A stretch of DNA of 64,000 nt from Allosaccharopolyspora coralli (GTDB lineage Bacteria; Actinomycetota; Actinomycetes; Mycobacteriales; Pseudonocardiaceae). The stretch is taken from assembly GCF_009664835.1 (NCBI RefSeq), contig NZ_CP045929.1, forward strand, positions 1,798,001-1,862,000, given 5' to 3'. The notes under the pieces are model-generated. The model ran no database searches. It saw nothing but the letters and a program-made list of their open reading frames with translations, and was not told the origin of the DNA. The translations under genes and the position numbers were made by a program. Numbering within the stretch: position 1 is the stretch's first letter; the number at the start of each line of letters is the position of its first letter. Positions 1 through 64,000 of this stretch are shown in pieces.

Positions 1-851
1 AGGGGCGAACACGACGTGTTGCGCACGGCCCGGGTGTCTTCGACATGAAAGCCGGCATCGTTCTCGGTGTGCACGCGATCGCTGCGTTGGACGCACAGGG
101 AATTCCCCGTCCCACCGTGCGTTTGTTGATCAACGCGGACGAGGAGGTAGGCAGTCTCGGCTCCCGCGGTGTGCTGGTGAAGCAATCCGAACACGCGCTG
201 GGCGCCTTGGTCCTCGAACCCGGGGGCTGCACCGGAACGCTCAAGTACGCGCGTAAAGGAGTCGGTCTGTGGGACGTGAACGCAACAGGAATCGCGTCGC
301 ATGCCGGACTCGATCCGGAACGCGGGGCCAGTGCGATCCACGCGCTTGCGGATCTGGCGTGTCACGCCGTGAGTCTGGCCGACCCTGCGGTGGGCACGAC
401 GGTGAACGTGGGCACCTTCTCCGGCGGTGGCCGTGCCAACGTCGTCGCGCCCGCAGCGCGCCTGGAACTCGATGTCCGGGCTCGAACCGTGCGCGAAGCC
501 GAGCGGGTGGAGGGCGGCCTCCTCTCGTGGTCGCCTGCGGACCCGCGTGTGCGCGTGACGTTCGACGGTGGCTGGAACCGCCCGCCGTGGCAAGCCACCG
601 ACGCCACGCACGCGCTCATCCGGGTCGCCGAGCAGGCGGTCGCCGGGTGGGGCTTGTCGCTGGATCTCCGTGAGGTCGGCGGTGCCAGCGACGGAAACGT
701 CCTCGCGGATGCGGGAATCACCGTCCTGGACGGAATGGGAGCGAGTGGCGACGGTGCGCACGCGGCACACGAGTACGCGGTCCTCGACGACATGCCGGAG
801 CGAGCGGGGCTGCTCGCGGCCGTGGTCGCACACTGGCCGTGCGCTGGCTAG
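1..851 (+). CDS. M20 family metallopeptidase, carboxypeptidase G2-like (5' end missing)
   Basis: The frame is open from base 3, so the gene starts before the window. The residues just before the first ATG (45) read GPGVFDMKAG. This is the conserved M20 segment carrying a metal-binding Asp, so 45 is not the true start. The metal-bridging EE pair is seen in NADEEVGS, and further conserved features are LEPGG, an SHAG stretch typical of the dimerisation domain, and GGASDGN near the C-terminus. Family members are zinc exo- or aminoacyl-peptidases. The closest pattern is the glutamate carboxypeptidase (CPG2) group, but the substrate cannot be told from sequence. The N-terminal HxD metal site lies outside the window. 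The 153 bases after the stop hold nothing I recognise. Confidence 0.85.
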   Translation, partial: GRTRRVAHGPGVFDMKAGIVLGVHAIAALDAQGIPRPTVRLLINADEEVGSLGSRGVLVKQSEHALGALVLEPGGCTGTLKYARKGVGLWDVNATGIASHAGLDPERGASAIHALADLACHAVSLADPAVGTTVNVGTFSGGGRANVVAPAARLELDVRARTVREAERVEGGLLSWSPADPRVRVTFDGGWNRPPWQATDATHALIRVAEQAVAGWGLSLDLREVGGASDGNVLADAGITVLDGMGASGDGAHAAHEYAVLDDMPERAGLLAAVVAHWPCAG

Positions 852-1004
852 GGTGCGGGGACTGCGGTCGAAGGGCGTTGCTGGCCGAGCCGTGCTTTCG
901 GCATGGATTTGTCGTTGGACATCAACGAACGCCGAAGCCGTGCGATCGGTGACTCCGCCGCGGAGTACGGACGTGTAGCGGAGCGGACCTCGTTGATGCC
1001 GCGG

Positions 1005-2243
1005 TCACGACGGCTCGTCACTGGCGGCCGGGGTGGTGTTGGGGACGCGCGAGCCGAGGGCCTGCATGGCGCGCGCGCCCATCACCGGGCCCGGCACGAG
1101 AAGCAGGAAGGCGTATTGCCATCCGACCGCGTTCGCCAGCAGCGGGACGAGTTGAATGCTGATCACTGTCAGCGCGAACCCGATGGCGGTCTGGGCGGTC
1201 AGCGCGGTCCCGACGTAGTGGGGGTCTGCGGTCTCGCTCAGCGACGTGGAGAACACGCCGGAGTCGGCGATCACCGAGGCTCCCCACACGGCGCAGAACA
1301 GCACGAGCAGCGCCGGTCCGGCGTGGAACGCCAAAGGAGAGAGCAGGCAGCATGTTCCGCTGACGGCCAGCGCGATCACGGCTGCTCGCGAGCGGCCGAA
1401 TCGGTCGGCGCCCCATCCTCCGAGTAGGCATCCGGCGACCCCGAACAAGCCCATCGTGGCGAACACGACGAGTCCGACGGAGCCCGGCAGTTCCTGTGCG
1501 GTAGGGCTGGCCAGCAGGAAGATCGGGAGCCAGGTCCACAGGGCGTAGAGCTCCCACATATGGCCGAAGTAGCCGAGGTTCGTCAGCAGGGGACCGCGCT
1601 GGGTGAACATCGTGAGTGCGTAGCGGGGGTGAGGTGTGCCCGTCCCGCGCGCGAGGTGCGGGCCGGGGCGCACGAAGACAAGGGCGATCAGGGCGCCGAG
1701 CCCGCCCAGCGCGGAGGCGACGAGCAGGACAGTGGGCCAGGGGAGGTCGCCGAAGCCGTTGATCAGTTGAGGCAGGATGGACCCCAACGTCAGCGCCCCG
1801 ATCAGTACTCCGAGCGCGAGGCCCCGACCCGTGCTGGGCGCCCAGGAAGCCATCAGCTTCATCCCGACCGGGTACACACCGGCCAGGCACACCCCGGTCA
1901 GGAACCGTAGTGGGAGCGCGGTGGCCATCCCGTCGGCGAACAGGGCCAGAACGACGGTGCACACGGCCGCCGATGCCGCACTCATCGCCAGCAGCACTTG
2001 GGCGGTGATCCGGTCGGCCAGGTTCAGCGCCGTGGACCCGACGGCGCCGACGACGAAACCCAGCTGGGTCGCGCCGGTCAGCCACACCGCGCCCGACGTA
2101 CTGATCCCCCAGCTCTGGCGCAGGCTCGGAACGACGGCCGAAACCGAGAACCACACGGCGAGACCCAGCACCTGGACGAGGGCGATCGCGGCCCGCTGGC
2201 GGCGCGCCGTCGTCTGCCCACGTTCGACGTTCGTGTCGTCCAT
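1005..2243 (-). CDS. MFS transporter
   Basis: About 412 residues with roughly 12 hydrophobic segments. An MFS-like loop (GGWGADRFGRSR) links helices 6-8. It is probably a proton-driven inner-membrane efflux or uptake permease of the CynX/NimT-like type; the substrate is unknown. I chose the ATG at 2243 because AAGGGA lies about 5 bases before it, whereas the longer in-frame start at 2312 has no ribosome site and would run through the shared promoter region. It is transcribed away from a TetR gene (2393), the usual layout for a TetR-controlled efflux pump. The last residues (TTPAASDEPS) are a short polar tail. Confidence 0.85.
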   Translation of the reverse strand: MDDTNVERGQTTARRQRAAIALVQVLGLAVWFSVSAVVPSLRQSWGISTSGAVWLTGATQLGFVVGAVGSTALNLADRITAQVLLAMSAASAAVCTVVLALFADGMATALPLRFLTGVCLAGVYPVGMKLMASWAPSTGRGLALGVLIGALTLGSILPQLINGFGDLPWPTVLLVASALGGLGALIALVFVRPGPHLARGTGTPHPRYALTMFTQRGPLLTNLGYFGHMWELYALWTWLPIFLLASPTAQELPGSVGLVVFATMGLFGVAGCLLGGWGADRFGRSRAAVIALAVSGTCCLLSPLAFHAGPALLVLFCAVWGASVIADSGVFSTSLSETADPHYVGTALTAQTAIGFALTVISIQLVPLLANAVGWQYAFLLLVPGPVMGARAMQALGSRVPNTTPAASDEPS

Positions 2244-2283
2244 GCCGTCCCTTGTGGAAGTGGTCTCGATCGGATCGTGGGCT

Positions 2284-2323
2284 ACCGTAGACAGATTGGT
2301 CTGCCCATACAAGTCCGTATACT
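2284..2323. promoter_or_regulatory. Candidate TetR operator and promoter between the MFS and tetR genes
   Basis: AGAC(6)GTCT at 2289-2302, with an overlapping CAGA-TTGG-TCTG, forms an inverted repeat of the kind bound by TetR dimers. TATACT at 2318-2323 could be the -10 of the rightward promoter, with TTGGTC at 2297 as a weak -35 (spacing 15). The palindrome would overlap this promoter, which fits autorepression. Assignment is by position and symmetry only. Confidence 0.4.
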
Positions 2324-2392
2324 CTCGCGTCGGGCTCTGCGGTCTTGAGCCGTGACACCCGTGACGGAGAGCCTCGAGCGGGAGGGGAGCGC

Positions 2393-2965
2393 ATGGAGCG
2401 TCGAGTACGGCCCAACAAGCGAGACTTGATCGTCGACGAGGCGTCGAGGCTGTTCTACGAGCGCGGCACCGGACTCGGAGTGGACACCCTCGTCGACGAG
2501 ATCGGCGTCGCGAAGATGACGCTCTACAAGCACTTTCCCACCAAGGACGAACTCATCGTCGCCTGCTTGCGCCACATCGACACCCGCTACCGCGCCAGGC
2601 TGCGCGGGGGACTCGCCGACGACGGCTCCGCGACCGACAAGGTGCTGGGGATCTTCGACTCGCTCCGGGAATGGTTCGCCACGCCGAGTTTTCGAGGGTG
2701 CGCGTTCGTCAACGCCACTGTGGAGCTCGCCGACCCGCAGCATCCCGCCCATGCGGCGATCCTGGAGTACAAGACCGACACTCGTGCGTGGATCGCCGAG
2801 TTGCTGACCGAGTGCGGCCTCGTCGCCCCGCAGTTCGTTGCACGGCAGATCGTCCAGCTCATGGAAGGCGCCATCACCACCGCGTTGCTCGAGCAGGATC
2901 CTGCTGCCGCCGCCGTCGCGCGAGCCTCAGCGGCCCAGATCCTGGCCGCCAACGGCGGGACGTGA
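2393..2965 (+). CDS. TetR/AcrR family transcriptional regulator
   Basis: 190 residues. The N-terminal HTH is clear: RDLIVDEASRLFYERG, followed by the recognition helix region VAKMTLYKHFPTKDEL (about residues 30-45). The C-terminal ligand domain contains GCAFVNATVEL, typical of the TetR_C_11 type subgroup. The start at 2393 is preceded by GGGAGGGG; an upstream in-frame ATG at 2345 lacks such a site. It is divergent from the MFS gene at 2243 and most likely represses it in response to the pump's substrate (inference from layout). Confidence 0.9.
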   Translation: MERRVRPNKRDLIVDEASRLFYERGTGLGVDTLVDEIGVAKMTLYKHFPTKDELIVACLRHIDTRYRARLRGGLADDGSATDKVLGIFDSLREWFATPSFRGCAFVNATVELADPQHPAHAAILEYKTDTRAWIAELLTECGLVAPQFVARQIVQLMEGAITTALLEQDPAAAAVARASAAQILAANGGT

Positions 2966-3057
2966 TCCCGGAGACGTACGCAGACGCAGACGGTAGGGGA
3001 GCGGTTTCGGCCCCGGTTCCCTGACCAAGTGCTGACGCCGACCACGGTAGAAACAGG

Positions 3058-3102
3058 AAAAGGCCAGGTCGGAGATGTCCTGACGGAATCTGCGGCCTGG
3101 CC
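3058..3102 (-). terminator. Displaced tRNA-Val terminator copy
   Basis: Stem GGCCAGG (3062-3068) pairs with CCTGGCC (3096-3102). On the minus strand it is followed by TTTT. It closely resembles the terminator at 4329-4372 next to the intact tRNA-Val(CAC), so it is read as the original tRNA terminator, moved away by integration of a small element. Confidence 0.65.
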
Positions 3103-3110
3103 GCTTTCGC

Positions 3111-3146
3111 GTGGGCGATACTGGGATCGAACCAGTGACCTCTTCG
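3111..3146 (-). repeat. Left att-like copy of tRNA-Val(CAC) 3' end
   Basis: 36 bases identical to 4382-4417, the T-arm and acceptor half of the intact tRNA-Val. The sequence stops matching the tRNA inside the anticodon arm (3147 onward), so this is a 3' half-tRNA only. Together with the duplicated terminator it marks the far end of an integrated element of about 1.27 kb. Confidence 0.8.
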
Positions 3147-3421
3147 ATGTGTAGGCGGCGACGCACGACCGGTCTGTGTCCTCTGGTGATGTCGAGTGCC
3201 CGCTGACCTGGCGTCCGTGCCGGGGCGTTGTGCGGTGTGGCGGCCGGTCCCTGCCCGTCCGCTCCGGATTCGCTCCGGCTCTTCAGCTCGCGGGAGGCCC
3301 GCGGTCCGGCCAATTCCCTTCGGCCTCCGAGACCGGCGCCACCTCCTACCGGCTCGCCCACGCGCGGTCGGCGACTGCACACTGAGCTGACGCTGTCGGT
3401 GGGAACTGATTGCCTAGCCGA

Positions 3422-3961
3422 ATGTTCGAAACTCCCGACGAGCTCGACAGCCTCCAAGCCCTGCTCGACACGTCTTGGGCTGGCTCCAGCAGCCACCTCA
3501 AGTCGATCATCCGGCCGGGTGAAAGCACCTTGGGCGCCGAGCAGGTCGTCCGAGTCTGCCAAGGCATGTGCACTCTGGCCATCGCCACGGTCACCCGGCG
3601 CGGTGAGCCACGCATCAGCGGCGCCGACGGGCACCTCCTGCACGGCCGTTGGATCGTCGGCACCCACCGCCAGGCCGCTAAAGCCCGTCATCTCGCGGCG
3701 CGGCCCGGCATCAGCGCGACTTTCATGCGGGGCGAGCAGCTCGGCATCTTCACCCACGGACACGCCGTTCCGCTGAACCCCGAGGGAACGAACAGCGACC
3801 CGACTTGGCTGACCGTCCGCGACTACCTCGTCGACCACTACGACGACGACGGCCACAACCCGTTCTGGGAGGAAAACGTGTGGTATCGCATCGACCCCAG
3901 CTGGATGGTCGCCTACAGCGTCGACCCCGTCGGCCTGCTCGACCAACAACCATCGGTCTGA
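3422..3961 (+). CDS. Pyridoxamine 5'-phosphate oxidase-like FMN-binding split-barrel protein
   Basis: 179 residues. The stretch LAIATVTRRGEPRISGAD, followed by RWIVGTHRQAAKARHLAARP, is the typical start of an FMN/F420-binding split barrel (PPOX-like) in actinobacteria. The C-terminus (ENVWYRIDPSWMVAYSVDP) fits the closing strands. Such proteins bind flavin or deazaflavin and often reduce small molecules; no substrate can be assigned. An ATG at 3422 is taken; an in-frame TTG lies four codons earlier. It is the only intact gene inside the small decayed element between two copies of the tRNA-Val 3' end, so it appears to be cargo. Confidence 0.75.
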   Translation: MFETPDELDSLQALLDTSWAGSSSHLKSIIRPGESTLGAEQVVRVCQGMCTLAIATVTRRGEPRISGADGHLLHGRWIVGTHRQAAKARHLAARPGISATFMRGEQLGIFTHGHAVPLNPEGTNSDPTWLTVRDYLVDHYDDDGHNPFWEENVWYRIDPSWMVAYSVDPVGLLDQQPSV

Positions 3962-4047
3962 TGCGAGTCCACTTCCCGCGGTCGTCCCGTGGGTAACCCC
4001 TTGACAGACACCAGCGATCGAGACCCCTGAGGACCGAGGCGGCGGCC

Positions 4048-4310
4048 GTGCACCACGTCGCACGCCACCAGGCCGGCGGCTTGCGCTTCTACGACCTGCG
4101 CCACGTGGCTCATCGACGACGGCGTGCCGCCCAACATGGTTCAGCGAGTGATGGGACATGAGCGGTCAGCCACGACACTGGATCTCTACACCCGACGCAC
4201 CGATGACGGCGAACGCATCCTGCGTGCACTCGATGACGCGGCGGGAGATGAGGGTGGGGGAGCGGGGGACGCCGTCGGTTCGATGACCCGATGCTGCATA
4301 TTTGCTGCAT
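4048..4310 (+). pseudogene. Tyrosine recombinase (integrase) C-terminal remnant
   Basis: The first part reads VHHVARHQAGGLRFYDLRH (the integrase HxxR box). The frame then breaks, and from 4124 it continues as PPNMVQRVMGHERSATTLD, followed by LYTRRTDD, carrying the conserved GH and the catalytic Tyr. Other integrases have about four extra residues (like SYAT) and a W between LRH and LIDDG; here CAC is followed directly by GTGGCTC, consistent with an 11-base deletion. The N-terminal two thirds are missing. It points at the tRNA-Val gene just downstream, the standard position of an integrase in a tRNA-targeting element. Confidence 0.75.
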
Positions 4311-4328
4311 CTGAAACTCGGGGGCATG

Positions 4329-4372
4329 AAAAAGCCAGGTCGGAGATGTCCTTGCGGATCTCTGACCTGGCC
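4329..4372 (-). terminator. tRNA-Val(CAC) terminator
   Basis: GCCAGGTC (4334-4341) pairs with GACCTGGC (4364-4371), with inner pairing GAGAT/ATCTC. Read on the minus strand, it is followed by five U residues (AAAAA at 4329-4333). It lies 10 bases after the 3' end of the tRNA. Confidence 0.8.
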
Positions 4373-4381
4373 TTGTGGTGT

Positions 4382-4417
4382 GTGGGCGATACTGGGATCG
4401 AACCAGTGACCTCTTCG
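4382..4417 (-). repeat. att-like core inside tRNA-Val(CAC)
   Basis: The 36 bases shared with 3111-3146. This copy lies in the intact tRNA gene, so the incoming element kept the tRNA whole by supplying a new 3' end. Confidence 0.75.
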
Positions 4418-4454
4418 GTGTGAACGAAGCGCTCTCCCCCTGAGCTAATCGCCC
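4383..4454 (-). tRNA. tRNA-Val(CAC)
   Basis: The minus strand folds as a full cloverleaf: acceptor GGGCGAT/ATCGCCC, D-arm AGCTCAGGGGGAGAGCG, anticodon stem CTTCG/CGAAG with loop TTCACAC (anticodon CAC), and T-arm ACTGG-TTCGATC-CCAGT. The CCA end is not encoded. Confidence 0.95.
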
Positions 4455-4500
4455 GTGAGTCCCCGTTCCCGGCGACACGATGAACACTACCGCACGATGG

Positions 4501-4806
4501 TCAGCTATCGAACAGGGGGGAACTCAACCAGTCCCACTCGACGCCGACCCAGCTTCCGGCCATGGCGAACAGGCCGAGCAGCCAGAGCGTGGTGAGTACG
4601 ACGGCGCAGGTGAGCCCCATGGTGGCGAGCTTGACCGCGACGTTTTGTCTGCCGAGCCACCGGGTCCAGGCGTGGTAGTAGCGCTTGGCCCGGGTGTTGA
4701 GGTTGTGCGCCCAGGAGAACTCGGTCGCGAGGATGCCGAGCCCGGCGAACACGACGAGCCACCCCGGCCCCGGATACGGGACCATGAGAAGACCGGCGAG
4801 AAGCAC
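4501..4806 (-). CDS. PGPGW (TIGR02611-type) small transmembrane protein
   Basis: Contains PYPGPGWLVVFAGLGILATE, the signature of the actinobacterial PGPGW/TIGR02611 family, followed by SWAHNLNTRAKRYYHAW and a second membrane helix (VAVKLATMGLTCAVVLTTLW). Function is unknown; a cell-envelope location is likely. The GTG at 4806 is the only usual start in the frame, but homologous-looking sequence continues in frame upstream (RIRVNSTLNTSYRIALGTLG, to about 4920) with no ATG, GTG or TTG before a stop at 5026-5028. The real start may be a CTG (4890 or 4902), or the 5' end is damaged. The 800 or so bases from 4920 to 5709 show no convincing gene. Confidence 0.65.
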   Translation of the reverse strand: MLLAGLLMVPYPGPGWLVVFAGLGILATEFSWAHNLNTRAKRYYHAWTRWLGRQNVAVKLATMGLTCAVVLTTLWLLGLFAMAGSWVGVEWDWLSSPLFDS

Positions 4807-5709
4807 GATGGTGCCGAGCGTGCCGAGCGCGATGCGGTAGCTGGTGTTGAGCGTCGAGTTGACCCGGATCCTCTCGCGCCGTTCGTGCAGGCGTCCGCGC
4901 AGAGTTGACCACCGGCTGTGCGGCTCGGTGTCCGACTGCTCGGATCGCTCGCTGGTGTGTGTGGGCCCGGGCCCGGCTGCGTTGCTCAGGATCCACCTGC
5001 CTTGGGCTGGTCGCGTCGTCCGCGATCATCGCTGCACGCTCGCCGGGGTCTGACGAACGAGTGTCTGCCGCCAGGATACGGGCCACTCTCGGTTGTTCGT
5101 GCCTGCCGGACGAGGCGGCACCTACACCACCTCGAGTGTGACGTGAGTCATCTCGTGTGACGGAGGCTGCGGAGCGTCGTACCGAGTTCACGATCTTCGA
5201 TCCTCGTCACAGTGTGATGAACACCCCGTGAACGGAAGGAATCGTGCGGGGGCCCGCGATGGACGTCTGTTTCGGTTGGTCCGTTTCGGGGAACGCTGGT
5301 GGCGAGTCTCTCATGCACCCGCGTCTGTGGGGCTCGGACGGCGGATTCGTCGCCTATTCTGGGTCGGCGTCCCGAGGCGAGTTCCGGACTCCTCGCGAAA
5401 AGGGTGGGAGCGGCGTCGGGGCGGATGCGGCGATGCCGTCCCGCGTTCGGCGACGGCGTCGTTGGCGGACTCGTCGACGGGTGAGTCCGAGCCGCGAGGT
5501 TTCGCTCGGTAGCGACCTGGTTGCCGGGCGTTTCCGGTGATCAGGTGGAAACTGAACACGCTGTGCAGCGCGCTGGTAGCCCTGTGAAGTAGTTCTGCCC
5601 CGTACGGGTGATGTATCCGCGAGTTGCGAGCGTTTTCGGTCCTGTAACCGTCACAACTGGGGTGCTCGGCCGATATACGGACCGGGAGGGAGCACGAGAG
5701 GCGAGGACT

Positions 5710-6135
5710 ATGCGTAACGATCATGTGGCACTTCGTTCGACGGCGGTCTTCGATCTGCTGGCGCCGCAGACGCCTGCGGTGCCGGTGCAGGTGGAGCTGC
5801 GCTACGACACCCGCGACCCCTACGCGGTCGTGGCCGCCTTCCGCACCGGCCGGGCCGGCTGGGTCGAATGGGTGTTCGCGCGCGACCTGCTGGCCGACGG
5901 GCTGATCGCGCACGCGGGCGAGGGCGACGTCAGCATCCGGCCTGCGGTCGACGACCCCGAGGTCGTCGTGATCGAGCTGAGCTCGCCGTCCGGCCACGCG
6001 GTCTTCGAGGCCTCGGCGCAGGAGCTGGCCGACTTCCTCGACCGCACCTACGACGTCGTCGTGCCGGGCAACGAGAACCTGTGGGTCGACGTCGACGAGG
6101 CTCTGACGCGCCTGCTGCCGCACGACCTGTCCTGA
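5710..6135 (+). CDS. ssgB: SsgA/SsgB-like sporulation and cell division protein
   Basis: 141 residues, the usual length for SsgA-like proteins. LRYDTRDPYAVVAAFRTG and VEWVFARDLLADGL are the two family signature stretches; VVIELSSPSGHAVFEA and an acidic C-terminus (LWVDVDEALTRLL) follow. SsgB in Streptomyces helps place FtsZ at septation sites before sporulation; non-Streptomyces morphogenetic actinomycetes usually carry an SsgB orthologue. I start at 5710 because GAGAGGCGAGG precedes it; the frame is open back to 5608, but that segment does not look like the family. It is monocistronic, followed by the tRNA cluster. The exact SsgA/SsgB class is inferred from general resemblance. Confidence 0.8.
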   Translation: MRNDHVALRSTAVFDLLAPQTPAVPVQVELRYDTRDPYAVVAAFRTGRAGWVEWVFARDLLADGLIAHAGEGDVSIRPAVDDPEVVVIELSSPSGHAVFEASAQELADFLDRTYDVVVPGNENLWVDVDEALTRLLPHDLS

Positions 6136-6292
6136 TCCCGTTCGGTCGGCGGTCGAAGGATGCGCCGGTCACCGTGACGGAGCCGGGGCCTGAGGCCCCG
6201 GTTCGAAAGTGATCAGGGACGTGGGCTAGAGTTCCTCTTGCAGCGCGGCACACGGACGGATTCCCTCCCGGTCACCGTGAGTCGGCATGCAT

Positions 6293-6365
6293 GCGGATGT
6301 AGCGCAGCTGGTAGCGCATCACCTTGCCAAGGTGAGGGTCGCGGGTTCGAGTCCCGTCATCCGCT
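6293..6365 (+). tRNA. tRNA-Gly(GCC)
   Basis: Acceptor GCGGATG/CATCCGC, anticodon stem CACCT/AGGTG region with loop TTGCCAA (anticodon GCC), and T-loop TTCGAGT. First gene of a three-tRNA cluster. Confidence 0.95.
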
Positions 6366-6435
6366 CTGGGACGCCATCAGGTTCGTACGCTGTCCACCCG
6401 GTGGTCACCCAGTTCCGGTGTGCCAGCCGGAATCC

Positions 6436-6507
6436 GGCGGAGTGGCCGAGTGGCTTAGGCAAGGGCCTGCAAAGCCCTGTACGCGGGTTCGATTCCCGCC
6501 TCCGCCT
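6436..6507 (+). tRNA. tRNA-Cys(GCA)
   Basis: Acceptor GGCGGAG/CTCCGCC, anticodon arm GGGCCTGCAAAGCCC (anticodon GCA), and T-arm CGGGTTCGATTCCCG. Confidence 0.95.
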
Positions 6508-6508
6508 C

Positions 6509-6583
6509 GCGCGATTAGCTCAGTGGGAGAGCGCTACCTTGACACGGTAGAGGTCACTGGTTCAATCCCAGTATCGCGCACCA
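6509..6583 (+). tRNA. tRNA-Val(GAC), host of the integrated element
   Basis: Acceptor GCGCGAT/ATCGCGC, anticodon arm CTACC-TTGACAC-GGTAG (anticodon GAC), T-arm ACTGG-TTCAATC-CCAGT, and an encoded CCA (6581-6583). Its 3' half from 6534 is the left att copy of the 21.6 kb element, so the element restored the tRNA with its own sequence. Confidence 0.95.
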
Positions 6584-6585
6584 GT
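6534..6585 (+). repeat. attL (3' half of tRNA-Val)
   Basis: 52 bases matching 28144-28195 at all but two positions. The differences are 6556 (A versus G) and 6572 (T versus C). These two bases pair with each other in the T-stem, so both copies keep a perfect stem. Confidence 0.9.
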
Positions 6586-6603
6586 ACTTTACGCAGGTCA
6601 GAG

Positions 6604-6637
6604 CCCCTGCCGGTGATCTTCATCGGTGGGGGTTTTC
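6604..6637 (+). terminator. Terminator after the tRNA cluster (element-supplied copy)
   Basis: CCCCTGCCGGTGAT-CTTC-ATCGGTGGGGG hairpin followed by TTTT. The host's own version appears to be at 28208-28240, past the right end of the element. Confidence 0.75.
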
Positions 6638-6759
6638 GTGTGTTTGGGAGGGGACTGGGAGGCGTTGATCATGGCTTACCGGATTGGGGCGAAATGTGGT
6701 CACGCTGCCGGTCATCAGCGGGGGTCGCGGCAACCGGGGTCATTTGTGATATACGCCAC

Positions 6760-7836
6760 TTATTTTCTAGGGCTGTGATCATGGTGTCGATCATCAGCTG
6801 GGGTGACGTGGGTGTAGATGCCGCGAACGCCGCTCATTTCGTGACCGAGACGATCGTGCTGGAGCACTTCGTGGATGCGGTCTTCGGAGAGCCAGCTCTT
6901 CTGGGTGTGGCGTAGTCCGTGGAAGTCCAACCCGGGCTGGAGGGGCCGCCACCCCCGGGAGGCTTGACCGGCGACGGCTGGGCGCCAGATTCGACGGTTG
7001 AAGTTCGATCGGCGGAGAAGGCCGTCTCGTGCGCCGGTGAAGACGTGGTCGTGGAACTGTGTGGTGGCGTGTTCGCGGAGCAGTTCGGCCAGAAACGGTG
7101 GCAGGTGGACCGTGCGGGCGCTGGCGGGGGTCTTGGGTGGTCCGAGTTCGAGGTGGCCTGCGGTCTCGTGGAGTGCTCCGACGTTCGGGTCTACGACGAT
7201 GGCGGCGTGTGGGGAGCGGTCGAGGTGGACGTTGCGCCATTGCAGTCCGGCTAGCTCGCCCCAGCGCAGGCCGGTGTACGCGGCAACGATGATCATCGTC
7301 CGGTAGGGGCCGCAGCGGTCGGCGATGGGCAGCAAGCGCGTCGGCGTGACGATCTCCCTGCGGTCAGATGGGGCGAGCTTGAGGCCGAGGCGACGGCAGG
7401 GGTTCTTGGTGATGAGGTCTTCCTCGGCGGCTTCGGCGAGGATCGTGGAGAAGAGCGAGATGATTCCGGCGACGGTCGCCTCTTTCAGGTCTCGGCGAAG
7501 CTTTTTGGACCACGTTTTTACCGTGATGCGCTTGATTGGCCCGATTTCGGTGGTGCCGAAGCGTGGTTCGATGTGGTTACGAATATAGGAGTCATACTTC
7601 GACCACGTGTTGCTGCTCACCTCGTGTGCCTCGCGCCAGATTTCGATCCATTCGTTGAGAGTGGTCTGTGCTTTTCGTGGGTCGGTGAAGGTGCCACGCT
7701 TGGATTCGTAATTGATGTCGTCGGCGCGGCTTCGCGCATCGGTGGGGTTGGTGTAGCCGCTGTCGGTTCCGATGGTTCCGTCTGGGCGCTGGTAGCGGAC
7801 GCGCCAGCCCGCGCCGTGTTGTTCGATCCAGGCCAT
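6760..7836 (-). CDS. Tyrosine site-specific integrase
   Basis: 358 residues. An N-terminal arm-binding/SAM-like half is followed by a catalytic domain with Arg I in AAYTGLRWGELAGLQW, the HxxR box in DFHGLRHTQKSWL, the conserved LGHEM, and the nucleophile Tyr in GIYTHVTPAD. All the catalytic residues of the family are visible, so it is probably active. I start at ATG 7836 (MAWIEQHGAGWRVRYQ), preceded by TTGGAGGA; the frame is open upstream to 8022, but that part overlaps the next gene and has no ribosome site. It sits about 180 bases inside attL, the usual place, and should catalyse integration into and excision from tRNA-Val(GAC). Confidence 0.95.
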   Translation of the reverse strand: MAWIEQHGAGWRVRYQRPDGTIGTDSGYTNPTDARSRADDINYESKRGTFTDPRKAQTTLNEWIEIWREAHEVSSNTWSKYDSYIRNHIEPRFGTTEIGPIKRITVKTWSKKLRRDLKEATVAGIISLFSTILAEAAEEDLITKNPCRRLGLKLAPSDRREIVTPTRLLPIADRCGPYRTMIIVAAYTGLRWGELAGLQWRNVHLDRSPHAAIVVDPNVGALHETAGHLELGPPKTPASARTVHLPPFLAELLREHATTQFHDHVFTGARDGLLRRSNFNRRIWRPAVAGQASRGWRPLQPGLDFHGLRHTQKSWLSEDRIHEVLQHDRLGHEMSGVRGIYTHVTPADDRHHDHSPRK

Positions 7837-7984
7837 TGGTATTCCTCCAACATGTGTGGGGTCCGCCCGGTCGATCCGGGCGGACCCCATTGACGCTCTA
7901 TATCGGCTAGAGCGGAACCGGTATGTTGTCATTGGCCGAAGAAACTTCGACCAATGCCGAATTGTTCGGTGATCCGGTTCTGAT

Positions 7985-8242
7985 TTATCTCCGCTGGCGG
8001 CTCGGGAACGATATGCGGGCAAGCTGGACTATGTCGCGCAGATCCTTCTCGGAGAAACGCAAATGCTTCCCGAGGAGAGTGCACGGAATCGCGCGGGCCC
8101 CCGCTTTGCGGCGGAGCCAGGACTCTTTGACCGCTAGCTTTTCGGCGGCTTCAGTAGGGGTATAGATTTCAGGTAAAGCTGTGTCGTCGACTGAATCAGG
8201 TTCTAGCCTGTTGTGGTCGAATCGGGTGTTCTTGCTTGCCAT
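7985..8242 (-). CDS. Excisionase-like helix-turn-helix protein
   Basis: 85 residues with EIYTPTEAAEKLAVKESWLRR (helix-turn-helix) and RAIPCTLLGKHLRFSEKDLR, the winged HTH typical of actinobacterial Xis-type and MerR-like small proteins. Such proteins bend DNA at att sites and direct the integrase to excision. It lies directly upstream of the integrase gene on the same strand with a gap of about 150 bases that may carry the integrase's own promoter. The start ATG at 8242 is preceded by GAGG. Confidence 0.8.
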   Translation of the reverse strand: MASKNTRFDHNRLEPDSVDDTALPEIYTPTEAAEKLAVKESWLRRKAGARAIPCTLLGKHLRFSEKDLRDIVQLARISFPSRQRR

Positions 8243-8308
8243 GATGGGCCTCGCGATGCTTGCCGATAGTACTAGAGTGGGGTCCGAGTGCGCATTTCAT
8301 GACGCAAT

Positions 8309-9193
8309 TCAGTCTTGATTCGGCGTTCGGAAAATAATGACGTCTTCGTGGGCGATGAGGTGTAGCGGGAGTCCGGTGTCGCGTTGTTTGCGGATGAAGT
8401 CGCGTTGGAAGAAGCTGCCGCGGGCGATGAGTTCGGTGTCGGTGGCTCGCGCGAGGAGTGCGACGCAGCGTTCGGTGGGGATGAGTCCGGCTTGTTGTCC
8501 GCAGGTGAGGATTTGGGTGGGCAGGTCGATGAGTTCGGAGTGTTCTCGCCAGGGCCGCAGGGTGATGGCGATGTGTCCGCCGGGTTTCAGGAATGCGCGT
8601 AGGGCGGTGAGGATGCGGGTGAATCCGGCGAGGAGTCGGTGGTGGCCGATGTTGGCGAGGTTGCCGCGGTCGAGGGTATTGCCGTAGCGGTGGTGGAACT
8701 TCTGGACGGTCTTGTTCGGTTTGGTGATGACTTGGCCGTGGACGGAGGGGCCGTAGGGCGGGCTGGTGACGGCGAGTGCGGCTTGGCCGGCGTACTCGAC
8801 CGGCAGCAACGTCCGGAGTTGGCGGGCGTCTCCGGAGTAGACCTCGCCGAGGTGGGGGACGCCGTCGTCGGCGGCGAGGGCAACGTTGTCGCGGGCGACT
8901 TGGACCCAGTGGGGTTCGTATTCGACTCCGAGGGCTCGGCGTCCGGCGTGGAGGGCTTCGACGAGGGTGGTGCCGATGCCGCACATCGGGTCGATCACGA
9001 GGTCGCCGGGTTGGGTGTAGTGGGCGATGGCGTGGGCGGCCACGGCCGGGAGCATCTTCGCGGGGTGGCTGGTCGATTCAGGGGTGTAGCGGTGTTGGCG
9101 TTGGGAGGCGGGCGCGGACTGGGCCGTGGCCCACACCGACACCCCCGAGGATGAAGTGCTGCAGGTGGTGTCGGGGTGCTGGGGTTCGGGCAT
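8309..9193 (-). CDS. DNA methyltransferase (N4-cytosine/N6-adenine type)
   Basis: 294 residues. Motif I (SAM binding) is DLVIDPMCGIGTTLVEAL at about residue 48-65, and the catalytic motif IV is AVTSPPYGPS. GVEYEPHWVQVARDN follows motif I, as in the MT-A70-unrelated N4/N6 'TSPPY' enzymes. It would methylate an exocyclic amino group in DNA; no specificity domain is obvious. The start at 9193 has AGGAAGG before it. No restriction enzyme is adjacent, so it may be an orphan methyltransferase protecting or marking the element. The next gene upstream (9238-10149) looks like a paralogue without the catalytic motifs; together they may act as a pair. Confidence 0.85.
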   Translation of the reverse strand: MPEPQHPDTTCSTSSSGVSVWATAQSAPASQRQHRYTPESTSHPAKMLPAVAAHAIAHYTQPGDLVIDPMCGIGTTLVEALHAGRRALGVEYEPHWVQVARDNVALAADDGVPHLGEVYSGDARQLRTLLPVEYAGQAALAVTSPPYGPSVHGQVITKPNKTVQKFHHRYGNTLDRGNLANIGHHRLLAGFTRILTALRAFLKPGGHIAITLRPWREHSELIDLPTQILTCGQQAGLIPTERCVALLARATDTELIARGSFFQRDFIRKQRDTGLPLHLIAHEDVIIFRTPNQD

Positions 9194-9237
9194 GGCGGGG
9201 GCCTTCCTGTCGTCGGGCTCGGCGCGTGGGTGCGGGG

Positions 9238-10149
9238 TCACGGGTGTGTGCCGTTCGCGTGGTCGGTGGGTTGGGCGAACACGAGCAGGTCGCAGTGGAT
9301 CCGCCGGTGCGGTGCCACCCACCTGGCCCGGGGTGCTGTGGCGGTGTCGGTCGAGGTGGGTTCCGGCGGGGTGAGGGGGTGGCGGTGCAGGGGTGTGTGG
9401 AGGACGACGAGGTGCTGGAGGTAGAGCAGGTCGGCGTTCTGCCCGGCCGCCACAATCGAGCCGGTCGGGTCGACCAGCACCCCGTCGTGTTGGTGACTGT
9501 GGGTGAGTACGGCGAGGGTGTCGCCGGTGCGGAGGCGGCGTGCTGCGTGCAGGGCGACGAGATCGGTCACCGCGTCCCCGGAAGCCCGGGGATCGAGGCT
9601 CGTGATGATCAGCTCAAGATCCGCATCGGACTCGTCGGTAGCCAGGTCGCGCCCCGCATCCGCGTGGTCTGGGGTGAGGGCGGTGTGGTGGGCGTCGGGG
9701 GTGATGAGCCCGTCCCAGAACGGCCGCGACACCGCTCCCGCCGAAGCCGGGCCGGGGTTGGGGGCTGGGTCGAAGATGGCGACGCGGCCGGTTCGGTCGA
9801 TCGCGGCCAGGGCGTCGTCGGCCTGCTCGTCGAGTTCGGGGGTGTGCTCGGCGGCGTTCGTGCGGGGCCAGGGCAGCAGGCCGACTCGGGCGCCGGGTTC
9901 GGTGAACGCGGTGGTGATCTGCCGGATGAGCGCGGGTGGCCAGGCCAGTGCCGGGTCGATGGGGGCGGTGGGTGCCCACACCGAGCTGGGGATCGCTGCG
10001 GCGGCCTTGCCGCGGGGGCTGTGTTCCCGGCGTCGCCGGGTGGCGGCGGGCCGGGCGTGGTGCGGGCGGGTGCGGTCCGGGGCGCCGGGGTACGGGCGGG
10101 GGTCGGAACCGCGCGGAGGCCGGTTGCCGGGGGTGTGGGGTCGAGGCAT
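9238..10149 (-). CDS. Probable catalytically inactive paralogue of the adjacent DNA methyltransferase
   Basis: 303 residues with a basic, disordered N-terminus (about 50 residues). From SVWAPTAP it can be laid alongside the neighbouring methyltransferase (SVWATAQ): AFTEPGARVGLLPWPRT sits where HYTQPGDLVIDPMCGIG does, LELIITSLDPRASG where ALAVTSPPYGPS does, GQNADLLYLQHLVVLHT where GQQAGLIPTERCVALLA does, and HCDLLVF where HEDVIIF does. The SAM motif and the TSPPY motif are both lost. A role as a DNA-binding or structural partner of the active enzyme is inference. The start ATG at 10149 has AAAGGG about ten bases before it; longer in-frame starts reach into the non-coding control region. The 44-base gap suggests co-transcription. 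Confidence 0.6.
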   Translation of the reverse strand: MPRPHTPGNRPPRGSDPRPYPGAPDRTRPHHARPAATRRRREHSPRGKAAAAIPSSVWAPTAPIDPALAWPPALIRQITTAFTEPGARVGLLPWPRTNAAEHTPELDEQADDALAAIDRTGRVAIFDPAPNPGPASAGAVSRPFWDGLITPDAHHTALTPDHADAGRDLATDESDADLELIITSLDPRASGDAVTDLVALHAARRLRTGDTLAVLTHSHQHDGVLVDPTGSIVAAGQNADLLYLQHLVVLHTPLHRHPLTPPEPTSTDTATAPRARWVAPHRRIHCDLLVFAQPTDHANGTHP

Positions 10150-10342
10150 CGCAGGAGCCCTTTCTCGGGTCGGGTGATTGCCTGGGTTGCTGTGGCACCC
10201 CTGAACTCCGAAGAAACGCCCCCGATGGAACACGGTCACGCCGACTTTTTGGTTTTTCTTCCGATGCCCCGCTTTGAGTGAGGACGGCCCGGATGCGTTG
10301 TGTCCTCCGGATGCCGGTGTCCGGGGGTTGGGCATGGGCAGG

Positions 10343-10380
10343 TTTCCAAGATTCTTCACGAGAACTTGGAAAAATCTTGG
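10343..10380. promoter_or_regulatory. Two mutually exclusive hairpins in the element's control region
   Basis: TTTCCAAG (10343-10350) can pair with CTTGGAAA (10365-10372). Alternatively CCAAGATT (10346-10353) can pair with AATCTTGG (10373-10380). The left arms overlap, so only one can form at a time. It lies in the 505-base non-coding stretch between the two divergent gene blocks. Confidence 0.4.
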
Positions 10381-10537
10381 TGAGCCGCTCGTGCGCGAGC
10401 GTGCGAGATTCGGTAAGGCGCCCGCGCGGAACCAGTAATGTCACTAACAACGCAGCGCATGCCGAGTACCGACGATCACCGGTGATCCAGCGCGTCAGAG
10501 GGCTGAGGGAGCGCGGTGTGATCTTGATACCTGGTGC

Positions 10538-10603
10538 GGTACTTGATCGGTACTAGTTCGGTAGGAGGCCGGTACTAGTTTAGTGAGAGTTCGGTACCAC
10601 CTC
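10538..10603. repeat. 11-bp iteron array (GGTACTAGTTC-type)
   Basis: GGTACT or a close variant begins at 10538, 10549, 10560, 10571 and 10593, with a degenerate unit at 10582: an exact 11-base period over six units. The consensus is GGTACTAGTTC. A period close to one DNA turn places all copies on one face of the helix, as in iteron origins or arrays bound by a repressor or initiator. It lies just upstream of the sigma-like gene at 10655 and within the element's only long non-coding region (10150-10654). Confidence 0.7.
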
Positions 10604-10654
10604 ATGTGGCCTTCTTGCGGGGCACCGCTCGTCCCATTCCCGCAGGAGGCCGCG

Positions 10655-11536
10655 ATGAACGGCGACCACGTTGATCCCAGTTCGGATTACTTCGAGACAG
10701 GCGCGCTCGATACCGCCCGCAGCGCATTCGGTTTCCTGGTGTCCGGGCCGTATCCGCTGTGCCTGGATGGCCGAATGTTTCCGGGGTTGCCGTCCCGGTG
10801 GTTGCGGCTGGATGAGGTACGGGAGGCGGTGCTGCACCGCCGCTGTCCGCAGCAGGTGCGTGATCGGGTGTGGGCGCACTTGGTGGTGCGGTCGCGGGCC
10901 GAGGGCGGGGCGTGGACGGTGGCGTGCGCCGGAGTCGCATTGCCCGCGCTGACCACGATCGCCGCGCGCTTGTCGGCCCGCTTCGCCGCCGACCCCGCGG
11001 ATCTGCATTCGGCGGTGCTGGCCGGGTTCCTCGCTGAGCTCGCGGAGATCGACCTGGACGCGCCGCGGATCATGAACCGCCTTCGCTGGGCCGCGTTCCG
11101 CGCCGGGCACGCGGCTCTGCGCGACGCCCTCGACACCCCGACGCCCGCCACCGGACGCCCCGCCCTCACCACTGGCCTGGCGGGTGCCGTCGAGGTGCAG
11201 AAGGGTCATCCGGACCTGGTACTGGCCCGCGCGGTCGCCGACGGTGCCCTCACTCCCGACGAGGCAGACTTGATCGCGGCCACCCGGCTCGACGGTCGCC
11301 CGTTGACCGAGCTGGCCGCCGAGCGTGCCCGTTCGTATCCGGCACTCAAACAGCAACGCCGCCGCGCCGAACACCGCCTCGCCGCTCACCTCAACCAGCC
11401 CCGTGACTACACCGCTCCCTGCATCGCCGAAACCGCCCAGCGGTCACACACGGTGACTTCGATTGAGGGTGGTTCGCCTTCGCTGACGCCATGCCCGCAG
11501 CCGCTGTGCGGACCGGCGTCGGGAGCCCAGGGATGA
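10655..11536 (+). CDS. Sigma-factor-like protein of integrative elements
   Basis: 293 residues. The central part (DLHSAVLAGFLAELAEIDLDAPRIMNRLRW) resembles sigma region 2, and the later part (LTPDEADLIAATRLDGRPLTELA, then RSYPALKQQRRRAEHRL) resembles region 4, a helix-turn-helix. Proteins of this kind accompany conjugation genes in actinobacterial elements. It may activate the element's transfer genes, or bind the nearby iterons; neither is shown. The ATG at 10655 is preceded by CAGGAGG; the longer frame to 10583 overlaps the iterons. Confidence 0.55.
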   Translation: MNGDHVDPSSDYFETGALDTARSAFGFLVSGPYPLCLDGRMFPGLPSRWLRLDEVREAVLHRRCPQQVRDRVWAHLVVRSRAEGGAWTVACAGVALPALTTIAARLSARFAADPADLHSAVLAGFLAELAEIDLDAPRIMNRLRWAAFRAGHAALRDALDTPTPATGRPALTTGLAGAVEVQKGHPDLVLARAVADGALTPDEADLIAATRLDGRPLTELAAERARSYPALKQQRRRAEHRLAAHLNQPRDYTAPCIAETAQRSHTVTSIEGGSPSLTPCPQPLCGPASGAQG

Positions 11537-11599
11537 CCCCGCCTCCCCGTTCTCGCCGCACGTCCTGCTTCCACCCCGCTCGCCATCGGAGGTGCCCTC

Positions 11600-12001
11600 A
11601 TGCCCAACACCACCTCGCTGCACCCCTCGCCCCGACGCCGTCGAGTCCGCTGTCGCCCTGCTCGCCTGGATGCCCGGAGGGGGCTGTTCCTGGTTGTCCT
11701 GGTGCTCTGCGGGGTGCTGGCGGTGTCATGTCCGGCTCAGGCGGAGACCACGCACGTGGTCGCGCTGGTGGGTTCGCTGGAGGAGGTGCTGAACAACATC
11801 CGGGCGTGGGTCATGGGCATTCTCGCGCTGGTCGCGACGGTGTTCCTCACGATCGGCGGGGTCCGGTACCTGTTGGCCAACGGTGATCCCGGTGAGGTGG
11901 AGAAGGCCAAGAGCGCCTTCCGCAACGCCGCCTTCGGGTACCTGCTGGCCGCGTTGGCGCCGGTGGTTGTGGACATCCTGCGCGGCCTGGTCGGAGCCTG
12001 A
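11600..12001 (+). CDS. TrbC/VirB2-like type IV secretion pilin
   Basis: 133 residues: a basic N-terminus, a long hydrophobic signal (LFLVVLVLCGVLAVSC, ending PAQA), then two membrane helices (WVMGILALVATVFLTIGGVRYL and FGYLLAALAPVVVDILRGL) joined by the short loop NGDPGEVEKAKSAFRNA. This is the layout of the actinobacterial TrbC/VirB2-type pilin subunit. GGAGGT lies 7 bases before the ATG. The stop overlaps the next start (TGATG at 12001), showing translational coupling. It is the main evidence that the element derives from a conjugative type IV system. Confidence 0.75.
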   Translation: MPNTTSLHPSPRRRRVRCRPARLDARRGLFLVVLVLCGVLAVSCPAQAETTHVVALVGSLEEVLNNIRAWVMGILALVATVFLTIGGVRYLLANGDPGEVEKAKSAFRNAAFGYLLAALAPVVVDILRGLVGA

Positions 12002-12402
12002 TGATGCGCGCTCCGACACCCTGCGCCGCCCGCCTGGCCCTCGTACTGCTGCTGATCGCACTCGGCTTCGTTGGCGGCCCCGTCGCCTCAGCGCAACCGC
12101 CCGTTCCCACGCCTGCCCAGGCGCCTGCGGATCCACCGGTACCGCTGCCACCGCGTCCCGATGCGTGTGGGCCGGGCACGGCGCTGCCGGTGTGCGAATT
12201 CCCGGCGCCACCGAGCAGGCCACCCCCGCCCCCGGAACCGACCACTCCAGAGCCGGTCGAGGCCGACCAGGAGTGCGGTTTCACCAACATTCCCGGTTGC
12301 GTTTCCGGTGCGATCGAAGCGTTTTTCAAGGATTTGGTCACCCCGGGGCTGAATGAGCTGCTGGGATTGTTGGCGGACTCGTTGCTGGCTCTTCCCAGAT
12401 GA
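12001..12402 (+). pseudogene. Secreted/membrane conjugation protein, 3' end cut off by ISL3 sequence
   Basis: The first about 128 residues are native: a signal peptide (LALVLLLIALGFVGGPVASA), a proline-rich stretch, a CGFTNIPGCVSGAIEAFFKD segment and LGLLADSLL. The frame then enters an ISL3 end at 12387 and stops five codons later. In related gene orders the gene after the pilin encodes a much longer TrbL/VirB6-like membrane protein beginning with this kind of region, so most of it is probably lost. The start overlaps the pilin's stop codon. Confidence 0.6.
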
Positions 12403-12567
12403 GGGTGTAGGTCGGCCGGGCGCGTCGGTCCGCAGATAGACGTCGAGGTCTCCCGACGATGGAGGTTCCTACGCCATCCATCCGAAAGACCTCGACGTGT
12501 CCGACGCTACCCCGCCGGCCGGGTTCGGCCGCCCTGACCTGACCGCCTTCGCGGCTCATCCCAATCG
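12387..12567. mobile_element. ISL3-type fragment: left end plus an inverted right tip
   Basis: 12387-12552 matches the left end of the ISL3 copy at 14860-15025 nearly base for base, including the transposase start. It then switches to GGCTCATCCCAATCG (12553-12567), the reverse complement of that copy's right tip. It is the scar of an insertion followed by deletion or recombination. From 12568 to 12780 I see no gene. Confidence 0.8.
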
Positions 12568-12780
12568 ACCCTGATCGGGTCTGCTGATCCCCTCGACGAG
12601 AACGCAGCGACATCACAGCCACCCAACCCCGACCGTCCGGGAAGCCGGGGCACGTCACATGGCCTGTGCTGCGGGCGTGTCGAGTGGGTCGTCCAGGGGC
12701 GACGCAGGAGCGTCGACGCGACGTGCTGAGAGGTGGTTCCAACCGAGCGCTAGGACACCGGCTACAGGCATGGCGATAGG

Positions 12781-13722
12781 TCAGGAACGGCGTCGCTCCC
12801 TGCGCAGGAGGGAGCGCAGAGTCTCGGCGTTCGCGTAGCCGACCCGTCGCGCGATCTCGGCGGAGGTGAGGTCCGTGGTTGCTGAGAGGTGCCGAGCTCG
12901 TTCGATGCGAAGCCGTTGGACGAAGCCGAGCGGAGTGAGGTTGAGCGCCGCACGGACTCGTCGTTCGAGGGTGCGCCGGCTGGTGCCGAGCGACTGCGCG
13001 GCGAAGGCGACGTTGAACGGTTCGTCCAGGCGGGCGCGCACGAAGCGTTCGAACTCGACGACGATCGGGTCCTCGTGCCGGAGATGTTCGTAGGCGACGA
13101 AGGCCGCCTGCGACGGGCGCTCGTCGATGATGAGGAGCTTGGCGACATGTTGGGCCAGGTCGGGGCTGATCGATCGCACGAGTGAGAGCGCGAGGTCGAT
13201 GTGGGCGAAGGCGGCGCCGGCGGTGACGAGGTTCCCGTCGACCACGACCATGGTGTCGAGATCGAGGGCGACGGTCGGATAGCGCTTCAGGAACTCCGGC
13301 CCCAGGAACCAGCTGGTCGTCGCCCGCCGATGATGCATCCGTCCGGTCTCGGCGACGGCGAACACGCCGGTGCACGCCGCGGCGATCCGGGTGGTCGCGT
13401 CGTCGAGGCGCCCGAGTGAGGCGATGACCGAACGAGCATCTCGGCTCTGGAGGGCGTCGTGGGTCGCGGCGGCCGTGAGGGTTCCAAGCGCAGGGACGAC
13501 GACCACGTCGAACTCTCCGGACTCCGACAGCGGGTGGTCCACCGACAGGGTCATCGATGCCGTCGTGGTCACTCGCCGTTTCGGTCCGAGGATGGCGAGT
13601 TCGATCGGGTCGATCCGCGGGTCGACATCGCCGCGGGCTCCGTCGGCCACCCGCACGATGTCGATGACCGACGCGACCGCCGAACCGAAGCAGCCGTCGA
13701 TCGCGATCAGTCCGATACGCAT
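12781..13722 (-). CDS. GlxA-type DJ-1/PfpI + AraC transcriptional regulator
   Basis: 313 residues. The N-terminal half is a DJ-1/PfpI-like domain (GLIAIDGCFGSAVASVIDIV, ALGTL, and the nucleophile-elbow region AAACTGVFAVAETG). The C-terminal half is an AraC HTH pair: FNVAFAAQSLGTSRRTLERR and LTSAEIARRVGYANAETLR. It resembles the GlxA/FtrA group of activators. It is divergent from the small monooxygenase gene at 13830 with a gap of about 107 bases, so that gene is the likely target (inference). The start at 13722 is chosen to match the usual MRIGLIAID-type N-terminus. Confidence 0.85.
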   Translation of the reverse strand: MRIGLIAIDGCFGSAVASVIDIVRVADGARGDVDPRIDPIELAILGPKRRVTTTASMTLSVDHPLSESGEFDVVVVPALGTLTAAATHDALQSRDARSVIASLGRLDDATTRIAAACTGVFAVAETGRMHHRRATTSWFLGPEFLKRYPTVALDLDTMVVVDGNLVTAGAAFAHIDLALSLVRSISPDLAQHVAKLLIIDERPSQAAFVAYEHLRHEDPIVVEFERFVRARLDEPFNVAFAAQSLGTSRRTLERRVRAALNLTPLGFVQRLRIERARHLSATTDLTSAEIARRVGYANAETLRSLLRRERRRS

Positions 13723-13829
13723 GGCGCGAACAATAGCAATACAGCCGTATACGCCACTCCCCACCGGCCCTCGCTCGTCATACGCTGAACTCGCCCCACG
13801 AAGAACCCCGACTTCAAGGAGAACCCCTC

Positions 13830-14141
13830 ATGTCCACACCCGCATCACTTCCGTATGCCTTCGTCGCCAAGATCGTCGCGGCTGATGGACAGCACGACGC
13901 GCTCGCCGATCTGCTCGCCGGCGCTGTCGCACTCGCCAACGAAGAAGTAGGAACGATTGTCTGGTTCGCGGCTAGGACCCACGCCGACACCTTCTGGATC
14001 TTCGATGCATTCCCCGACGAGGCCGCTCGCGACGCCCACGCCAACGGCGCCATCGTCGCAGCCCTGATGGCCAACCAGCACCTCCTCGGCGCAGCACCCG
14101 AGATCCTGCCGGCCGACGTCCTCGCGTCCAAGCTCCCGTAG
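13830..14141 (+). CDS. Small antibiotic biosynthesis monooxygenase (ABM)-domain protein
   Basis: 103 residues, one ABM ferredoxin-like fold: YAFVAKIVAADGQHDALADL, then TIVWFAARTHADTFWIFDAF, and a C-terminal FPDEAARDAHANGAI. Members include quinol monooxygenases and heme or polyketide oxygenases; many small ones are of unknown activity. AAGGAG lies about 9 bases before the ATG. It forms a two-gene cargo unit with the divergent DJ-1/AraC regulator. From 14150 to 14758 (about 600 bases) no gene is supportable. Confidence 0.75.
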   Translation: MSTPASLPYAFVAKIVAADGQHDALADLLAGAVALANEEVGTIVWFAARTHADTFWIFDAFPDEAARDAHANGAIVAALMANQHLLGAAPEILPADVLASKLP

Positions 14142-14729
14142 TCCGCCAACGCACGAGACGATCGCGCCCCGCCGAGCCGTCGGACCCGACCGCCTCGACA
14201 CCCGCACCACGTTGACGATCCCCGACGGGCCGATCACGAGGAGGCCAGGCAACACCAGGCGCAAGCCTGGAGCGGCACTGTTTCACCGGTGGTCATCGAG
14301 AGAGCCAGCGCGGTTCCATGGCAGCGCAACTGTGTCAACTTGCCCTCCGTCCCGCGAGGCGCCGTGGGCGGGTCGTGGTTGCGATCCGTTGCCGTGACGG
14401 GAGACGCGTTGCGCGTCGCAGCGATGACGGGTCGTTGGCGTTCCGGGGCGTTGCGTTCGTGCGCGCCGCGCGTGCGGCATGGAGCATCTCGCTGCGCACA
14501 CAACGATCGCTGCGCCGACGCACCGTTGACACCTCGCACGTCCAGGTCGCGACACAACGCCACGCTGCGTTGCCGAGCGGAGCGAGGCATATCGGCACAC
14601 GGACAGGATGCCGGCCGCGAGCGCTCAGCCGGCGAGGGGTCCGTCGCAGAGGAGAGCGACGTCGGTGTCGGGCAGAGCCGTGAGGCCAGCGCATCGCGCG
14701 ACCACCAGAACCGAACCGCCCCTGCCCTG

Positions 14730-14859
14730 CGTTTGCGCAGGTCAGGGGCTGTTCGCCGGAGCCGCCTGTCGGAATCGAACCGACGACCTAATCACGTCGG
14801 CTTTGCGTCTATCGCTTGATGCGCCCACTGGGCGAACGAGCCGCTGACCTGCGCAAACG
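14730..14859 (-). other. tRNA 3'-half fragment between inverted repeats
   Basis: On the minus strand, bases near 14763-14787 read GTCGG-TTCGATT-CCGAC, a perfect T-arm, followed by an acceptor-like AGGCGGCT. No matching anticodon or D-arm is present, so this is a tRNA 3' fragment of the kind left at att sites. It is flanked by CTGACCTGCGCAAACG in opposite orientations, at 14844-14859 and, reverse-complemented, near 14730-14745. Confidence 0.45.
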
Positions 14860-16297
14860 GGCTCTTCCCAGATGAGGGTGTAGGTCGGCCGGGCGCGTCG
14901 GTCCGCAGATAGACGTCGAGGTCTCCCGACGATGGAGGTTCCTACGCCATCCATCCGAAAGACCTCGACGTGTCCGACGCTACCCCGCCGGCCGGCTTCG
15001 GCCGCCCTGACCTGACCGCCTTCGCTCGACTCGACGGCCTCGGTCTGAGCGTGACCGGGCAACGACTTGAACCGGATCGTGCGGTCCTCGCGTGCCGCGT
15101 GGTGGAACCAGATCAGTGGTGCCGACGGTGCGGCAGCGAAGGCGCTGCTCGTGACACCGTGATCCGGCGGTTGGCCCACGAGCCGCTGGGCTGGCGACCG
15201 ACCGTGCTGGAAGTTGTAGTGCGCCGCTACCGCTGTGCCGACTGCGGACACGTGTGGCGCCAAGACACCAGCGCCGCGGCGGAGCCACGCGCGAAGCTCT
15301 CGCGCACCGGGTTGCGGTGGGCGCTGGAAGGGATCGTGGTCGCACACCTCACCGTCGCCCGTGTCGCCGAGGGACTCGGGGTCGCGTGGGACACCGCCAA
15401 CAACGCGGTCCTGGCCGAAGGCAATCGGCTGCTGATCAACGACCCCACGCGGTTCGAGGGCGTGAAGGTCATTGGCGTCGATGAGCACGTCTGGCGCCAC
15501 ACCAGGCGTGGCGACAAGTACGTCACCGTGATCATCGACCTCACCCCGGTCCGCGATGGCGCCGGCCCAGCAAGGCTGCTGGACATGGTCGAGGGCCGGT
15601 CGAAGGCGGCGTTCAAGACCTGGCTCGCCGACCGCGACGACGCCTTCCGTGACGCGGTCGAGGTGGTCGCGATGGACGGCTTCACCGGGTTCAAGACCGC
15701 CGCTGCGGAGGAGATCCCGGACGCGGTCACGGTGATGGATCCCTTCCACGTCGTGCGCCTGGCCGGTGACGCCCTCGACAGGTGCCGGCGCCGGGTCCAA
15801 CTCGCGATCCACGGGCACCGTGGGTTCAGGGACGACCCGCTCTACAAGTCGCGGCGCACGCTGCACACCGGCGCGGACCTGCTCACCGACAAGCAGAGCG
15901 ACAGGCTACGCGCGCTGTTCGTTGATGACGCTCACGTCGAGGTCGAGGCGACCTGGGGTGTCTACCAGCGCATGATCGCCGCCTATCGCCACGAGGACCG
16001 GCAACGTGGCCGCGAGCTCATGGAGAAGCTGATCACCGACCTCAGCGCCGGCGTCCCCAAGGTGCTCACCGAGCTCACCACCCTGGGGCGGACCTGAAGA
16101 AGCGAGCCGCCGACGTGCTCGCCTACTTCGAACGACCCGGCACCAGCAACGGGCCGACCGAGGCGCTCAACGGACGGCTCGAACACCTGCGCGGCTCCGC
16201 ACTCGGGTTCCGCAACCTGACCAACTACATCGCCCGAAGCCTGCTCGAGACCGGCGGCTTCAGACCCCAACTCCTACACCCCCGATTGGGATGAGCC
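14860..16297 (+). mobile_element. ISL3-family insertion sequence (1438 bp)
   Basis: Imperfect terminal inverted repeats of about 25 bases: left GGCTCTTCCCAGATGAGGG, right (reverse complement) GGCTCATCCCAATCGGGGG, both continuing TGTAGG. It encodes one ISL3-type transposase. The 8 bases on each side are not identical, so it is not a simple fresh insertion. The partial copy at 12387 shares its left end and orientation, so the two bracket the DJ-1/AraC and ABM genes. Confidence 0.85.
14970..16294 (+). pseudogene. ISL3 transposase, frameshifted near its 3' end
   Basis: GTG start. N-terminal zinc-ribbon (CRRCGSEG...YRCADCGHVW), HTH region, then the DDE catalytic domain with GVDEHVW and AMDGFTGF. 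The frame stops at 16095-16097 right after TTLGRT. The next frame, from 16094, continues with KKRAADVLAYFERPGTSNGP and LRGSALGFRNLTNYIARSL, the normal ISL3 C-terminus including the last catalytic Glu region. A single missing C (GGACCTGAAG for GGACCCTGAAG) explains the break. The product would lack about 66 residues and probably be inactive. Confidence 0.85.
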
Positions 16298-16399
16298 ACG
16301 TTGATGGGCCTGGACGCGCTTCACAGGGTGTTGTACTTGCCGGCTTTTACGCCATCGGGGGCTGCCCAGGGTTTGGTTGACACTCGGGGTTGAGTGTTT

Positions 16400-16866
16400 T
16401 CAGGCCGCGTGTGCGGCGGTATAGATGGTCTCAAACTCGACTGGGGTGAGTTTGCCGAGACGGCGTTGTCGCCGCCGGCGGTGGTATTTGGTCTCGATCC
16501 AGGACACGATCGCCAGCCGAAGTTCCTCTCTGGTTTGCCAGCGTTTTGTGTCGAGAATGTTCTTTTGCAGCAAGGAAAAGAAGGATTCCATGGCCGCGTT
16601 GTCGCCGCAGGCGCCGACCCGGCCCATGGATCCGGTCAGCCCGTTTCGGCGCAGCAGACGCCGGTAGCTCGTCGACCGGAACTGGCTGCCTCTGTCCGAG
16701 TGCACGATCACGCCCTCCGGATTGCGCAGGGCGATGGCGTTGCGCAAGGCCGCCACAGCCAGCGACGAGCGCATCCGCGGGCTGATCGAGTAACCGACGA
16801 TACGGTTAAAGTAGCAGTCCTTGACCGCGCACAGATACAGCTTGCCCTCGGCCGTGGCATGTGAGG
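16400..16866 (-). pseudogene. IS3-family OrfB C-terminal fragment
   Basis: From its right end (16866) the frame reads HATAEGKLYLCAVKDCYFNR, then VHSDRGSQFRS and CGDNAAMESFFSLLQKNIL, and ends with KLTPVEFE: the last two DDE residues and C-terminus of an IS3-type rve transposase. The N-terminal half is missing because another IS3 element begins at 16868. The IS end may be near 16374 (TGGTTGACACTC). Confidence 0.85.
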
Positions 16867-16913
16867 TGTATCAAGGATCTTGGACAGGGCCTCTCGACTG
16901 AGAGGATGCGTCC

Positions 16914-17204
16914 GTGCCGGAGAAGCGTCGGAAGTTCAGCCCGCAGTTCAAGGCCGAGGCGGTGCAGCTGGTAGTGAGCACCGGTCGGCCGGTGGTTGAG
17001 GTGGCCCGGGAGTTGCAGATCAACGAGGGGACCTTGGGCAACTGGGTCAACACCTGGCGGCGGGAGAACCCGGAACCCGAGCCCGAGATGAGTCCCGTGG
17101 AGCGTGCGCGGTTGAGCGAGTTGGAAGCCGAAGTGCAGCGGCTGCGGATGGAAAACGAGTTCCTGAAAAAAGCAGCGGCCTTCTTCGCCCGGACGCAGGA
17201 CTGA
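16914..17204 (+). CDS. IS3-family OrfA
   Basis: 96 residues, GTG start. FSPQFKAEAVQLVVSTGRPV and INEGTLGNWVNTWR form the DNA-binding HTH. A leucine-zipper-like ERARLSELEAEVQRLRMENE follows, used for multimerisation. Near the end the codons AAA AAA G (17166-17172) form a slippery run; a -1 shift there leads straight into the OrfB frame, giving the OrfAB transposase. Confidence 0.9.
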   Translation: MPEKRRKFSPQFKAEAVQLVVSTGRPVVEVARELQINEGTLGNWVNTWRRENPEPEPEMSPVERARLSELEAEVQRLRMENEFLKKAAAFFARTQD

Positions 17205-17257
17205 GTCAGCGCTGCGCGCTGATCGAGGCGGAGAAGGCCAACTACAGCATTTCCTGG

Positions 17258-18082
17258 ATGTGTCGCATGCTTGGCGTGGCTCGGTCGTCGTTCTACGCCT
17301 GGCGCCACCGCGCCGAGACCCCGACGACCGCCCGGCGGCGGGAGCTTGCCGGACACGTGCGCCGCGTGTTCGACCAGTCCCGCCGGACGTACGGGTGCCG
17401 CCGGGTCGCCGCCCAGCTGGCCCGGGACGGCATCGAGGCCAGCGTGGGCCTGGTCGCGGACCTGATGCGCGAGCAGGGTTTGGCCGCGGTGCAACCCCGC
17501 GCGTACAAGACCACCACCGTGCCCGGTGAGCAGCCGGTGACCAGCCCGGATCTCCTCGGGCGGGACTTCACCGCCGGCACGCCCGGAACGCGGCTGGTCG
17601 GCGACATCACCTACCTGCCCACCAGCGAGGGGTGGCTGTATCTGGCCACGGTCATCGACCTGGCCACCCGCATGGTCGTCGGCTGGGCCATGGCCGCCCA
17701 CATGCGCACCAGCCTGGTCATCGACGCGCTGGCCATGGCCCGCACCCACGGGCACCTCACCGCCGGGGCGGTGTTCCACTCCGACCGCGGAGCCCAGTAC
17801 ACCTCGAAGGAGTTTTCCCGCTACTGCAAGAAAATCCGCGTCACCACCAGCCTCGGTGGCACCGGAGTCTGCTGGGACAACGCCGCCGCCGAATCGTTCT
17901 TCGCGAGCCTGAAAAACGAGTGCTACCACCTGCACCGACACACCACCCGCGCCCGCGCACGATTCGCCGTAGCCGACTACATCGAAGTCTTCTACAACCG
18001 CCAACGACTACACAGCAGCCTCGGCTACCGCACCCCCACCGAGGCCCTACACGACCACCACCCGGCCGCAGCAGCGGCCTGA
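17258..18082 (+). CDS. IS3-family OrfB (rve transposase domain)
   Basis: The frame is open from the slippery site at 17171 (SSGLLRPDAGLSQRC, then ALIEAEKANYSI), so the functional product is OrfAB; ATG 17258 is only the first internal start. HTH_21 region SRRTYGCRRVAAQLARDGI, then the DDE core: GDITYLPTSEGWLYLATVID, HSDRGAQYTSKEF and NAAAESFFASLKNE. All three catalytic acids are present, so the element could be active. Confidence 0.9.
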   Translation: MCRMLGVARSSFYAWRHRAETPTTARRRELAGHVRRVFDQSRRTYGCRRVAAQLARDGIEASVGLVADLMREQGLAAVQPRAYKTTTVPGEQPVTSPDLLGRDFTAGTPGTRLVGDITYLPTSEGWLYLATVIDLATRMVVGWAMAAHMRTSLVIDALAMARTHGHLTAGAVFHSDRGAQYTSKEFSRYCKKIRVTTSLGGTGVCWDNAAAESFFASLKNECYHLHRHTTRARARFAVADYIEVFYNRQRLHSSLGYRTPTEALHDHHPAAAAA

Positions 18083-18122
18083 CCACAACAAACCAGAGGA
18101 ACTGTCCAAGATCATTGACACA

Positions 18123-19748
18123 GCCCACGTGTTCTTCTTCGTCGTTGGGCTCGAGGTGCGTCAGGAGTTCGCCCACGGGGCGCTGAGGGACACCAGCCGT
18201 GCCCGTCTCGCCGTGATCGCCGGGGTCGCGAGTGTGGCTCTCCCCGCGCTGGTGTACGTCCTCGTCGTCGGTGCGGCCGGTGCCGAGGGCATCGAAGGCT
18301 GGGGAGCTGTGGTCGGCACCGACACCGCGTTCATGCTGGGCGCGCTCGCGATCGTCGGCCCTCGCCTGTCCGGTCAGCTGCGCGTCTTCCTCCTTACCCT
18401 GACGGTGGTCGACGACTTCCTCGCGGTGTCGATCATCGGCATCTTCTACAGCGAGGAGATCCGCATCGTCCCGCTGCTGGTCGCCCTCGCGTGCCTTCTC
18501 GCGCTGTGGCTGCTCGGACGCTCCCGCCAATGGAGCGCGGCTCCGTACGTGCTGATTGTCCTCGGGCTATGGCTGGCCACGCTCTCCTCAGGCGTCCACG
18601 CATCGCTCGCGGGGATGATCGCTGGCCTCCTCATCCCCGCGTACCCGACGCGGCGGCACAAGGTGGTCGCCGCCCGGCAGCTGTTCCGCGACTTCTGGCA
18701 ATCGCCGAGCGCGTCTTCGGCCCGTGCCGTCGGCCGGGGGCTGTCTCGGGGCGTCTCGGTCAATGAGCGCCTGCACGAGTACCTCCGGCTGCCCACCGCG
18801 CTGCTGGCTGTGCCGATCTTCGCCCTGGCCAACGCAGGGGTGGACCTGCGGGGCGGGCTGCTCGTCGACTCGCTCGGCTCGCCGGTCACGTGGGGCGTCG
18901 TCGCGGGGCTCGTGCTCGGCAAGCTCTTGGGGATCGGGCTCGCGACGCTTTTGGCCGTCCGACTGGGTGCGGGGCGCCTGCCGGAAGGCGTCGGGATGGG
19001 CAGCGTGTTCGGGGGCGCGGCGCTGTCGGGCATTGGTTTCACCGTGTCACTGCTGATCATCGGGCTCGCCTTCGGCACCACCTCCGACCTCGGCCGTCAG
19101 GCGACTCTCGGCGTGTTCGTTGCTATGGTGCTCGCTTGCGTGCTGGGGTGGGCGATCTTCAAGGTCGCCGCCCGCAGGTGGGGCGAGGAGACCGCGGATC
19201 TGCCGATGACGCTGGAGCCGCCGGTGGATCCGGAGGTCGACCACATCCGCGGCCCGGAGGACGCCCAGCTCACGCTCGTGGAGTTCGTGGACTTCGAGTG
19301 CCCGTTCTGCGCGCACGCCACCGGCTCTTGGGAGGATCTGCACGAGCGCTTCGGCGACGACCTGCGCTACGTGGTGCGCCATCTTCCGCATCACCCGCAC
19401 GGGCCGATCGCCGCCAGGGCGGCCGAGGCGGCGGCGAATCAAGGCATGTTCTGGCCGTGGCTCGACTTCGTGTTCACCCGCCAGCACGCCCTGGAGCGCG
19501 ACAACCTCGTCGACTACGCCGTCGAGCTCGGCCTCGACGTCGAGACATTCACCGAGGACCTCGACAGCGCGGAGGTCGCCAAGCGAGTCGAGCGAGACGC
19601 CGCGAGCGCGGCGGACAGCGGCGCGCACGCCACTCCGACCTTCTTCGTGGAGGGCTGCCGCCTGCTGGGCAGCTACGACGCGCGCACCCTGACGGCGATG
19701 CTGGAGTCCAGCCGCCGTGGCACCCGCACCCAGGAGATCCCGGCCTGA
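18123..19748 (+). pseudogene. nhaA: NhaA Na+/H+ antiporter fused to a DsbA-type thioredoxin domain, 5' end lost to IS3
   Basis: The frame opens directly at the IS3 edge (AHVFFFVVGLEVRQEF); intact NhaA proteins have about 80 residues before this point, covering the first two helices. The rest of the antiporter is present, including GTDTAFMLGAL and VVDDFLAVSIIGIFYS (the paired Asp of the ion site) and GIGFTVSLLI. From about residue 370 a thioredoxin-like domain follows, with VEFVDFECPFCAHATGSWE (CPFC redox site) and ATPTFFVEGC. NhaA-thioredoxin fusions are known in actinobacteria. A GTG-initiated product from 18129 is possible but probably not an antiporter. It is convergent with the DUF4186 gene. 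Confidence 0.85.
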
Positions 19749-19759
19749 GCGCCGGACGA

Positions 19760-19794
19760 GAGGGGACGACCTGCGCACCGCAGGTGGTCCCCTC
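19760..19794. terminator. Bidirectional terminator between nhaA and the DUF4186 gene
   Basis: GAGGGGACGACCTGCG-CAC-CGCAGGTGGTCCCCTC, a nearly perfect 16-bp stem with a 3-base loop, exactly between two convergent genes. There is no long U-run. Confidence 0.75.
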
Positions 19795-19805
19795 ACCGAA
19801 GGCTC

Positions 19806-20261
19806 TCAGAACAGGGTCGGAGGCGGTGGCGGGGCACGAGTCGAGCCCGCCTGACTCTCGAGCTCGATCCACCTGCAGATGACGTGGACGACGTATTCCC
19901 GCTCACGCTCGCTGAGCTCGTGCCCCCGGATGATCTCGTGGTTGATCTGCAAGCACTTCCTGCAGCAGGTCGCGGTGGCGTGCTGGGCGCGGAAGACGGG
20001 GTGTCCGCCCCAGGGGGTCTGTCTGCCGTCCTTCTGCGGGTGCGCCGGGGCGAGCCGCGCGTCGATGAGCTCCTTCGCGTGCCGAGCGATGGTCTCCGGT
20101 CCGCGCGACGCGGCATAGGCGAGCTCGGGAGGGCGCAGGTGGAACTTCGCGCGGAAGGGGATCCGGGCGATGCGCGCCAGCCGAGCGTCCAGCCGGTCCT
20201 GGTCAATGGCCGTGCCGACATGCTCCGAAGCGTCGCCGGGATCGTGCGCACCCTCGGTCAT
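19806..20261 (-). CDS. DUF4186 family protein
   Basis: 151 residues. RIPFRAKFHLRPPELAYAAS and GHPVFRAQHATATCCRKCLQ, followed by INHEIIRGHELSEREREYVV, match the conserved core of DUF4186. The paired cysteines (CCRKC) and His residues suggest a metal or redox site; function is unknown. Its start overlaps the stop of the AraC gene (ATGA, 20258-20261), so the two are translationally coupled. Confidence 0.8.
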   Translation of the reverse strand: MTEGAHDPGDASEHVGTAIDQDRLDARLARIARIPFRAKFHLRPPELAYAASRGPETIARHAKELIDARLAPAHPQKDGRQTPWGGHPVFRAQHATATCCRKCLQINHEIIRGHELSEREREYVVHVICRWIELESQAGSTRAPPPPPTLF

Positions 20262-21271
20262 GAGCCAGGTTCCGAGGCGGCCTGGGCCGGCGTCCCTTCC
20301 AAAGCGGCGATCTCCCGGTACTCGCCTGGGGTCATCCCGGCCGTCGTGCGGAAGGCCCGGTAGAACTGCACGGGGCCGGAGAAGCCCAGCTCGAGCGCGA
20401 TCGAGGAGATCGGCTTGTCCGGCTGCGCGCGGAGCATCACCCGCGCTCGCTCGAGTCGCAGCGAGCGCAGCTGGCCCATGACGGACTCCCCAGTCCCCTC
20501 GAAGAGGCGGAACAGGGTGCGCCGGGAGAGGTGTAGGCCGACGGCGATGCCCTGGGAGTCCAGATCGGGGTCGGCCAGGTGCGCGCGCATGTAGGCCAGC
20601 ACCTGGCTGCGCCGTGCCGCATCGGGTGCGTCGGCGTGGGGGCGCGGAGGCGAGAGGAGGCCGATGAGCGATGCCCCCAGCGCGGGTGCCTGGGGCTCGA
20701 GGCGGTGCGCGCCGTGGGGGTCGCTGGCCTGGGTCCGCGCGAGGTTCACGAAGAATGCCGCCACTGAGCCCATCGCCCCGTCGCAGTCGAATGTCTTCGC
20801 GAGCAGGTAGTCGCTGCGGCTGACTCCGGCACGCGCGAATGCTTCGTCTGCGGGGAGCTCGAGGACGGCCTGCTCGTAGTACTCCTTGGTGCGCAGCGTG
20901 AAGGGGGTTGCGCTGTCGTAGATCACCAGAGAGCCGGGGGTTGCGAGCGCCGCGCGTCCGGCCTGCTCGACGAGCAGGTTCCCGCGGAGCTGGAACAGGA
21001 AGTACAGGTATTCCTGGTCATCGTGGCTCTGCGCGATGTCGCTCCTCGAGCGCTTGACCTCCTCGGCTCGAGCCCGTTTGGTGGATAGGCGGAAGTCGGT
21101 GTATTGCCCCAGACCGATCTCGCCGCCGAATCCGGTGTCGACGGGGTCGGTCCTGACCGAGACGTACGCCTCTCGCCGGGCCTGACGCCAGTAGTCGATC
21201 TCGTCGCCCCGTGGGGCACGCCCCGTCGAGAAGGACGTCAGGCGCGGCAGCGAGGTGGTCTCCTGTCCCAT
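20258..21271 (-). CDS. AraC family transcriptional regulator
   Basis: 337 residues. The N-terminal cupin-like sensing domain includes YLYFLFQLRGNLLVEQAGR and LATPGSLVIYDSATPF, the AraC_binding_2 type. Two HTH motifs follow at the C-terminus: IAVGLHLSRRTLFRLFEG and ISSIALELGFSGPVQFYRAF. The start at 21271 (MGQETTSLPRL) has AGGGGCG upstream; the frame runs further to 21373 without a site. It lies downstream of the formaldehyde dehydrogenase gene on the same strand, separated by a terminator, so it may regulate that gene or the coupled DUF4186 gene (inference). Confidence 0.85.
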   Translation of the reverse strand: MGQETTSLPRLTSFSTGRAPRGDEIDYWRQARREAYVSVRTDPVDTGFGGEIGLGQYTDFRLSTKRARAEEVKRSRSDIAQSHDDQEYLYFLFQLRGNLLVEQAGRAALATPGSLVIYDSATPFTLRTKEYYEQAVLELPADEAFARAGVSRSDYLLAKTFDCDGAMGSVAAFFVNLARTQASDPHGAHRLEPQAPALGASLIGLLSPPRPHADAPDAARRSQVLAYMRAHLADPDLDSQGIAVGLHLSRRTLFRLFEGTGESVMGQLRSLRLERARVMLRAQPDKPISSIALELGFSGPVQFYRAFRTTAGMTPGEYREIAALEGTPAQAASEPGS

Positions 21272-21404
21272 GATTACGCCCCTGCTTGCTGGTCTGCGCC
21301 GTGGCTCGCGCCCGCCCACCGCGTCCATCGCCAGCGTACGACGTGGGGCCCAATCCAGCTCGGCCGCCAGCACGTCTGTGAGGGGACCCGGGGGGCGCAG
21401 AGGT

Positions 21405-21443
21405 CCGGCCCGCGACGCCGCTCAGGCGGCGGTCGCGGGCCGG
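21405..21443 (-). terminator. Terminator after the formaldehyde dehydrogenase gene
   Basis: CCGGCCCGCGACGCCGC pairs with GCGGCGGTCGCGGGCCGG around a TCAG loop, with one bulged base. It lies in the 196-base gap between the dehydrogenase stop and the AraC start. Confidence 0.7.
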
Positions 21444-21467
21444 AGTATCGGTGTGAAGGGCCTGGGA

Positions 21468-22667
21468 TCAGGCGGGAACGAGGCTGTGGGGGTCGATGAT
21501 GAATTTGTCCGAGACGCCCGTGTCGAAGGTCGCGTAGGCGTCGGGGGTCTCGTCGAGGCTGATGATCTTGGTGTTGAGCATGTCGCTGAGGTAGGGCATG
21601 CGGTCCCACAGGATGGCCATCATCAGCTCGCGGTTGTAGTGCATGATCGGGGCCTGTCCGGCGGAGATCCTCGGCGACTTGATCCACGCCTTGCCGAAGT
21701 CGATCGGGAAGGTGCCCTCCTGCTCGGCCTTCGACTTCGCCAGCGGGTCAGGGCCGTAGACGCCGATGACTCCAGTGGCTCCGCCCGGGCGCGTGGCATC
21801 GATCACCTGGTTGAGGGCGTAGGCCGGGTTCATGTCCTCGGCTTCCCGGCCGATCCCGTGGGCTTCCAGGCCGACGTAGTCGACTGCGCAGTCGACCATG
21901 GGCTCGCCGAGGATGGCCTCGATCTGGTCGGTCAGCGGCACGTCCTGGCTGAGGTCGATGGTCTCGCAGCCGTTGTTCTTCATCAGGTCCAGACGGTCCT
22001 GGTAGTAGTCGCCGACAATGATGCAGGAGGCCCCCAGCAGGCGGGCCGCCGCTGCCCCGCAGCGACCGACCGGGCCCGCGCCGGCGATGTACACGGTCGA
22101 TCCCGGCTTGGCCCCGGCCTCCATGAGCCCGTGGAACGCGGTGGGCAGGATGTCCGAAAGCAGCGCGAGGTCACGGATCTTCTCCATGGCCTGGTCCCGA
22201 TCGGGGAAGCGCAGCAGCTGGAAGTCGGCGTAGGGGACAAACAGGTACTCGGCCTGGCCCCCGGTCCAGTCGCCCAGGTTGAACCCGTAGGCACCACAGG
22301 CTACCGCCGGGTTGACGTTCTCATTCTCGCAAATCTCGGTGTGGCGGGCTTTGCAGTTGCGGCATCGTCCGCAGGCGACGTTGAACGGAACCGAAACGAG
22401 GTCGCCGACCTTCACGCGCTCCACGTCCGTTCCGACTTCGATGACCTCGCCGGTCATTTCGTGTCCCATCACCATGCCCTGCGGCACTGGGAAGGACCCG
22501 CGGTAGATGTGCAGATCGCTGCCGCAGATGTTGGTGGCGACGATCCTGAGGATGACCCCGTGCGGGGCGCTCTTGCCGTTCGGCATCTCGAGCTTCGGGA
22601 AGGCGAGGGACTCGACGCGCATGTCCCTCGCGTTCTCGAACACGACGGCGCGGTTGTTGTCTGCCAT
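21468..22667 (-). CDS. fdhA: Glutathione-independent formaldehyde dehydrogenase (zinc medium-chain)
   Basis: 399 residues. Catalytic zinc ligands lie in NICGSDLHIYRG and MVMGHEMTGEV; structural zinc cysteines are in CGRCRNCKARHTEIC. The Rossmann motif is VYIAGAGPVGRCGAAAARLL. The NPAVACGAYGFNLGDWTGGQ stretch is typical of the Pseudomonas putida-type enzyme, which oxidises formaldehyde to formate with tightly bound NAD and no glutathione. AGGAGA precedes the ATG at 22667. As cargo it would give formaldehyde detoxification or dismutation. It is divergent from the UvrA-like gene. Confidence 0.9.
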   Translation of the reverse strand: MADNNRAVVFENARDMRVESLAFPKLEMPNGKSAPHGVILRIVATNICGSDLHIYRGSFPVPQGMVMGHEMTGEVIEVGTDVERVKVGDLVSVPFNVACGRCRNCKARHTEICENENVNPAVACGAYGFNLGDWTGGQAEYLFVPYADFQLLRFPDRDQAMEKIRDLALLSDILPTAFHGLMEAGAKPGSTVYIAGAGPVGRCGAAAARLLGASCIIVGDYYQDRLDLMKNNGCETIDLSQDVPLTDQIEAILGEPMVDCAVDYVGLEAHGIGREAEDMNPAYALNQVIDATRPGGATGVIGVYGPDPLAKSKAEQEGTFPIDFGKAWIKSPRISAGQAPIMHYNRELMMAILWDRMPYLSDMLNTKIISLDETPDAYATFDTGVSDKFIIDPHSLVPA

Positions 22668-22882
22668 GACGATCTCCTCTGGAGCGGATGGAAATCCCAG
22701 TCGCCCGAGCGCCATCCCGGCTGCTGGTGGCGTTGCGACCTCGGCTGTCTCTCAAGGTAGGCACGCAGGCATCTGCGTCTCTATTGCAATGCGTGCCACT
22801 ACGGTCGCATGGCGTGCCGCCTCTCGCCCCGCCACGTCCATGACCGAGTGCTCTGCCGCCCCGTGCGATTAGCCTCAACACC

Positions 22883-25563
22883 ATGTCCGAAGCAGCAGTC
22901 CCAGTGCCCTCCGGGATTCCGATCGTGCAGCCCGACGTGCGGGTGAGCGGCGCTCGCGAGCACAACCTGAAGGACGTGGACCTGACGGTGCCCCGCGACG
23001 CGACGGTGGTGTTCACCGGCGTGTCTGGGTCGGGTAAGTCCTCGCTGGCGTTCGGCACCCTGTACGCCGAGTCGCAGCGGCGCTACCTCGAGTCCGTCGC
23101 ACCCTACGCCCGCCGGCTGATCGACCAGGCCGGCGTCCCTGACGTCGACTCGATCACGGGCATGCCGCCGGCCGTGGCCCTGCAGCAGCAGCGGGGAGGG
23201 CGCACCGCCCGGTCCTCGGTGGGCAGCATCACCACGCTCTCGTCCCTTGTGCGCATGCTCTACTCGCGCGCTGGCGATTACCCGGACGACCAGCCGATGC
23301 TCTACGCCGAGGATTTCTCGGCCAACACCGTCCAGGGCGCGTGTCAGCGGTGCCACGGAATCGGGCAGGTGTACGAGGTCACCGAGCAGAAGATGGTGCC
23401 GGACCCCTCCCTCACCATCCGCGAACGGGCGATCGCCTCGTGGCCGACGGCCTGGCACGGTCACCAGCTGCGCGACGTCCTCGTCGCGCTCGGATACGAC
23501 GTCGACGTCCCCTGGCGGAAACTGCGCAAGAAAGACCGCGACTGGATCCTCTACACCGAGGAGACCCCCGTCGTCCCCGTCCATTCGACACTCACGCTCT
23601 CCGAGGCTCGCGCTGCGATCGAGGCGGGAGAGGAGTACAGCTACCAGGGCACGTTCGTGGGTGCGCGGCGCTACGTGCTCGACACCTTCGCCAACACCAA
23701 GAGCGCCTCGATGAAACGCCGCGTGGCCCAGTTCCTCGACGTGGCGCGCTGCCCGTCATGCCACGGCAAACGGCTGAAGCCCGAAGCCCTGACCGTGACC
23801 TTCGAGGGGCTCGACATCGCCGAGTTCTCGCAGTTGCCGATGCGGGAGCTGCTCTCACTGCTGGACGGGGTAGTCGCGGATACCGCCTCCGGCAATACGG
23901 GGACGGGCACTTCCGGCGAAGTCCTGGACGCGGCCTCGCGGCGCGAGGCCGTCGAGCAGAGAGTGGCGGCCGGCGGTTCCGCGCACTCGGCCGCCCCCGA
24001 TGTGCGCCGCACTCCGAACCAGTCGGCGGAGAAGCGGGCCGCGGCGGCGCGGGTGGGCGCTGAGCTTATCGACCGCCTGCGCCCGATCATCGACCTCGGC
24101 CTGGGCTACCTGTCCCTGCATCGGACCACACCCACTCTCTCCGGTGGCGAGCTTCAACGCCTGCGGCTGGCCACGCAGCTGACCTCGGAGCTGTTCGGTG
24201 TCGTCTACGTGCTCGACGAGCCTTCGGCGGGCCTGCACCCGCAGGACGTGACCGCATTGCTCGGGATCCTCGACGGACTCAAGGGCCGTGGAAACAGCCT
24301 TTTCGTGGTCGAGCACTCGGTGGAAGTGATGCGCCACGCCGACTGGCTGGTCGACATCGGGCCGGATGCGGGCGAGCGCGGCGGCCGCATCGTCTACAGC
24401 GGGCCGACCCAAGGCCTCGCCCAGGTCGAAGAATCCGTGACGCGGGGCTACCTCTTCGGCGGGAGCGGACTGCCTCCGCACGTCCCTCGTGACCCTGTCG
24501 GTTGGCTCGAGATGAAGGGTGTCACCCGCAACAACCTGCAGGACGTGTCCGTGTCGATCCCCATGGGCGTGCTCTCCGCCGTGACGGGTGTGTCCGGATC
24601 GGGCAAGTCCAGCCTGGTCAGCCAGGCGCTGCCCGCGCTGCTCAGCCAGTGCTTGGGGCGCACCGTGCCCGTCGACGAGGCTCCCGAGGACGACGAGCTG
24701 CTACTGGCGGATTCCCCCAACCGGCTCGAGGGCACCCTGACGGGAGACCTGACCGGCGTGCGCCGCGTCGTCAGCATTGACAGCCCATTGGCCGCACGCC
24801 GCGCTCGAACGTGGCCACCTACACAGGCCTGTTCGACCGTGTGCGCAGCCGCTTCGCGCAGACTCCCGAGGCGCGTGCCCGCGGCTACAAGCCCGGCCGG
24901 TTCTCCTTCAACGTCACTGGCGGCCGCTGCCCGACCTGCGAGGGTGAGGGGTCGGTGATGGTCGAGTTGCTCTTCTTGCCGTCGGTCTACACCGAGTGCC
25001 CGGACTGCCAAGGCACCCGCTACAAGGACAGCACACTGCACATCACCTGGCGCGACAAGAACATCGCCGAGATCCTCGCGATGAGCGTCGAGGAAGCTCA
25101 GGCGTTCTTTGCCGGCGAGGAGGAGATCATGCGGTCCCTTACGGCCCTGATCGACGTCGGGCTGGGCTACCTGCGGCTCGGGCAGCCCGCCACCGAGCTC
25201 TCCGGCGGGGAGGCGCAGCGCGTCAAGCTCGCCAGTGAGCTGCAGCGCGCCCAGCGCGGCGACACCCTCTACGTGCTCGACGAGCCGACCTCGGGCCTGC
25301 ATTGCGCCGACGCTGACCGCCTGGTCACGCATCTGCAGATCCTCGTAGCGGCGGGCAACACCGTTGTGATGGTAGAGCTGGACATGCGCGCCGTCGCCGC
25401 GGCCGACCACGTCATCGACCTCGGGCCAGGCGCGGGGGAGGACGGCGGCACCGTCGTCGCCTCTGGCAACCCGCAGGAGGTCGCCAAGGCAGGCGTTGGG
25501 GCGTCGGCGAAAGACCTCGGCCTTGCGCTGAAGGAGTCTGCGGCACTGGAGCGCTCCGCCTGA
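22883..25563 (+). pseudogene. UvrA-like ABC ATPase (UvrA2 type), broken by a frameshift
   Basis: Residues 1-635 or so give a normal UvrA N-terminal half: GVSGSGKSSLAFGTLYAESQ (Walker A), zinc CQRCHG and CPSCHG, LSGGELQRLRLATQLT, and YVLDEPSAGLHPQD, then the second Walker A GVSGSGKSSLVSQ. After VVSID, where UvrA proteins read QKPIGRTPRSN, the bases GACAGCCCATTGG show a loss of about 4 nt (24780-24785), and the frame shifts. The C-terminal half then continues from 24811 (NVATYTGLF, CPTCEGEG, LSGGEAQRVKLASEL, YVLDEPTSGLHC) to a normal end. The short length and missing UvrB-binding region suggest UvrA2, linked to drug or stress tolerance rather than core repair. Confidence 0.85.
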
Positions 25564-25786
25564 CGGACCGCGCCATGCGCTCGAGCTGGGAAGGGATACT
25601 ACGCGGCTCGTACCGTCGGGAGCGAGAGCTAAGGGCAAGCCGCGTACAAGGTGCGGCAAGGTGACCATCCTCCACGTTGGCCAAGATCGAATGGCGATTT
25701 CCTGGCGACGGGAACGCGCGGTAACGCGTCGCGTCTCATCGGAACGAGGAGGAACAAGGGCCGCTGACCTGCGGTGGGATGTGAAA

Positions 25787-25803
25787 CCCCTGGTTACCAG
25801 GGG
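25787..25803. promoter_or_regulatory. 17-bp palindrome of unknown role
   Basis: CCCCTGG-TTA-CCAGGGG, perfect arms. It is isolated in a region without genes (25564-25996) and could be an operator or a remnant of an att/control region tied to the integrase fragment next to it. Confidence 0.35.
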
Positions 25804-25996
25804 AAACTCACTACTCTCTTTTTGGCAATCGACGCCGCGGGTGCCTTGGCGCAGGTGGAGGGTGGCGGGATCGTCCTCGTCGCAAGACGCCTGCGGTGAA
25901 CTGGAGTATCGGCACGCGGTGCTCTACGACGCGGCCCGTGACGGGTTCTGGCGGGCATGGCCCCGAACGGGTGCGCGCCCAAGGTCGGGGGAGGCG

Positions 25997-26119
25997 GGCC
26001 CTGGCCTCGCGTTTGCGGCTGAAGGTGCCCGCGGAGCGGGCGCGGCCGCCCAGGTCCCAGTAGTAGGCGGTGTAGCGAGCGTGGCCTTGCCGGTTGACGC
26101 GCTGCTTGCAGTAGCCCAT
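25997..26119 (-). pseudogene. N-terminal fragment of a second tyrosine integrase
   Basis: MGYCKQRVNRQGHARYTAYY, followed by WDLGGRARSAGTFSRKREA, matches the arm-binding N-terminus of actinobacterial phage/ICE integrases. A ribosome site (GGAGAAG) is still in place before the ATG at 26119. After about 41 residues the frame no longer looks like an integrase. It is different from the intact integrase at 6760, so it comes from another element. The following bases, 26120-26694, hold no gene I recognise. Confidence 0.6.
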
Positions 26120-26694
26120 AGCTTCTCCTCGGAGTCCGTGTTTGAGGACTCTCACTCCATCGGCTTCCAGCGTGCGGTGCAGAACCACGCAGCTCAGATT
26201 CCCGTCGCCGAGGCCGCAGGTTGATCAGTTGACGGCGCTGGGGGTCTCGTTCAGGGGATGTTCGGTGTTGCGTTCCCAGTTCTGGGGTGTTGACCCCAGG
26301 ACTGCCCAGACTTCGGTTGACAAAGTGAAGCCTGGGTCAAGGTGTCATCCAACCCCTGGGCAGCCCCACCCGAGGTAGAGAACCCATCGGAATCGCACGT
26401 CACACCCGGGGTGTTCTGGGCGCGGCGTGTGGTCGGGTTACCCGAACCCGGCGCGGCGTTCGCTTGTGAGGCGTCGAGAACTCGCGATTTTCTCGCGAAA
26501 TCATCGGCTGCACCCACGATCTGAAGGTAGTCATCGCGGCCAGCGGCTACCCGGGTACGGCGCGCCCCGAGACGGGCCCGGCGGGTATTTGAAAGCAAGA
26601 GGAAAGCCGCCGCGTGCATGGTCATCGGGGGAATGGCGCGAGCGGGCCGTCGCGGACTCATTCGCGTTTTGAACCGGTGAAAGGGAGCGTGACG

Positions 26695-27729
26695 ATGAGA
26701 AACCGGCACCGCAAGAGGCTGGCAATCGCGACAGCGGCCGTACTGGCACTATCCACCAACGGCACTTCGTCCGCTGTGCAGGCTTCTGGCACGGACTCCG
26801 CAACCAACCCGGGCATCACGGCCGAGCAGCCGAGGATGCTGCTCGTACATGGTTACGGCAGCGCTAAGGACGGCAAAGACTGCAACAACAGCACCTGGGC
26901 CGATGCCCTGACGTACTACCAGTCCGCGGGCGGCCGGTCCCGCGAATCGATGGTGACGATCGGCTACTACAAGGGCAATACCGGCCAAGTGGGCGGGCAG
27001 AACAAGTGCGACTTCGTGATCGGGAACAAGAACGCGGACAACAGCACTTCGATCCGGGACATAGCCAGGGATCTCGCCAACTACATCCACGACAACTACA
27101 GCCCGGGTAATCCCGTCGACATCGTGGCGCATTCGATGGGAGGGCTGATCACGCGTGTCGCGGTGCTCGGCACTTACGAGCACTGGGAGGGGTTTCCGGA
27201 GAGCGTGTTCGTACAGGACATCGTGACACTCGGCACGCCGCACCAGGGCGTGCGAGGTGGGTGCCCGGAAGACAGTTGGGCCTCGGACGGTGATCCGTGC
27301 AGGCAGTGGAACCAAATGGTGCCCAGCGACGCCGGCGGCTCGGGGTTCATCGACAAGCTGCACGAGTCCGAGCCCGGTGCTGGTGACCGCGGCCTTGACG
27401 ACGCGTGGGCATCTGGCATCGACTGGAGCTTGGTCGGCTCGGAGGAGGATCCCACGGTGTCCTACCGCTCGGCGATCGATCAGGGCTACTTCGCCAACCA
27501 GAAGTACGGCTACGACGAAGACCGCAACAACAACGGGAGCCAGGACTGCTGGTCACCGGAGGAAGTGGACCACCAAACGATCCGAGAGCTCGCCGGATCC
27601 GGAGGCTTCTGCCTGCGCTACTGGCACGACGGTAGCGACGGAGGTCCCTACACCACCGACAACGGGTGGTCTCCGCTGAAAACGGCCTTTAAGGCCGCTA
27701 CCCACGATGGAGACGACTTGCCGAGATGA
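26695..27729 (+). CDS. Secreted alpha/beta-hydrolase (lipase-like)
   Basis: 344 residues with a signal peptide (RHRKRLAIATAAVLALSTNG, then SSAVQASG). MLLVHGYGS is the oxyanion-hole stretch, VDIVAHSMGGLITRVAVLG carries the nucleophile Ser, and DIVTLGTPHQGV follows, as in Streptomyces-type lipases. Six or more cysteines suggest disulphides in an exported protein. A likely catalytic His is in the EVDHQTIREL region. AAAGGGAG precedes the ATG at 26695; the open frame upstream to 26614 has none. Codon choice is visibly less GC-rich than in the host genes, supporting later acquisition. It is the last intact gene of the element. Confidence 0.85.
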   Translation: MRNRHRKRLAIATAAVLALSTNGTSSAVQASGTDSATNPGITAEQPRMLLVHGYGSAKDGKDCNNSTWADALTYYQSAGGRSRESMVTIGYYKGNTGQVGGQNKCDFVIGNKNADNSTSIRDIARDLANYIHDNYSPGNPVDIVAHSMGGLITRVAVLGTYEHWEGFPESVFVQDIVTLGTPHQGVRGGCPEDSWASDGDPCRQWNQMVPSDAGGSGFIDKLHESEPGAGDRGLDDAWASGIDWSLVGSEEDPTVSYRSAIDQGYFANQKYGYDEDRNNNGSQDCWSPEEVDHQTIRELAGSGGFCLRYWHDGSDGGPYTTDNGWSPLKTAFKAATHDGDDLPR

Positions 27730-27789
27730 CCTCACAGAAGGGGGGATGCCGCCGGTGGGCTCCCCCTTGGGTGTGGACACCCTGATTCT

Positions 27790-27825
27790 GGGTCCTGTGG
27801 GTCCTGTGGGTCCTGTGGGTCCTGT
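27790..27825 (+). repeat. Four tandem copies of a 9-mer (GGGTCCTGT)
   Basis: Exact 9-base unit repeated four times, just after the lipase gene. It is followed by an IS3 orfA remnant. It is probably replication slippage in non-coding DNA. Confidence 0.9.
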
Positions 27826-27841
27826 GGAGGAAGTGTCCTTG

Positions 27842-27925
27842 GTGGCACGGAAGTCGAAGTTTCGCGAGGAGTTCAAGCGGGACGCGGTGGCGATTCGGAG
27901 AACCTTGAGTCGATGGGCTCGTTGA
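27842..27925 (+). pseudogene. IS3-type OrfA N-terminal remnant
   Basis: MARKSKFREEFKRDAVAI is the usual start of an IS3 OrfA. It then jumps to RRTLSRWAR and stops. The frame is broken and no inverted repeat is visible. The rest of the gap to the attR copy (27926-28143) holds no gene. Confidence 0.6.
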
Positions 27926-28143
27926 TCACTGAGGAGTAGGAACTGGGGGCCGAGCTTGCCGGACGGGCTGCGCGCGAGTTGTGCGCCCTGAAGCGATCTC
28001 CATTGTCGTGGGAGCAGAAATCTGGGAGGATTTTGGGAGGATAGATGTGCGTCGAACTGCACTCAACCGGATATGAGCGGTCGCAACAGCGTTGTTTCCA
28101 CCTGCGGATTCTCGATTTTCGCAGGTCGGGCGGCTGCGGCTGT

Positions 28144-28195
28144 CTACCTTGACACGGTAGAGGTCGCTGGTTCAATCCCAGCATCGCGCACCAGT
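28144..28195 (+). repeat. attR: displaced original tRNA-Val 3' half
   Basis: 52 bases matching 6534-6585 with two differences. G28166 and C28182 replace A6556 and T6572 and pair with each other in the T-stem. There is no 5' half here. A terminator follows directly, so this is most likely the host's original tRNA 3' end. Confidence 0.9.
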
Positions 28196-28207
28196 TGTCA
28201 GTGCACA

Positions 28208-28240
28208 GACCCCTGCAAGTGATTCTCACCGGCAGGGGTC
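28208..28240 (+). terminator. Original tRNA-Val terminator
   Basis: GACCCCTGC (28208-28216) pairs with GCAGGGGTC (28232-28240); the loop region resembles the copy at 6604-6637. It is also the end point for the minus-strand lyase gene at 28266. Confidence 0.7.
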
Positions 28241-28265
28241 TTGCTGCGGCGGGCGGCGCGCCGAA

Positions 28266-29381
28266 TCATGCGTCCCGGTGTCCTTCGGTGCTGAGCAGCG
28301 CGACGGTCGACGTGTTGTCCAGTCCCAGCGTCGCACGGATCTGTTCCGCCTCATCGCTGAAGAGTGTGCGTACTGCTGCGAGCGCGGCTGCTCCGCACGG
28401 ACCCGACGACACTCCGAGGCCGGCCAAATCTGTGACCGCAGCACGGGATTCACCGTCGGTGACCGTCATAGCGGCGTCCAGACCGTGGCGCAGGTACGGC
28501 CATGCGAGTGTCGACGGTGTTCCACAGTTCAGCCCGGCCATGATCGTGGCGCCGGTGCCGACGCTGGTGATCTCGGAGCGGGACAGGCTGTGCTGCACGC
28601 AGGCCGCGGTGTCCGGTTCTACGCCGATCAGCGCCGTCGGGATGCCGGTTCGGTTCTGACTTCGGTAGTGAGTGACGGCGGCTTGCGCCAGTGAACCGAC
28701 GCCGACGGGCACGGCCAGTGCGTTCGGCCCGGTTTCGTCGACGGAGGCCAACTGAACGTCGATCTCCGCGAACAGCGTGGAGTAGCCGTCGACGATCCAC
28801 TGTGGTGTCGTCTCGTAGCCGGGCCAGGACGTGTCTTGCACCAGCACCGCATCCGGTCTCGCGGCGTCCGCGGCAGCGTGCCGAACGGTTTCGTCGTAGT
28901 CCGCTTCCAGAACGGTGACGGAGGCACCTTCGTCGCGAATGGCATGTACGGCGGGCGCGTCCACGACTGCGGGGACGAAGATCTTCGCAGGAAGGCCGAT
29001 CAACCGAGCCATTCTGGCGAGCGCGCGACCGTGGTTGCCGTCTGTCGCGGTGACCAACTCGAAGGAGCCCTCGGAGGCAACGCGGTGACGGAGTGCGTCG
29101 ATGGTCGGAGGCGTGACCGCCCCACCCGTCCGTTCGGATACGACGCGGTAGATCGCGTAAAAGACGCCCAGCGCCTTGAACGCGGGGAGTCCCAGCCGCG
29201 TCGACTTGTCCTTGACGAACAGCCGTCGCACGCCGAGCTGATCGGCGACTCCGGGAAGCTCAACCAACGGCGTGGGGGACGAATCCGGCAGCCGTGCGTG
29301 AAAGGTCAGGACGTCTCCCGGTGGGGGAGGGCAACCCCAGAATCTGGCCGAGGAATTGACGTACGCACCGGCGGGCTGCAT
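28266..29381 (-). CDS. PLP-dependent ammonia-lyase (diaminopropionate ammonia-lyase-like)
   Basis: 371 residues. KSTRLGLPAFKALGVFYAIY carries the PLP-binding Lys in the pattern used by diaminopropionate ammonia-lyases. ATDGNHGRALARMARLIGLP binds the phosphate-side substrate region, and PVGVGSLAQAAVTHYR, GVEPDTAACVQ and GLGVSSGPCGAAALAAV fit the fold-II enzymes. The reaction would release ammonia and pyruvate from diaminopropionate or a related beta-substituted amino acid. I start at 29381 (MQPAGAYVN), preceded by GGTGGAG; the frame is open upstream to 29708 but reads as non-coding. It is the first host gene right of the integrated element. Confidence 0.75.
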   Translation of the reverse strand: MQPAGAYVNSSARFWGCPPPPGDVLTFHARLPDSSPTPLVELPGVADQLGVRRLFVKDKSTRLGLPAFKALGVFYAIYRVVSERTGGAVTPPTIDALRHRVASEGSFELVTATDGNHGRALARMARLIGLPAKIFVPAVVDAPAVHAIRDEGASVTVLEADYDETVRHAAADAARPDAVLVQDTSWPGYETTPQWIVDGYSTLFAEIDVQLASVDETGPNALAVPVGVGSLAQAAVTHYRSQNRTGIPTALIGVEPDTAACVQHSLSRSEITSVGTGATIMAGLNCGTPSTLAWPYLRHGLDAAMTVTDGESRAAVTDLAGLGVSSGPCGAAALAAVRTLFSDEAEQIRATLGLDNTSTVALLSTEGHRDA

Positions 29382-29802
29382 GACTCCACCGTGGCATCCG
29401 TTCGCCCGTTGAACGACGCGGGCATCGTCACCTGCCGGCCCGAGATCGCGACGTTCACCGATGAAGAAGGCGTTCGCTTCCGGACCGAGATGCTCGGCAG
29501 CGCCGTCACGGCCGGACGGCTCGCCAGCCGTACGAGTACTCGCCCCCGAGTGCCTTGCGCGCACGGCATCGACGTTCTCCCCAGCACCGTCCGCAGGCTG
29601 TCCGGCGAGCGCTGAGTCCGAACGGACTTCGTGCCAGCGGGTGCTGGTGTGCGTGTTCCGGAGGGCGGCAGTGGCGTTGCGAGCGCTCGACCGAACCAGG
29701 AGCAGCAACTCACGGTCCTGCGAAAGTGTCGTGCGCGTCGACGACGCCGGTGACGGGCGGGGCCACCGCGGTGGCGGCGGCCCGACCGCTACGCTGGAAT
29801 CG

Positions 29803-29868
29803 CGGTGGAGGGGCTCGCCGTCCCGACAGGGGAGAACCGCGGCATCGATGCCGCCAACGGTCCCTACT
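29803..29868 (+). promoter_or_regulatory. Candidate fluoride (crcB) riboswitch
   Basis: GGTGGAGGGGCTCGCC (29804-29819), GAACCGC (29834-29840) and a terminal CAACGGTCCCTAC (29855-29867) follow the order of the conserved blocks of the crcB motif (GG-GAUGG-UUCGCC, AACCGC, UGAUGRCUCCUAC). It ends 38 bases before two fluoride channel genes. Match by eye, not by a covariance model. Confidence 0.55.
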
Positions 29869-29905
29869 TGGCCATGGTCGTAGCGGGCTCAAGTAGGAGG
29901 TATCG

Positions 29906-30385
29906 GTGATCAGGACGAGCCGCTCGGCGGGCGCGGTCGACCGCAGCGCCGCAGTCCGGCGACGCGTGGGCACCGGGACCGACGGTGCGGTCGTGATCGT
30001 CGTCGCCCTCGGTGGCGGTCTCGGCGCACTGGCGCGTTACGGGCTGTGGCACGTGCTGCCCCCACCTCCCGGCCACTTCCCGTTGGCCACGTTCACGGCC
30101 AACGTGCTCGGCTGTGTGCTCATCGGTGTGCTCATGGTCCTGATCACCGAAGTGTGGTCGGCGCACCGGCTGGTGCGTCCGTTCCTGGGGGTCGGAATCC
30201 TCGGCGGTTTCACCACGTTCTCGACCTACGCCGTCGAGTTCCACGAACTGCTGCGCTCCGGACTCGTGCTCGGCGCCGTCGGCTATCTGACGGTGACGCT
30301 GCTGTGCGCACTGGTCGCCGTGATCCTGGGTGTGTGGGGGACCCGCCTGGGTGCGAACCTCGTTCGGAAGAGCGAAGCGTCGTGA
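29906..30385 (+). CDS. crcB: Fluoride channel CrcB/Fluc, first subunit
   Basis: 159 residues, four membrane helices. LGGGLGALARYGLWHVL, FTANVLGCVLIGVLMVL and GILGGFTTFSTYAVEF are the three Fluc signatures (GxxGAxxRY, NxxGxxxxG and GGxTTFSTF, with the Phe residues of the fluoride pore). Fluc proteins export fluoride as dual-topology dimers. The N-terminal 25 residues are an extension. GTG start with GGAGG upstream. Its stop overlaps the next crcB start by 4 bases (GTGA). Confidence 0.95.
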   Translation: MIRTSRSAGAVDRSAAVRRRVGTGTDGAVVIVVALGGGLGALARYGLWHVLPPPPGHFPLATFTANVLGCVLIGVLMVLITEVWSAHRLVRPFLGVGILGGFTTFSTYAVEFHELLRSGLVLGAVGYLTVTLLCALVAVILGVWGTRLGANLVRKSEAS

Positions 30386-30747
30386 CCGCGGTGCTGGTCT
30401 TTCTCGGCGCCGGGGCGGGCGCCGCGTTGCGGTATCTGACCGACCGGGTCGTACAGAGACGCCACTGCGGAGTTTTCCCCTGGGGCACACTCGCGGTCAA
30501 CGTCGTCGGTTCCGCGCTCCTCGGAACCATTCTCGGTGCCGGGCACCTCATTCCGCCCGCCGTGACGGCGCTCGCGGGCATCGGGTTCTCCGGCGCCCTG
30601 ACCACCTACAGCACGTTCAGCTACGAAACGTTCCGCCTGATCGAGGATCGCGCGTACTCCCTGGCTGTCCGGAACATCTTCGGGAGCGTGCTCGGTACCT
30701 GCGTAGCCGCCCTCGTCGCCTACACCGCGACGAGTGCCGTGGTGTAG
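30382..30747 (+). CDS. crcB: Fluoride channel CrcB/Fluc, second subunit
   Basis: 121 residues with the same signatures: GAGAGAALRYLTDR, GTLAVNVVGSALLGTILG and GFSGALTTYSTFSYE. Paired crcB genes usually encode a heterodimeric channel with fixed opposite topologies. It is translationally coupled to the first copy. The frame is open further upstream (30046), but that part reads the other gene in a shifted frame. Confidence 0.95.
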   Translation: MTAVLVFLGAGAGAALRYLTDRVVQRRHCGVFPWGTLAVNVVGSALLGTILGAGHLIPPAVTALAGIGFSGALTTYSTFSYETFRLIEDRAYSLAVRNIFGSVLGTCVAALVAYTATSAVV

Positions 30748-30879
30748 GCGACGAGGGCACCGTGGCGCGTGAGTGGTCACGCGGCCTGTAGGTGGCTACT
30801 TGACATCGACCCGCCCGCAGCCGACCGCGAGGTGCGGTCCGCCACTCAAACCACCAGCCCAGATCAATCCGTGCACCCT

Positions 30880-31218
30880 CTACTGATGTTCCATGCCTTT
30901 GCCGGTGCTGCTGCGAGTGCCTTGCGGAGTCGGGCGTCCCGATTCTCGCGGGCCCTGCGGAGCGACGGGCGAGCTGCCGCGCTGGTGGTCGGGCGTGTCG
31001 ACGGGTTCCTTTTCGGGCCCGGGTGAGGGCGTCGCGCCCTCATCGAGCTCGCTGCGGCGCTGCTGAAGGAGTTCGAGCACCGGAGTCCGGTTGGCGTGCG
31101 CGTGTTCGTGCTCGACGAGCTGGTCCAGTTCGTCGGTGGTCAGCGCCCGGATCCGATGCTGGAGCGCGCCCACCGGCAGCTCGTCGTAACCCGGTAGCGG
31201 AAGCGGCTGTTCGGTCAT
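30880..31218 (-). CDS. Small conserved actinobacterial protein
   Basis: 112 residues. LPGYDELPVGALQHRIRALT, then DELDQLVEHEHAHANRTPVL, forms a compact helical N-terminal part; the C-terminal half (PSPGPEKEPVDTPDHQ onward) is polar and disordered. The N-terminal pattern recurs in actinobacteria, but I know no function. The start at 31218 is followed by TEQPLPL; the upstream AAGGGACG is a reasonable ribosome site. It lies next to another small gene on the same strand. Confidence 0.6.
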   Translation of the reverse strand: MTEQPLPLPGYDELPVGALQHRIRALTTDELDQLVEHEHAHANRTPVLELLQQRRSELDEGATPSPGPEKEPVDTPDHQRGSSPVAPQGPRESGRPTPQGTRSSTGKGMEHQ

Positions 31219-31253
31219 GACGAATCACGTCCCTTCGTACGCGGGGTGAGTGA

Positions 31254-31469
31254 TCAGGCCTCCACCACAGGCGCGAGCCACCCGTCGTCGGCGGTGCTCC
31301 ACGCCGCGCTCCGCGACCAGCCCGCCGCCCGCAGTTCGTCGTCGGCGGACGAGGAATCGGCGCCTGCGGGCAGCACGAGTTCGGTGATGGTCGCGCCTCG
31401 GTCGTCTCGCACGACGATCACCGGCTGCGCCCCTGCGGAGGCGTTCTGGATGTGCGCTGTGTTGGTCAT
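31254..31469 (-). CDS. Small hypothetical protein
   Basis: 71 residues: PVIVVRDDRGATITELVLPA, then DDELRAAGWSRSAAWSTADD. The start at 31469 is chosen because GGGAAGG lies about 5 bases before it; the longer frame to 31715 runs into non-coding sequence. No known domain. It may form a small operon with the gene at 30880 (35-base gap). Confidence 0.55.
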   Translation of the reverse strand: MTNTAHIQNASAGAQPVIVVRDDRGATITELVLPAGADSSSADDELRAAGWSRSAAWSTADDGWLAPVVEA

Positions 31470-31665
31470 CGCCTTCCCGTTCTCCAGCCGGTCTCGAGCC
31501 GGCTTGGTTCTTCGTCTGTGGGACGCGCTCCTAAGTGAGCACGCCCGGTGCTGCCGATGACGGTTACCCGCCCACGTGAGTGCCCAAACGTCACGGAGTG
31601 CACCGCGTCGACCGTCGGCGCGGTGCACTCCGGTGTGGGACGTAGTGTCTATTGTGGAGGGAAGA

Positions 31666-33615
31666 TCAGGTGGTGGCGCCGCCGAATGCTCGAGGCGAGG
31701 ACAGCTGGGTGGCATTGACGGTGCGGGCGCGTTCGACGACCAGACAGGTCACGACCAGTCCGCCGACGAGCCAGGCCAGCAACGCGGTGATCCCGCCGCC
31801 CGCCGGCGCGGTGTCCGCGAGCACGGCGCCGAAACCGTTCAGGGCCGGGCCGATGGGAAGCACCGACGTCAGTTGCCCGAGCAACGGTGGCACGGCGGTG
31901 ATGAACCCGGTGGCGACGGCCATGAGCGCGACGAGCATCGACACGAACCTTCCCGCTCCACCGAACGCCGCGAGTGCCTGGTTGACCGCGGTGAACGCCA
32001 CCGCGGTCACCACGGAGAGTCCCGCGACGCCGAACCACTGACCGATCGGCAGGTTCTGCGAGACGCCGAGCACGGCGCTGACCACGACACCCTGGGCGAC
32101 GGCGACGGCAGTGGGCAACCCGAACTGGCGCAGCACCAACCTGGGCGTCGAGCGGGTCGATTCGAGCGTCCGCTCCGGCATCGCCCGCAACACCAGGAAC
32201 GTCGCCAGCGCGCCGATCCACAGGGCGAGCGCCGCGTACAACGGCGGACCGGCCGAGCCGAACCCGAAGCCACGGCCCTCGCTGTCGGTGTTGATCGGGT
32301 CCGCGACCGCCTGGGACAGCGTGTCGCGTTCCTGTTCGCCGTACCGCGGTAGTTCCTCGACGGCGCGGTTCAATCCGTTGGAGAGCTCACCCGATCCGTT
32401 GCCGAGCTGATCGGCCCCACCGGCGAGTTCGCGGACGCCTCCTGCTAGCTGGTCGGCACCGTCGGCGAGCTCGTCGGCTCCACCCGTTGTCTGCGACAGG
32501 CCGTCGGAGAGTTGAGAAGCGCCGGAATCGAGCTGATCGGCCCCGTCGGCCAGCTGGTCGATACCCGACGTCAGTGCGGGCAGGCCGCCTCCGGATTCCG
32601 CCGTGCGTCCGGCGAGCGCGTCGAGCCCGGTGGAGATTCCGTCGCTGGCCTGCTGCACCTGCCCCGCACCCTCACTCAGCGCTTGGGACTTCGCGGCCTG
32701 GACGGCGATCTTGTTGCACATCGGCAGTGTGCCCGGTGGGCATTCCCTGGACATTTCGGCCAGTTCCTGCGACATGATCTGCAACTCGCTGTTGAGCTGC
32801 TGCACGCCTTCGGATTCCTGTGTGGACACGTCGGCCAATTGCCCGGCCTGGTCCGGAAGTTGTGCAGTCTGCTGCTGCAACTGCGTCAATCCGTCGGAGA
32901 GTCCGCCGGCGCCCTGCGTCAGTTGGGAGGCGCCCTCGTCGAGCTGTCCGAGGCCGTCGGCCAGGGTGCGGGATCCACCGGCGAGCTCGTCGGCTCCGTC
33001 GGCGAGCCTGCCCGTCCCGTCGGCCAGCTCCCGGGCCCCGTCGGCCAGCGACGTGGCGCCGTCGGAGGCCTGCCCGAGTTGGTCGCCGAGCGTGTTGAAG
33101 CCGACGTAGAGGTTGTCCAAGTAGGTGGTGGTGAGGTCGTTGCCGAGCAGCGCGGTGGCGGTGGAGGTGACCTCGCGGCTCACGGCCTCGTCGGCCGGTT
33201 TGCTGCGCTCACCGGTGGCGACGTCGATCGTGGCCTGCTGGGCCTGGGCGGGATCACCCGAGAACGAGGTCGCCGCCGCGGAGAAGTTCTCCGGAATGGT
33301 CACTACGGCCGCGTAGCTGCCGTCCTCGAGGCCTTGGGAAGCGGTTTCCGGTGTGGCGTACTCCCAGTCGTAGTTCCCGTCGATCTCGTCCCCGACGAGC
33401 TTCGCCGACAGTTGCCGGCCCAGGGGAGTGAGCTGGCCCTGCACCTCGACGGGCTCGTCGTTGTTGACGATCGCGGCCTTGACTCCGGCCAGCCGCTCGT
33501 CCGGCTGGCCCAACGACCAGCTGAGCACCCCCGCGACGGCCAGCGGAACCAGCAGCAGGCCGACCAGGGACAGGGCGATCCGCGTCCGGGATCGGTCGTG
33601 GAGCAACGAGCGCAC
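31666..33615 (-). CDS. YhgE/Pip family membrane protein
   Basis: 649 residues. One N-terminal helix (IALSLVGLLLVPLAVAGVLS) is followed by a large extracellular domain (KAAIVNNDEPVEVQGQ) and a long heptad-like stretch (about residues 185-430) built from repeats such as LADGADEL and LADGTGRL. The C-terminal five or six helices (GPPLYAALALWIGALATFL onward) resemble the ABC-2 permease fold. YhgE/Pip proteins include phage-infection and type VII-related EsaA-like factors. The gene follows the MMPL gene by 18 bases, so they form an operon controlled by the divergent TetR gene. Confidence 0.85.
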   Translation of the reverse strand: MRSLLHDRSRTRIALSLVGLLLVPLAVAGVLSWSLGQPDERLAGVKAAIVNNDEPVEVQGQLTPLGRQLSAKLVGDEIDGNYDWEYATPETASQGLEDGSYAAVVTIPENFSAAATSFSGDPAQAQQATIDVATGERSKPADEAVSREVTSTATALLGNDLTTTYLDNLYVGFNTLGDQLGQASDGATSLADGARELADGTGRLADGADELAGGSRTLADGLGQLDEGASQLTQGAGGLSDGLTQLQQQTAQLPDQAGQLADVSTQESEGVQQLNSELQIMSQELAEMSRECPPGTLPMCNKIAVQAAKSQALSEGAGQVQQASDGISTGLDALAGRTAESGGGLPALTSGIDQLADGADQLDSGASQLSDGLSQTTGGADELADGADQLAGGVRELAGGADQLGNGSGELSNGLNRAVEELPRYGEQERDTLSQAVADPINTDSEGRGFGFGSAGPPLYAALALWIGALATFLVLRAMPERTLESTRSTPRLVLRQFGLPTAVAVAQGVVVSAVLGVSQNLPIGQWFGVAGLSVVTAVAFTAVNQALAAFGGAGRFVSMLVALMAVATGFITAVPPLLGQLTSVLPIGPALNGFGAVLADTAPAGGGITALLAWLVGGLVVTCLVVERARTVNATQLSSPRAFGGATT

Positions 33616-33633
33616 AGCGATGACCTCTGCTTT

Positions 33634-36357
33634 CTAGCGGATCGCGCCGGTGAGGAAACGGGGGAGGGTGGGCCGCTCGTCGTGCAGTTCGGCGAACGTC
33701 ACCGGGTCGGCGGGGGGCAGGACGTCGCGCACGTCGACTGCTCCTGTGGTGCCTGCGACCACCGGCGTCGGCGTGGCGGTGAGCGCCTGTCGGATCCGGC
33801 CGCGTTCGCCGCGATCGGCGATCCGGTCGGTTCCGTCGAGCACCAGCAGGCGGGGTTGTTCGGTCAACGCTTGCCGTACCGCCGCCGCGCCGTGCTCGCT
33901 CGCATCGACGTAGGCGACGCGCGAGCGCACTTCGGCACTGCGCGAGGGAAGCACGTGGCCGAGCACTTTCAGCTTGCCTGCGTCCGGTTTCAGGCGACCG
34001 GACACGGTCAGCAACAGCGCCGTGACCGCCGCGGGATCACCGCCGCGCACCACGTGGTTGCCTTGCTCGGGAAGCCGGAATCCGACGTCCTGGTACAGGA
34101 ACCGACCGGACGACGGTTCGGCGAGCCGGAGCCCCTCGCAGGCGACCGTCTCGCGCGAACCGGGCTGCGGCCAGTCGCGCAGTTCGAGCTCGTCGCGCAG
34201 GTTCTCGCCTTCGACGTCGAAGGACGGCAGGATCCGGTCCAGCCACCGCGGCATCCACCACGCTCGGTCGCCGAGCAGCGTGAGCACTGCCGGGACCAGC
34301 GTCATGCGCACGATGAACGCGTCGACGAACACTCCGACGGCGAGCCCGAGTGCGATGGGTTTCAGGTTGGCGTCGCCTTCCGGTACGAACGCGACGAACA
34401 CCGCGAACATGATGACCGCGGCCGCCGTCACGACCCGCGCCGACGAGACGAAACCGGTCGTGATCGCGCCGCGCGCGTCGCCGGTGTGTACGAACTCTTC
34501 GCGCATCCGCGACACGAGGAACACCTCGTAATCCATCGCGAGGCCGAACAGCACGCCCATCAGCACGATCGGCATGAAACTGATGATCGGGCCCGTGCTG
34601 GCGACGCTGAACACGTCGGCCAGCCAGCCGTCCTGGAACACCAGCGTGATGACGCCCATCGAGGCACCGATGCTGAGCAGGTACCCGAGCGTGGCCTTGA
34701 TCGGGACCGCGATCGACCGGAACACCATCGTCAGCAGCACCAGCGACAGGCCCACGACCACGATCCCGAACGGCAGCAGCGAGGAGCCGAGCTTCTGCGA
34801 CACGTCGATGCCCACTGCGGTCTGTCCGGTGACCGACACGTCGATGCCGTACGTGTCCTGGAAGTAGCCGTTCAGCGACCGGATCTCGGTGACGAGGTCG
34901 TTGGTCTCCTGCGAGTCCGGGGCACCTTCGGGAATCACCTGCACAATCCCGGTGTCGGCGGACGGATTCGGCGTGGCCAGCGGAACTTCGGCCACCCCGG
35001 GCAGGCGCTCGATCTCGCCTCGGAGGTCGTTCATCAGCCCGAGCGGGTCGGTGCTGGTGGTGATGTCGCCGGTGACGATCAGCGGGCCGTTGAACCCTTC
35101 CTCGAAGTGTTCGGAAACCAAGTCGTAGGTCACCCTGGCCGGCTTGTCCTCCGGCAGTGCTCCCGCGTCGGGCAGGGCCAGCCGCAGGCCGGCGGCAGGC
35201 AACGCCATCAGTCCGAGCGCGCCGACAACGGCCACCACGGTCACGACGGGGAATCGGGTCACCCCGCGCACCCATCCGGAGAAGAACCGGGTGCCGAAGG
35301 GTTGCTTCGCCGGACGGGATCGTTCGGCTCGCTGACGTGGGCGCAGCCGCCCGCCGGCGAATCCGAGCAGAGCCGGTATCAGTGTCAGCGACACCAGCAC
35401 CGCGACGCCGACCGCTCCGGCGCCGGCCACGCCCATCGTCGTCAGGAACGGGATTCCGGAGACGCCGAGCCCGACCAGCGCGATCATCACCGTCAGCCCC
35501 GCGAAGATGACCGCGGACCCTGCTGTGGCGACCGAACGAGCGGCGGCTTCTCGCGGCTCCGTTCCGTCCGCGAGTTCCTGCTGGTGGCGGGAGACGATGA
35601 ACAGTGCGTAGTCGATGCCCACGGCCAGACCGAGCATCAGCGACAGCAGCGGCGTGGTCGCGTTGATCGTGCCGAACGCGGTGGCGACCAGGATCAGCAA
35701 CGTGGACACGGCGACGCCGATGAGCGCGTTGAGCAGCGGCATCCCGGCGGCGAGGAACGAGCCAAGGGTGATCAGCAGCACCACCATGGCCACGATCAGG
35801 CCCAGCACCTCGGTGATGCTCACGCCGGGGAACTCCTGCGCGTACAGCGGTCCGCCGTGCGAGGCCTGGGCTCCGGCGGGCAACCGCTCCTGCAGATCGG
35901 TGCTGATGCCCGCGATCCGGTCCTTGGTCGCGTCGCTGATCGAGGTGACCTCGCCGTCGAGCTGGAGCGCGATCAGACCTGCCTGGCCGTCGTCGCTGAT
36001 CGACCCGCCGATGTCCGTGGCGTACGGCGAGACGACCTGTGAGGTCTCCTCCAACGTGTCGAGCTCGGCGACGGTGTCCTCGACCTCCTGCTGTATCGCG
36101 GGGTCGCGCACGTCGCCGCCGTCCGGGGCGACCACCACGATCTGCCCGGAGGCTCCGGCGGTTTCCGGGAACGTGACGGACAGGCGGTCGAGCGCCTCCT
36201 GCGACTCGGTGCCGGGGATGCTCACCGAGTTGTCCATGCCCTGGTGGAACATTCCGGCGGCACCGCCGACCACGGCGAGCAGGAGCAGCCACGCCACGAG
36301 CACGGTCTTGCGGGCGTCGAACGCCCTGCGGCCGAGTGTGTAGAGGAAAGAGGACAC
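33634..36357 (-). CDS. MMPL (RND) transporter with a C-terminal degenerate ABC-ATPase-like domain
   Basis: 907 residues. Twelve helices in two RND halves with the MMPL signatures: GIDYALFIVSRHQQEL and LFGLAMDYEVFLVSRMREEF, each with the proton-relay Asp and Tyr. Two periplasmic domains follow helices 1 and 7. Residues 740-907 are unusual: LYQDVGFRLPEQGNHVVRGG, ALLLTVSGRLKPDAGKLKVL and PRLLVLDGTDRI follow the order of an ABC nucleotide-binding domain (strand, P-loop position, Walker B), but the P-loop GxxGxGKST is replaced by RGGDPAAVTAL, so ATP binding is doubtful. GTG start with GAAGGAG. It probably exports lipids or toxic compounds together with the downstream YhgE protein. Confidence 0.85.
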   Translation of the reverse strand: MSSFLYTLGRRAFDARKTVLVAWLLLLAVVGGAAGMFHQGMDNSVSIPGTESQEALDRLSVTFPETAGASGQIVVVAPDGGDVRDPAIQQEVEDTVAELDTLEETSQVVSPYATDIGGSISDDGQAGLIALQLDGEVTSISDATKDRIAGISTDLQERLPAGAQASHGGPLYAQEFPGVSITEVLGLIVAMVVLLITLGSFLAAGMPLLNALIGVAVSTLLILVATAFGTINATTPLLSLMLGLAVGIDYALFIVSRHQQELADGTEPREAAARSVATAGSAVIFAGLTVMIALVGLGVSGIPFLTTMGVAGAGAVGVAVLVSLTLIPALLGFAGGRLRPRQRAERSRPAKQPFGTRFFSGWVRGVTRFPVVTVVAVVGALGLMALPAAGLRLALPDAGALPEDKPARVTYDLVSEHFEEGFNGPLIVTGDITTSTDPLGLMNDLRGEIERLPGVAEVPLATPNPSADTGIVQVIPEGAPDSQETNDLVTEIRSLNGYFQDTYGIDVSVTGQTAVGIDVSQKLGSSLLPFGIVVVGLSLVLLTMVFRSIAVPIKATLGYLLSIGASMGVITLVFQDGWLADVFSVASTGPIISFMPIVLMGVLFGLAMDYEVFLVSRMREEFVHTGDARGAITTGFVSSARVVTAAAVIMFAVFVAFVPEGDANLKPIALGLAVGVFVDAFIVRMTLVPAVLTLLGDRAWWMPRWLDRILPSFDVEGENLRDELELRDWPQPGSRETVACEGLRLAEPSSGRFLYQDVGFRLPEQGNHVVRGGDPAAVTALLLTVSGRLKPDAGKLKVLGHVLPSRSAEVRSRVAYVDASEHGAAAVRQALTEQPRLLVLDGTDRIADRGERGRIRQALTATPTPVVAGTTGAVDVRDVLPPADPVTFAELHDERPTLPRFLTGAIR

Positions 36358-36435
36358 GCCAGTCTCCTTCTCGCCGGTAGCACCGGAGAGGTCGAGATCG
36401 TTGGATCACCGCGGACGAGCCGCGTGGATACGGAA

Positions 36436-36485
36436 CTGTATTCGATACAGGACTGTATCCGATGCAGTATCGTATCCGATACGAT
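36436..36485. promoter_or_regulatory. Three tandem palindromes, likely TetR operators
   Basis: CTGTATTCGATACAG (36436-36450), CTGTATCCGATGCAG (36453-36467) and ATCGTATCCGATACGAT (36469-36485) share the core GTATNCGATAC and are spaced about 17 bases apart. They lie in the gap between the MMPL and tetR starts, so one regulator could cover both promoters cooperatively. Confidence 0.7.
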
Positions 36486-36543
36486 GAGGTCTCGGACGGC
36501 AGGTGTGAGCCGGCTGACGATCAGCGGAGAGGACGATCTCGGC

Positions 36544-37266
36544 GTGAGCAACGACAGCAGCGCCACGACGACGGGCGCCCCGGCGCGGGAGACCGCACGC
36601 CGGGCCAAGACACGCGAACGGCTCCTCGACGCCGCGTACCGGCAGTTCTGTGCGCACGGGATCCACGGCACCTCGATCGAGGCGATCACCGACGACGCCG
36701 ACTTCACCCGCGGGGCTTTCTACTCCAACTTCGCCAGCAAGGAGGAGCTGTTCCTGGCGCTGACCGAACGCGAACACCACGCTCGGCTGGAAGGGCTGCG
36801 CAGCCAGTTCACCGACGTGACCGCGCTACTCGGGCAGACGGGAGGCAAACCGGCACCGGAGACGATCGAGAACGCGATCGCGGACATCCTCGCCTCGCAG
36901 CCGAAGGGCAGGCAGTGGTGCGTGCTCGACGCCGAGTTCCGGCTGCTGGCGATGCGCGACCCACAGGTGGCCGGCCGTTACCTGCAGGCGTCGCAGGATT
37001 TTCGGCGACGGCTCGCCGAGCTGGTCGACACCGCGTTCGCGACGGTCGGACTGCGGTTCGTCATCGACTCGTTGCGACTGACCGGGGTGCTCGTCGACCA
37101 GTTCGAGTCCGCCATGCAGGAAGCCATCCTCTCCGGTGCCGAAGACGCCGAACAGGCTGCCCGCGACAACGTGATGCGACTCCTGCCGCAACTGGTGCAC
37201 AGCTTGACCGAGGTCAGCGACGAGGCTGAACCGTCGGCTTCGCGTGAGGCCGACGCCCGGCAGTAG
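36544..37266 (+). CDS. TetR family transcriptional regulator
   Basis: 240 residues. HTH: RERLLDAAYRQFCAHGIHGT, then ITDDADFTRGAFYSNFASKE. The C-terminal ligand-binding domain is of the TetR_C_6-like kind (QWCVLDAEFRLLAMRDPQVA). It probably represses the divergent MMPL-YhgE operon and itself through the three palindromes. A GTG at 36544 is preferred (GAGAGGA upstream); an ATG at 36484 would place coding sequence on the third operator. Confidence 0.85.
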   Translation: MSNDSSATTTGAPARETARRAKTRERLLDAAYRQFCAHGIHGTSIEAITDDADFTRGAFYSNFASKEELFLALTEREHHARLEGLRSQFTDVTALLGQTGGKPAPETIENAIADILASQPKGRQWCVLDAEFRLLAMRDPQVAGRYLQASQDFRRRLAELVDTAFATVGLRFVIDSLRLTGVLVDQFESAMQEAILSGAEDAEQAARDNVMRLLPQLVHSLTEVSDEAEPSASREADARQ

Positions 37267-37364
37267 CCCTGGGGCGGCCTCCGATCTGCGGCTAATCCGC
37301 GTCCGGTGGTGAGAATCCAGTCGCCACCGGGTACCTCCCTCGTAGGGCTCGGAGGGAGGACGAG

Positions 37365-38084
37365 ATGGCTTCGACCAAGGCCCGGCAGCCGTGGACGTTC
37401 GTCGTGCACCGGGTGGCGGCGGCGGTGCTCGGCCTCGGACTGTGGGTGTTCGCGGCACTCGGCTTCGTGAACGGACTTCCGTTCTTCTCCACGAGCGGCA
37501 CGGCGGTGCTCGGGATGTCGGTGAACAGTGCGTTGTCCACGATCTCGGTGCTTGCGGGGCTGGTGCTGCTGTGCTCGGCGTGGTGGGGCGACCCGCTTGC
37601 CTCCACGACCATGATTGTGCTCGGAGTGCTGTTCGTCCTGTCCGGGCTGGTGCATCTGGCTCTGATCGACACTCAGTGGAACGTTCTGGCATTCGAGTTG
37701 TCGAACGTGTTCTTCAGCCTCGTGGCCGGTCTCGTCCTGGTGGTGCTGGGTTTCTACGGGCGGGTCTCCGGTGGGTTGCCGCCGGACAACCCGTATCGGC
37801 GTGCCCACCCGTTGCGCCGCACGCGACCCACGCCCGAAGAGCAGGAAGCGGCGTCCGAGGTCGACGAACGGGAACAACAGTTCCTCGAGGCCGAGATGGC
37901 GATGGGCGAGGGACATCCCACATCGCGACAGGAAGAACTGGTTCGAGGCGAGCTGCGCGAGCGGCAACGGCGCGAGCGTGCCCGAGCGTGGAGCAATGCG
38001 CTGCGGGACGACCTCGGATCCGCGCCGGGGCCGGGCCATTCTTCCCGGTCGTCACGTCAGGAGGGCACGTCGGCTCAGAGCTGA
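37365..38084 (+). CDS. DUF4383 membrane protein with a charged C-terminal tail
   Basis: 239 residues. Four helices: VHRVAAAVLGLGLWVFAALG, ISVLAGLVLLCSAWWG, MIVLGVLFVLSGLVHLALI and LSNVFFSLVAGLVLVVLGFY, the DUF4383 layout. The last 95 residues are strongly charged (EEQEAASEVDEREQQFLEAE, RERQRRERARAW) and probably a cytoplasmic coiled region. GGAGGACGAG precedes the ATG. Function is unknown. Confidence 0.75.
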   Translation: MASTKARQPWTFVVHRVAAAVLGLGLWVFAALGFVNGLPFFSTSGTAVLGMSVNSALSTISVLAGLVLLCSAWWGDPLASTTMIVLGVLFVLSGLVHLALIDTQWNVLAFELSNVFFSLVAGLVLVVLGFYGRVSGGLPPDNPYRRAHPLRRTRPTPEEQEAASEVDEREQQFLEAEMAMGEGHPTSRQEELVRGELRERQRRERARAWSNALRDDLGSAPGPGHSSRSSRQEGTSAQS

Positions 38085-38161
38085 GACTGCTGCGCCAGGT
38101 TTGACGTCTGTCGGTTGCGGGAACACCGCAGCACACGACGACGTACCGAGAAGGGAGACCC

Positions 38162-38485
38162 ATGAGCACCGACGCAGCCACGGTGCGCGCGAGCCTGTCG
38201 CAACTCGACTTCCCTGCCAGCAAGGAGGCGTTGGTCGAGTACGCCGAGAACAACGGCGCCGACAGCGAGACCGTGCGCGCGTTGCGCGCGCTTCCGCTCG
38301 GCGACTACGAGAGCATCGGCGACGTGACCACCGCGGTGCCCAAGGACCGCTCGGTCACGGAGGGTCAGTCCGATTCGGACAAGGCTAAGCAGGCCAGGAA
38401 CGCCCGGGACAACGTCGCCGAACACGAGGTCGAAGTGTCCGAGAACCCGATCGTCGAGGAACTCGGCGAGAACCGCGGCAGCTGA
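38162..38485 (+). CDS. DUF2795 family small protein
   Basis: 107 residues. LSQLDFPASKEALVEYAENN and SETVRALRALPLGDYESIGD match the DUF2795 domain, a small helical module often followed by an acidic tail, as here (VEVSENPIVEELGENRGS). Role unknown; it is often found near stress-response genes. GAAGGGAG precedes the ATG. Confidence 0.75.
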   Translation: MSTDAATVRASLSQLDFPASKEALVEYAENNGADSETVRALRALPLGDYESIGDVTTAVPKDRSVTEGQSDSDKAKQARNARDNVAEHEVEVSENPIVEELGENRGS

Positions 38486-38522
38486 GCGGGCGTCGGTCGC
38501 GACTCTGCGAGCAGAGAGTGGT

Positions 38523-39011
38523 TCAGTCCTCGGGCTGGATGATCAGGCAGGTGGTCGTCGCGTGTGCGATGAGCTTGCCCCGATCGTCCAGGACCCGCCC
38601 CTCGGCAGTGGCGGTACGACGACCGCCGTGAACGACCGTGCCTTCGGCGGTGAGGGTACGGCCGTCGGGCGGCGCGGCGCGCACGTAGTTCACCTTCAGC
38701 TCCAAGGTCGTGTAGGTGACTCCGGCGGGAAGAGTGGTGTGCACAGCGCAGCTCATCGCCGAATCGAGCAGGGTCGCCGCGATGCCGCCGTGGACGACAC
38801 CGAGCGGGTTGGTGAAGTCCGCGCGGGTATCGAGCGAGATGACGAGCTTGCCGTGCTCGACCTCGTCGAACCGCATACCGAGCAGTGCACCGATGTTCGG
38901 CATGTCGGTCGGCTTCTCCGACTGCACCCAGCGCATGAGTTCCAAGCCGGACATGGCAGTGAAGTCTTCTGTGAACACGTCTTCTCCGTCGTCGGCGGAT
39001 GAGCCCCTCAT
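38523..39011 (-). CDS. PaaI-type hotdog thioesterase
   Basis: 162 residues, single hotdog domain. MRFDEVEHGKLVISLDTRAD, then FTNPLGVVHGGIAATLLDSA (the catalytic-loop HGG motif) and TTLELKVNYVRAAP (the tail of the fold). Members hydrolyse acyl- or aryl-CoA thioesters. The start at 39011 is taken as annotated from sequence; a start at 38954 (MSGLELMRW) is possible. Orientation is convergent with the DUF2795 gene. Confidence 0.85.
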   Translation of the reverse strand: MRGSSADDGEDVFTEDFTAMSGLELMRWVQSEKPTDMPNIGALLGMRFDEVEHGKLVISLDTRADFTNPLGVVHGGIAATLLDSAMSCAVHTTLPAGVTYTTLELKVNYVRAAPPDGRTLTAEGTVVHGGRRTATAEGRVLDDRGKLIAHATTTCLIIQPED

Positions 39012-39129
39012 GTCCGGAACCCACTCGATACTACTCGACAGTAACTTGCAGGGTCCCGCCCTACGTCCGCCGCCCTCAACAACATCCCACCCCGATCGCC
39101 CTCATGTCTCGCCGCCTCCCGCGCCGCCG

Positions 39130-39157
39130 GGTGGCAAATTCGCGCGAATTTGCCACC
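39130..39157. repeat. 28-bp perfect palindrome, dispersed
   Basis: Half-site GGTGGCAAATTCGC followed by its exact complement. The inner 22 bases occur again at 60683-60704. It lies between the starts and ends of unrelated genes and may act as a terminator or protein-binding site. Confidence 0.8.
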
Positions 39158-39232
39158 TCGCTGTCCACAGGAGGAGAGGTTGTCCACAGGTTCGGGAGGG
39201 TGTGGGTGCGGTCGTGAGCACGATCGGGTGAC

Positions 39233-39997
39233 TCAGGGCAAGGTCAGGGTTTGCACATCGGCTTCCGCTCGGGTGACCGCAGTTCGCATCTCACGCACCA
39301 TGCCGGGGATCAAGTCCGTGCGGAACCGTGCCGACGGCGCTGCGATGGACAACGCGCCGAGAGCCTGACCGGTCCCGCCGTGCACGCACATGCCGAGTGC
39401 CGACACGCCGTCTTCGGTCTTCTCCTGGTTGAGCGCGTAGCCCGATTCGCGTATCGATTTCAGCTCGCGCAGCAGCGTCTTCCACTCCCGATCGGGCAGT
39501 GCCCGGTCCGAGTCCTCCGCCCGGTACAGCTGCTCCAGCTGGGAACGGTCCAGTTCCGCGAGCAGCGCCTTGCCGCCGGAGGACCGGTGCGCGGGCAGGA
39601 TCGTGCCACGCCTGTCACCGACGTGCAGGACCTGCGTCGACTCGACCGTGGCGATGAACCGCGTCTGCGTGCCGACGCGCAGCATCAGGTTCACGGTCTC
39701 CTGCACGCGTTCGCACAGCGCGTCCATGTGCGGATACAGCAGCGTGCGCAGCTGTTGGTTGGGCTGCTCCGGTGCCTGTCCGGCCAGGGCTGGACCGGGG
39801 GCGTAGCTGCGTCGGTCATCCTGGATCGCGAAGTCCCGGTACACCAGCATCGACAACAGACGGTGTGCGGTGGAGCGGGCGATGCCGAGCTCCTCGGCGG
39901 CCTCACTGACCCGCACGGTGCCCTGGTCGCGAAGCATCAGCAGCAACAGGAGCGCGTTGTCGACGGAAGTCAACGCGTACGAGGGACGCTTCTTCAT
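39233..39997 (-). CDS. IclR family transcriptional regulator
   Basis: 254 residues. Winged HTH: SVDNALLLLLMLRDQGTVRV, SEAAEELGIARSTAHRLLSM. Effector domain: LHVGDRRGTILPAHRSSGGK, ALLAEL, and near the end GTGQALGALSIAAPSARF. It is divergent from the LLM monooxygenase gene (208-base gap), so it probably controls the LLM/FMN reductase pair (inference). Confidence 0.9.
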   Translation of the reverse strand: MKKRPSYALTSVDNALLLLLMLRDQGTVRVSEAAEELGIARSTAHRLLSMLVYRDFAIQDDRRSYAPGPALAGQAPEQPNQQLRTLLYPHMDALCERVQETVNLMLRVGTQTRFIATVESTQVLHVGDRRGTILPAHRSSGGKALLAELDRSQLEQLYRAEDSDRALPDREWKTLLRELKSIRESGYALNQEKTEDGVSALGMCVHGGTGQALGALSIAAPSARFRTDLIPGMVREMRTAVTRAEADVQTLTLP

Positions 39998-40064
39998 ACA
40001 GGAACTCTATTCTGTTCTCGCGAACAACCGCAGGACGATCGACTCTCGGCTCGCGCGCCCGAAT

Positions 40065-40115
40065 GGGGCGAACGGCACTGTCGCCTCGTCTGGTGGGGCG
40101 AACGTGCCGTTCGCC
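40065..40115. repeat. Two GCGAACGGCAC-type repeat units in inverted order
   Basis: GGGGCGAACGGCAC at 40065 and GAACGTGCCGTTCGCC at 40100 belong to the same repeat family as the array at 45742-45891. Confidence 0.7.
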
Positions 40116-40205
40116 GCTCACTCGTCGGTGGGGCGGCGTCGGGAATAGCGTCCGGGTGGCCGATGTTCTCAAGCTAGTTGAATCGTGAACTAAACGGAGG
40201 GTGTC

Positions 40206-41303
40206 ATGCAGTTCGGCGTCTTCACCATCGGTGACGTCACCCCGGACCCCACGACCGGCCGAGCGCCGACCGAGCACGAACGGATCCAGGCGATGGTTGC
40301 CATCGCGCGCAAGGCTGAGGAAGTCGGACTGGACGTCTTCGCCACCGGTGAGCATCACAACCCTCCGTTCGTGCCGTCCTCGCCGACCACCATGCTGGGG
40401 TTCGTCGCAGCGCAGACCGAACGTCTCATCATGTCCACCGCGACGACGCTGATCACCACGAACGACCCGGTCAAGATCGCCGAGGACTTCGCGATGTTGC
40501 AGCACCTCGCGCAAGGGCGCGCCGACGTGATGATGGGCCGGGGCAACACCGCCCCGGTGTATCCGTGGTTCGGCCAGGACATTCGCCAGGGGATCCCGCT
40601 GGCCGTGGAGAACTACGCACTGCTGCACCGGCTGTGGCGTGAGGACGTCGTCGACTGGGAAGGCAAGTTCCGTACGCCGCTGCGCGGGTTCACCTCGACG
40701 CCCCGCCCGCTGGACGGCGTGCCGCCGTTCGTCTGGCACGGCTCCATCCGCAGCCCGGAGATCGCGGAGCAGGCCGCGTACTACGGCGACGGCTTCTTCC
40801 ACAACAACATCTTCTGGCCCAAGGAACACACCCAGCGCATGGTGCAGCTCTACCGGCAGCGCTTCGAGCACTACGGGCACGGAACCGCCGACCAGGCGAT
40901 CGTGGGCCTCGGCGGCCAGGTGTTCATGCGACGCAACTCGCAGGACGCCGTGCGCGAGTTCCGGCCGTACTTCAACGACGCCCCGGTGTACGGCGGCGGG
41001 CCGTCGCTGGAGCAGTTCATGGCCGAGACGCCGCTGACCGTCGGCTCGCCGCAGCAGGTCGTCGACCGGACGCTGTCGTTCCGTGAGTACGTCGGCGACT
41101 ACCAGCGCCAGTTGTTCCTGCTCGACCACGCGGGGCTGCCGTTGAAGTCGGTGCTCGAACAGCTCGACCTGCTCGGCGAGGAAGTCGTCCCGGTGCTGCG
41201 CAAGGAGTTCGCCGCCCGCAAGCCCGAGCACGTGCCGGACGCCCCCACGCACGCGTCGATGCTCGCCGCCCGGCAGCGGAACTCGGAGGTGACCTCGTCG
41301 TGA
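40206..41303 (+). CDS. LLM class flavin-dependent oxidoreductase (CE1758-type)
   Basis: 365 residues, a bacterial luciferase-like TIM barrel. AEEVGLDVFATGEHHNPPFV and TERLIMSTATTLITTNDPVK are family stretches; GRADVMMGRGNTAPVYPWFG contains the flavin-phosphate region. It would use reduced FMN and O2 on an unknown substrate. It is coupled to the next gene by a 4-base overlap; that gene encodes the kind of FMN reductase known to be paired with this subfamily. CGGAGGG precedes the ATG. Confidence 0.9.
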   Translation: MQFGVFTIGDVTPDPTTGRAPTEHERIQAMVAIARKAEEVGLDVFATGEHHNPPFVPSSPTTMLGFVAAQTERLIMSTATTLITTNDPVKIAEDFAMLQHLAQGRADVMMGRGNTAPVYPWFGQDIRQGIPLAVENYALLHRLWREDVVDWEGKFRTPLRGFTSTPRPLDGVPPFVWHGSIRSPEIAEQAAYYGDGFFHNNIFWPKEHTQRMVQLYRQRFEHYGHGTADQAIVGLGGQVFMRRNSQDAVREFRPYFNDAPVYGGGPSLEQFMAETPLTVGSPQQVVDRTLSFREYVGDYQRQLFLLDHAGLPLKSVLEQLDLLGEEVVPVLRKEFAARKPEHVPDAPTHASMLAARQRNSEVTSS

Positions 41304-41902
41304 CCCGCATCCTGGCGATCTCCGCCGGCTTGTCCGCCCCGTCGAGCAGCCGGTTGCTCGTCGATCGCCTCACCGCGGCCGCGCGCGAGGAGTTCGACAG
41401 CGGGGAACCGACGGTCACCACCGTCGAACTGCGCGACCACGCCCACGAGATCACCGACCATCTGCTCACCGGATTCCCCGGTCAGCGGCTGCGCGGTGTG
41501 CTCGACGAGGTCGCAGCCGCGGACGGTCTGATCCTGGTGACGCCGACGTTCATGGCTTCCTACAACGGCCTGTTCAAGTCGTTCATGGACGTCGTCGAAC
41601 CCGAGTCGCTGGACGGGAAACCCGTGCTGATCGGCGCCACCGGCGGAACCGAACGACACTCGCTGGTGCTCGATCACGCGCTGCGTCCGTTGCTGGCGTA
41701 CCTGCGTGCGACCGTGGTCCCCACGGGCGTCTACGCGGCGAACAGCGACTGGGGCAACGACACCGATCTCGATCGGCGGACGCAGCGAGCAGCGAGCGAG
41801 TTCGCCCGGCTGATCGAGTCTCGTCCCGCCCCTCGGCGGTCCGACCCGTTCGCCGAGCCAGTGCCCTTCGATCAGCTCCTGGAGGACGTCTCGCCTCGGT
41901 GA
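41300..41902 (+). CDS. LLM-partnered NAD(P)H:FMN reductase (CE1759-type)
   Basis: 200 residues, flavodoxin-like. ILAISAGLSAPSSSRLLVDR is the FMN phosphate loop, LILVTPTFMASYNGLFKSFM, DVVEP the isoalloxazine region, and LIGATGGTERHSLVLDHALR, PLLAYL the dimer contact. It should supply FMNH2 to the preceding monooxygenase. GTG start, overlapping the upstream stop (GTGA). Confidence 0.9.
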   Translation: MTRILAISAGLSAPSSSRLLVDRLTAAAREEFDSGEPTVTTVELRDHAHEITDHLLTGFPGQRLRGVLDEVAAADGLILVTPTFMASYNGLFKSFMDVVEPESLDGKPVLIGATGGTERHSLVLDHALRPLLAYLRATVVPTGVYAANSDWGNDTDLDRRTQRAASEFARLIESRPAPRRSDPFAEPVPFDQLLEDVSPR

Positions 41903-41908
41903 GGTCGG

Positions 41909-42586
41909 TCAGGTTCCTCTCGGGGCCGTGCCGAGCTGTCCGTCCACAGTGGCCGCCGTCTCGCCGCGGATTCCGGCGGCCACCGCGCCGTGCACGGCCC
42001 GGGCGAGCGGGGCGCCGATTCGCGACCGGGGGCCACCATAGGGCTCGGCGGGCCCGTCGGTCGGGCACAGCACGACTGTGGCGTCCGTGGGAGTCCCAGT
42101 CCCCGGGACCGCGGACTCGGCCAGTGCCTGAGCTTTGGCCTCGGCCACGGTGGCGACGGCGTTCACGAGTGCGGACTCGCTCAGGCGTACCGGCAACCAC
42201 ACCACGGCGTTGATCGTTCCCGTGCCCACGGCGAGTACGTCGTCGCCGGAGGCCGCCCACGTCGCGTGCGCTCCGATCCCCGTGGTGACCGAAGCCGTGA
42301 CGCCGCAGTCGGTCACCGTGGCCCCGTTGCGTACGTCGACGGCCGTGAGCAGACCCGTGCCCGAGCCGGACAATCCGCACACAGCAGCGAGGTCGTCCAC
42401 GTGCCCGGCAGGATCGTCACGGGAGTAGCCGTTGACGACCGTCGCGTTGAGCACCCAGTGGCGGAGTCCCAGGCCGCCGCCCCGGACACCGGACGAGATC
42501 GCCAACCACGGCAGGGGGCAACGCCACACGAGTAGCGGGAACTCGTCCACCACCCGAAGCTGCGGCGCCGGGCATGCGAGGCTCAC
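41909..42586 (-). CDS. cbiZ: Adenosylcobinamide amidohydrolase CbiZ-like
   Basis: 225 residues. LRHWVLNATVVNGYSRDDPA, GLLTAVDV, ASVTTGIGAHATWAA and VWLPVRLSESALVNAVATVA, EAKAQAL match CbiZ-domain proteins, which cleave the aminopropanol arm of adenosylpseudocobalamin/cobinamide so the corrinoid can be re-used. No other cobalamin genes are nearby. The GTG at 42586 is taken as start. An out-of-frame ATG at 42621, preceded by GGGGCAC, would encode only 12 codons whose stop overlaps this GTG (GTGA), suggesting a coupled leader mini-ORF. Confidence 0.75.
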   Translation of the reverse strand: MSLACPAPQLRVVDEFPLLVWRCPLPWLAISSGVRGGGLGLRHWVLNATVVNGYSRDDPAGHVDDLAAVCGLSGSGTGLLTAVDVRNGATVTDCGVTASVTTGIGAHATWAASGDDVLAVGTGTINAVVWLPVRLSESALVNAVATVAEAKAQALAESAVPGTGTPTDATVVLCPTDGPAEPYGGPRSRIGAPLARAVHGAVAAGIRGETAATVDGQLGTAPRGT

Positions 42587-42728
42587 CCGGCCACCCGGCC
42601 GGACGCGTCGTCGCTGTGCATGAGTGCCCCTTCCCGTACTGTGTCGCGCCCGGGAAGCCGTCCCGGCTTGTCCGAGCTTGCGGGGTTCGTCATGATCCCA
42701 CTCTGAGCGGGGACGAGAGGAGCATGCG

Positions 42729-44336
42729 ATGCCCGAGCCATCCGACCGTACCGTTGCCGACGCCGTTGCTCGGGCTCGCGGGCATTCCGTGGGTGACCTG
42801 CTGCACCGCACCGCGCGTCGCGACCCGCACAAGCTCGCGGTCGTCGACGGCGACCTGCGTGTCACGTACGCCGAGTTCGACGTGGCGGTGAACCGGGCCG
42901 CGCACGCGCTCGCCGAGCGAGGCGTCGCCAAGGGCGACCGGCTCGCGTTGCTCAGCCACAACTGCTGGCAGTTCGCCGTGACCGCGTACGCCACCGCGAA
43001 GCTCGGAGTCCTGCTGGTGCCGATCAACTTCATGCTCAACGCCGAGGAGATCGCCTACATCCTCGAACACTCCGGTGCGTCCGGGATCCTCGCCGAGGAC
43101 TCGCTCGCCGACGTCGCCGAGCACGCGCTGGCGTCGGCCGGCATCGAGGGCGGTGTGCGAGGCTCGATCCCGCTCTCCGGTGGGCGGCCGCGCGACGGAT
43201 GGGACGACGTCGACGACTGGTGGCGCTCGGGCCCGGAGCACGCGCCGGACGTCGCCGTCACCGACGACGACCCGCTGCGGCTCATGTACACCTCGGGGAC
43301 CGAGTCACGCCCGAAGGGCGTGATGCTCTCCAGCCGTTCGCTGATCACCCAGTACATGAGCTGCGCGCTCGACGGCGAGATGCGCTCGAGCGACGTCGAG
43401 GTGCACTCGCTGCCGATGTATCACTGCGCGCAGCTCGACTGCTTCTTCTCCGTCGACGTCTACCTCGGCGCGACCAGCATCATCCTCCCGGGGCCGGACC
43501 CGGCGACACTGTTGGCCACGATCGAGCGGGAACGCGCGACGAAGCTGTTCTGCCCGCCGACGGTGTGGATCGGCCTGCTGCGGCATCCGGACTTCGCCTC
43601 GACGGACCTCTCCAGCCTGCGCACCGGCTATTACGGCGCCTCGCCGATGCCGGTCGAGGTGTTGCGCGAGCTGCGGGAGCGATTGCCCGACGTGCGCCTG
43701 TGGAACTTCTACGGCCAGACCGAGATGTCTCCGCTGGCGACGATCCTGCAACCGCACGAGCAGCTCGAACGCGCGGGCAGCGCGGGCCGCGCGGCGATCA
43801 ACGTCGAGACCCGGCTCGTGGACGACGACGACCGGCCGGTGCCGCCCGGAGAGATCGGCGAGATCGTGCACCGCAGCCCGCACGCCACGCTCGGCTACTA
43901 CCGGGACGAGGACAAGACCGCCGAGTCGTTCCGCAACGGCTGGTTCCACTCCGGCGACCTCGGAATCATGACCGAGGACGGCTATCTGTCGGTCGTGGAC
44001 CGCAAGAAGGACATGATCAAAAGCGGTGGCGAGAACGTCGCAGGCCGCGAGGTCGAGGAAGCGCTGTATCTGCTCGACGGAGTCGCCGAGGCCGCGGTGT
44101 TCGGCCTCAACCACCCGTACTGGGTGGAGGCGGTGTGCGCGGTGGTGGTGCCGAAGGAGGGCGCCGTCCTGACCGAGCAGGACGTGCACACCCATGCGAA
44201 GTCCGCGCTGGCGGGTTTCAAGTGCCCCAAGTACGTGGTCTTCGCCGACGCACTGCCGAAGAACCCGAGCGGCAAGATCCTCAAGCGCGAACTCCGCAGG
44301 CGACACGCCTCCCTGGTCGAGACGGACCCGGCCTGA
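42729..44336 (+). CDS. Acyl-CoA synthetase (AMP-forming)
   Basis: 535 residues. LMYTSGTESRPKGVMLSSR is the AMP-binding P-loop (with E in place of the usual T), WNFYGQTEMSPLATI the A5 motif, WFHSGDLGIMTEDGYLSVVD, RKKDMIKSGGENVAGREVEE the hinge, and KNPSGKILKRELR the catalytic Lys. It resembles medium/long-chain fatty acid or steroid side-chain ligases; the substrate cannot be set. GAGAGGAG lies before the ATG. Divergent from cbiZ. Confidence 0.9.
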   Translation: MPEPSDRTVADAVARARGHSVGDLLHRTARRDPHKLAVVDGDLRVTYAEFDVAVNRAAHALAERGVAKGDRLALLSHNCWQFAVTAYATAKLGVLLVPINFMLNAEEIAYILEHSGASGILAEDSLADVAEHALASAGIEGGVRGSIPLSGGRPRDGWDDVDDWWRSGPEHAPDVAVTDDDPLRLMYTSGTESRPKGVMLSSRSLITQYMSCALDGEMRSSDVEVHSLPMYHCAQLDCFFSVDVYLGATSIILPGPDPATLLATIERERATKLFCPPTVWIGLLRHPDFASTDLSSLRTGYYGASPMPVEVLRELRERLPDVRLWNFYGQTEMSPLATILQPHEQLERAGSAGRAAINVETRLVDDDDRPVPPGEIGEIVHRSPHATLGYYRDEDKTAESFRNGWFHSGDLGIMTEDGYLSVVDRKKDMIKSGGENVAGREVEEALYLLDGVAEAAVFGLNHPYWVEAVCAVVVPKEGAVLTEQDVHTHAKSALAGFKCPKYVVFADALPKNPSGKILKRELRRRHASLVETDPA

Positions 44337-44354
44337 TCGAGACTGGCCACGACG

Positions 44355-45629
44355 TCAGGCCCGCCGCGTCGAGATCTCCATCCCGGCGTCGCGCAGCCGA
44401 GTCGCGAGTGCGTCGCCGAGCGCGGTCGCGGGCGTGAGGACCCCGCCGCCGGAGTCCGGAAGCGCATCGCGGTCGACGACCAGCGTCAACGCCGACTCGG
44501 CGAGCATGAGCGCCGTCGCCTGGTAACCCGGGTCGCCCTTCGCCTTGACGCGTGCCTGGTATCGACCGCCGGTGCTCGTGCGGGTGAACACGTCGAGCGT
44601 GAAGTGGCCCTTCTCGCGTGTCTCCGCCTTCGGGCCTTGACCGGGCTTCGGCAGGACTTTGTCGAGCACGTACCTCGTCGGGGGCAGGCTCAGTCCGGCC
44701 ATCAACGCGGTGACGCCGACGGTGACTCCACCGGCGACCACCGCCGACAGCGCGGAGCTACCGACGTTCATGACCTCGCGATAGCGGAACCGGCGGCCGT
44801 AGGCGTGGTCGCGCAGCGCATTGCTCCGCCGCACCACGCGGGTGTTGTAGGAGGCCATGAAGAACGGAGCCTTCCAACCCCGCAGGCTCGAATGGATGGC
44901 GTCGCCGCGCACCACGGCCAGGTCCGACTGCTTGCCGAAGTCCGGTTCGCGTGAGCGGTCCGGGCTCAGGGAGTAGGGGCTCGTGACGATGCGGCGCAGT
45001 CGCTTGTCCGCCTTCATCACGTCGATCTGCGTGCGGACCGTGTCGATCGTCCCGCCGCTGAGTCCGCCCCGCAGTGACGTCACGACCAGAGTCGTGTCGG
45101 TCAGCTCGCCCGCGTCGTCCGCCCTGGCCCGCTCGTGGAGGGAGTGGACACCGAGGTCGGACGGGATCGAGTCGAACCCGCACGAGTGCACGATCCGCGC
45201 GCCGGTCGAGCGTGCCAGCTCGTGGTTGACGTCCGCGCTGTCCCGGACGAACAGCACCTCACCGGTGAGGTCGACGTAGTCGGTGCCTGCCCGCGCGCAG
45301 GCCCGCACCAGGGACTTGCCGTACTTCTCGTACGGGCCGACCGTCGTGATCACGACGTCGGCCGACTCGGCGACGGTCGTCAGCGCGGCGGTGTCGTCGG
45401 CGTCGGCGAGCAGGATCGGCCACTGCTGAGCGCGCTCGCCGAGACGGGTGCGCACCGCTTCGAGCTTGCTGCGTGAACGCCCGGCCAACGCGATACGCAC
45501 GCCTTCCGGTGCGGCGTTGGCCAGGTACTCGGCGACCAGCACGCCGACGAACCCGCTCGCCCCGTACAGGACGACGTCGACCTCCCGGGTGCCCCGCGCT
45601 CGGGACTCGCCGGTGTCCTCGCTGCTCAT
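44355..45629 (-). CDS. Trans-acting enoyl reductase/saccharopine dehydrogenase-like protein
   Basis: 424 residues. Rossmann VDVVLYGASGFVGVLVAEYL, RIALAGRSRSKLEAVR and VITTVGPYEKYGKSLVRACA, RAGTDYVDLTGE. HSCGFDSIPSDLGV is typical of the group that includes the mycobacterial Rv2449c and the Rv2953 trans-acting enoyl reductase of phthiocerol/phenolglycolipid synthesis. A conserved hydrophobic segment is seen at about residue 300. It probably reduces a lipid-bound enoyl intermediate. Convergent with the acyl-CoA synthetase (18-base gap). Confidence 0.85.
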   Translation of the reverse strand: MSSEDTGESRARGTREVDVVLYGASGFVGVLVAEYLANAAPEGVRIALAGRSRSKLEAVRTRLGERAQQWPILLADADDTAALTTVAESADVVITTVGPYEKYGKSLVRACARAGTDYVDLTGEVLFVRDSADVNHELARSTGARIVHSCGFDSIPSDLGVHSLHERARADDAGELTDTTLVVTSLRGGLSGGTIDTVRTQIDVMKADKRLRRIVTSPYSLSPDRSREPDFGKQSDLAVVRGDAIHSSLRGWKAPFFMASYNTRVVRRSNALRDHAYGRRFRYREVMNVGSSALSAVVAGGVTVGVTALMAGLSLPPTRYVLDKVLPKPGQGPKAETREKGHFTLDVFTRTSTGGRYQARVKAKGDPGYQATALMLAESALTLVVDRDALPDSGGGVLTPATALGDALATRLRDAGMEISTRRA

Positions 45630-45741
45630 CGTGTGGGTCCCTTCTGCCTGCGGCGACCGGCACGGACACGCCGTGTGTCCGAGTGATCAAGGACCAGGCT
45701 ACTGCCTCGGCTCCCGACTGAGCGCAGCCGCCGATCACAAT

Positions 45742-45891
45742 GGAGCGAACGGCACGTTCGCCTCACGTAACGGTGCGAACGGCACTTTCGCCTCACGTAA
45801 CGGTGCGAACGGCACGTTCGCCTCACGTAACGGTGCGAACGGCACTTTCGCCTCACGTAACGGTGTGAACGGCACTTTCGCCTCGCGAGAC
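45742..45891. repeat. Five tandem 30-bp repeats with internal palindrome
   Basis: Units at 45742, 45772, 45802, 45832 and 45862, each beginning GGNGCGAACGGCAC (the last unit GGTGTGAACGGCAC), then K-TTCGCCTC. Within each, GCGAAC and GTTCGC (or CTTTCGC) can pair. Units alternate between ...CACG... and ...CACT.... Two further partial, inverted copies follow to 45976. It lies between the stop of the SDR gene and the start of the reductase gene, both on the minus strand. Confidence 0.9.
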
Positions 45892-45976
45892 GGGGTGAGG
45901 GTGCCGTTCGCACCGACGTCGCTCCGGTGCGAACGGCACTTTCGCCCCGCGAGACGGGGTGAGGGTGCCGTTCGCC

Positions 45977-46726
45977 TCAGGTGATCTTGCGGAGAAGTGC
46001 GAGGGGGAGCACCTTCAGGACCGCCCCGATCGGCACCCACGGCCACGGCGGCACGTATGCCTTCACCTTGCGCTTCTCGATCGCGGAGACCATCGCCCGC
46101 ACGCCCGTGCGGGTGTCGACCATGAACGGCGGCTTGGACGCGACCTGGTCGTTCATCTCCGAGGCGATGTATCCGGGGTACACCACCGAGACGTCGACGC
46201 CCGGCACCCGCTCGGAGCGAATCCCCTCGGCGAGCGCCGCGATTCCGGCCTTGCTCGCCGCGTAGGTCGTCATCGCCTTCCGCATGCCGCGCAGCGCCGA
46301 CATCGACGAGATCATCACGAGGTGACCGCCGCCGCGGTCGCGGAACAGCTCCAAGGCCGCTTCGGTCTGCGCAAGCGCTCCGACGAAGTTCGTCATCGCC
46401 GTGGCCCGGTTCGCGTCGTGGCGCCCCGTACCGAGGGCGGCGCCCTTGCCGAGCCCCGCGTTGACGATCACCCGGTCCACGGTGCCGAGCTCGTCGGCGA
46501 ACTCGCGGAAGACGGAGAAGACGGCCTTCTCGTCGGTCACGTCGAGAGCCTTCAGCTCCACTCGCCGATCCGGGTGTGTCCTCGTGATCTCCGTCCGCAG
46601 CGCCTCGAGCTTGTCGACCCTGCGGGCGCACAGGCCCAGGTCGTAGCCGAGGTCGGCGAACTGGCGAGCCATCTCCGCCCCGAGACCCGCGCTCGCGCCG
46701 GTGATCACGATGGTTGACGTGGCCAT
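45977..46726 (-). CDS. Short-chain dehydrogenase/reductase
   Basis: 249 residues. TIVITGASAGLGAEMARQFA (cofactor binding), VIVNAGLGKGAALG (NAG), HLVMISSMSALRGM (catalytic Ser) and TYAASKAGIAALAEGI (YxxxK) are all present. PWPWVPIGAVLKVLP forms a membrane-near tail, as in lipid-acting SDRs next to envelope genes. Start ATG 46726 has AAGGACC upstream. It is divergent from the emb gene. Confidence 0.9.
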   Translation of the reverse strand: MATSTIVITGASAGLGAEMARQFADLGYDLGLCARRVDKLEALRTEITRTHPDRRVELKALDVTDEKAVFSVFREFADELGTVDRVIVNAGLGKGAALGTGRHDANRATAMTNFVGALAQTEAALELFRDRGGGHLVMISSMSALRGMRKAMTTYAASKAGIAALAEGIRSERVPGVDVSVVYPGYIASEMNDQVASKPPFMVDTRTGVRAMVSAIEKRKVKAYVPPWPWVPIGAVLKVLPLALLRKIT

Positions 46727-46871
46727 GGGGGTCCTTCCCGTCGGTCTTCCGGCATACACGACCAGGTGTGGCGGTCGAAGACAACCGACGCCCGTTCGCG
46801 GCGCGTCCGTCCGAGCGGCGTGCGGGTGTGCGCCGACCTTCGCTGATCACGGGTCATTTAGGATTCAGCTC

Positions 46872-49800
46872 GTGGGAACGGGGGAGAACTCCGGGCAGCA
46901 AGGGGCTGCACAGGATGACCGGGCGAGAACTCGACGCCTGACGACGCTGAAACTGCTCGCCGTCGTGGCGGGGGTGCTCGGCACGCTGTTGGCGCTGATC
47001 GTGCCGTTCCTGCCGGTGAACCACGACATCACCACGCTGAAGTGGCCCACCGCGCAGGGAACCCAAGCGGTGTCGGCGCCGCTGGTGAACTACACGCCGC
47101 TGAGCCTCGACGCCGAAGTCCCGTGCGCCACCGCCCGCGACCTCGACGCCCGTACGCCCGGCTCGGCAGTGTTGGTGAGCACGAATCCTCCGGACTCGAA
47201 GTACGGGACGCTGACCGGCCTGACGCTCCAGGTCGAGGACGGGCGGGCCACGCTCGTCGTGCGCGGTCAGCAACTGGGCAGCGCCGTCGTCGGCGGCGGC
47301 GAGTGCGCCATCAGCTTGCACGCCGACGGGGCGCGCACCACGGCGTCCCTGGGGGACCAGACGATCGCCGACGTCGAGTCCGACATCCGGCCACAGCTGA
47401 CCGGCATCTTCTCCGACATCGATGCCACCACCGACGACGTGCGCGGCCTGTCGTTCGCGGCCGAGGTGGACGATCGATACCAGAGCTACGCGACCCCGGT
47501 GAAGCTCGCCGCGATCGGCCTCGTCGTGCTGGCGCTGGCGGGCTCTCTGGTGGCGTTGCGCCGAGTCGACACCTTGGTGGCGAGACGACCTCGCAAGTTC
47601 GCTCCGACGGGGTGGTGGCGGCTGACGAGCCGCGACGTGGCGGTGCTCGGCGCACTGGTCGTGTGGTGGCTGATCGGTGCCATGACCGCCGACGACGGCT
47701 ACTTCCTCACCATGGCGCGGGTACGCGACGACCTCGGCTACGTCAGCGACTTCTACCGGTGGTTCGCCGTCGCGGTCGCCCCGATGGGCTGGTTCGTCGA
47801 CGTGTACTCGTGGTGGGTCCAGGTGTCGACGGCGACACCGTGGGTGCGCCTGCCCGCGCTGGCGATGGGGGCGGGCAGCTGGCTGCTCATCAGCCGCGAG
47901 GTGTTGCCGCGGCTGGGTCCGCAGGTGCGGCGCAGCAGCGCCGCCGGCTGGGCGGCGGGCGCGGTGTTCCTCGCCTTCTGGCTGCCGTACAACAACGGTC
48001 TGCGACCGGAGCCGATCGTGGTGCTGCTGGCCTTGCTGGCGTGGTGCGCCGTCGAGCGCAGCGTCGCCGCGCAGCGCCTCGCACCGGCCGCGGTCGGACT
48101 CGTCGTCGCAGCATTGTCGATCGCGGCGAATCCGCACGGCGCCGTCGCGGTGTTGCCGTTCTTGGCCGCGATCAAACCACTGTCCCGGCTCGTGGCGAAA
48201 CGCGCCCGCGAGTTCGGGTGGCTCCCGGTGCTCGCTCCGATCGCGGCGCACGGGTTCGCGATCCTCGCCCTGTCGTTCTCCGACCAGACGTGGCAGTCGG
48301 TGCGGGACGCGACGGCCTCGCGCCGTGAGATCGGCCCGAACCGGAGCTGGTTCGAGGAGCTCCACCGCTACACGATGCTGTTCAGCCAGATTCCGGACGG
48401 CTCGTTGACGCGCCGGTTCCCGGTGCTGCTCGTGGTGTTGTGCCTGGCGATGTGCCTGGCGGTCTTGCTGCGCCGAGGGAAGATCCAGGGCGCGGCTCTC
48501 GGGCCGAGCCGACGGCTGCTGGCGGTCACGGTGCTGTACTTCGTGGTGCTGGCGCTCACCCCGACCAAGCACACCCACCACTTCGGGGTTTTCGCGGCCG
48601 TCGGTGGTGCGTTGGCTGCGCTCACGGCGCTGGCGACGAGCAGCACGGTGCTGCGGTCCGCACGGAACCGCGCGGTCTTCTTCGCAGGACTGATGCTGGT
48701 GCTCGCGTTCGCGATGACCGGCACGAACGCGTGGTGGTACGTCTCGGGCTGGGGCGTTCCGTGGTTCGACACGCAGCCGACCCTGTTCGGCTATTCCGTC
48801 AGCACGCTGCTGCTCGGTGTGGCGGCGATCGCACTGGTCATCGGGTTCGTCGAGCACCTGCGGCTCGACGAGCACAATCCGAAGGTCCTCGACAAGGACG
48901 CGATGGAGGAACGCAGTCGCGCACTGCGCCGGGGCACCGTGCCGCTGTCGCTGGTGTGCGCACTGCTCATGGTCGGCGAACTCGCGACGTTCGCCAAGGT
49001 CATCCAGGAGCAGAAGGACAGCTACAGCCTCGGGATGGACAACATCCGGCAGTTGTTCGGCGACAGCTGCGGATTGTCGGACTACGTCTGGGTCGAGGGC
49101 GACCCGCGTGGCAACGTGCTGTCGCTCTCGCCGAACCAGCCGACGAAGGCCGCGCCCGGCTTCGAGGTGCCGGAGAGCGCGAAGGAAGAGACCCCCGACG
49201 AATACCTGCGGCCGGGGCGGCAAGGGTTCGTCCGCAACGGTGGGCTGCCGCCCGGCGACGGGTCGAGCCCTGGCGAGCAGGATTGGACCCCGCCGCACCA
49301 GTACGGCGGTGGCGACGCGCCGACGTGGGGCAGTTACGGCGTGCCGGAACCGGGCCGGGTCGAGCTGCGCACCCAGTGGTTCGACCTGCCCGAGTCGGCG
49401 CAACAGGGCGAGATGCCGGTCGTGCTCAGCGTCGCGGGATGGGAGCGAGCACCGAACTCGGTGTTCATGGAGTTCGGGCGCCAGACCCCGCAGGGATTCG
49501 AGATGACCCGCCGTCACCCCGTCGTCCATGGCTTCCCGCCTGCCTGGCGCGAGCAGCCGTTCCGGGTCGGCGGTGGGCCGGGCAGCGCGACGAAGGTGCG
49601 CGTGGTCGCCCGGGACCGGGGACTCGGCCCGCACGCCTGGATGGCGGTGAGCGCCCCTCGCGTCCCCGAGCTGGCGAAGATGAGCGAGGTCGTCGGCGAC
49701 TCGCCGACGTTCGTCGAGTGGCCCGCGGCGTTGGTGCACCCGTGCGCCCGGATGACCAGTAACCGCAACGGAATCGCGCAGATGCCGAGGTTCCGGATCG

Positions 49801-50135
49801 CGGGCGGCGGCGAGGTACGCGAGGTCGGGCAGGCATGGTCCTCCCCGGACGCGGGCGGTCCGTTCGGCTGGCTCAGTGTGGCGACGAGCATGCAGGAACT
49901 GCCCACCTACCTGGAGGGCGACATCGGCCGCGACTGGGGCTCGTTGTACCGGGTGGACCCGTACGAGCCGGATGCGCTGCCCGCAGAGGCGGCGATGGAG
50001 GTGCGCACCGAGACGCACTGGGGAACATGGTCGCCGGGTCCGCTGCCGGAGCCGCTCCTGCTGCCCGGTGACGTGCCGAACTCGGACGATCGCACCGACA
50101 TTCCCCTCAACGACGACTCCGACTCCGACAGCTGA
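46872..50135 (+). CDS. embC: Emb-type arabinosyltransferase
   Basis: 1087 residues, close to the normal EmbA/B/C length. N-terminal helix and periplasmic carbohydrate-binding-like domain, then about 12 further helices. VVWWLIGAMTADDGYFLTMA carries the acidic DD pair of the GT-C active loop; the C-terminal soluble domain (from about residue 720, SYSLGMDNIRQLFGDSCGLS) is the arabinan-binding module. It adds arabinofuranose from decaprenyl phosphoarabinose to arabinogalactan or lipoarabinomannan; ethambutol acts on these enzymes in mycobacteria. Only one emb gene is in the window, so A/B/C class is not certain. A GTG at 46872 (AGGATTCAGCTC upstream) is preferred over earlier in-frame codons. Confidence 0.85.
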   Translation: MGTGENSGQQGAAQDDRARTRRLTTLKLLAVVAGVLGTLLALIVPFLPVNHDITTLKWPTAQGTQAVSAPLVNYTPLSLDAEVPCATARDLDARTPGSAVLVSTNPPDSKYGTLTGLTLQVEDGRATLVVRGQQLGSAVVGGGECAISLHADGARTTASLGDQTIADVESDIRPQLTGIFSDIDATTDDVRGLSFAAEVDDRYQSYATPVKLAAIGLVVLALAGSLVALRRVDTLVARRPRKFAPTGWWRLTSRDVAVLGALVVWWLIGAMTADDGYFLTMARVRDDLGYVSDFYRWFAVAVAPMGWFVDVYSWWVQVSTATPWVRLPALAMGAGSWLLISREVLPRLGPQVRRSSAAGWAAGAVFLAFWLPYNNGLRPEPIVVLLALLAWCAVERSVAAQRLAPAAVGLVVAALSIAANPHGAVAVLPFLAAIKPLSRLVAKRAREFGWLPVLAPIAAHGFAILALSFSDQTWQSVRDATASRREIGPNRSWFEELHRYTMLFSQIPDGSLTRRFPVLLVVLCLAMCLAVLLRRGKIQGAALGPSRRLLAVTVLYFVVLALTPTKHTHHFGVFAAVGGALAALTALATSSTVLRSARNRAVFFAGLMLVLAFAMTGTNAWWYVSGWGVPWFDTQPTLFGYSVSTLLLGVAAIALVIGFVEHLRLDEHNPKVLDKDAMEERSRALRRGTVPLSLVCALLMVGELATFAKVIQEQKDSYSLGMDNIRQLFGDSCGLSDYVWVEGDPRGNVLSLSPNQPTKAAPGFEVPESAKEETPDEYLRPGRQGFVRNGGLPPGDGSSPGEQDWTPPHQYGGGDAPTWGSYGVPEPGRVELRTQWFDLPESAQQGEMPVVLSVAGWERAPNSVFMEFGRQTPQGFEMTRRHPVVHGFPPAWREQPFRVGGGPGSATKVRVVARDRGLGPHAWMAVSAPRVPELAKMSEVVGDSPTFVEWPAALVHPCARMTSNRNGIAQMPRFRIAGGGEVREVGQAWSSPDAGGPFGWLSVATSMQELPTYLEGDIGRDWGSLYRVDPYEPDALPAEAAMEVRTETHWGTWSPGPLPEPLLLPGDVPNSDDRTDIPLNDDSDSDS

Positions 50136-50282
50136 ACAGCGCCGCACGGCCCGGACGTCGGTGCCTTGTCGGAGTGTCCTCATCGGACTCTCGACGGGAT
50201 CGTCGAACGGCAGGTTTGAGTCGCCTCCTGTCTGGGTACGGCCCCGGTTGAGAAGACCGCGACGAGACGACGGGAGGACACG

Positions 50283-51317
50283 ATGGAGTTGTCCGTACTG
50301 AAGCCGGTCCAGCAGCACGAGGGCCCGTTCGCCACGGTCTACCTGGAAGGCCGGTCGCCCAGTGAGGACGCACCGAGCCAGCTGCGGTTGCGCTGGAAGG
50401 CGTTGCGGGAGCAGCTCGAAGCCGAGGACGCGCGGTCGGAGGCGGTCGAAGCGCTCGAATCGACACTACTGAGTGCTGAGTCGGGCGAGGGACAGGCGAA
50501 CGGTCGCGTGGTAGTGGCCACGCCGGAGGGTGTCGTTCTCGACGAGCCCTGGGACGCCGCACTCGGTGCGGGGGACACGGCGTACTGGACCGTGCTTCCC
50601 GAACTCGGCGCGTATCTGCGTGAGGCCACCGCCGCGGTGCGCATGGTCGTGGTGGTCGCGGACCAGAATGGTGCGCAGGTGCGCACGGAGGTCGTGGCCG
50701 AGCAACACGAACCGCGGACCGTCGGTGAGTCCGCGGTCGAGGGCTCGTCCCTGGAGGGCCCGCACAAGCCCCGTGGCCAGGCGCTCTCGCACAGCCGGAT
50801 CCAGCGTCGTGCCGACGAGGCGTTGCGACGCAACGCGAAGGACATCGCCGAGCACGTGCAGACGACCGCGTCGAAGGTCCGGCCCGACGTGGTGGTGCTC
50901 GCAGGCGAAGTCCAGGCACGGACCGCGGTGAAGGACGAGCTTCCGTCCGAGATCCACGACACGGCGGTGGAGACCGATCGCGGCGCGGGTGAGGACCAGA
51001 ACTCCGAGGAGGCACTGACCGACGAGCTGCTGCGCATCGCAGGCGAGGTCGCACAGACCCGAATGCAGGAGCGTACCGGCAAGTTCCACGAGGCCACCGC
51101 GCACGGCACCGGCGCGCAGGGCGGCGATGCGGTGGCGAAGGCCGCCGAGATGGGTGCCGTGGGGACGCTGTTGTTCGAGCCCGGGCGTTCGGCGTCCCGG
51201 GAAGCCTTTCTGATCAAGACCTGCGCCGACATCAACAGTACGTTCCACCTGGTCGAGCCCGGGACGAACCTGCAGGACGGTGTCGGTGCCGTGCTGCGCT
51301 TCCCGGTGAACGCCTGA
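50283..51317 (+). CDS. baeRF2-type (Rv2629-like) release factor/Vms1-related protein
   Basis: 344 residues. LKPVQQHEGPFATVYLEGRS, GRVVVATPEGVVLDEPWD, VVVVADQNGAQVRTEVV, then a polar mid-region (GPHKPRGQALSHSRIQRRAD) and C-terminal AVGTLLFEPGRSASREAFLI fit the bacterial/archaeal eRF1-like family 2, including mycobacterial Rv2629. The family is related to eRF1/Vms1 peptidyl-tRNA hydrolases; ribosome-linked function is likely but unproven. GGGAGGACACG precedes the ATG. Confidence 0.75.
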   Translation: MELSVLKPVQQHEGPFATVYLEGRSPSEDAPSQLRLRWKALREQLEAEDARSEAVEALESTLLSAESGEGQANGRVVVATPEGVVLDEPWDAALGAGDTAYWTVLPELGAYLREATAAVRMVVVVADQNGAQVRTEVVAEQHEPRTVGESAVEGSSLEGPHKPRGQALSHSRIQRRADEALRRNAKDIAEHVQTTASKVRPDVVVLAGEVQARTAVKDELPSEIHDTAVETDRGAGEDQNSEEALTDELLRIAGEVAQTRMQERTGKFHEATAHGTGAQGGDAVAKAAEMGAVGTLLFEPGRSASREAFLIKTCADINSTFHLVEPGTNLQDGVGAVLRFPVNA

Positions 51318-51318
51318 C

Positions 51319-52224
51319 TCAGGCGAACTCCTCGACGGCCGTGTGAAGGTCGTCGAGGAGTTCGGTGATCACGGGCTCGCTCGCTCGGGAGTCACGCACC
51401 GCCAACGAGAGGCAGAGGCTCGGTTCCGGGCGCTGCACCGGGCGCACGGCCACCCCGTCGCCGCCGGCGATGCGCAGGGCGAGACGCGAGGCCAGCCGCA
51501 CGCCGAAACCCGAGGCGACGAAACCCTGCGCGGTCAGGAAGTCGTCGGTGCGGACGGCGACGTTCGGTTCGAATCCCGCTGCCGAGCACGCGTCGAAGAC
51601 CGCTTGTTCACACGCGTCCGGAACGGCGTGCGCTTGCATGGACACCCACGGCTCCTCGGCGAGCTGGGCGAGATCCAGGAGTTCGTGCTCGGCGAGCGCG
51701 TGGTCTGCGGGCAGCACCGCACGAAACGGGTCGTCGAGCAGCGGGAACAGGTGCAGCCCGGTGGGAGCCGGGTCGTTCGGGGCTGCGGCGAGGACGGCAA
51801 GGTCGGCCTCGCCGTCCTGTACTTCGCGTGCCGGTGCGGCACTGAGGCACGGTTCGATCCGCATCGACGGCCTGCGGGCGCGGTAGGCGGTGAGGGCGCG
51901 GGGGATGAGTGCGTCACCACCGCTGGCGCACCAGCGAATGCGGAGCCTGCCGGACGCGCCGGTGCGCAACGCCGCGAGTTCGGCCGTGGTGTCGGCGAGG
52001 ATCTTCGCAATCGAACCGGCTTGTTCGGCGACCAGAACGCCCGCCTCGGTGGCGCGAACCCCCCGTCCGGCCTTCTCCAGCAGCGGTACGCCGGCTTCCC
52101 GTTCGAGCACCGCGAGCTGCTGACTGATCGCCGAGGGGGTGTAGCCGAGGTTGGTGGCGGCGGTGGTGACTGAACCACTGGTCACCACCGCTCGCAGGAT
52201 CTGCATTCGTCGCGTGTCCAGCAC
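51319..52224 (-). CDS. LysR family transcriptional regulator
   Basis: 301 residues, GTG start. MQILRAVVTSGSVTTAATNL, GYTPSAISQQLAVLEREAGV form the winged HTH; the substrate-binding domain follows (RLRIRWCASGGDALIPRALT, and later SGFGVRLASRLALRI). Ends 1 base after the baeRF gene's stop, convergent. The regulated gene is not obvious; only a doubtful 51-codon frame is divergent from it. Confidence 0.9.
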   Translation of the reverse strand: MLDTRRMQILRAVVTSGSVTTAATNLGYTPSAISQQLAVLEREAGVPLLEKAGRGVRATEAGVLVAEQAGSIAKILADTTAELAALRTGASGRLRIRWCASGGDALIPRALTAYRARRPSMRIEPCLSAAPAREVQDGEADLAVLAAAPNDPAPTGLHLFPLLDDPFRAVLPADHALAEHELLDLAQLAEEPWVSMQAHAVPDACEQAVFDACSAAGFEPNVAVRTDDFLTAQGFVASGFGVRLASRLALRIAGGDGVAVRPVQRPEPSLCLSLAVRDSRASEPVITELLDDLHTAVEEFA

Positions 52225-52334
52225 GGACCAAACCGTACAGGAACGCTACATCCTGGCGTAGGTATCGTCACTTGTCCTACGTCGTGCGTCCCGGCAGCGT
52301 GGAGTCGTCAGCCACGGAACGGGCGGAGGTAGCG

Positions 52335-52490
52335 ATGAGCGAAGGCACGATGCATGCGGAACGTGACGAGGCGGCACAGACGTGTGAGGCGCCCTCAGTC
52401 CCGTCCGAGTCACCTCGGAAAGCGCCGACACGCCGGTGGTCGTCATGGTTCAGCGAGGTCGGCCGTTGGCGCGCCGATCTTCTCCGTTGA
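52335..52490 (+). CDS. Doubtful small gene divergent from LysR
   Basis: 51 codons from an ATG with GGAGG 6 bases before it: SEGTMHAERDEAAQTCEAP, then TRRWSSWFSEVGRWRADLLR. No family is recognised and its end overlaps the 3' end of the next minus-strand gene by 41 bases. Kept only because of the strong ribosome site and the divergent position. Confidence 0.25.
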   Translation: MSEGTMHAERDEAAQTCEAPSVPSESPRKAPTRRWSSWFSEVGRWRADLLR

Positions 52491-52755
52491 GATCATGGTG
52501 GGGCTGGATGTTCACGGCGGACGACGCTTCGGGTTCGAGGGCGTCGAGGATCTGGTAGGCCGTGCGTCGGGACAGTCCGGAGTGCTCGATCAACACCGAA
52601 CGGTTGATCGCAACGCCGTCGATCCGCAGCGCGCCGGCTGCGCGGAGGGCAGCCTTGAGCTCCTCGAGAATCGATGCGGCGGCCCGTTTGGCGGCGGCCC
52701 GTTGTTCACGCAACTCGTCGAGCCGGGCGAGTGCTTCGGATTCGGAGTCGAACAC
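52450..52755 (-). CDS. Small helix-turn-helix protein
   Basis: 101 residues. EALARLDELREQRAAAKRAA is a helical start; INRSVLIEHSGLSRRTAYQI, LDALEP looks like a HTH. Function is unknown. A GTG at 52755 preceded by AAGAAGGGAT is chosen; a longer frame to 52821 would run through the strong hairpin at 52772-52812. Confidence 0.55.
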   Translation of the reverse strand: MFDSESEALARLDELREQRAAAKRAAASILEELKAALRAAGALRIDGVAINRSVLIEHSGLSRRTAYQILDALEPEASSAVNIQPHHDLNGEDRRANGRPR

Positions 52756-52771
52756 GGGGAATCCCTTCTTG

Positions 52772-52812
52772 GTGCGCGAGCCCGCGCCGGGCGACGGCGC
52801 GGGCTCGCGCAC
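52772..52812 (-). terminator. Very strong hairpin after the MmpS-like gene
   Basis: An exact 18-bp stem (52772-52789 with 52795-52812) and a 5-base loop GGCGA. It begins 5 bases after the stop of the MmpS-like gene. There is no U-run, as is common in actinomycetes. Confidence 0.8.
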
Positions 52813-52817
52813 TGTCC

Positions 52818-53309
52818 TCATTCGAGCGTGCTGTGGCAGGACACGGTGGCGAACTCGCCGCCGGAGGAGTGGTTCTCGCTGATCACTTCGCCGTCGACCA
52901 GGATGGTGCAGCCGAGTGGTCCGGTGCCGCCCTGGTAGCTGCGGGTCGCGGAGACCGAGACGGGAGCGAAGAACGTGTCCTCCATGGTGATCTCGGTCGA
53001 CCAGGGCAGGGACTCGGTCGACTGGGAGTGCGACATGTTGGAGTCGGTGGTGAAGGTGATCATGCCCTCGCCGCCGCCGGTAATCTCGTACCGGACGACG
53101 TGGCCGCCCGACGAGCTGGCGGCGACCGCCTCGGGGGCCGATCCGTTCCCTGCGGACGCGGAGGTCGAGCCACCGGCTCCGGCCGCGGCGGCGACGACGA
53201 TCACAGCGAGCAGGCCGAGAGCGGGGATGACCACGAAGTTGCGGAACCGGTGCGTCTTTTCGATCTTGACGCGCTGCCCGGTGGTCGGGTCCGTGTAGTA
53301 GGAAGCCAT
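52818..53309 (-). CDS. MmpS-like membrane protein
   Basis: 163 residues. A cytoplasmic start (YYTDPTTGQRVKIEKTHRF), one helix (NFVVIPALGLLAVIVVAAAA), a short linker, then HVVRYEITGGGEGMITFTTD and FFAPVSVSATRSYQGGTGPL, GCTILVDGEVI: the soluble MmpS fold. In mycobacteria MmpS proteins serve MmpL transporters; no mmpL gene is adjacent here (the MMPL gene is 16 kb away). AAAGGCTC precedes the ATG at 53309. The 305-base gap to the next gene holds nothing else I recognise. Confidence 0.75.
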   Translation of the reverse strand: MASYYTDPTTGQRVKIEKTHRFRNFVVIPALGLLAVIVVAAAAGAGGSTSASAGNGSAPEAVAASSSGGHVVRYEITGGGEGMITFTTDSNMSHSQSTESLPWSTEITMEDTFFAPVSVSATRSYQGGTGPLGCTILVDGEVISENHSSGGEFATVSCHSTLE

Positions 53310-53614
53310 GATCAGAGCCTTTCGAGAAGGCCCCGCGCCGCGCCGGTGCAGGTCTGGTCTGGGGCGTGCCATCGGCGGATCTCGCCGCTGTTTAGAAGTA
53401 AACAGGCAGGACACGTCGTTGTCTATCGGTAGACAGTGCGTGCAGCGTCACAGCTCGGGTCGGTAACGACGGGCCCGTCGCCGACGACACGAACGTCCGC
53501 TTTGCCCCCGCGGTGGTGCGCACGGTCGACACCGAGCGGTGCGTTGGTCGCGAGCGCCCCTACGCGGCGGTGACATGTCGTTGCCTCGCGCCGCACGGTC
53601 CGTACTGTCGAAGG

Positions 53615-54115
53615 ATGCGACTGTCGTCCTCACTAGCCGTGGTCGCGGGAGGTGCGCTCGCCCTCGGGGCGCGCGCTGCGCTCCCGCATCTGATCGCGAG
53701 GAAGGTGCGATCGGACCTGGACAAGCTCAACGCGGGGGACCACCGACCGATGCTGGCAGCCTACGCCGACGACGCGATCCTGCGGTTTCCCGTCGGCGAC
53801 CACCGGTGGTCCGGGGAACACCGCGGAAAGACGGCGATCGAGCGCTTCTTGCGGGAGTTTACGGCGGCCGGGCTGTTCGGCGAGATCACCGAGCTGCACG
53901 CGTCCGGCCCACCGTGGCGGATGACGTTGCTCGCCCGTTTCGACGACCATGCCCTCGGGCCGCGGGGCCAACGTCTCTACGACAACCGCGCGGTGCTCCT
54001 CGGGCGTCTCCGTTGGGGAAAGATCGTGGAGCACGAGGACTTCTTCGCCGACACCGGTCCTCTCGAGACCCTCGAGCGACGGCTCCGCGAACTGGATCGG
54101 CATCCGGTGACGTGA
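53615..54115 (+). CDS. NTF2/SnoaL-like protein with N-terminal anchor
   Basis: 166 residues. A hydrophobic N-terminus (SSLAVVAGGALALGARAALP) may be a membrane anchor. The rest is NTF2-like: LNAGDHRPMLAAYADDAILR, GKTAIERFLREFTAAGL and a closing KIVEHEDFFADTGPLE. Substrate unknown. GAAGG touches the ATG at 53615, so the spacing is short. Confidence 0.7.
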   Translation: MRLSSSLAVVAGGALALGARAALPHLIARKVRSDLDKLNAGDHRPMLAAYADDAILRFPVGDHRWSGEHRGKTAIERFLREFTAAGLFGEITELHASGPPWRMTLLARFDDHALGPRGQRLYDNRAVLLGRLRWGKIVEHEDFFADTGPLETLERRLRELDRHPVT

Positions 54116-54334
54116 CGTCCGTCAGAGGGCAGTGTGGAACTTGGGTGGGTGGTCCGGTACCGCCGCCAGTTCGTGCCTCGCGGCGTTGGGGTCCTCTTGA
54201 GTATCCGGGTGTACGCGGCGAGACCCCTTGCCTTGCCGGGCACGAACTCCGAACGCCGGAGCTCCTCGCCTTGCCGACGCTGATCGCGTATGTCCGTGCC
54301 CTACAGGCACAAACGCCAGTTCCCAATTGCACCC

Positions 54335-55177
54335 TCAGCGAATGTCGAGGGGGCGGGCCTCGGTCGGGGCGGGAAACGCTTCGTCGATGCGGTCGAAGTC
54401 CTGCTGGGACAGTTCCACGTCCCACGCCGCGGCATTGTCCCTGAGGTGATCCGCACTGCGCGCACTCGGGATGGCGCAGACGTTGTCGTGCCGCAGCAGC
54501 CAAGCCAGTGCGACGCACTGGATACCGACGCCGTGCCGTTCGGCGACCTCCTGCAGCACCGCCGAGTCGGGGATGCGTCCCTGCTCGATCGGCGAGTACG
54601 CCATGACCGGCAGACCTTGGCGGGCGCACCAGGGAAGCAGGTCGTACTCGATGCCGCGCCGGGTGAGGTTGTAGAGAACCTGGTTCGTCGCGACGCCCCG
54701 GCCATCGGGGGTGTCGCGGAGGTCGGTGAGGTCCGCCACGTCGAAGTTGCTCACGCCCCAGTGGCGGATGTCGCCGGCGTCGATGAGGTGGCCGAACGCC
54801 TCCACCGTGTCGACAAGCGGATACGAGCCTGGCCAGTGCAACAGGAACAGGTCGATGTGGTCGGTGCGCAGTCGCCGCAGACTGCGACGACAGGCGTCGA
54901 TGGTGCCCTGCCTGCTGGCGTTGTGGGGGAGCACCTTGGTCACCACGAACGCCTCGTCCCGACGCGTCGACAATGCCTCGCCCACGAGCTCCTCGGAGGC
55001 GCCGTCGCCGTACATCTCGGCGGTGTCCACCAGTGTCATACCCAGGTCGAGCGCCGTGTTCACGGCGCGGACCTCCTCGTCGCGGCGGTCGGACTTCTCG
55101 CCCCACCCCCACGTGCCGAGCCCGAGTGCGGGCATCCTCGTCCCCGTGGGGAGGGAAACGGTGCGGTCGTCGGCCAC
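54335..55177 (-). CDS. Aldo/keto reductase
   Basis: 280 residues. MPALGLGTWGWGEKSDR, MTLVDTAEMYGDGASEELVG (catalytic Asp and Tyr), VTKVLPHNASRQGT, HIDLFLLHWPG (catalytic His) and AIPSARSADHLRDNAAAWDV (cofactor phosphate site) give a complete AKR barrel. GTG at 55177 with GGAGG upstream is preferred to ATG 55195. NADPH-dependent; substrate unknown. Confidence 0.9.
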   Translation of the reverse strand: MADDRTVSLPTGTRMPALGLGTWGWGEKSDRRDEEVRAVNTALDLGMTLVDTAEMYGDGASEELVGEALSTRRDEAFVVTKVLPHNASRQGTIDACRRSLRRLRTDHIDLFLLHWPGSYPLVDTVEAFGHLIDAGDIRHWGVSNFDVADLTDLRDTPDGRGVATNQVLYNLTRRGIEYDLLPWCARQGLPVMAYSPIEQGRIPDSAVLQEVAERHGVGIQCVALAWLLRHDNVCAIPSARSADHLRDNAAAWDVELSQQDFDRIDEAFPAPTEARPLDIR

Positions 55178-55284
55178 GTACAACCTCCGTTGCAAGGCAA
55201 AACTGGACGGTAGTGGGATACCCGCTCGCGGGCGCCTTCAATCCGATGCCCGCGATCGTCGCATTCGGCACGCGTGCGGCTTCC

Positions 55285-55334
55285 GAGGCGTGAGCCTTTT
55301 TAGTGGTCATAGCAACCAAAAAGACTCACGCCTC
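55285..55334. terminator. Long bidirectional hairpin
   Basis: GAGGCGTGAG (55285-55294) pairs with CTCACGCCTC (55325-55334), and CTTTTT with AAAAAG inside. It overlaps the last base of the dioxygenase gene and is 108 bases upstream of the aldo/keto reductase start; it ends minus-strand transcription. Confidence 0.8.
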
Positions 55335-56089
55335 TACAGGGCGTCGACGATCGGCCTGGTGACCGGGCTGGGGTGGTCGGCGTTCAGGTCGAGCGGCTCC
55401 GCTGCGTGCAGCGGAGGTTGCGCCATGAAACGGGGCACCGTCCCGTGGTGTGGTTGCGCGGCGTGCACCAGGAACGGGTGGCAGAGGTACACGTCGCCGA
55501 GCGAGCCGGTCGCGAGTGCCTCCGGGCGGTGTTCGGTGGCGGGTACGGCCTCCGAACACAGCGACATCCACTCGCGGCCGTCCTCACCGCCGGGTTCCAG
55601 AAACCGAGGCACGTCGTGGTGTGATCCGATTCGGACCCGGGTCGGAGCCTCGTCCGGGCCCACCTCGGAGAACAGGAACAGCACGAGCAACGCCCGATTC
55701 CGGGAGCGCAGGTTCAGCCGGTTCTCGCCCTGCGGCCCGGCGAAACTCGCCTCCACGTGCCAGCCGGCGTCGCCAGGGTCGTCCGGGCTCGGGAAGCGGA
55801 CCGGAAACGTGCCCAGGCCGTCCATCGGAATCCAACGTCCCGCACCGACGAGTTGGTCGTACGCCTCGTGCAGAACGGGTGCTCGCGCGGCCTCGCGGAA
55901 CGGCGCTGTGGAGTAGCCACCGAGCCGGACCACCGGCTGGGTCCACGTGGTGCGGTCGTCCGGATCGCAGCCGGTGGCTTCCCATAGCTCCGAGCGGCAG
56001 CGCTCGCCGACGTCGTCCGGGAAGGCGCCTTCGACCTTGACGAAACCCTCTGTGACGAAACGCTCGATCTCGTCCACGCTGAGCGCCAT
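55334..56089 (-). CDS. Phytanoyl-CoA dioxygenase (PhyH) family protein
   Basis: 251 residues. FVTEGFVKVEGAFPDDVGER is the usual PhyH N-terminus. The iron site seems to be GWHVEASF (His-x-Glu, where most members have His-x-Asp) with the distal His in DVYLCHPFLVHAAQPHHGTV; the Arg of PRFMAQPPL would bind 2-oxoglutarate. Fe(II)/2-oxoglutarate hydroxylase of unknown substrate. It precedes putB-pruA on the same strand with a 134-base gap between it and putB. Confidence 0.8.
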   Translation of the reverse strand: MALSVDEIERFVTEGFVKVEGAFPDDVGERCRSELWEATGCDPDDRTTWTQPVVRLGGYSTAPFREAARAPVLHEAYDQLVGAGRWIPMDGLGTFPVRFPSPDDPGDAGWHVEASFAGPQGENRLNLRSRNRALLVLFLFSEVGPDEAPTRVRIGSHHDVPRFLEPGGEDGREWMSLCSEAVPATEHRPEALATGSLGDVYLCHPFLVHAAQPHHGTVPRFMAQPPLHAAEPLDLNADHPSPVTRPIVDAL

Positions 56090-56223
56090 ACGCCGTCCTT
56101 TCGTTCTCTGCGTAGGGTGCCGCAGTGATTCTCCGACGGGTGTCCACCCGTTTTCCGGGTAACAGCAGCGGATTCACAAGCCCGCACTGCGTGACGTGCA
56201 AGGTGCGTGTTCGGGACCGCCGG

Positions 56224-57153
56224 TCAGCCTCGGGTGAGCAGTGCGCGCGCGAAGAAGGCGAGATTGGCGGGGCGCTCGGCGAGGCGCCGCATGAAGTAGC
56301 CGTACCACTCGTCGCCGTACGGAAGGTACACCCGCATCCGGTTACCCTCGGAGACCAGCCGCTCCTGGGCGTCTGGGCGGATGCCGAAGAGCATCTGGTA
56401 CTCGAAGTTCTCCGGTGTGCGTCCGGCGTTCGAGGCGAGTTCTCCGGCGACCTGCACCATTCGCGGGTCGTGCGTGGCGACCATCGGGTATCCGTCGCCC
56501 CGCATGAGGACCTTGAGGCATCGCACGTACGAACGGTCGACCTCGGAGGTGTCCTGGAACGCGACCGACTCCGGCTCCGCGTACGCGCCCTTGCACAGCC
56601 GAACCCGCGAGCCGGCGGTCGCCAGGTCACGGCAATCGCCCTCGGTGCGGCGCAGGTACGCCTGCACCACCGCACCGACCCACGGGTAGTCGACCCGCAG
56701 GTTCGACACGATGTCCAAAGTGGAATCCGTGGCGCTGTGGTCCTCCATGTCGATCGTGACGGTCGTTCCCGCCGCCGACGCTGCTTCGCAGATCTGGCGC
56801 GCATTGTCGAGCGCGATCTTGTCGCCGTCCGTCGAGAGGGTGTGGCCGATGGCCGAGAGCTTGACCGAGACCTCGGCGCGGTCGGCCAGCCCAGCTTCGT
56901 CCAATCCGGACAGTACTTCCCGGTAAGCCCGTGTCGTGGTCACCGCCTGGCCACGGTCGAGGGTGTCTTCCCCGAGATGGTCCAGCGTGATGTGCAGGCC
57001 CTGCTCGTGCAGGTTCCGAGTCGCTTCCAGCGCGTCCTGTGTGGTCACGCCCGCGACGAACCGGTTCACCACGGAGCGGGTGAGGGGATTGCCCTCCACG
57101 AGTCGCCGCATCGAGGTCGACCGGGCGGCGGCGAGCAACGGCAAGCGGAGCAT
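56224..57153 (-). CDS. putB: Proline dehydrogenase (monofunctional)
   Basis: 309 residues, the usual length of actinobacterial PRODH. LHITLDHLGEDTLDRGQAVT, EVSVKLSAIGHTLSTDGDKI, VTIDMEDHSATDSTLDIVSN, RLCKGAYAEPESVAF, VATHDPRMVQVAGELA and FEYQMLFGIRPDAQERL form the FAD barrel; YLPYGDEWYGYFMRRLAERP carries the substrate-binding Arg pair. It oxidises proline to pyrroline-5-carboxylate. AAGGAGA precedes the ATG. 89 bases after pruA; one operon, controlled by the divergent PucR-family gene (inference). Confidence 0.95.
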   Translation of the reverse strand: MLRLPLLAAARSTSMRRLVEGNPLTRSVVNRFVAGVTTQDALEATRNLHEQGLHITLDHLGEDTLDRGQAVTTTRAYREVLSGLDEAGLADRAEVSVKLSAIGHTLSTDGDKIALDNARQICEAASAAGTTVTIDMEDHSATDSTLDIVSNLRVDYPWVGAVVQAYLRRTEGDCRDLATAGSRVRLCKGAYAEPESVAFQDTSEVDRSYVRCLKVLMRGDGYPMVATHDPRMVQVAGELASNAGRTPENFEYQMLFGIRPDAQERLVSEGNRMRVYLPYGDEWYGYFMRRLAERPANLAFFARALLTRG

Positions 57154-57242
57154 GGAGCTCTCCTTGTAGAGGGTGTGCGGGCTGGTCTTCGTCGACGGTG
57201 CTACGAGCGGACCCGGAGCGTCCGATGTGGACGCTCCGGGTG

Positions 57243-58871
<1,629 letters not shown>

Positions 58872-58996
58872 GGGACTGATCGCCTCCCTCAGCGATGACC
58901 CGGCCGGTGGGGCGCGGGCGGTGTGCAACGGCGTACCTCGCAGAGTAAGAGCTGGTCACCCCCTGTGCGTTGTTCGATCGGATAGTGTGATCCCTG

Positions 58997-60679
58997 ATGC
59001 ATGGTGCGAACGAACAACGGTCCGGGTCCGCGTTCGAGGCGGATCCGGATGCGGTTCGCGGTCCGGACGTCCCACTGAGCCAGCTCCTCGTGGCCGTCGG
59101 TGAACCTCTGGTCGACGTGCTCGCGGCCCCGCGCGGTTTCGACGTCGCCGTGCGGGATGTCGTCATTGTCGACCCGGACGAGAGCCAGGGCACGCGCGCG
59201 GGCGACGTGGTCCTCGTGATCGGCGCTCGAGGGCGTGCGGCGGTGCCGCTGGTGCGCGCAGCGGCGGACAGTGGCGCGAGTGTCGTCGCCGTCAAGGTCG
59301 ACAACGGCACAGCAGGCGGCGCCAGGGACACCGCGCTACTGCGCGATACCGCCCGCGACCACGGCATCGCGCTGCTCGGCGTCGGCCCGGACGTGCGGTG
59401 GGAGCGGCTCGAAGCGTTCGCCCGCGCGGCCGTCGGTAACGCACTCGCCACGGCCGGCGCCGACGACTCCGACGCGCCAGGGGATCTGTTCTCGCTCGCG
59501 CAGACCGTCGCGGCCATGACCGACGGAATCGTCACCATCGAGGACACGGCGGCCCGGGTGCTGGCGTACTCGCGCACCGACGACGAGGTCGACGAACTCC
59601 GCCGACTGTCGATTCTCGGACGCCGGGGCCCGGAGTCGTACCTGGAGAAGCTGCGCGAATGGGGTGTCTACGAACGACTCCGTGCCGGCGACGACGTCGT
59701 CGAAGTGGACGAGCGTCCCGAACTCGGCATACGGCGTCGGATGGCGGTCGGCATTCACGTCGGCGACCAGCCGCTCGGGGTCATCTGGGTGCAGGAGGGA
59801 CGTTCTCCGCTGTCGGAACGTGGCGAACGTGCCCTGCTCGGGGCGGCCCGGGTGGCCGCGCTGCAGCTCATCCGACAGCGAACGGAGACCGGCGGCGTCC
59901 CGCGCTTCCGGGAGAACCTGCTCACCGGGCTGCTCGACGGCCGGGTGGACGCGGCGTCGGTGGCCGGGGACATCGGCGCGCACGCCGCACGGTCGTGTGC
60001 GGTGGTCGCGTTCACGCTGCGCCCCGGCGGCCCGGGCGAGCCGGACCGCTCGGAGATCGAGCTGTTGCGTTCGGAGATGACCGGGCTGATCTCGGTACAC
60101 GCGGCGGCCTATCGGCGCAGTGCGCTCGTGACGACGATCGGCTCCCGCGTCTACGTGCTGTTGCCGGACCTGCCCGCGCGCGCGGCCGGATCGCCGGTGG
60201 TCGGGTGGACGCGCGAGATGGTCGACGCTGCGGGCCAGCATCTGCGCTCACGGGTGAAGGCGGGCGTCGGCTCACCGGTTCGGACGTTGGAGGACGCGGC
60301 GGACTCGCGCACCGAAGCGGACCGCATCCTCGACGTGCTCGACGACGAGACGACGGTGGCGACCATCGACGATGTGCGGTCCCAGGTGCTCGTCGGGGAG
60401 GTCCTCGGGCTGCTGCGGTCGCACGAGCGGATCCGGGATCCGCGGGTGCGTGCTCTCGTCGCACACGACCACGAGCACGGCACCGATCTCGGTGTCTCCC
60501 TGCTGGCGTTCCTGGAGGCGTTCGGCGACGTCCGGCAGGCGAGCGAGCGGCTGAACGTGCACCCGAACACCGTGCGACACCGCGTTCGCCGAGCCGGTGA
60601 GATCGGCGACCTGGACCTCACGGACCCCACCGAACGCCTCAGCCTCCACCTCCAACTCCGCCTCATCCTGCACCGCTGA
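58997..60679 (+). CDS. PucR family transcriptional regulator, likely of proline catabolism
   Basis: 560 residues. N-terminal PucR-like domain (LLVAVGEPLVDVLAAPRGFD, VRDVVIVDPDES), a GGDEF-like middle portion, and the C-terminal HTH_30: FLEAFGDVRQASERLNVHPN, TVRHRVRRAGEIGDLDLTDP. It is divergent from pruA-putB with a 125-base gap, the same arrangement as PruR/PutR-type activators in actinomycetes, so it most likely activates them in response to proline. Confidence 0.85.
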   Translation: MHGANEQRSGSAFEADPDAVRGPDVPLSQLLVAVGEPLVDVLAAPRGFDVAVRDVVIVDPDESQGTRAGDVVLVIGARGRAAVPLVRAAADSGASVVAVKVDNGTAGGARDTALLRDTARDHGIALLGVGPDVRWERLEAFARAAVGNALATAGADDSDAPGDLFSLAQTVAAMTDGIVTIEDTAARVLAYSRTDDEVDELRRLSILGRRGPESYLEKLREWGVYERLRAGDDVVEVDERPELGIRRRMAVGIHVGDQPLGVIWVQEGRSPLSERGERALLGAARVAALQLIRQRTETGGVPRFRENLLTGLLDGRVDAASVAGDIGAHAARSCAVVAFTLRPGGPGEPDRSEIELLRSEMTGLISVHAAAYRRSALVTTIGSRVYVLLPDLPARAAGSPVVGWTREMVDAAGQHLRSRVKAGVGSPVRTLEDAADSRTEADRILDVLDDETTVATIDDVRSQVLVGEVLGLLRSHERIRDPRVRALVAHDHEHGTDLGVSLLAFLEAFGDVRQASERLNVHPNTVRHRVRRAGEIGDLDLTDPTERLSLHLQLRLILHR

Positions 60680-60682
60680 GGT

Positions 60683-60704
60683 GGCAAATTCGCGCGAATT
60701 TGCC
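60683..60704. repeat. Second copy of the dispersed palindrome
   Basis: GGCAAATTCGCG and its exact complement (22 bases), 3 bases after the pucR-type gene's stop, between two convergent genes; identical to the core of 39130-39157. A GGCGAACGGTGC fragment of the 30-bp repeat family follows at 60713. Confidence 0.85.
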
Positions 60705-60769
60705 TTCACTAAGGCGAACGGTGCAGGTAGAGGGGGTGGTACACGAAAGGATGTTCTCTGGATGTGGGA

Positions 60770-61966
60770 TCAGTGGGCCATGGCGTGGGCGTTGAGGAAG
60801 AGGTCGGGACTGCCCGGCTTCGCGTCCTGAACCGTGTCCTCGGTGGCGCGCTCGACGAGCGCGGCCTCCACCTCGGCCTGCTCGGCCTCCGGGTGCTCGG
60901 CCAGGTACAGGGCGACGGCGCCCGTCACGTGCGGGGCGGCCATCGAGGTGCCCTGCATCGTCGTGACCCCGTCGTCAGCCTCGTGCCCGGCGGAGTCGAT
61001 TCGCACGCCGGGCGCGAACAGGTCGAGACACGGGCCCCAGTTGGAGAACTCGGCGCGACGGTCGTGCTCGTCGGTGGCGCCCACGGTGATCGCTTCCGGC
61101 AAGTGCGCCGGTCCGGACTCGCAGGCGTCGATATCGGCGTTGCCCGCCGCGACGACGAATGCCACGCCGGAGTCGATCACGCCCCGTACCGCCTTGTCGG
61201 CGACGTGCTTGGTGTCGGTGTAGATGCTGAAGTTCACCACCGCGGGTCGCTCCGAGGCCTCGGCTGCCACCCAGTCCAGCCCGGCGATGATCACCGAGTC
61301 GGGTGCGGCGTTGTCACAACCCAGCACCCGCACGGAGTGCAGCGCGGCGCCCTTCGCGACACCGAACGTCGTGCCCGCCGAGGTCCCGGCGGTGTGGGTC
61401 CCGTGCCCGTGACAGTCCACGCCGTCCTGTCCGTCGGCGACGAAGTCCGGTCCCATCACGATGCGGTCGGCGAAATCCCGATGGCTGGGGCGAATTCCGC
61501 TGTCGAGGTTGTAGATCGCGACGTCCTCGGCGGTGTTCTCGTACGTGTAGCGCGCGTCGAGGGGGAGATCCTCTTGGTCGACGCGGTCGAGGCCCCAGGA
61601 CGGCGGGTTCTCCTGCACGCCGGTTCCGCGAGCGACCCCGTCCTGCGACACCGCGGCGACAGTCGGGTCCGCGGCGAGGCGTGCGGCAGCGTGCTCCGTC
61701 AGATCACGAACCGAGAAGCCACGCAGCGCCGACTCGTAGGTGAAGCCGACCTCGCCGCCGTAACGGGCGGCCAGATCTGCGGCAGCGGTCGCCACCGAGG
61801 GAACGGGGTCGTCGGCGAGCCGCACGATGTAGTTGCCCGGGATCGCCTCGGAGGCTTGTTCCACCGGAGCGGTCGTGGGCGACGTGGCGGCAGTGGTGAG
61901 CGTGATCGTGGCCGTCGCGGCGGCAACGGCCAGCACGCGGCGCACGGCATCTCCGCCGAGCTTCAT
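60770..61966 (-). CDS. Secreted subtilisin-like serine protease (S8)
   Basis: 398 residues. Signal peptide (RRVLAVAAATATITLTTAAT), an I9-type propeptide (YIVRLADDPVPSVATAAADL), then the catalytic domain: Asp in AIYNLDSGIRPSHRDF, His in CHGHGTHTAGT, the oxyanion Asn in FVVAAGNAD and Ser in MQGTSMAAPHVTGAVALYLA. All needed residues are present. Cysteines near DCHGHG, LGCDNA and DACESG suggest disulphides. Exported, self-processing endopeptidase. The 328 bases upstream, shared with the divergent universal stress gene, show no gene. Confidence 0.95.
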   Translation of the reverse strand: MKLGGDAVRRVLAVAAATATITLTTAATSPTTAPVEQASEAIPGNYIVRLADDPVPSVATAAADLAARYGGEVGFTYESALRGFSVRDLTEHAAARLAADPTVAAVSQDGVARGTGVQENPPSWGLDRVDQEDLPLDARYTYENTAEDVAIYNLDSGIRPSHRDFADRIVMGPDFVADGQDGVDCHGHGTHTAGTSAGTTFGVAKGAALHSVRVLGCDNAAPDSVIIAGLDWVAAEASERPAVVNFSIYTDTKHVADKAVRGVIDSGVAFVVAAGNADIDACESGPAHLPEAITVGATDEHDRRAEFSNWGPCLDLFAPGVRIDSAGHEADDGVTTMQGTSMAAPHVTGAVALYLAEHPEAEQAEVEAALVERATEDTVQDAKPGSPDLFLNAHAMAH

Positions 61967-62294
61967 GGGATGTCTCCCTCATCGGTGCCGGACAACCCGG
62001 CAGGTGTTCGTGAGGTTCGAAGCTAATCGGCGAGATCGGACGAATCGAGAGGACGGGACGCCGCACGCGGACGTTCCCATCTGCGAGTCTCTCGTTCCCG
62101 GTCGGTTCACACCGCGCGGTCGTCGCGGGTCACGCAGGGTGCACAGGTCCCAGGCTGGGCACGAACACGGCTCGATCCGTGACGAGCGGACGTCCCCGTC
62201 GTTAATGTTCACATCTCGCGGTTTCACCACGAGCGATGCCGGTGCAGCGATCTGGCATCGTGGTCGCCGCCCGATGTGGAGAGAGTGAGAGTCG

Positions 62295-62747
62295 ATGTCG
62301 AGCTACCGCACCGTCGTCGTCGGAACCGACGGCTCGCCGCCGTCGTTCCGCGCCGTCGTCCGTGCCGCCGAGGTCGCGCGGGACGCTTCCGCACGGCTGC
62401 TCGTGGTCTGCGCGTACTACCCCAGTAACGACCGAGAGGTCCAGCAGGCCCAGGACCAGCTCGGGGACGAGGCGTTCCAGGTGATCGGCTCGGCTCCCGC
62501 GGAGCAGACGCTGCGCGAAGCGGCCGAGAAGGCCAGAGCCGTCGGCGCCACGGACATCGACACGACCTCGGTCGTCGGTGCGCCGATCAACGCGCTGACC
62601 GAGGCCGCCGAATCCGACCAGGCCGACCTGCTCGTGATCGGCAGTCGCGGGCTGAACACCATCAAGGGACGCATTCTCGGCTCGGTGCCCTCCGAAGTGT
62701 CCCGCCGCGCCGACTGCGATGTGCTCGTTGTCCGAACGGACCGATGA
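62295..62747 (+). CDS. Universal stress protein (UspA family)
   Basis: 150 residues. YRTVVVGTDGSPPSFRAVVR start, then LLVVCAYYPS and the ATP-binding loop VIGSRGLNTIKGRILGSVPS, EVSRRADCDVLVV (G-2x-G-9x-G-S type). Probably an ATP-binding stress or hypoxia protein. GAGAGTGAGAG precedes the ATG. Its last 29 bases overlap the cyclase gene. Confidence 0.9.
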   Translation: MSSYRTVVVGTDGSPPSFRAVVRAAEVARDASARLLVVCAYYPSNDREVQQAQDQLGDEAFQVIGSAPAEQTLREAAEKARAVGATDIDTTSVVGAPINALTEAAESDQADLLVIGSRGLNTIKGRILGSVPSEVSRRADCDVLVVRTDR

Positions 62748-63714
62748 CTCCGGGCGGACCCGGGCCGATCCCGGCGGGGTCCACCGAGTCCTGCTCGGTG
62801 ACGCCCCGCGTTACACGAAGGCAGAGGTCGCCCGTGTTGCCGAAGTCGAGCTGAGCCGGGCCGAACAGCTGTGGCAGGCGATGGGGTTCGCCCATGTCGC
62901 CGACGACGAGGTGGCGTTCACCGACGCCGACGTGGACGCGCTACGGATGCTCGTACAGCTCGTCTCGGCGGAGGTCATCACCCCGGAGATGGAGACCGCG
63001 GTAGCGCGGTCGCTGGCGCGCACGATGGCGCGACTCGCGGACTGGCAGCTCGACATCTTCCGGTCGGTACTCGGCGAGACGTTCGCCACGGACCGGCAGA
63101 CCACCGCCGAGTTCGCCGAAGCCGTCGTGCCGGTGATGGGCAGGCTGCAGGAGTACGTGTGGCGGCGTCACCTGGCCGCTGCCGCGTCCCGTGAGCTCAC
63201 CCGAAACGATCCGCGCACGCAGGTGCACACCCAGGTGGTGGGGTTCGCCGACCTGGTCGGCTACACGCGGCTCATCCGGGACTTCAGCGAGATCGAACTC
63301 GGCAGGCTCATCGACGAGTTCGAGGACCTCGCCACCCGAGTCGTCGCGCAGAACCACGGGCAGATCGTCAAAACAGTGGGTGACGAGGTTTTGTTCGTCG
63401 CGCCCTCGGAGGCGGCGGCGGCCGAGATCGGTCTTCGGCTCCACGAGATGATCGCGGCGGCCACTGACGTGCCGCCGCTGCGGATCGGGATGGCGATGGG
63501 GCCGGTGCTGGGCCGTTTCGGTGACGTGTACGGCTCCACGGTCAACATCGCCAGCCGGCTGACGTCGCTGGCGAAACCGGCGACGGTGCTGGTCGACGCG
63601 GAGTTGGCGGCTCCGTTGCGGGAGGACGCCCGGTACGACCTGACTCCGATCGGCGCGACGAAGGTGCGGGGGTTCCGCGGTCTACGGGCGTGGGTGCTGC
63701 GGCGCTGCGAGTGA
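62719..63714 (+). CDS. Class III adenylate/guanylate cyclase
   Basis: 331 residues. N-terminal about 180 residues: a winged-helix-like start (YTKAEVARVAEVELSRAEQL) and a helical autoinhibitory region like that of mycobacterial Rv1264-type cyclases. Catalytic domain: VVGFADLVGYTRLIRDFSE (first metal Asp), KTVGDEVLFVAPS (second Asp), GMAMGPVLGRFGDVYGSTVN, IASRL. The start at 62719 lies inside the universal stress gene in another frame (29-base overlap); no other in-frame start is close. Probably makes cAMP. Confidence 0.85.
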   Translation: MCSLSERTDDSGRTRADPGGVHRVLLGDAPRYTKAEVARVAEVELSRAEQLWQAMGFAHVADDEVAFTDADVDALRMLVQLVSAEVITPEMETAVARSLARTMARLADWQLDIFRSVLGETFATDRQTTAEFAEAVVPVMGRLQEYVWRRHLAAAASRELTRNDPRTQVHTQVVGFADLVGYTRLIRDFSEIELGRLIDEFEDLATRVVAQNHGQIVKTVGDEVLFVAPSEAAAAEIGLRLHEMIAAATDVPPLRIGMAMGPVLGRFGDVYGSTVNIASRLTSLAKPATVLVDAELAAPLREDARYDLTPIGATKVRGFRGLRAWVLRRCE

Positions 63715-63814
63715 CGCACGAACGAGGACCCTGCCCTCCGCGGGTGATCGAAAGAACACGACTTGCCCGACCGGACGACGTGCTCTCGCCACGAACCGGT
63801 TCTAGGGTCGAGAC

Positions 63815-64000
63815 ATGGGAATCGACCCGGCTGCGCTCGCAGGCGGTCGGCACACCGCCGAGGTGCGAGCCGTGCAGCAGCAGTATCGCCAGCTTCCGGC
63901 CACGGCCCCGGTCCGGCTGGCGAAGCCCACGTCGAATCTCTTCCGGTTCGGTCGCCCGGAACACGGCGCGGGGCTCGACGTCAGCGGATTCACCGGCGTT
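63815..64000 (+). CDS. FAD-linked oxidase, N-terminal part (gene continues past the window)
   Basis: The first 62 residues are present, ending in PVRLAKPTSNLFRFGRPEHG and LDVSGFTGV. This is how actinobacterial FAD-binding (PCMH-type) oxidoreductases begin: a short lead, then the KxTSNLFR stretch before the FAD domain. No catalytic part is visible, so the substrate cannot be judged. Confidence 0.55.
   Translation, partial: MGIDPAALAGGRHTAEVRAVQQQYRQLPATAPVRLAKPTSNLFRFGRPEHGAGLDVSGFTGV

Follow-up and report, generated by a model that had tools for sequence, protein, structure and literature searches.

Pairs made up of an active and a dead methyltransferase are already known from RNA and DNA modification in eukaryotes, and tandem pairs of active enzymes from restriction systems. 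In METTL3-METTL14 and MTA1-MTA9 of the eukaryotic MT-A70 family, an active methyltransferase is joined to an inactive partner of the same family, as described in the accessible text of PMC8868631 and PMC13297926, the former of which gives the motif order of this family as IV then I. Two methyltransferase genes in one cluster, encoding two 5mC enzymes beside restriction genes, are described for M1/M2.LlaJI in the available part of PMC1459862. Orphan methyltransferases are reported to be enriched in plasmid leading regions and have been proposed to counter restriction; the accessible portion of PMC11541004 describes no dead partner for them. The T4SS-type integrative and conjugative elements (ICEs) of Actinobacteria encode an integrase and T4SS proteins, and the accessible sections of Ghinet et al. 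2011 (PMC3218068) name methylases and methyltransferases singly only, one C5 DNA methylase among them. Our search of the open-access literature found no description of an active/inactive methyltransferase pair on conjugative elements, a silence that we regard as weak evidence of absence.

The window analysed here, a stretch of 64,000 nucleotides of the Allosaccharopolyspora coralli genome, contains two adjacent genes on the minus strand, P (9238..10149; protein P0002, 303 aa) and M (8309..9193; protein P0001, 294 aa). Their open reading frames are 44 nt apart, and an alternative GTG start of P0001 has an offset of -3 from the end of the P0002 stop codon. The motifs of P0001 follow each other in the order X-I-IV (HPAKM, DPMCGIGTT at residues 68-76, and TSPPY within TSPPYG at residues 143-148), and no separate target-recognition domain was seen in it. 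The protein matches PF01555 (N6/N4 DNA methylase; 57.7 bits versus a cutoff of 26.7, with an alignment limited to profile positions 154-219 of 221) and PF01170 (UPF0020; 35.2 bits versus a cutoff of 22.3). Its best sequence matches are DNA methyltransferases, namely PF01555, phrog_67 and PDB 2zie (E 3e-17), and the value for Trm14 is 3e-8. TSPPY is present in all 16 rows of the alignment of methyltransferases from the pairs that we assign below to type 1. Judged by these motifs and matches, P0001 is an SPPY-type DNA methyltransferase, which most likely methylates an exocyclic amino group, either cytosine N4 or adenine N6. The product of P has neither the SAM motif nor the catalytic motif, as the preliminary description of this locus had stated, and gave no family match in Pfam, NCBIfam, PHROGs or PADLOC; its assignment as a degenerate paralogue of M is based on its fold model and on profiles.

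The P/M pair resembles the MT-A70 complexes in that an active and an inactive methyltransferase of one family are combined. It differs from them in being bacterial and located on conjugative elements, in having motif I (68-76) before motif IV (143-147), and in belonging to a family with both-intact and both-dead relatives. Gene pairing and gene fusion are the features that may suggest an obligate complex of the METTL3-METTL14 kind. The clustering of two methyltransferase genes is shared with LlaJI; the P/M pair, however, is of N4/N6 type, one of its copies is dead, and no restriction gene was recognised in Pfam, NCBIfam and PHROGs scans of the five to eight proteins around the pair.

All five landmarks by which the two proteins had been aligned by eye can be recognised, namely SVWA, TQPGD/TEPGA ahead of motif I, TSPPY versus ITSLDP, GQQA/GQNA, and EDVIIF/CDLLVF. 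The pairwise BLASTP comparison of P0001 and P0002 is not significant (E 0.11 over 54 residues). Comparison of 16 partners with 16 methyltransferases by hhalign gave 96.8% and E 2e-10 over about 100 columns, in the C-terminal half only. The methyltransferase encoded next door is matched by the partner profile in numerous separate genomes of the bacterial family (E about 1e-5 to 4e-11), and in degenerate pairs the match extends over most of the length (E down to 5e-14). Intermediate sequences are encoded by G163, a genome of another family of the same class. The first genes of its two pairs match, nearly in full length, the type-1 partner profile A1 with 88 and 69 bits and the type-1 methyltransferase profile A2 with 275 and 260 bits, and their products combine the partner-type YLQH signature with intact DPMCGIGTT/DPMAGIGTT and VSPPY. 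Letters of the YLQH type occur in 54 of 58 type-1 P proteins and in none of the 58 type-1 M proteins. The profile comparison, the profile matches on the neighbouring enzyme and the intermediate sequences support a common ancestry of P and M. In the tree, the type-2 families form one group each (100/99 and 100/100) and P and M are not two clean clades, the P proteins of L126/L127 being placed on the M side (87/87) and the first copies of G163 grouping with M (100/99). The branching of P and M is made uncertain by long branches.

AlphaFold2 models of the two proteins, built from 52 and 33 alignment rows, contain core elements in the same order. These are the SVWA strand, the strands of the Rossmann core, and a beta-hairpin that lies between strand 5 and the helix after it (E219-221/E224-226 for P0002, E215-217/E220-222 for P0001). 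The P0002 core is predicted with pLDDT above 90, and its N-terminal tail of about 50 residues with low confidence; the short helices 28-42, the strands 154-166 and the helix 261-272 of P0001 are absent from the P0002 model. Among SAM methyltransferases the best match of the P0002 model is TrmN (Z 12.3, 135 residues, 2.8 A), and Z is 8 or more for 692 of 1000 chains. Its Foldseek matches have low TM-scores (query-normalised 0.23-0.36 among the 50 matches listed), and one of the ten best is a Rossmann domain that is not a methyltransferase. The model predicts for P0002 a class I methyltransferase fold with Rossmann-like alternating alpha/beta architecture. Thus unrelated folds, named in the preliminary description as an outcome that would speak against a duplication, were not obtained, and the tandem duplication with decay of one copy that it had proposed is well supported by profiles, predicted fold, the extant both-intact intermediate and conserved gene order. 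Many N-terminal tails of type-1 partners, otherwise of low complexity, contain a conserved basic stretch of the RRPYPTAPTTTR-SPAKPG type, which is possibly a nucleic-acid contact.

Loci of this family were collected with a methyltransferase query from 60 genomes (19 of which gave matches) and with the partner profile from 130 genomes of the bacterial family (56 with matches) and 118 genomes of the class (9 with matches). These sets are samples, and loci gathered through the partner cannot show the frequency of solitary M. The collected loci contain 84 distinct pairs, including damaged ones with broken or partial genes (L020, L027, L097 and L101). The second start lies at offset -3 to the first stop in 29 of them, -7 in 17, -13 in one and 0 in four, 20 pairs have gaps and 13 are not assignable; the ends of the two genes overlap in 47 of the 84. 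From the methyltransferase side (60 genomes), the partner was found at 21 of 24 distinct places, the other three being two fragments (L021, L022) and a distant methyltransferase (L023). From the partner side, where six duplicate loci and two partial matches (the second place in G026, and G135:C4) are left out of the count, partner genes with no methyltransferase behind them are contig-end cases (L061/L064, L065) or a fragment (L101). An intact M with no P in front of it occurs in L098, and one with no P within the short stretch covered in L128. In L092, P and M are naturally fused in one protein of 639 residues. Hence the frequent occurrence of either gene alone, the other outcome named beforehand as contradicting the duplicated pair, was not observed, and the P and M genes appear to form a near-obligate operon. 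A search with P0002 of genome contigs and plasmids gave no match; with P0001, the search of plasmids gave a single record, in which the matching stretch has no annotated feature, and that of phages gave none.

The 84 pairs can be divided into 58 of type 1 and 26 of type 2, and three evolutionary states are represented among them. Both members have intact motifs in two pairs only, both of them in G163, which are also the only type-1 pairs (2/58) with SAM and catalytic motifs together in P. SPPY is present in the second protein of 56 of the 58 type-1 pairs, and in the second protein alone in 54, including the pair of the window. The two exceptions are L020, which is truncated, and L082, nearly full length, with another sequence in place of SPPY that looks like a separate loss. 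In type-2 pairs, one of which (L027) is split over two frames, (S/D/N)PP(Y/F/W) was found in neither member, with L101 too short to judge; in the P protein of L077, SPPH matched the loose pattern. A DPxCGxGT-like SAM motif is kept in 18 of the 26 type-2 M proteins. The type-2 proteins are recognisably of the same two families, since hhalign gives E 4e-50 for type-2 versus type-1 methyltransferases (A4-A2) and E 1e-21 for type-2 versus type-1 partners (A3-A1); type-2 partners versus type-1 methyltransferases (A3-A2) reach 52% only. Selection was examined in 12 comparisons, six of them of type 2, from which the near-identical L060/L062 had been excluded. The dN/dS values are 0.28-0.66 in P and 0.13-0.44 in M, with P the higher in ten comparisons, and amount to 0.19-0.58 in the six of type 2. 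The sampled pairs are under purifying selection, and because dN/dS is below 1 in all comparisons, neither form of the pair looks like a dying gene.

The genome from which the window comes carries both forms, type 1 in the window and type 2 in a second element, L113, at 2.73 Mb. In L113 (2728000-2747999), likewise a T4SS-type element, the both-degenerate pair adjoins a C5-cytosine methyltransferase gene. A motif scan found C5-cytosine DNA methyltransferase-like genes in the pair's stretch of L102, L105, L109, L119, L121, L113, L114 and L116, two of them confirmed by Pfam. Compensation of dead pairs by a neighbouring methyltransferase, which 5 of 6 long contexts seemed to indicate, was rejected on the wider set, where such a gene accompanies 8 of 20 type-2 and 13 of 34 type-1 pairs (30 pairs with too little downstream sequence being left out).

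In the window, the pair is located beside a gene of an excisionase-like HTH protein (7985..8242, minus strand; PF12728, with TIGR01764 at E 1e-5, just below its cutoff) and a tyrosine integrase gene (6760..7911, minus strand; PF00589, PF14659). An attL-like site at 6534..6585 (plus strand) comprises the 3' part of tRNA-Val(GAC) and the following bases. A 52-nt copy of this tRNA end, with two mismatches, recurs as an attR-like site at 28144..28195 (plus strand), and an integrated element of 21.6 kb is therefore suggested. On the other side of the pair lie, on the plus strand, a divergent gene conserved in this element family and encoding a putative regulator (10655..11536), a type IV secretion pilin gene (11600..12001; PF18895, E 6e-20), and the start of a gene named TrbL-like by eye (12001..12402), the scanned relative of which has no Pfam match. 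With integrase, attachment repeats and T4SS genes all present, the element has the composition of a T4SS-type ICE, like those surveyed by Ghinet et al., from which it differs in that the accessible sections of that survey name methyltransferases singly. A 166-nt direct repeat (12387-12552 and 14860-15025, 99% identical), which by eye has transposase-like ORFs beside it, cuts the TrbL-like gene with its first copy. As this gene is cut and no further transfer gene was noticed in the ORF list of the window, the copy in the window looks like a remnant, and its present mobility is doubtful.

Some other features of the window were noticed in passing. The Rfam scan found three tRNAs only. The 3' end of tRNA-Val(CAC) (3110-3132, 4381-4454) recurs 1.3 kb away with an ORF between that by eye resembles a C-terminal integrase fragment, and this may be the scar of another element. 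A UvrA/excinuclease-like protein, named by eye, is split over two overlapping frames at 22883-25563, a possible frameshift.

The association with transfer genes extends to the related loci. In all 21 contexts compared, namely the plasmid locus L005 and 20 stretches of 14.7-20 kb, the divergent gene and the T4SS pilin gene have homologues within about 5 kb of the pair, mostly adjoining it, and the representative L107 also has PrgI, Replic_Relax and an integrase. This position near transfer genes would fit, by analogy, the anti-restriction role proposed for methyltransferases of plasmid leading regions. Like them, M is a DNA methyltransferase of conjugative elements, and no restriction partner was recognised among the proteins scanned around it; it differs from them in being part of a near-obligate pair that also exists in a non-catalytic form.

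The region upstream of P contains a two-box promoter-like element, TGTTC-N17-CGGAGTT (10204..10232, minus strand), and a conserved leader (10190-10212). The leader, CGGAGTTnAGGGGTGTCA, is the second half of the two-box element, the general form of which is TGTYC-N17-CGGAGTT, and scores at least 15 of 19 upstream of P in 32 of 56 type-1 and 14 of 25 type-2 loci; the highest score in 50 shuffles is 11-15, depending on the locus. RNAalifold gave no conserved RNA structure in the leader. In 22 contexts, which include the window and of which L118 was not scorable, the two-box element with at most one mismatch was found at the pair in ten, at the pilin gene in seven and at both in six; it was not found upstream of the pilin gene of the window itself. 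This mismatch scan replaced a regular expression that gave only 13/46. A spacing of 17 between the boxes gave 25 matches versus 0-10 at any other spacing between 12 and 22. The two copies within an element are more alike than copies taken from different elements (a value as high arises in 35 of 5040 permutations, and outside the boxes in 140 of 5040), as judged from seven elements, two of them similar, with L120 left out as nearly the same as L114. Elements sharing copies of the two boxes may, as this sequence pattern suggests, express the pair and the transfer apparatus as one regulon. The divergent gene may be the regulator of this regulon; sub-threshold likeness to sigma-70 region 4 was detected in a few of 11 members of its family, the one in the window not among them.

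Between the pair and the divergent gene, four 11-bp iterons of the AACTAGTACCG type are present at 10537..10580 (minus strand), with a mean identity of 0.74 at period 11, compared with a mean of 0.49 and a maximum of 0.62 in 20 shuffles. Phased 11-bp iterons of element-specific sequence are also found in the control regions of L104, L105, L106, L119, L121 and L005. Iterons as a general rule were rejected: a period of 11 bp scores best in 14 of the 21 regions, that of the window among them (with three rounding ties), and only 7 of 21 regions exceed all 20 shuffles. The region of L113 does not exceed them all. The layout of iterons between the pair and the transfer operon resembles that of plasmid partition or replication sites, and the iterons or the promoter-like sequence might be bound by the pair.

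The explanation that we favour, with slightly better than even confidence, is a heteromeric DNA methyltransferase derived from a tandem duplication, which is expressed with the transfer genes and modifies the DNA of its own element; we infer here the formation of the complex, DNA as its substrate, the target site, the timing and the protective role. P and M would be the two halves of this enzyme, M binding SAM and catalysing the transfer. P, with the fold retained and the cofactor and catalytic motifs lost, would be an obligate subunit with a structural and probably a DNA-reading function, in a role roughly like that of METTL14 beside METTL3. The scaffold or DNA reader, the two-protein complex and the target in the control region proposed in the preliminary description would have their place in this scheme. 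The operon of the pair is part of the core conserved in a family of ICEs with type IV secretion, and it seems to be transcribed from a promoter type common to the transfer operon, so the pair would be made around transfer. Modification of the element's DNA at that time could shield it from host restriction or place a mark on its control region. Some lineages would then have lost catalysis and kept the pair. The pairs whose second copy, too, has lost the catalytic motif go beyond methylation as the purpose of the pair, and partly speak against it.

These type-2 pairs are the starting point of the strongest rival explanation, according to which the conserved job of the pair is DNA binding, as a regulator or organiser of transfer at the iteron/promoter region, with catalysis as an option and type 2 as the pure form. 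In 26 of 84 pairs (25 judgeable) SPPY is found in neither member; the six type-2 comparisons sampled have the dN/dS given above, the position of the pair is conserved, and the leader element is retained in 14 of 25. Since selection can keep the pair with its catalytic motif gone, a binding role beside catalysis is likely, and methylation cannot be the role in the pairs where M has no SPPY, i.e., those of type 2 and L082, in which SPPY looks lost a second time. The faster evolution of P in 10 of 12 comparisons, as might be expected of a reader of element-specific sites, and the differing sequences of the 11-bp iterons in several elements agree with this explanation. On the other hand, 56 of the 58 type-1 pairs retain the catalytic motif, so catalysis is selected there, the SAM-site motif DPxCGxGT is kept in 18 of 26 type-2 M proteins, and the iterons could just as well be served by the divergent gene. 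We hold DNA binding as the sole conserved job to be possible but rather doubtful. A stepwise conversion from two intact copies through one dead copy to a pair that lacks SPPY altogether, yet is still under selection at its place next to the transfer operon, in which the core role would be that of a non-catalytic SAM-sensing or DNA-reading complex organising or timing transfer and methylation would be dispensable, is entertained with the same tentativeness.

A modification of RNA by the pair, in the manner of Trm6/Trm61 or Trm11, is unlikely. Trm6/Trm61, the m1A58 tRNA methyltransferase, is a tetramer of an active and a dead paralogue, and Trm11, Trm14 and TrmN are tRNA m2G methyltransferases with a DPPY/NPPY motif and a THUMP domain. 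These three are near the top of the fold matches of both P0001 and P0002 and are the closest solved structures to the P0001 model among the Foldseek candidates (Z about 20), the likeness to the Trm6/Trm61 fold is represented by 2pwy (Z 18.1), and PF01170 is above its cutoff for M. However, the motif of M is TSPPY, no THUMP match was obtained for it, its best sequence matches are DNA methyltransferases, and the Pfam, NCBIfam and PHROGs scans reported no RNA-binding domain for the pair.

It is quite improbable that P is an inhibitor or chaperone of M instead of its DNA-reading subunit: the overlapping genes and their co-occurrence would fit any stoichiometric partner, but the both-intact pairs of G163, which of all pairs are arranged most like LlaJI, suggest an origin of P as an enzyme that worked alongside M. 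That P, having lost both motifs, is a decaying remnant with no function can hardly be believed of a protein that persists in 84 distinct pairs from several families, has dN/dS below 1 in all comparisons and is fused to M in L092.

The heteromeric DNA methyltransferase that we favour and the DNA-binding role considered beside it both concern a family in which three evolutionary states survive in related elements, and through this survival the question of why and when a dead enzyme copy is kept becomes directly testable. The P/M elements also allow a test, in laboratory strains, of the possible conversion of an entire enzyme pair into a device for binding DNA.
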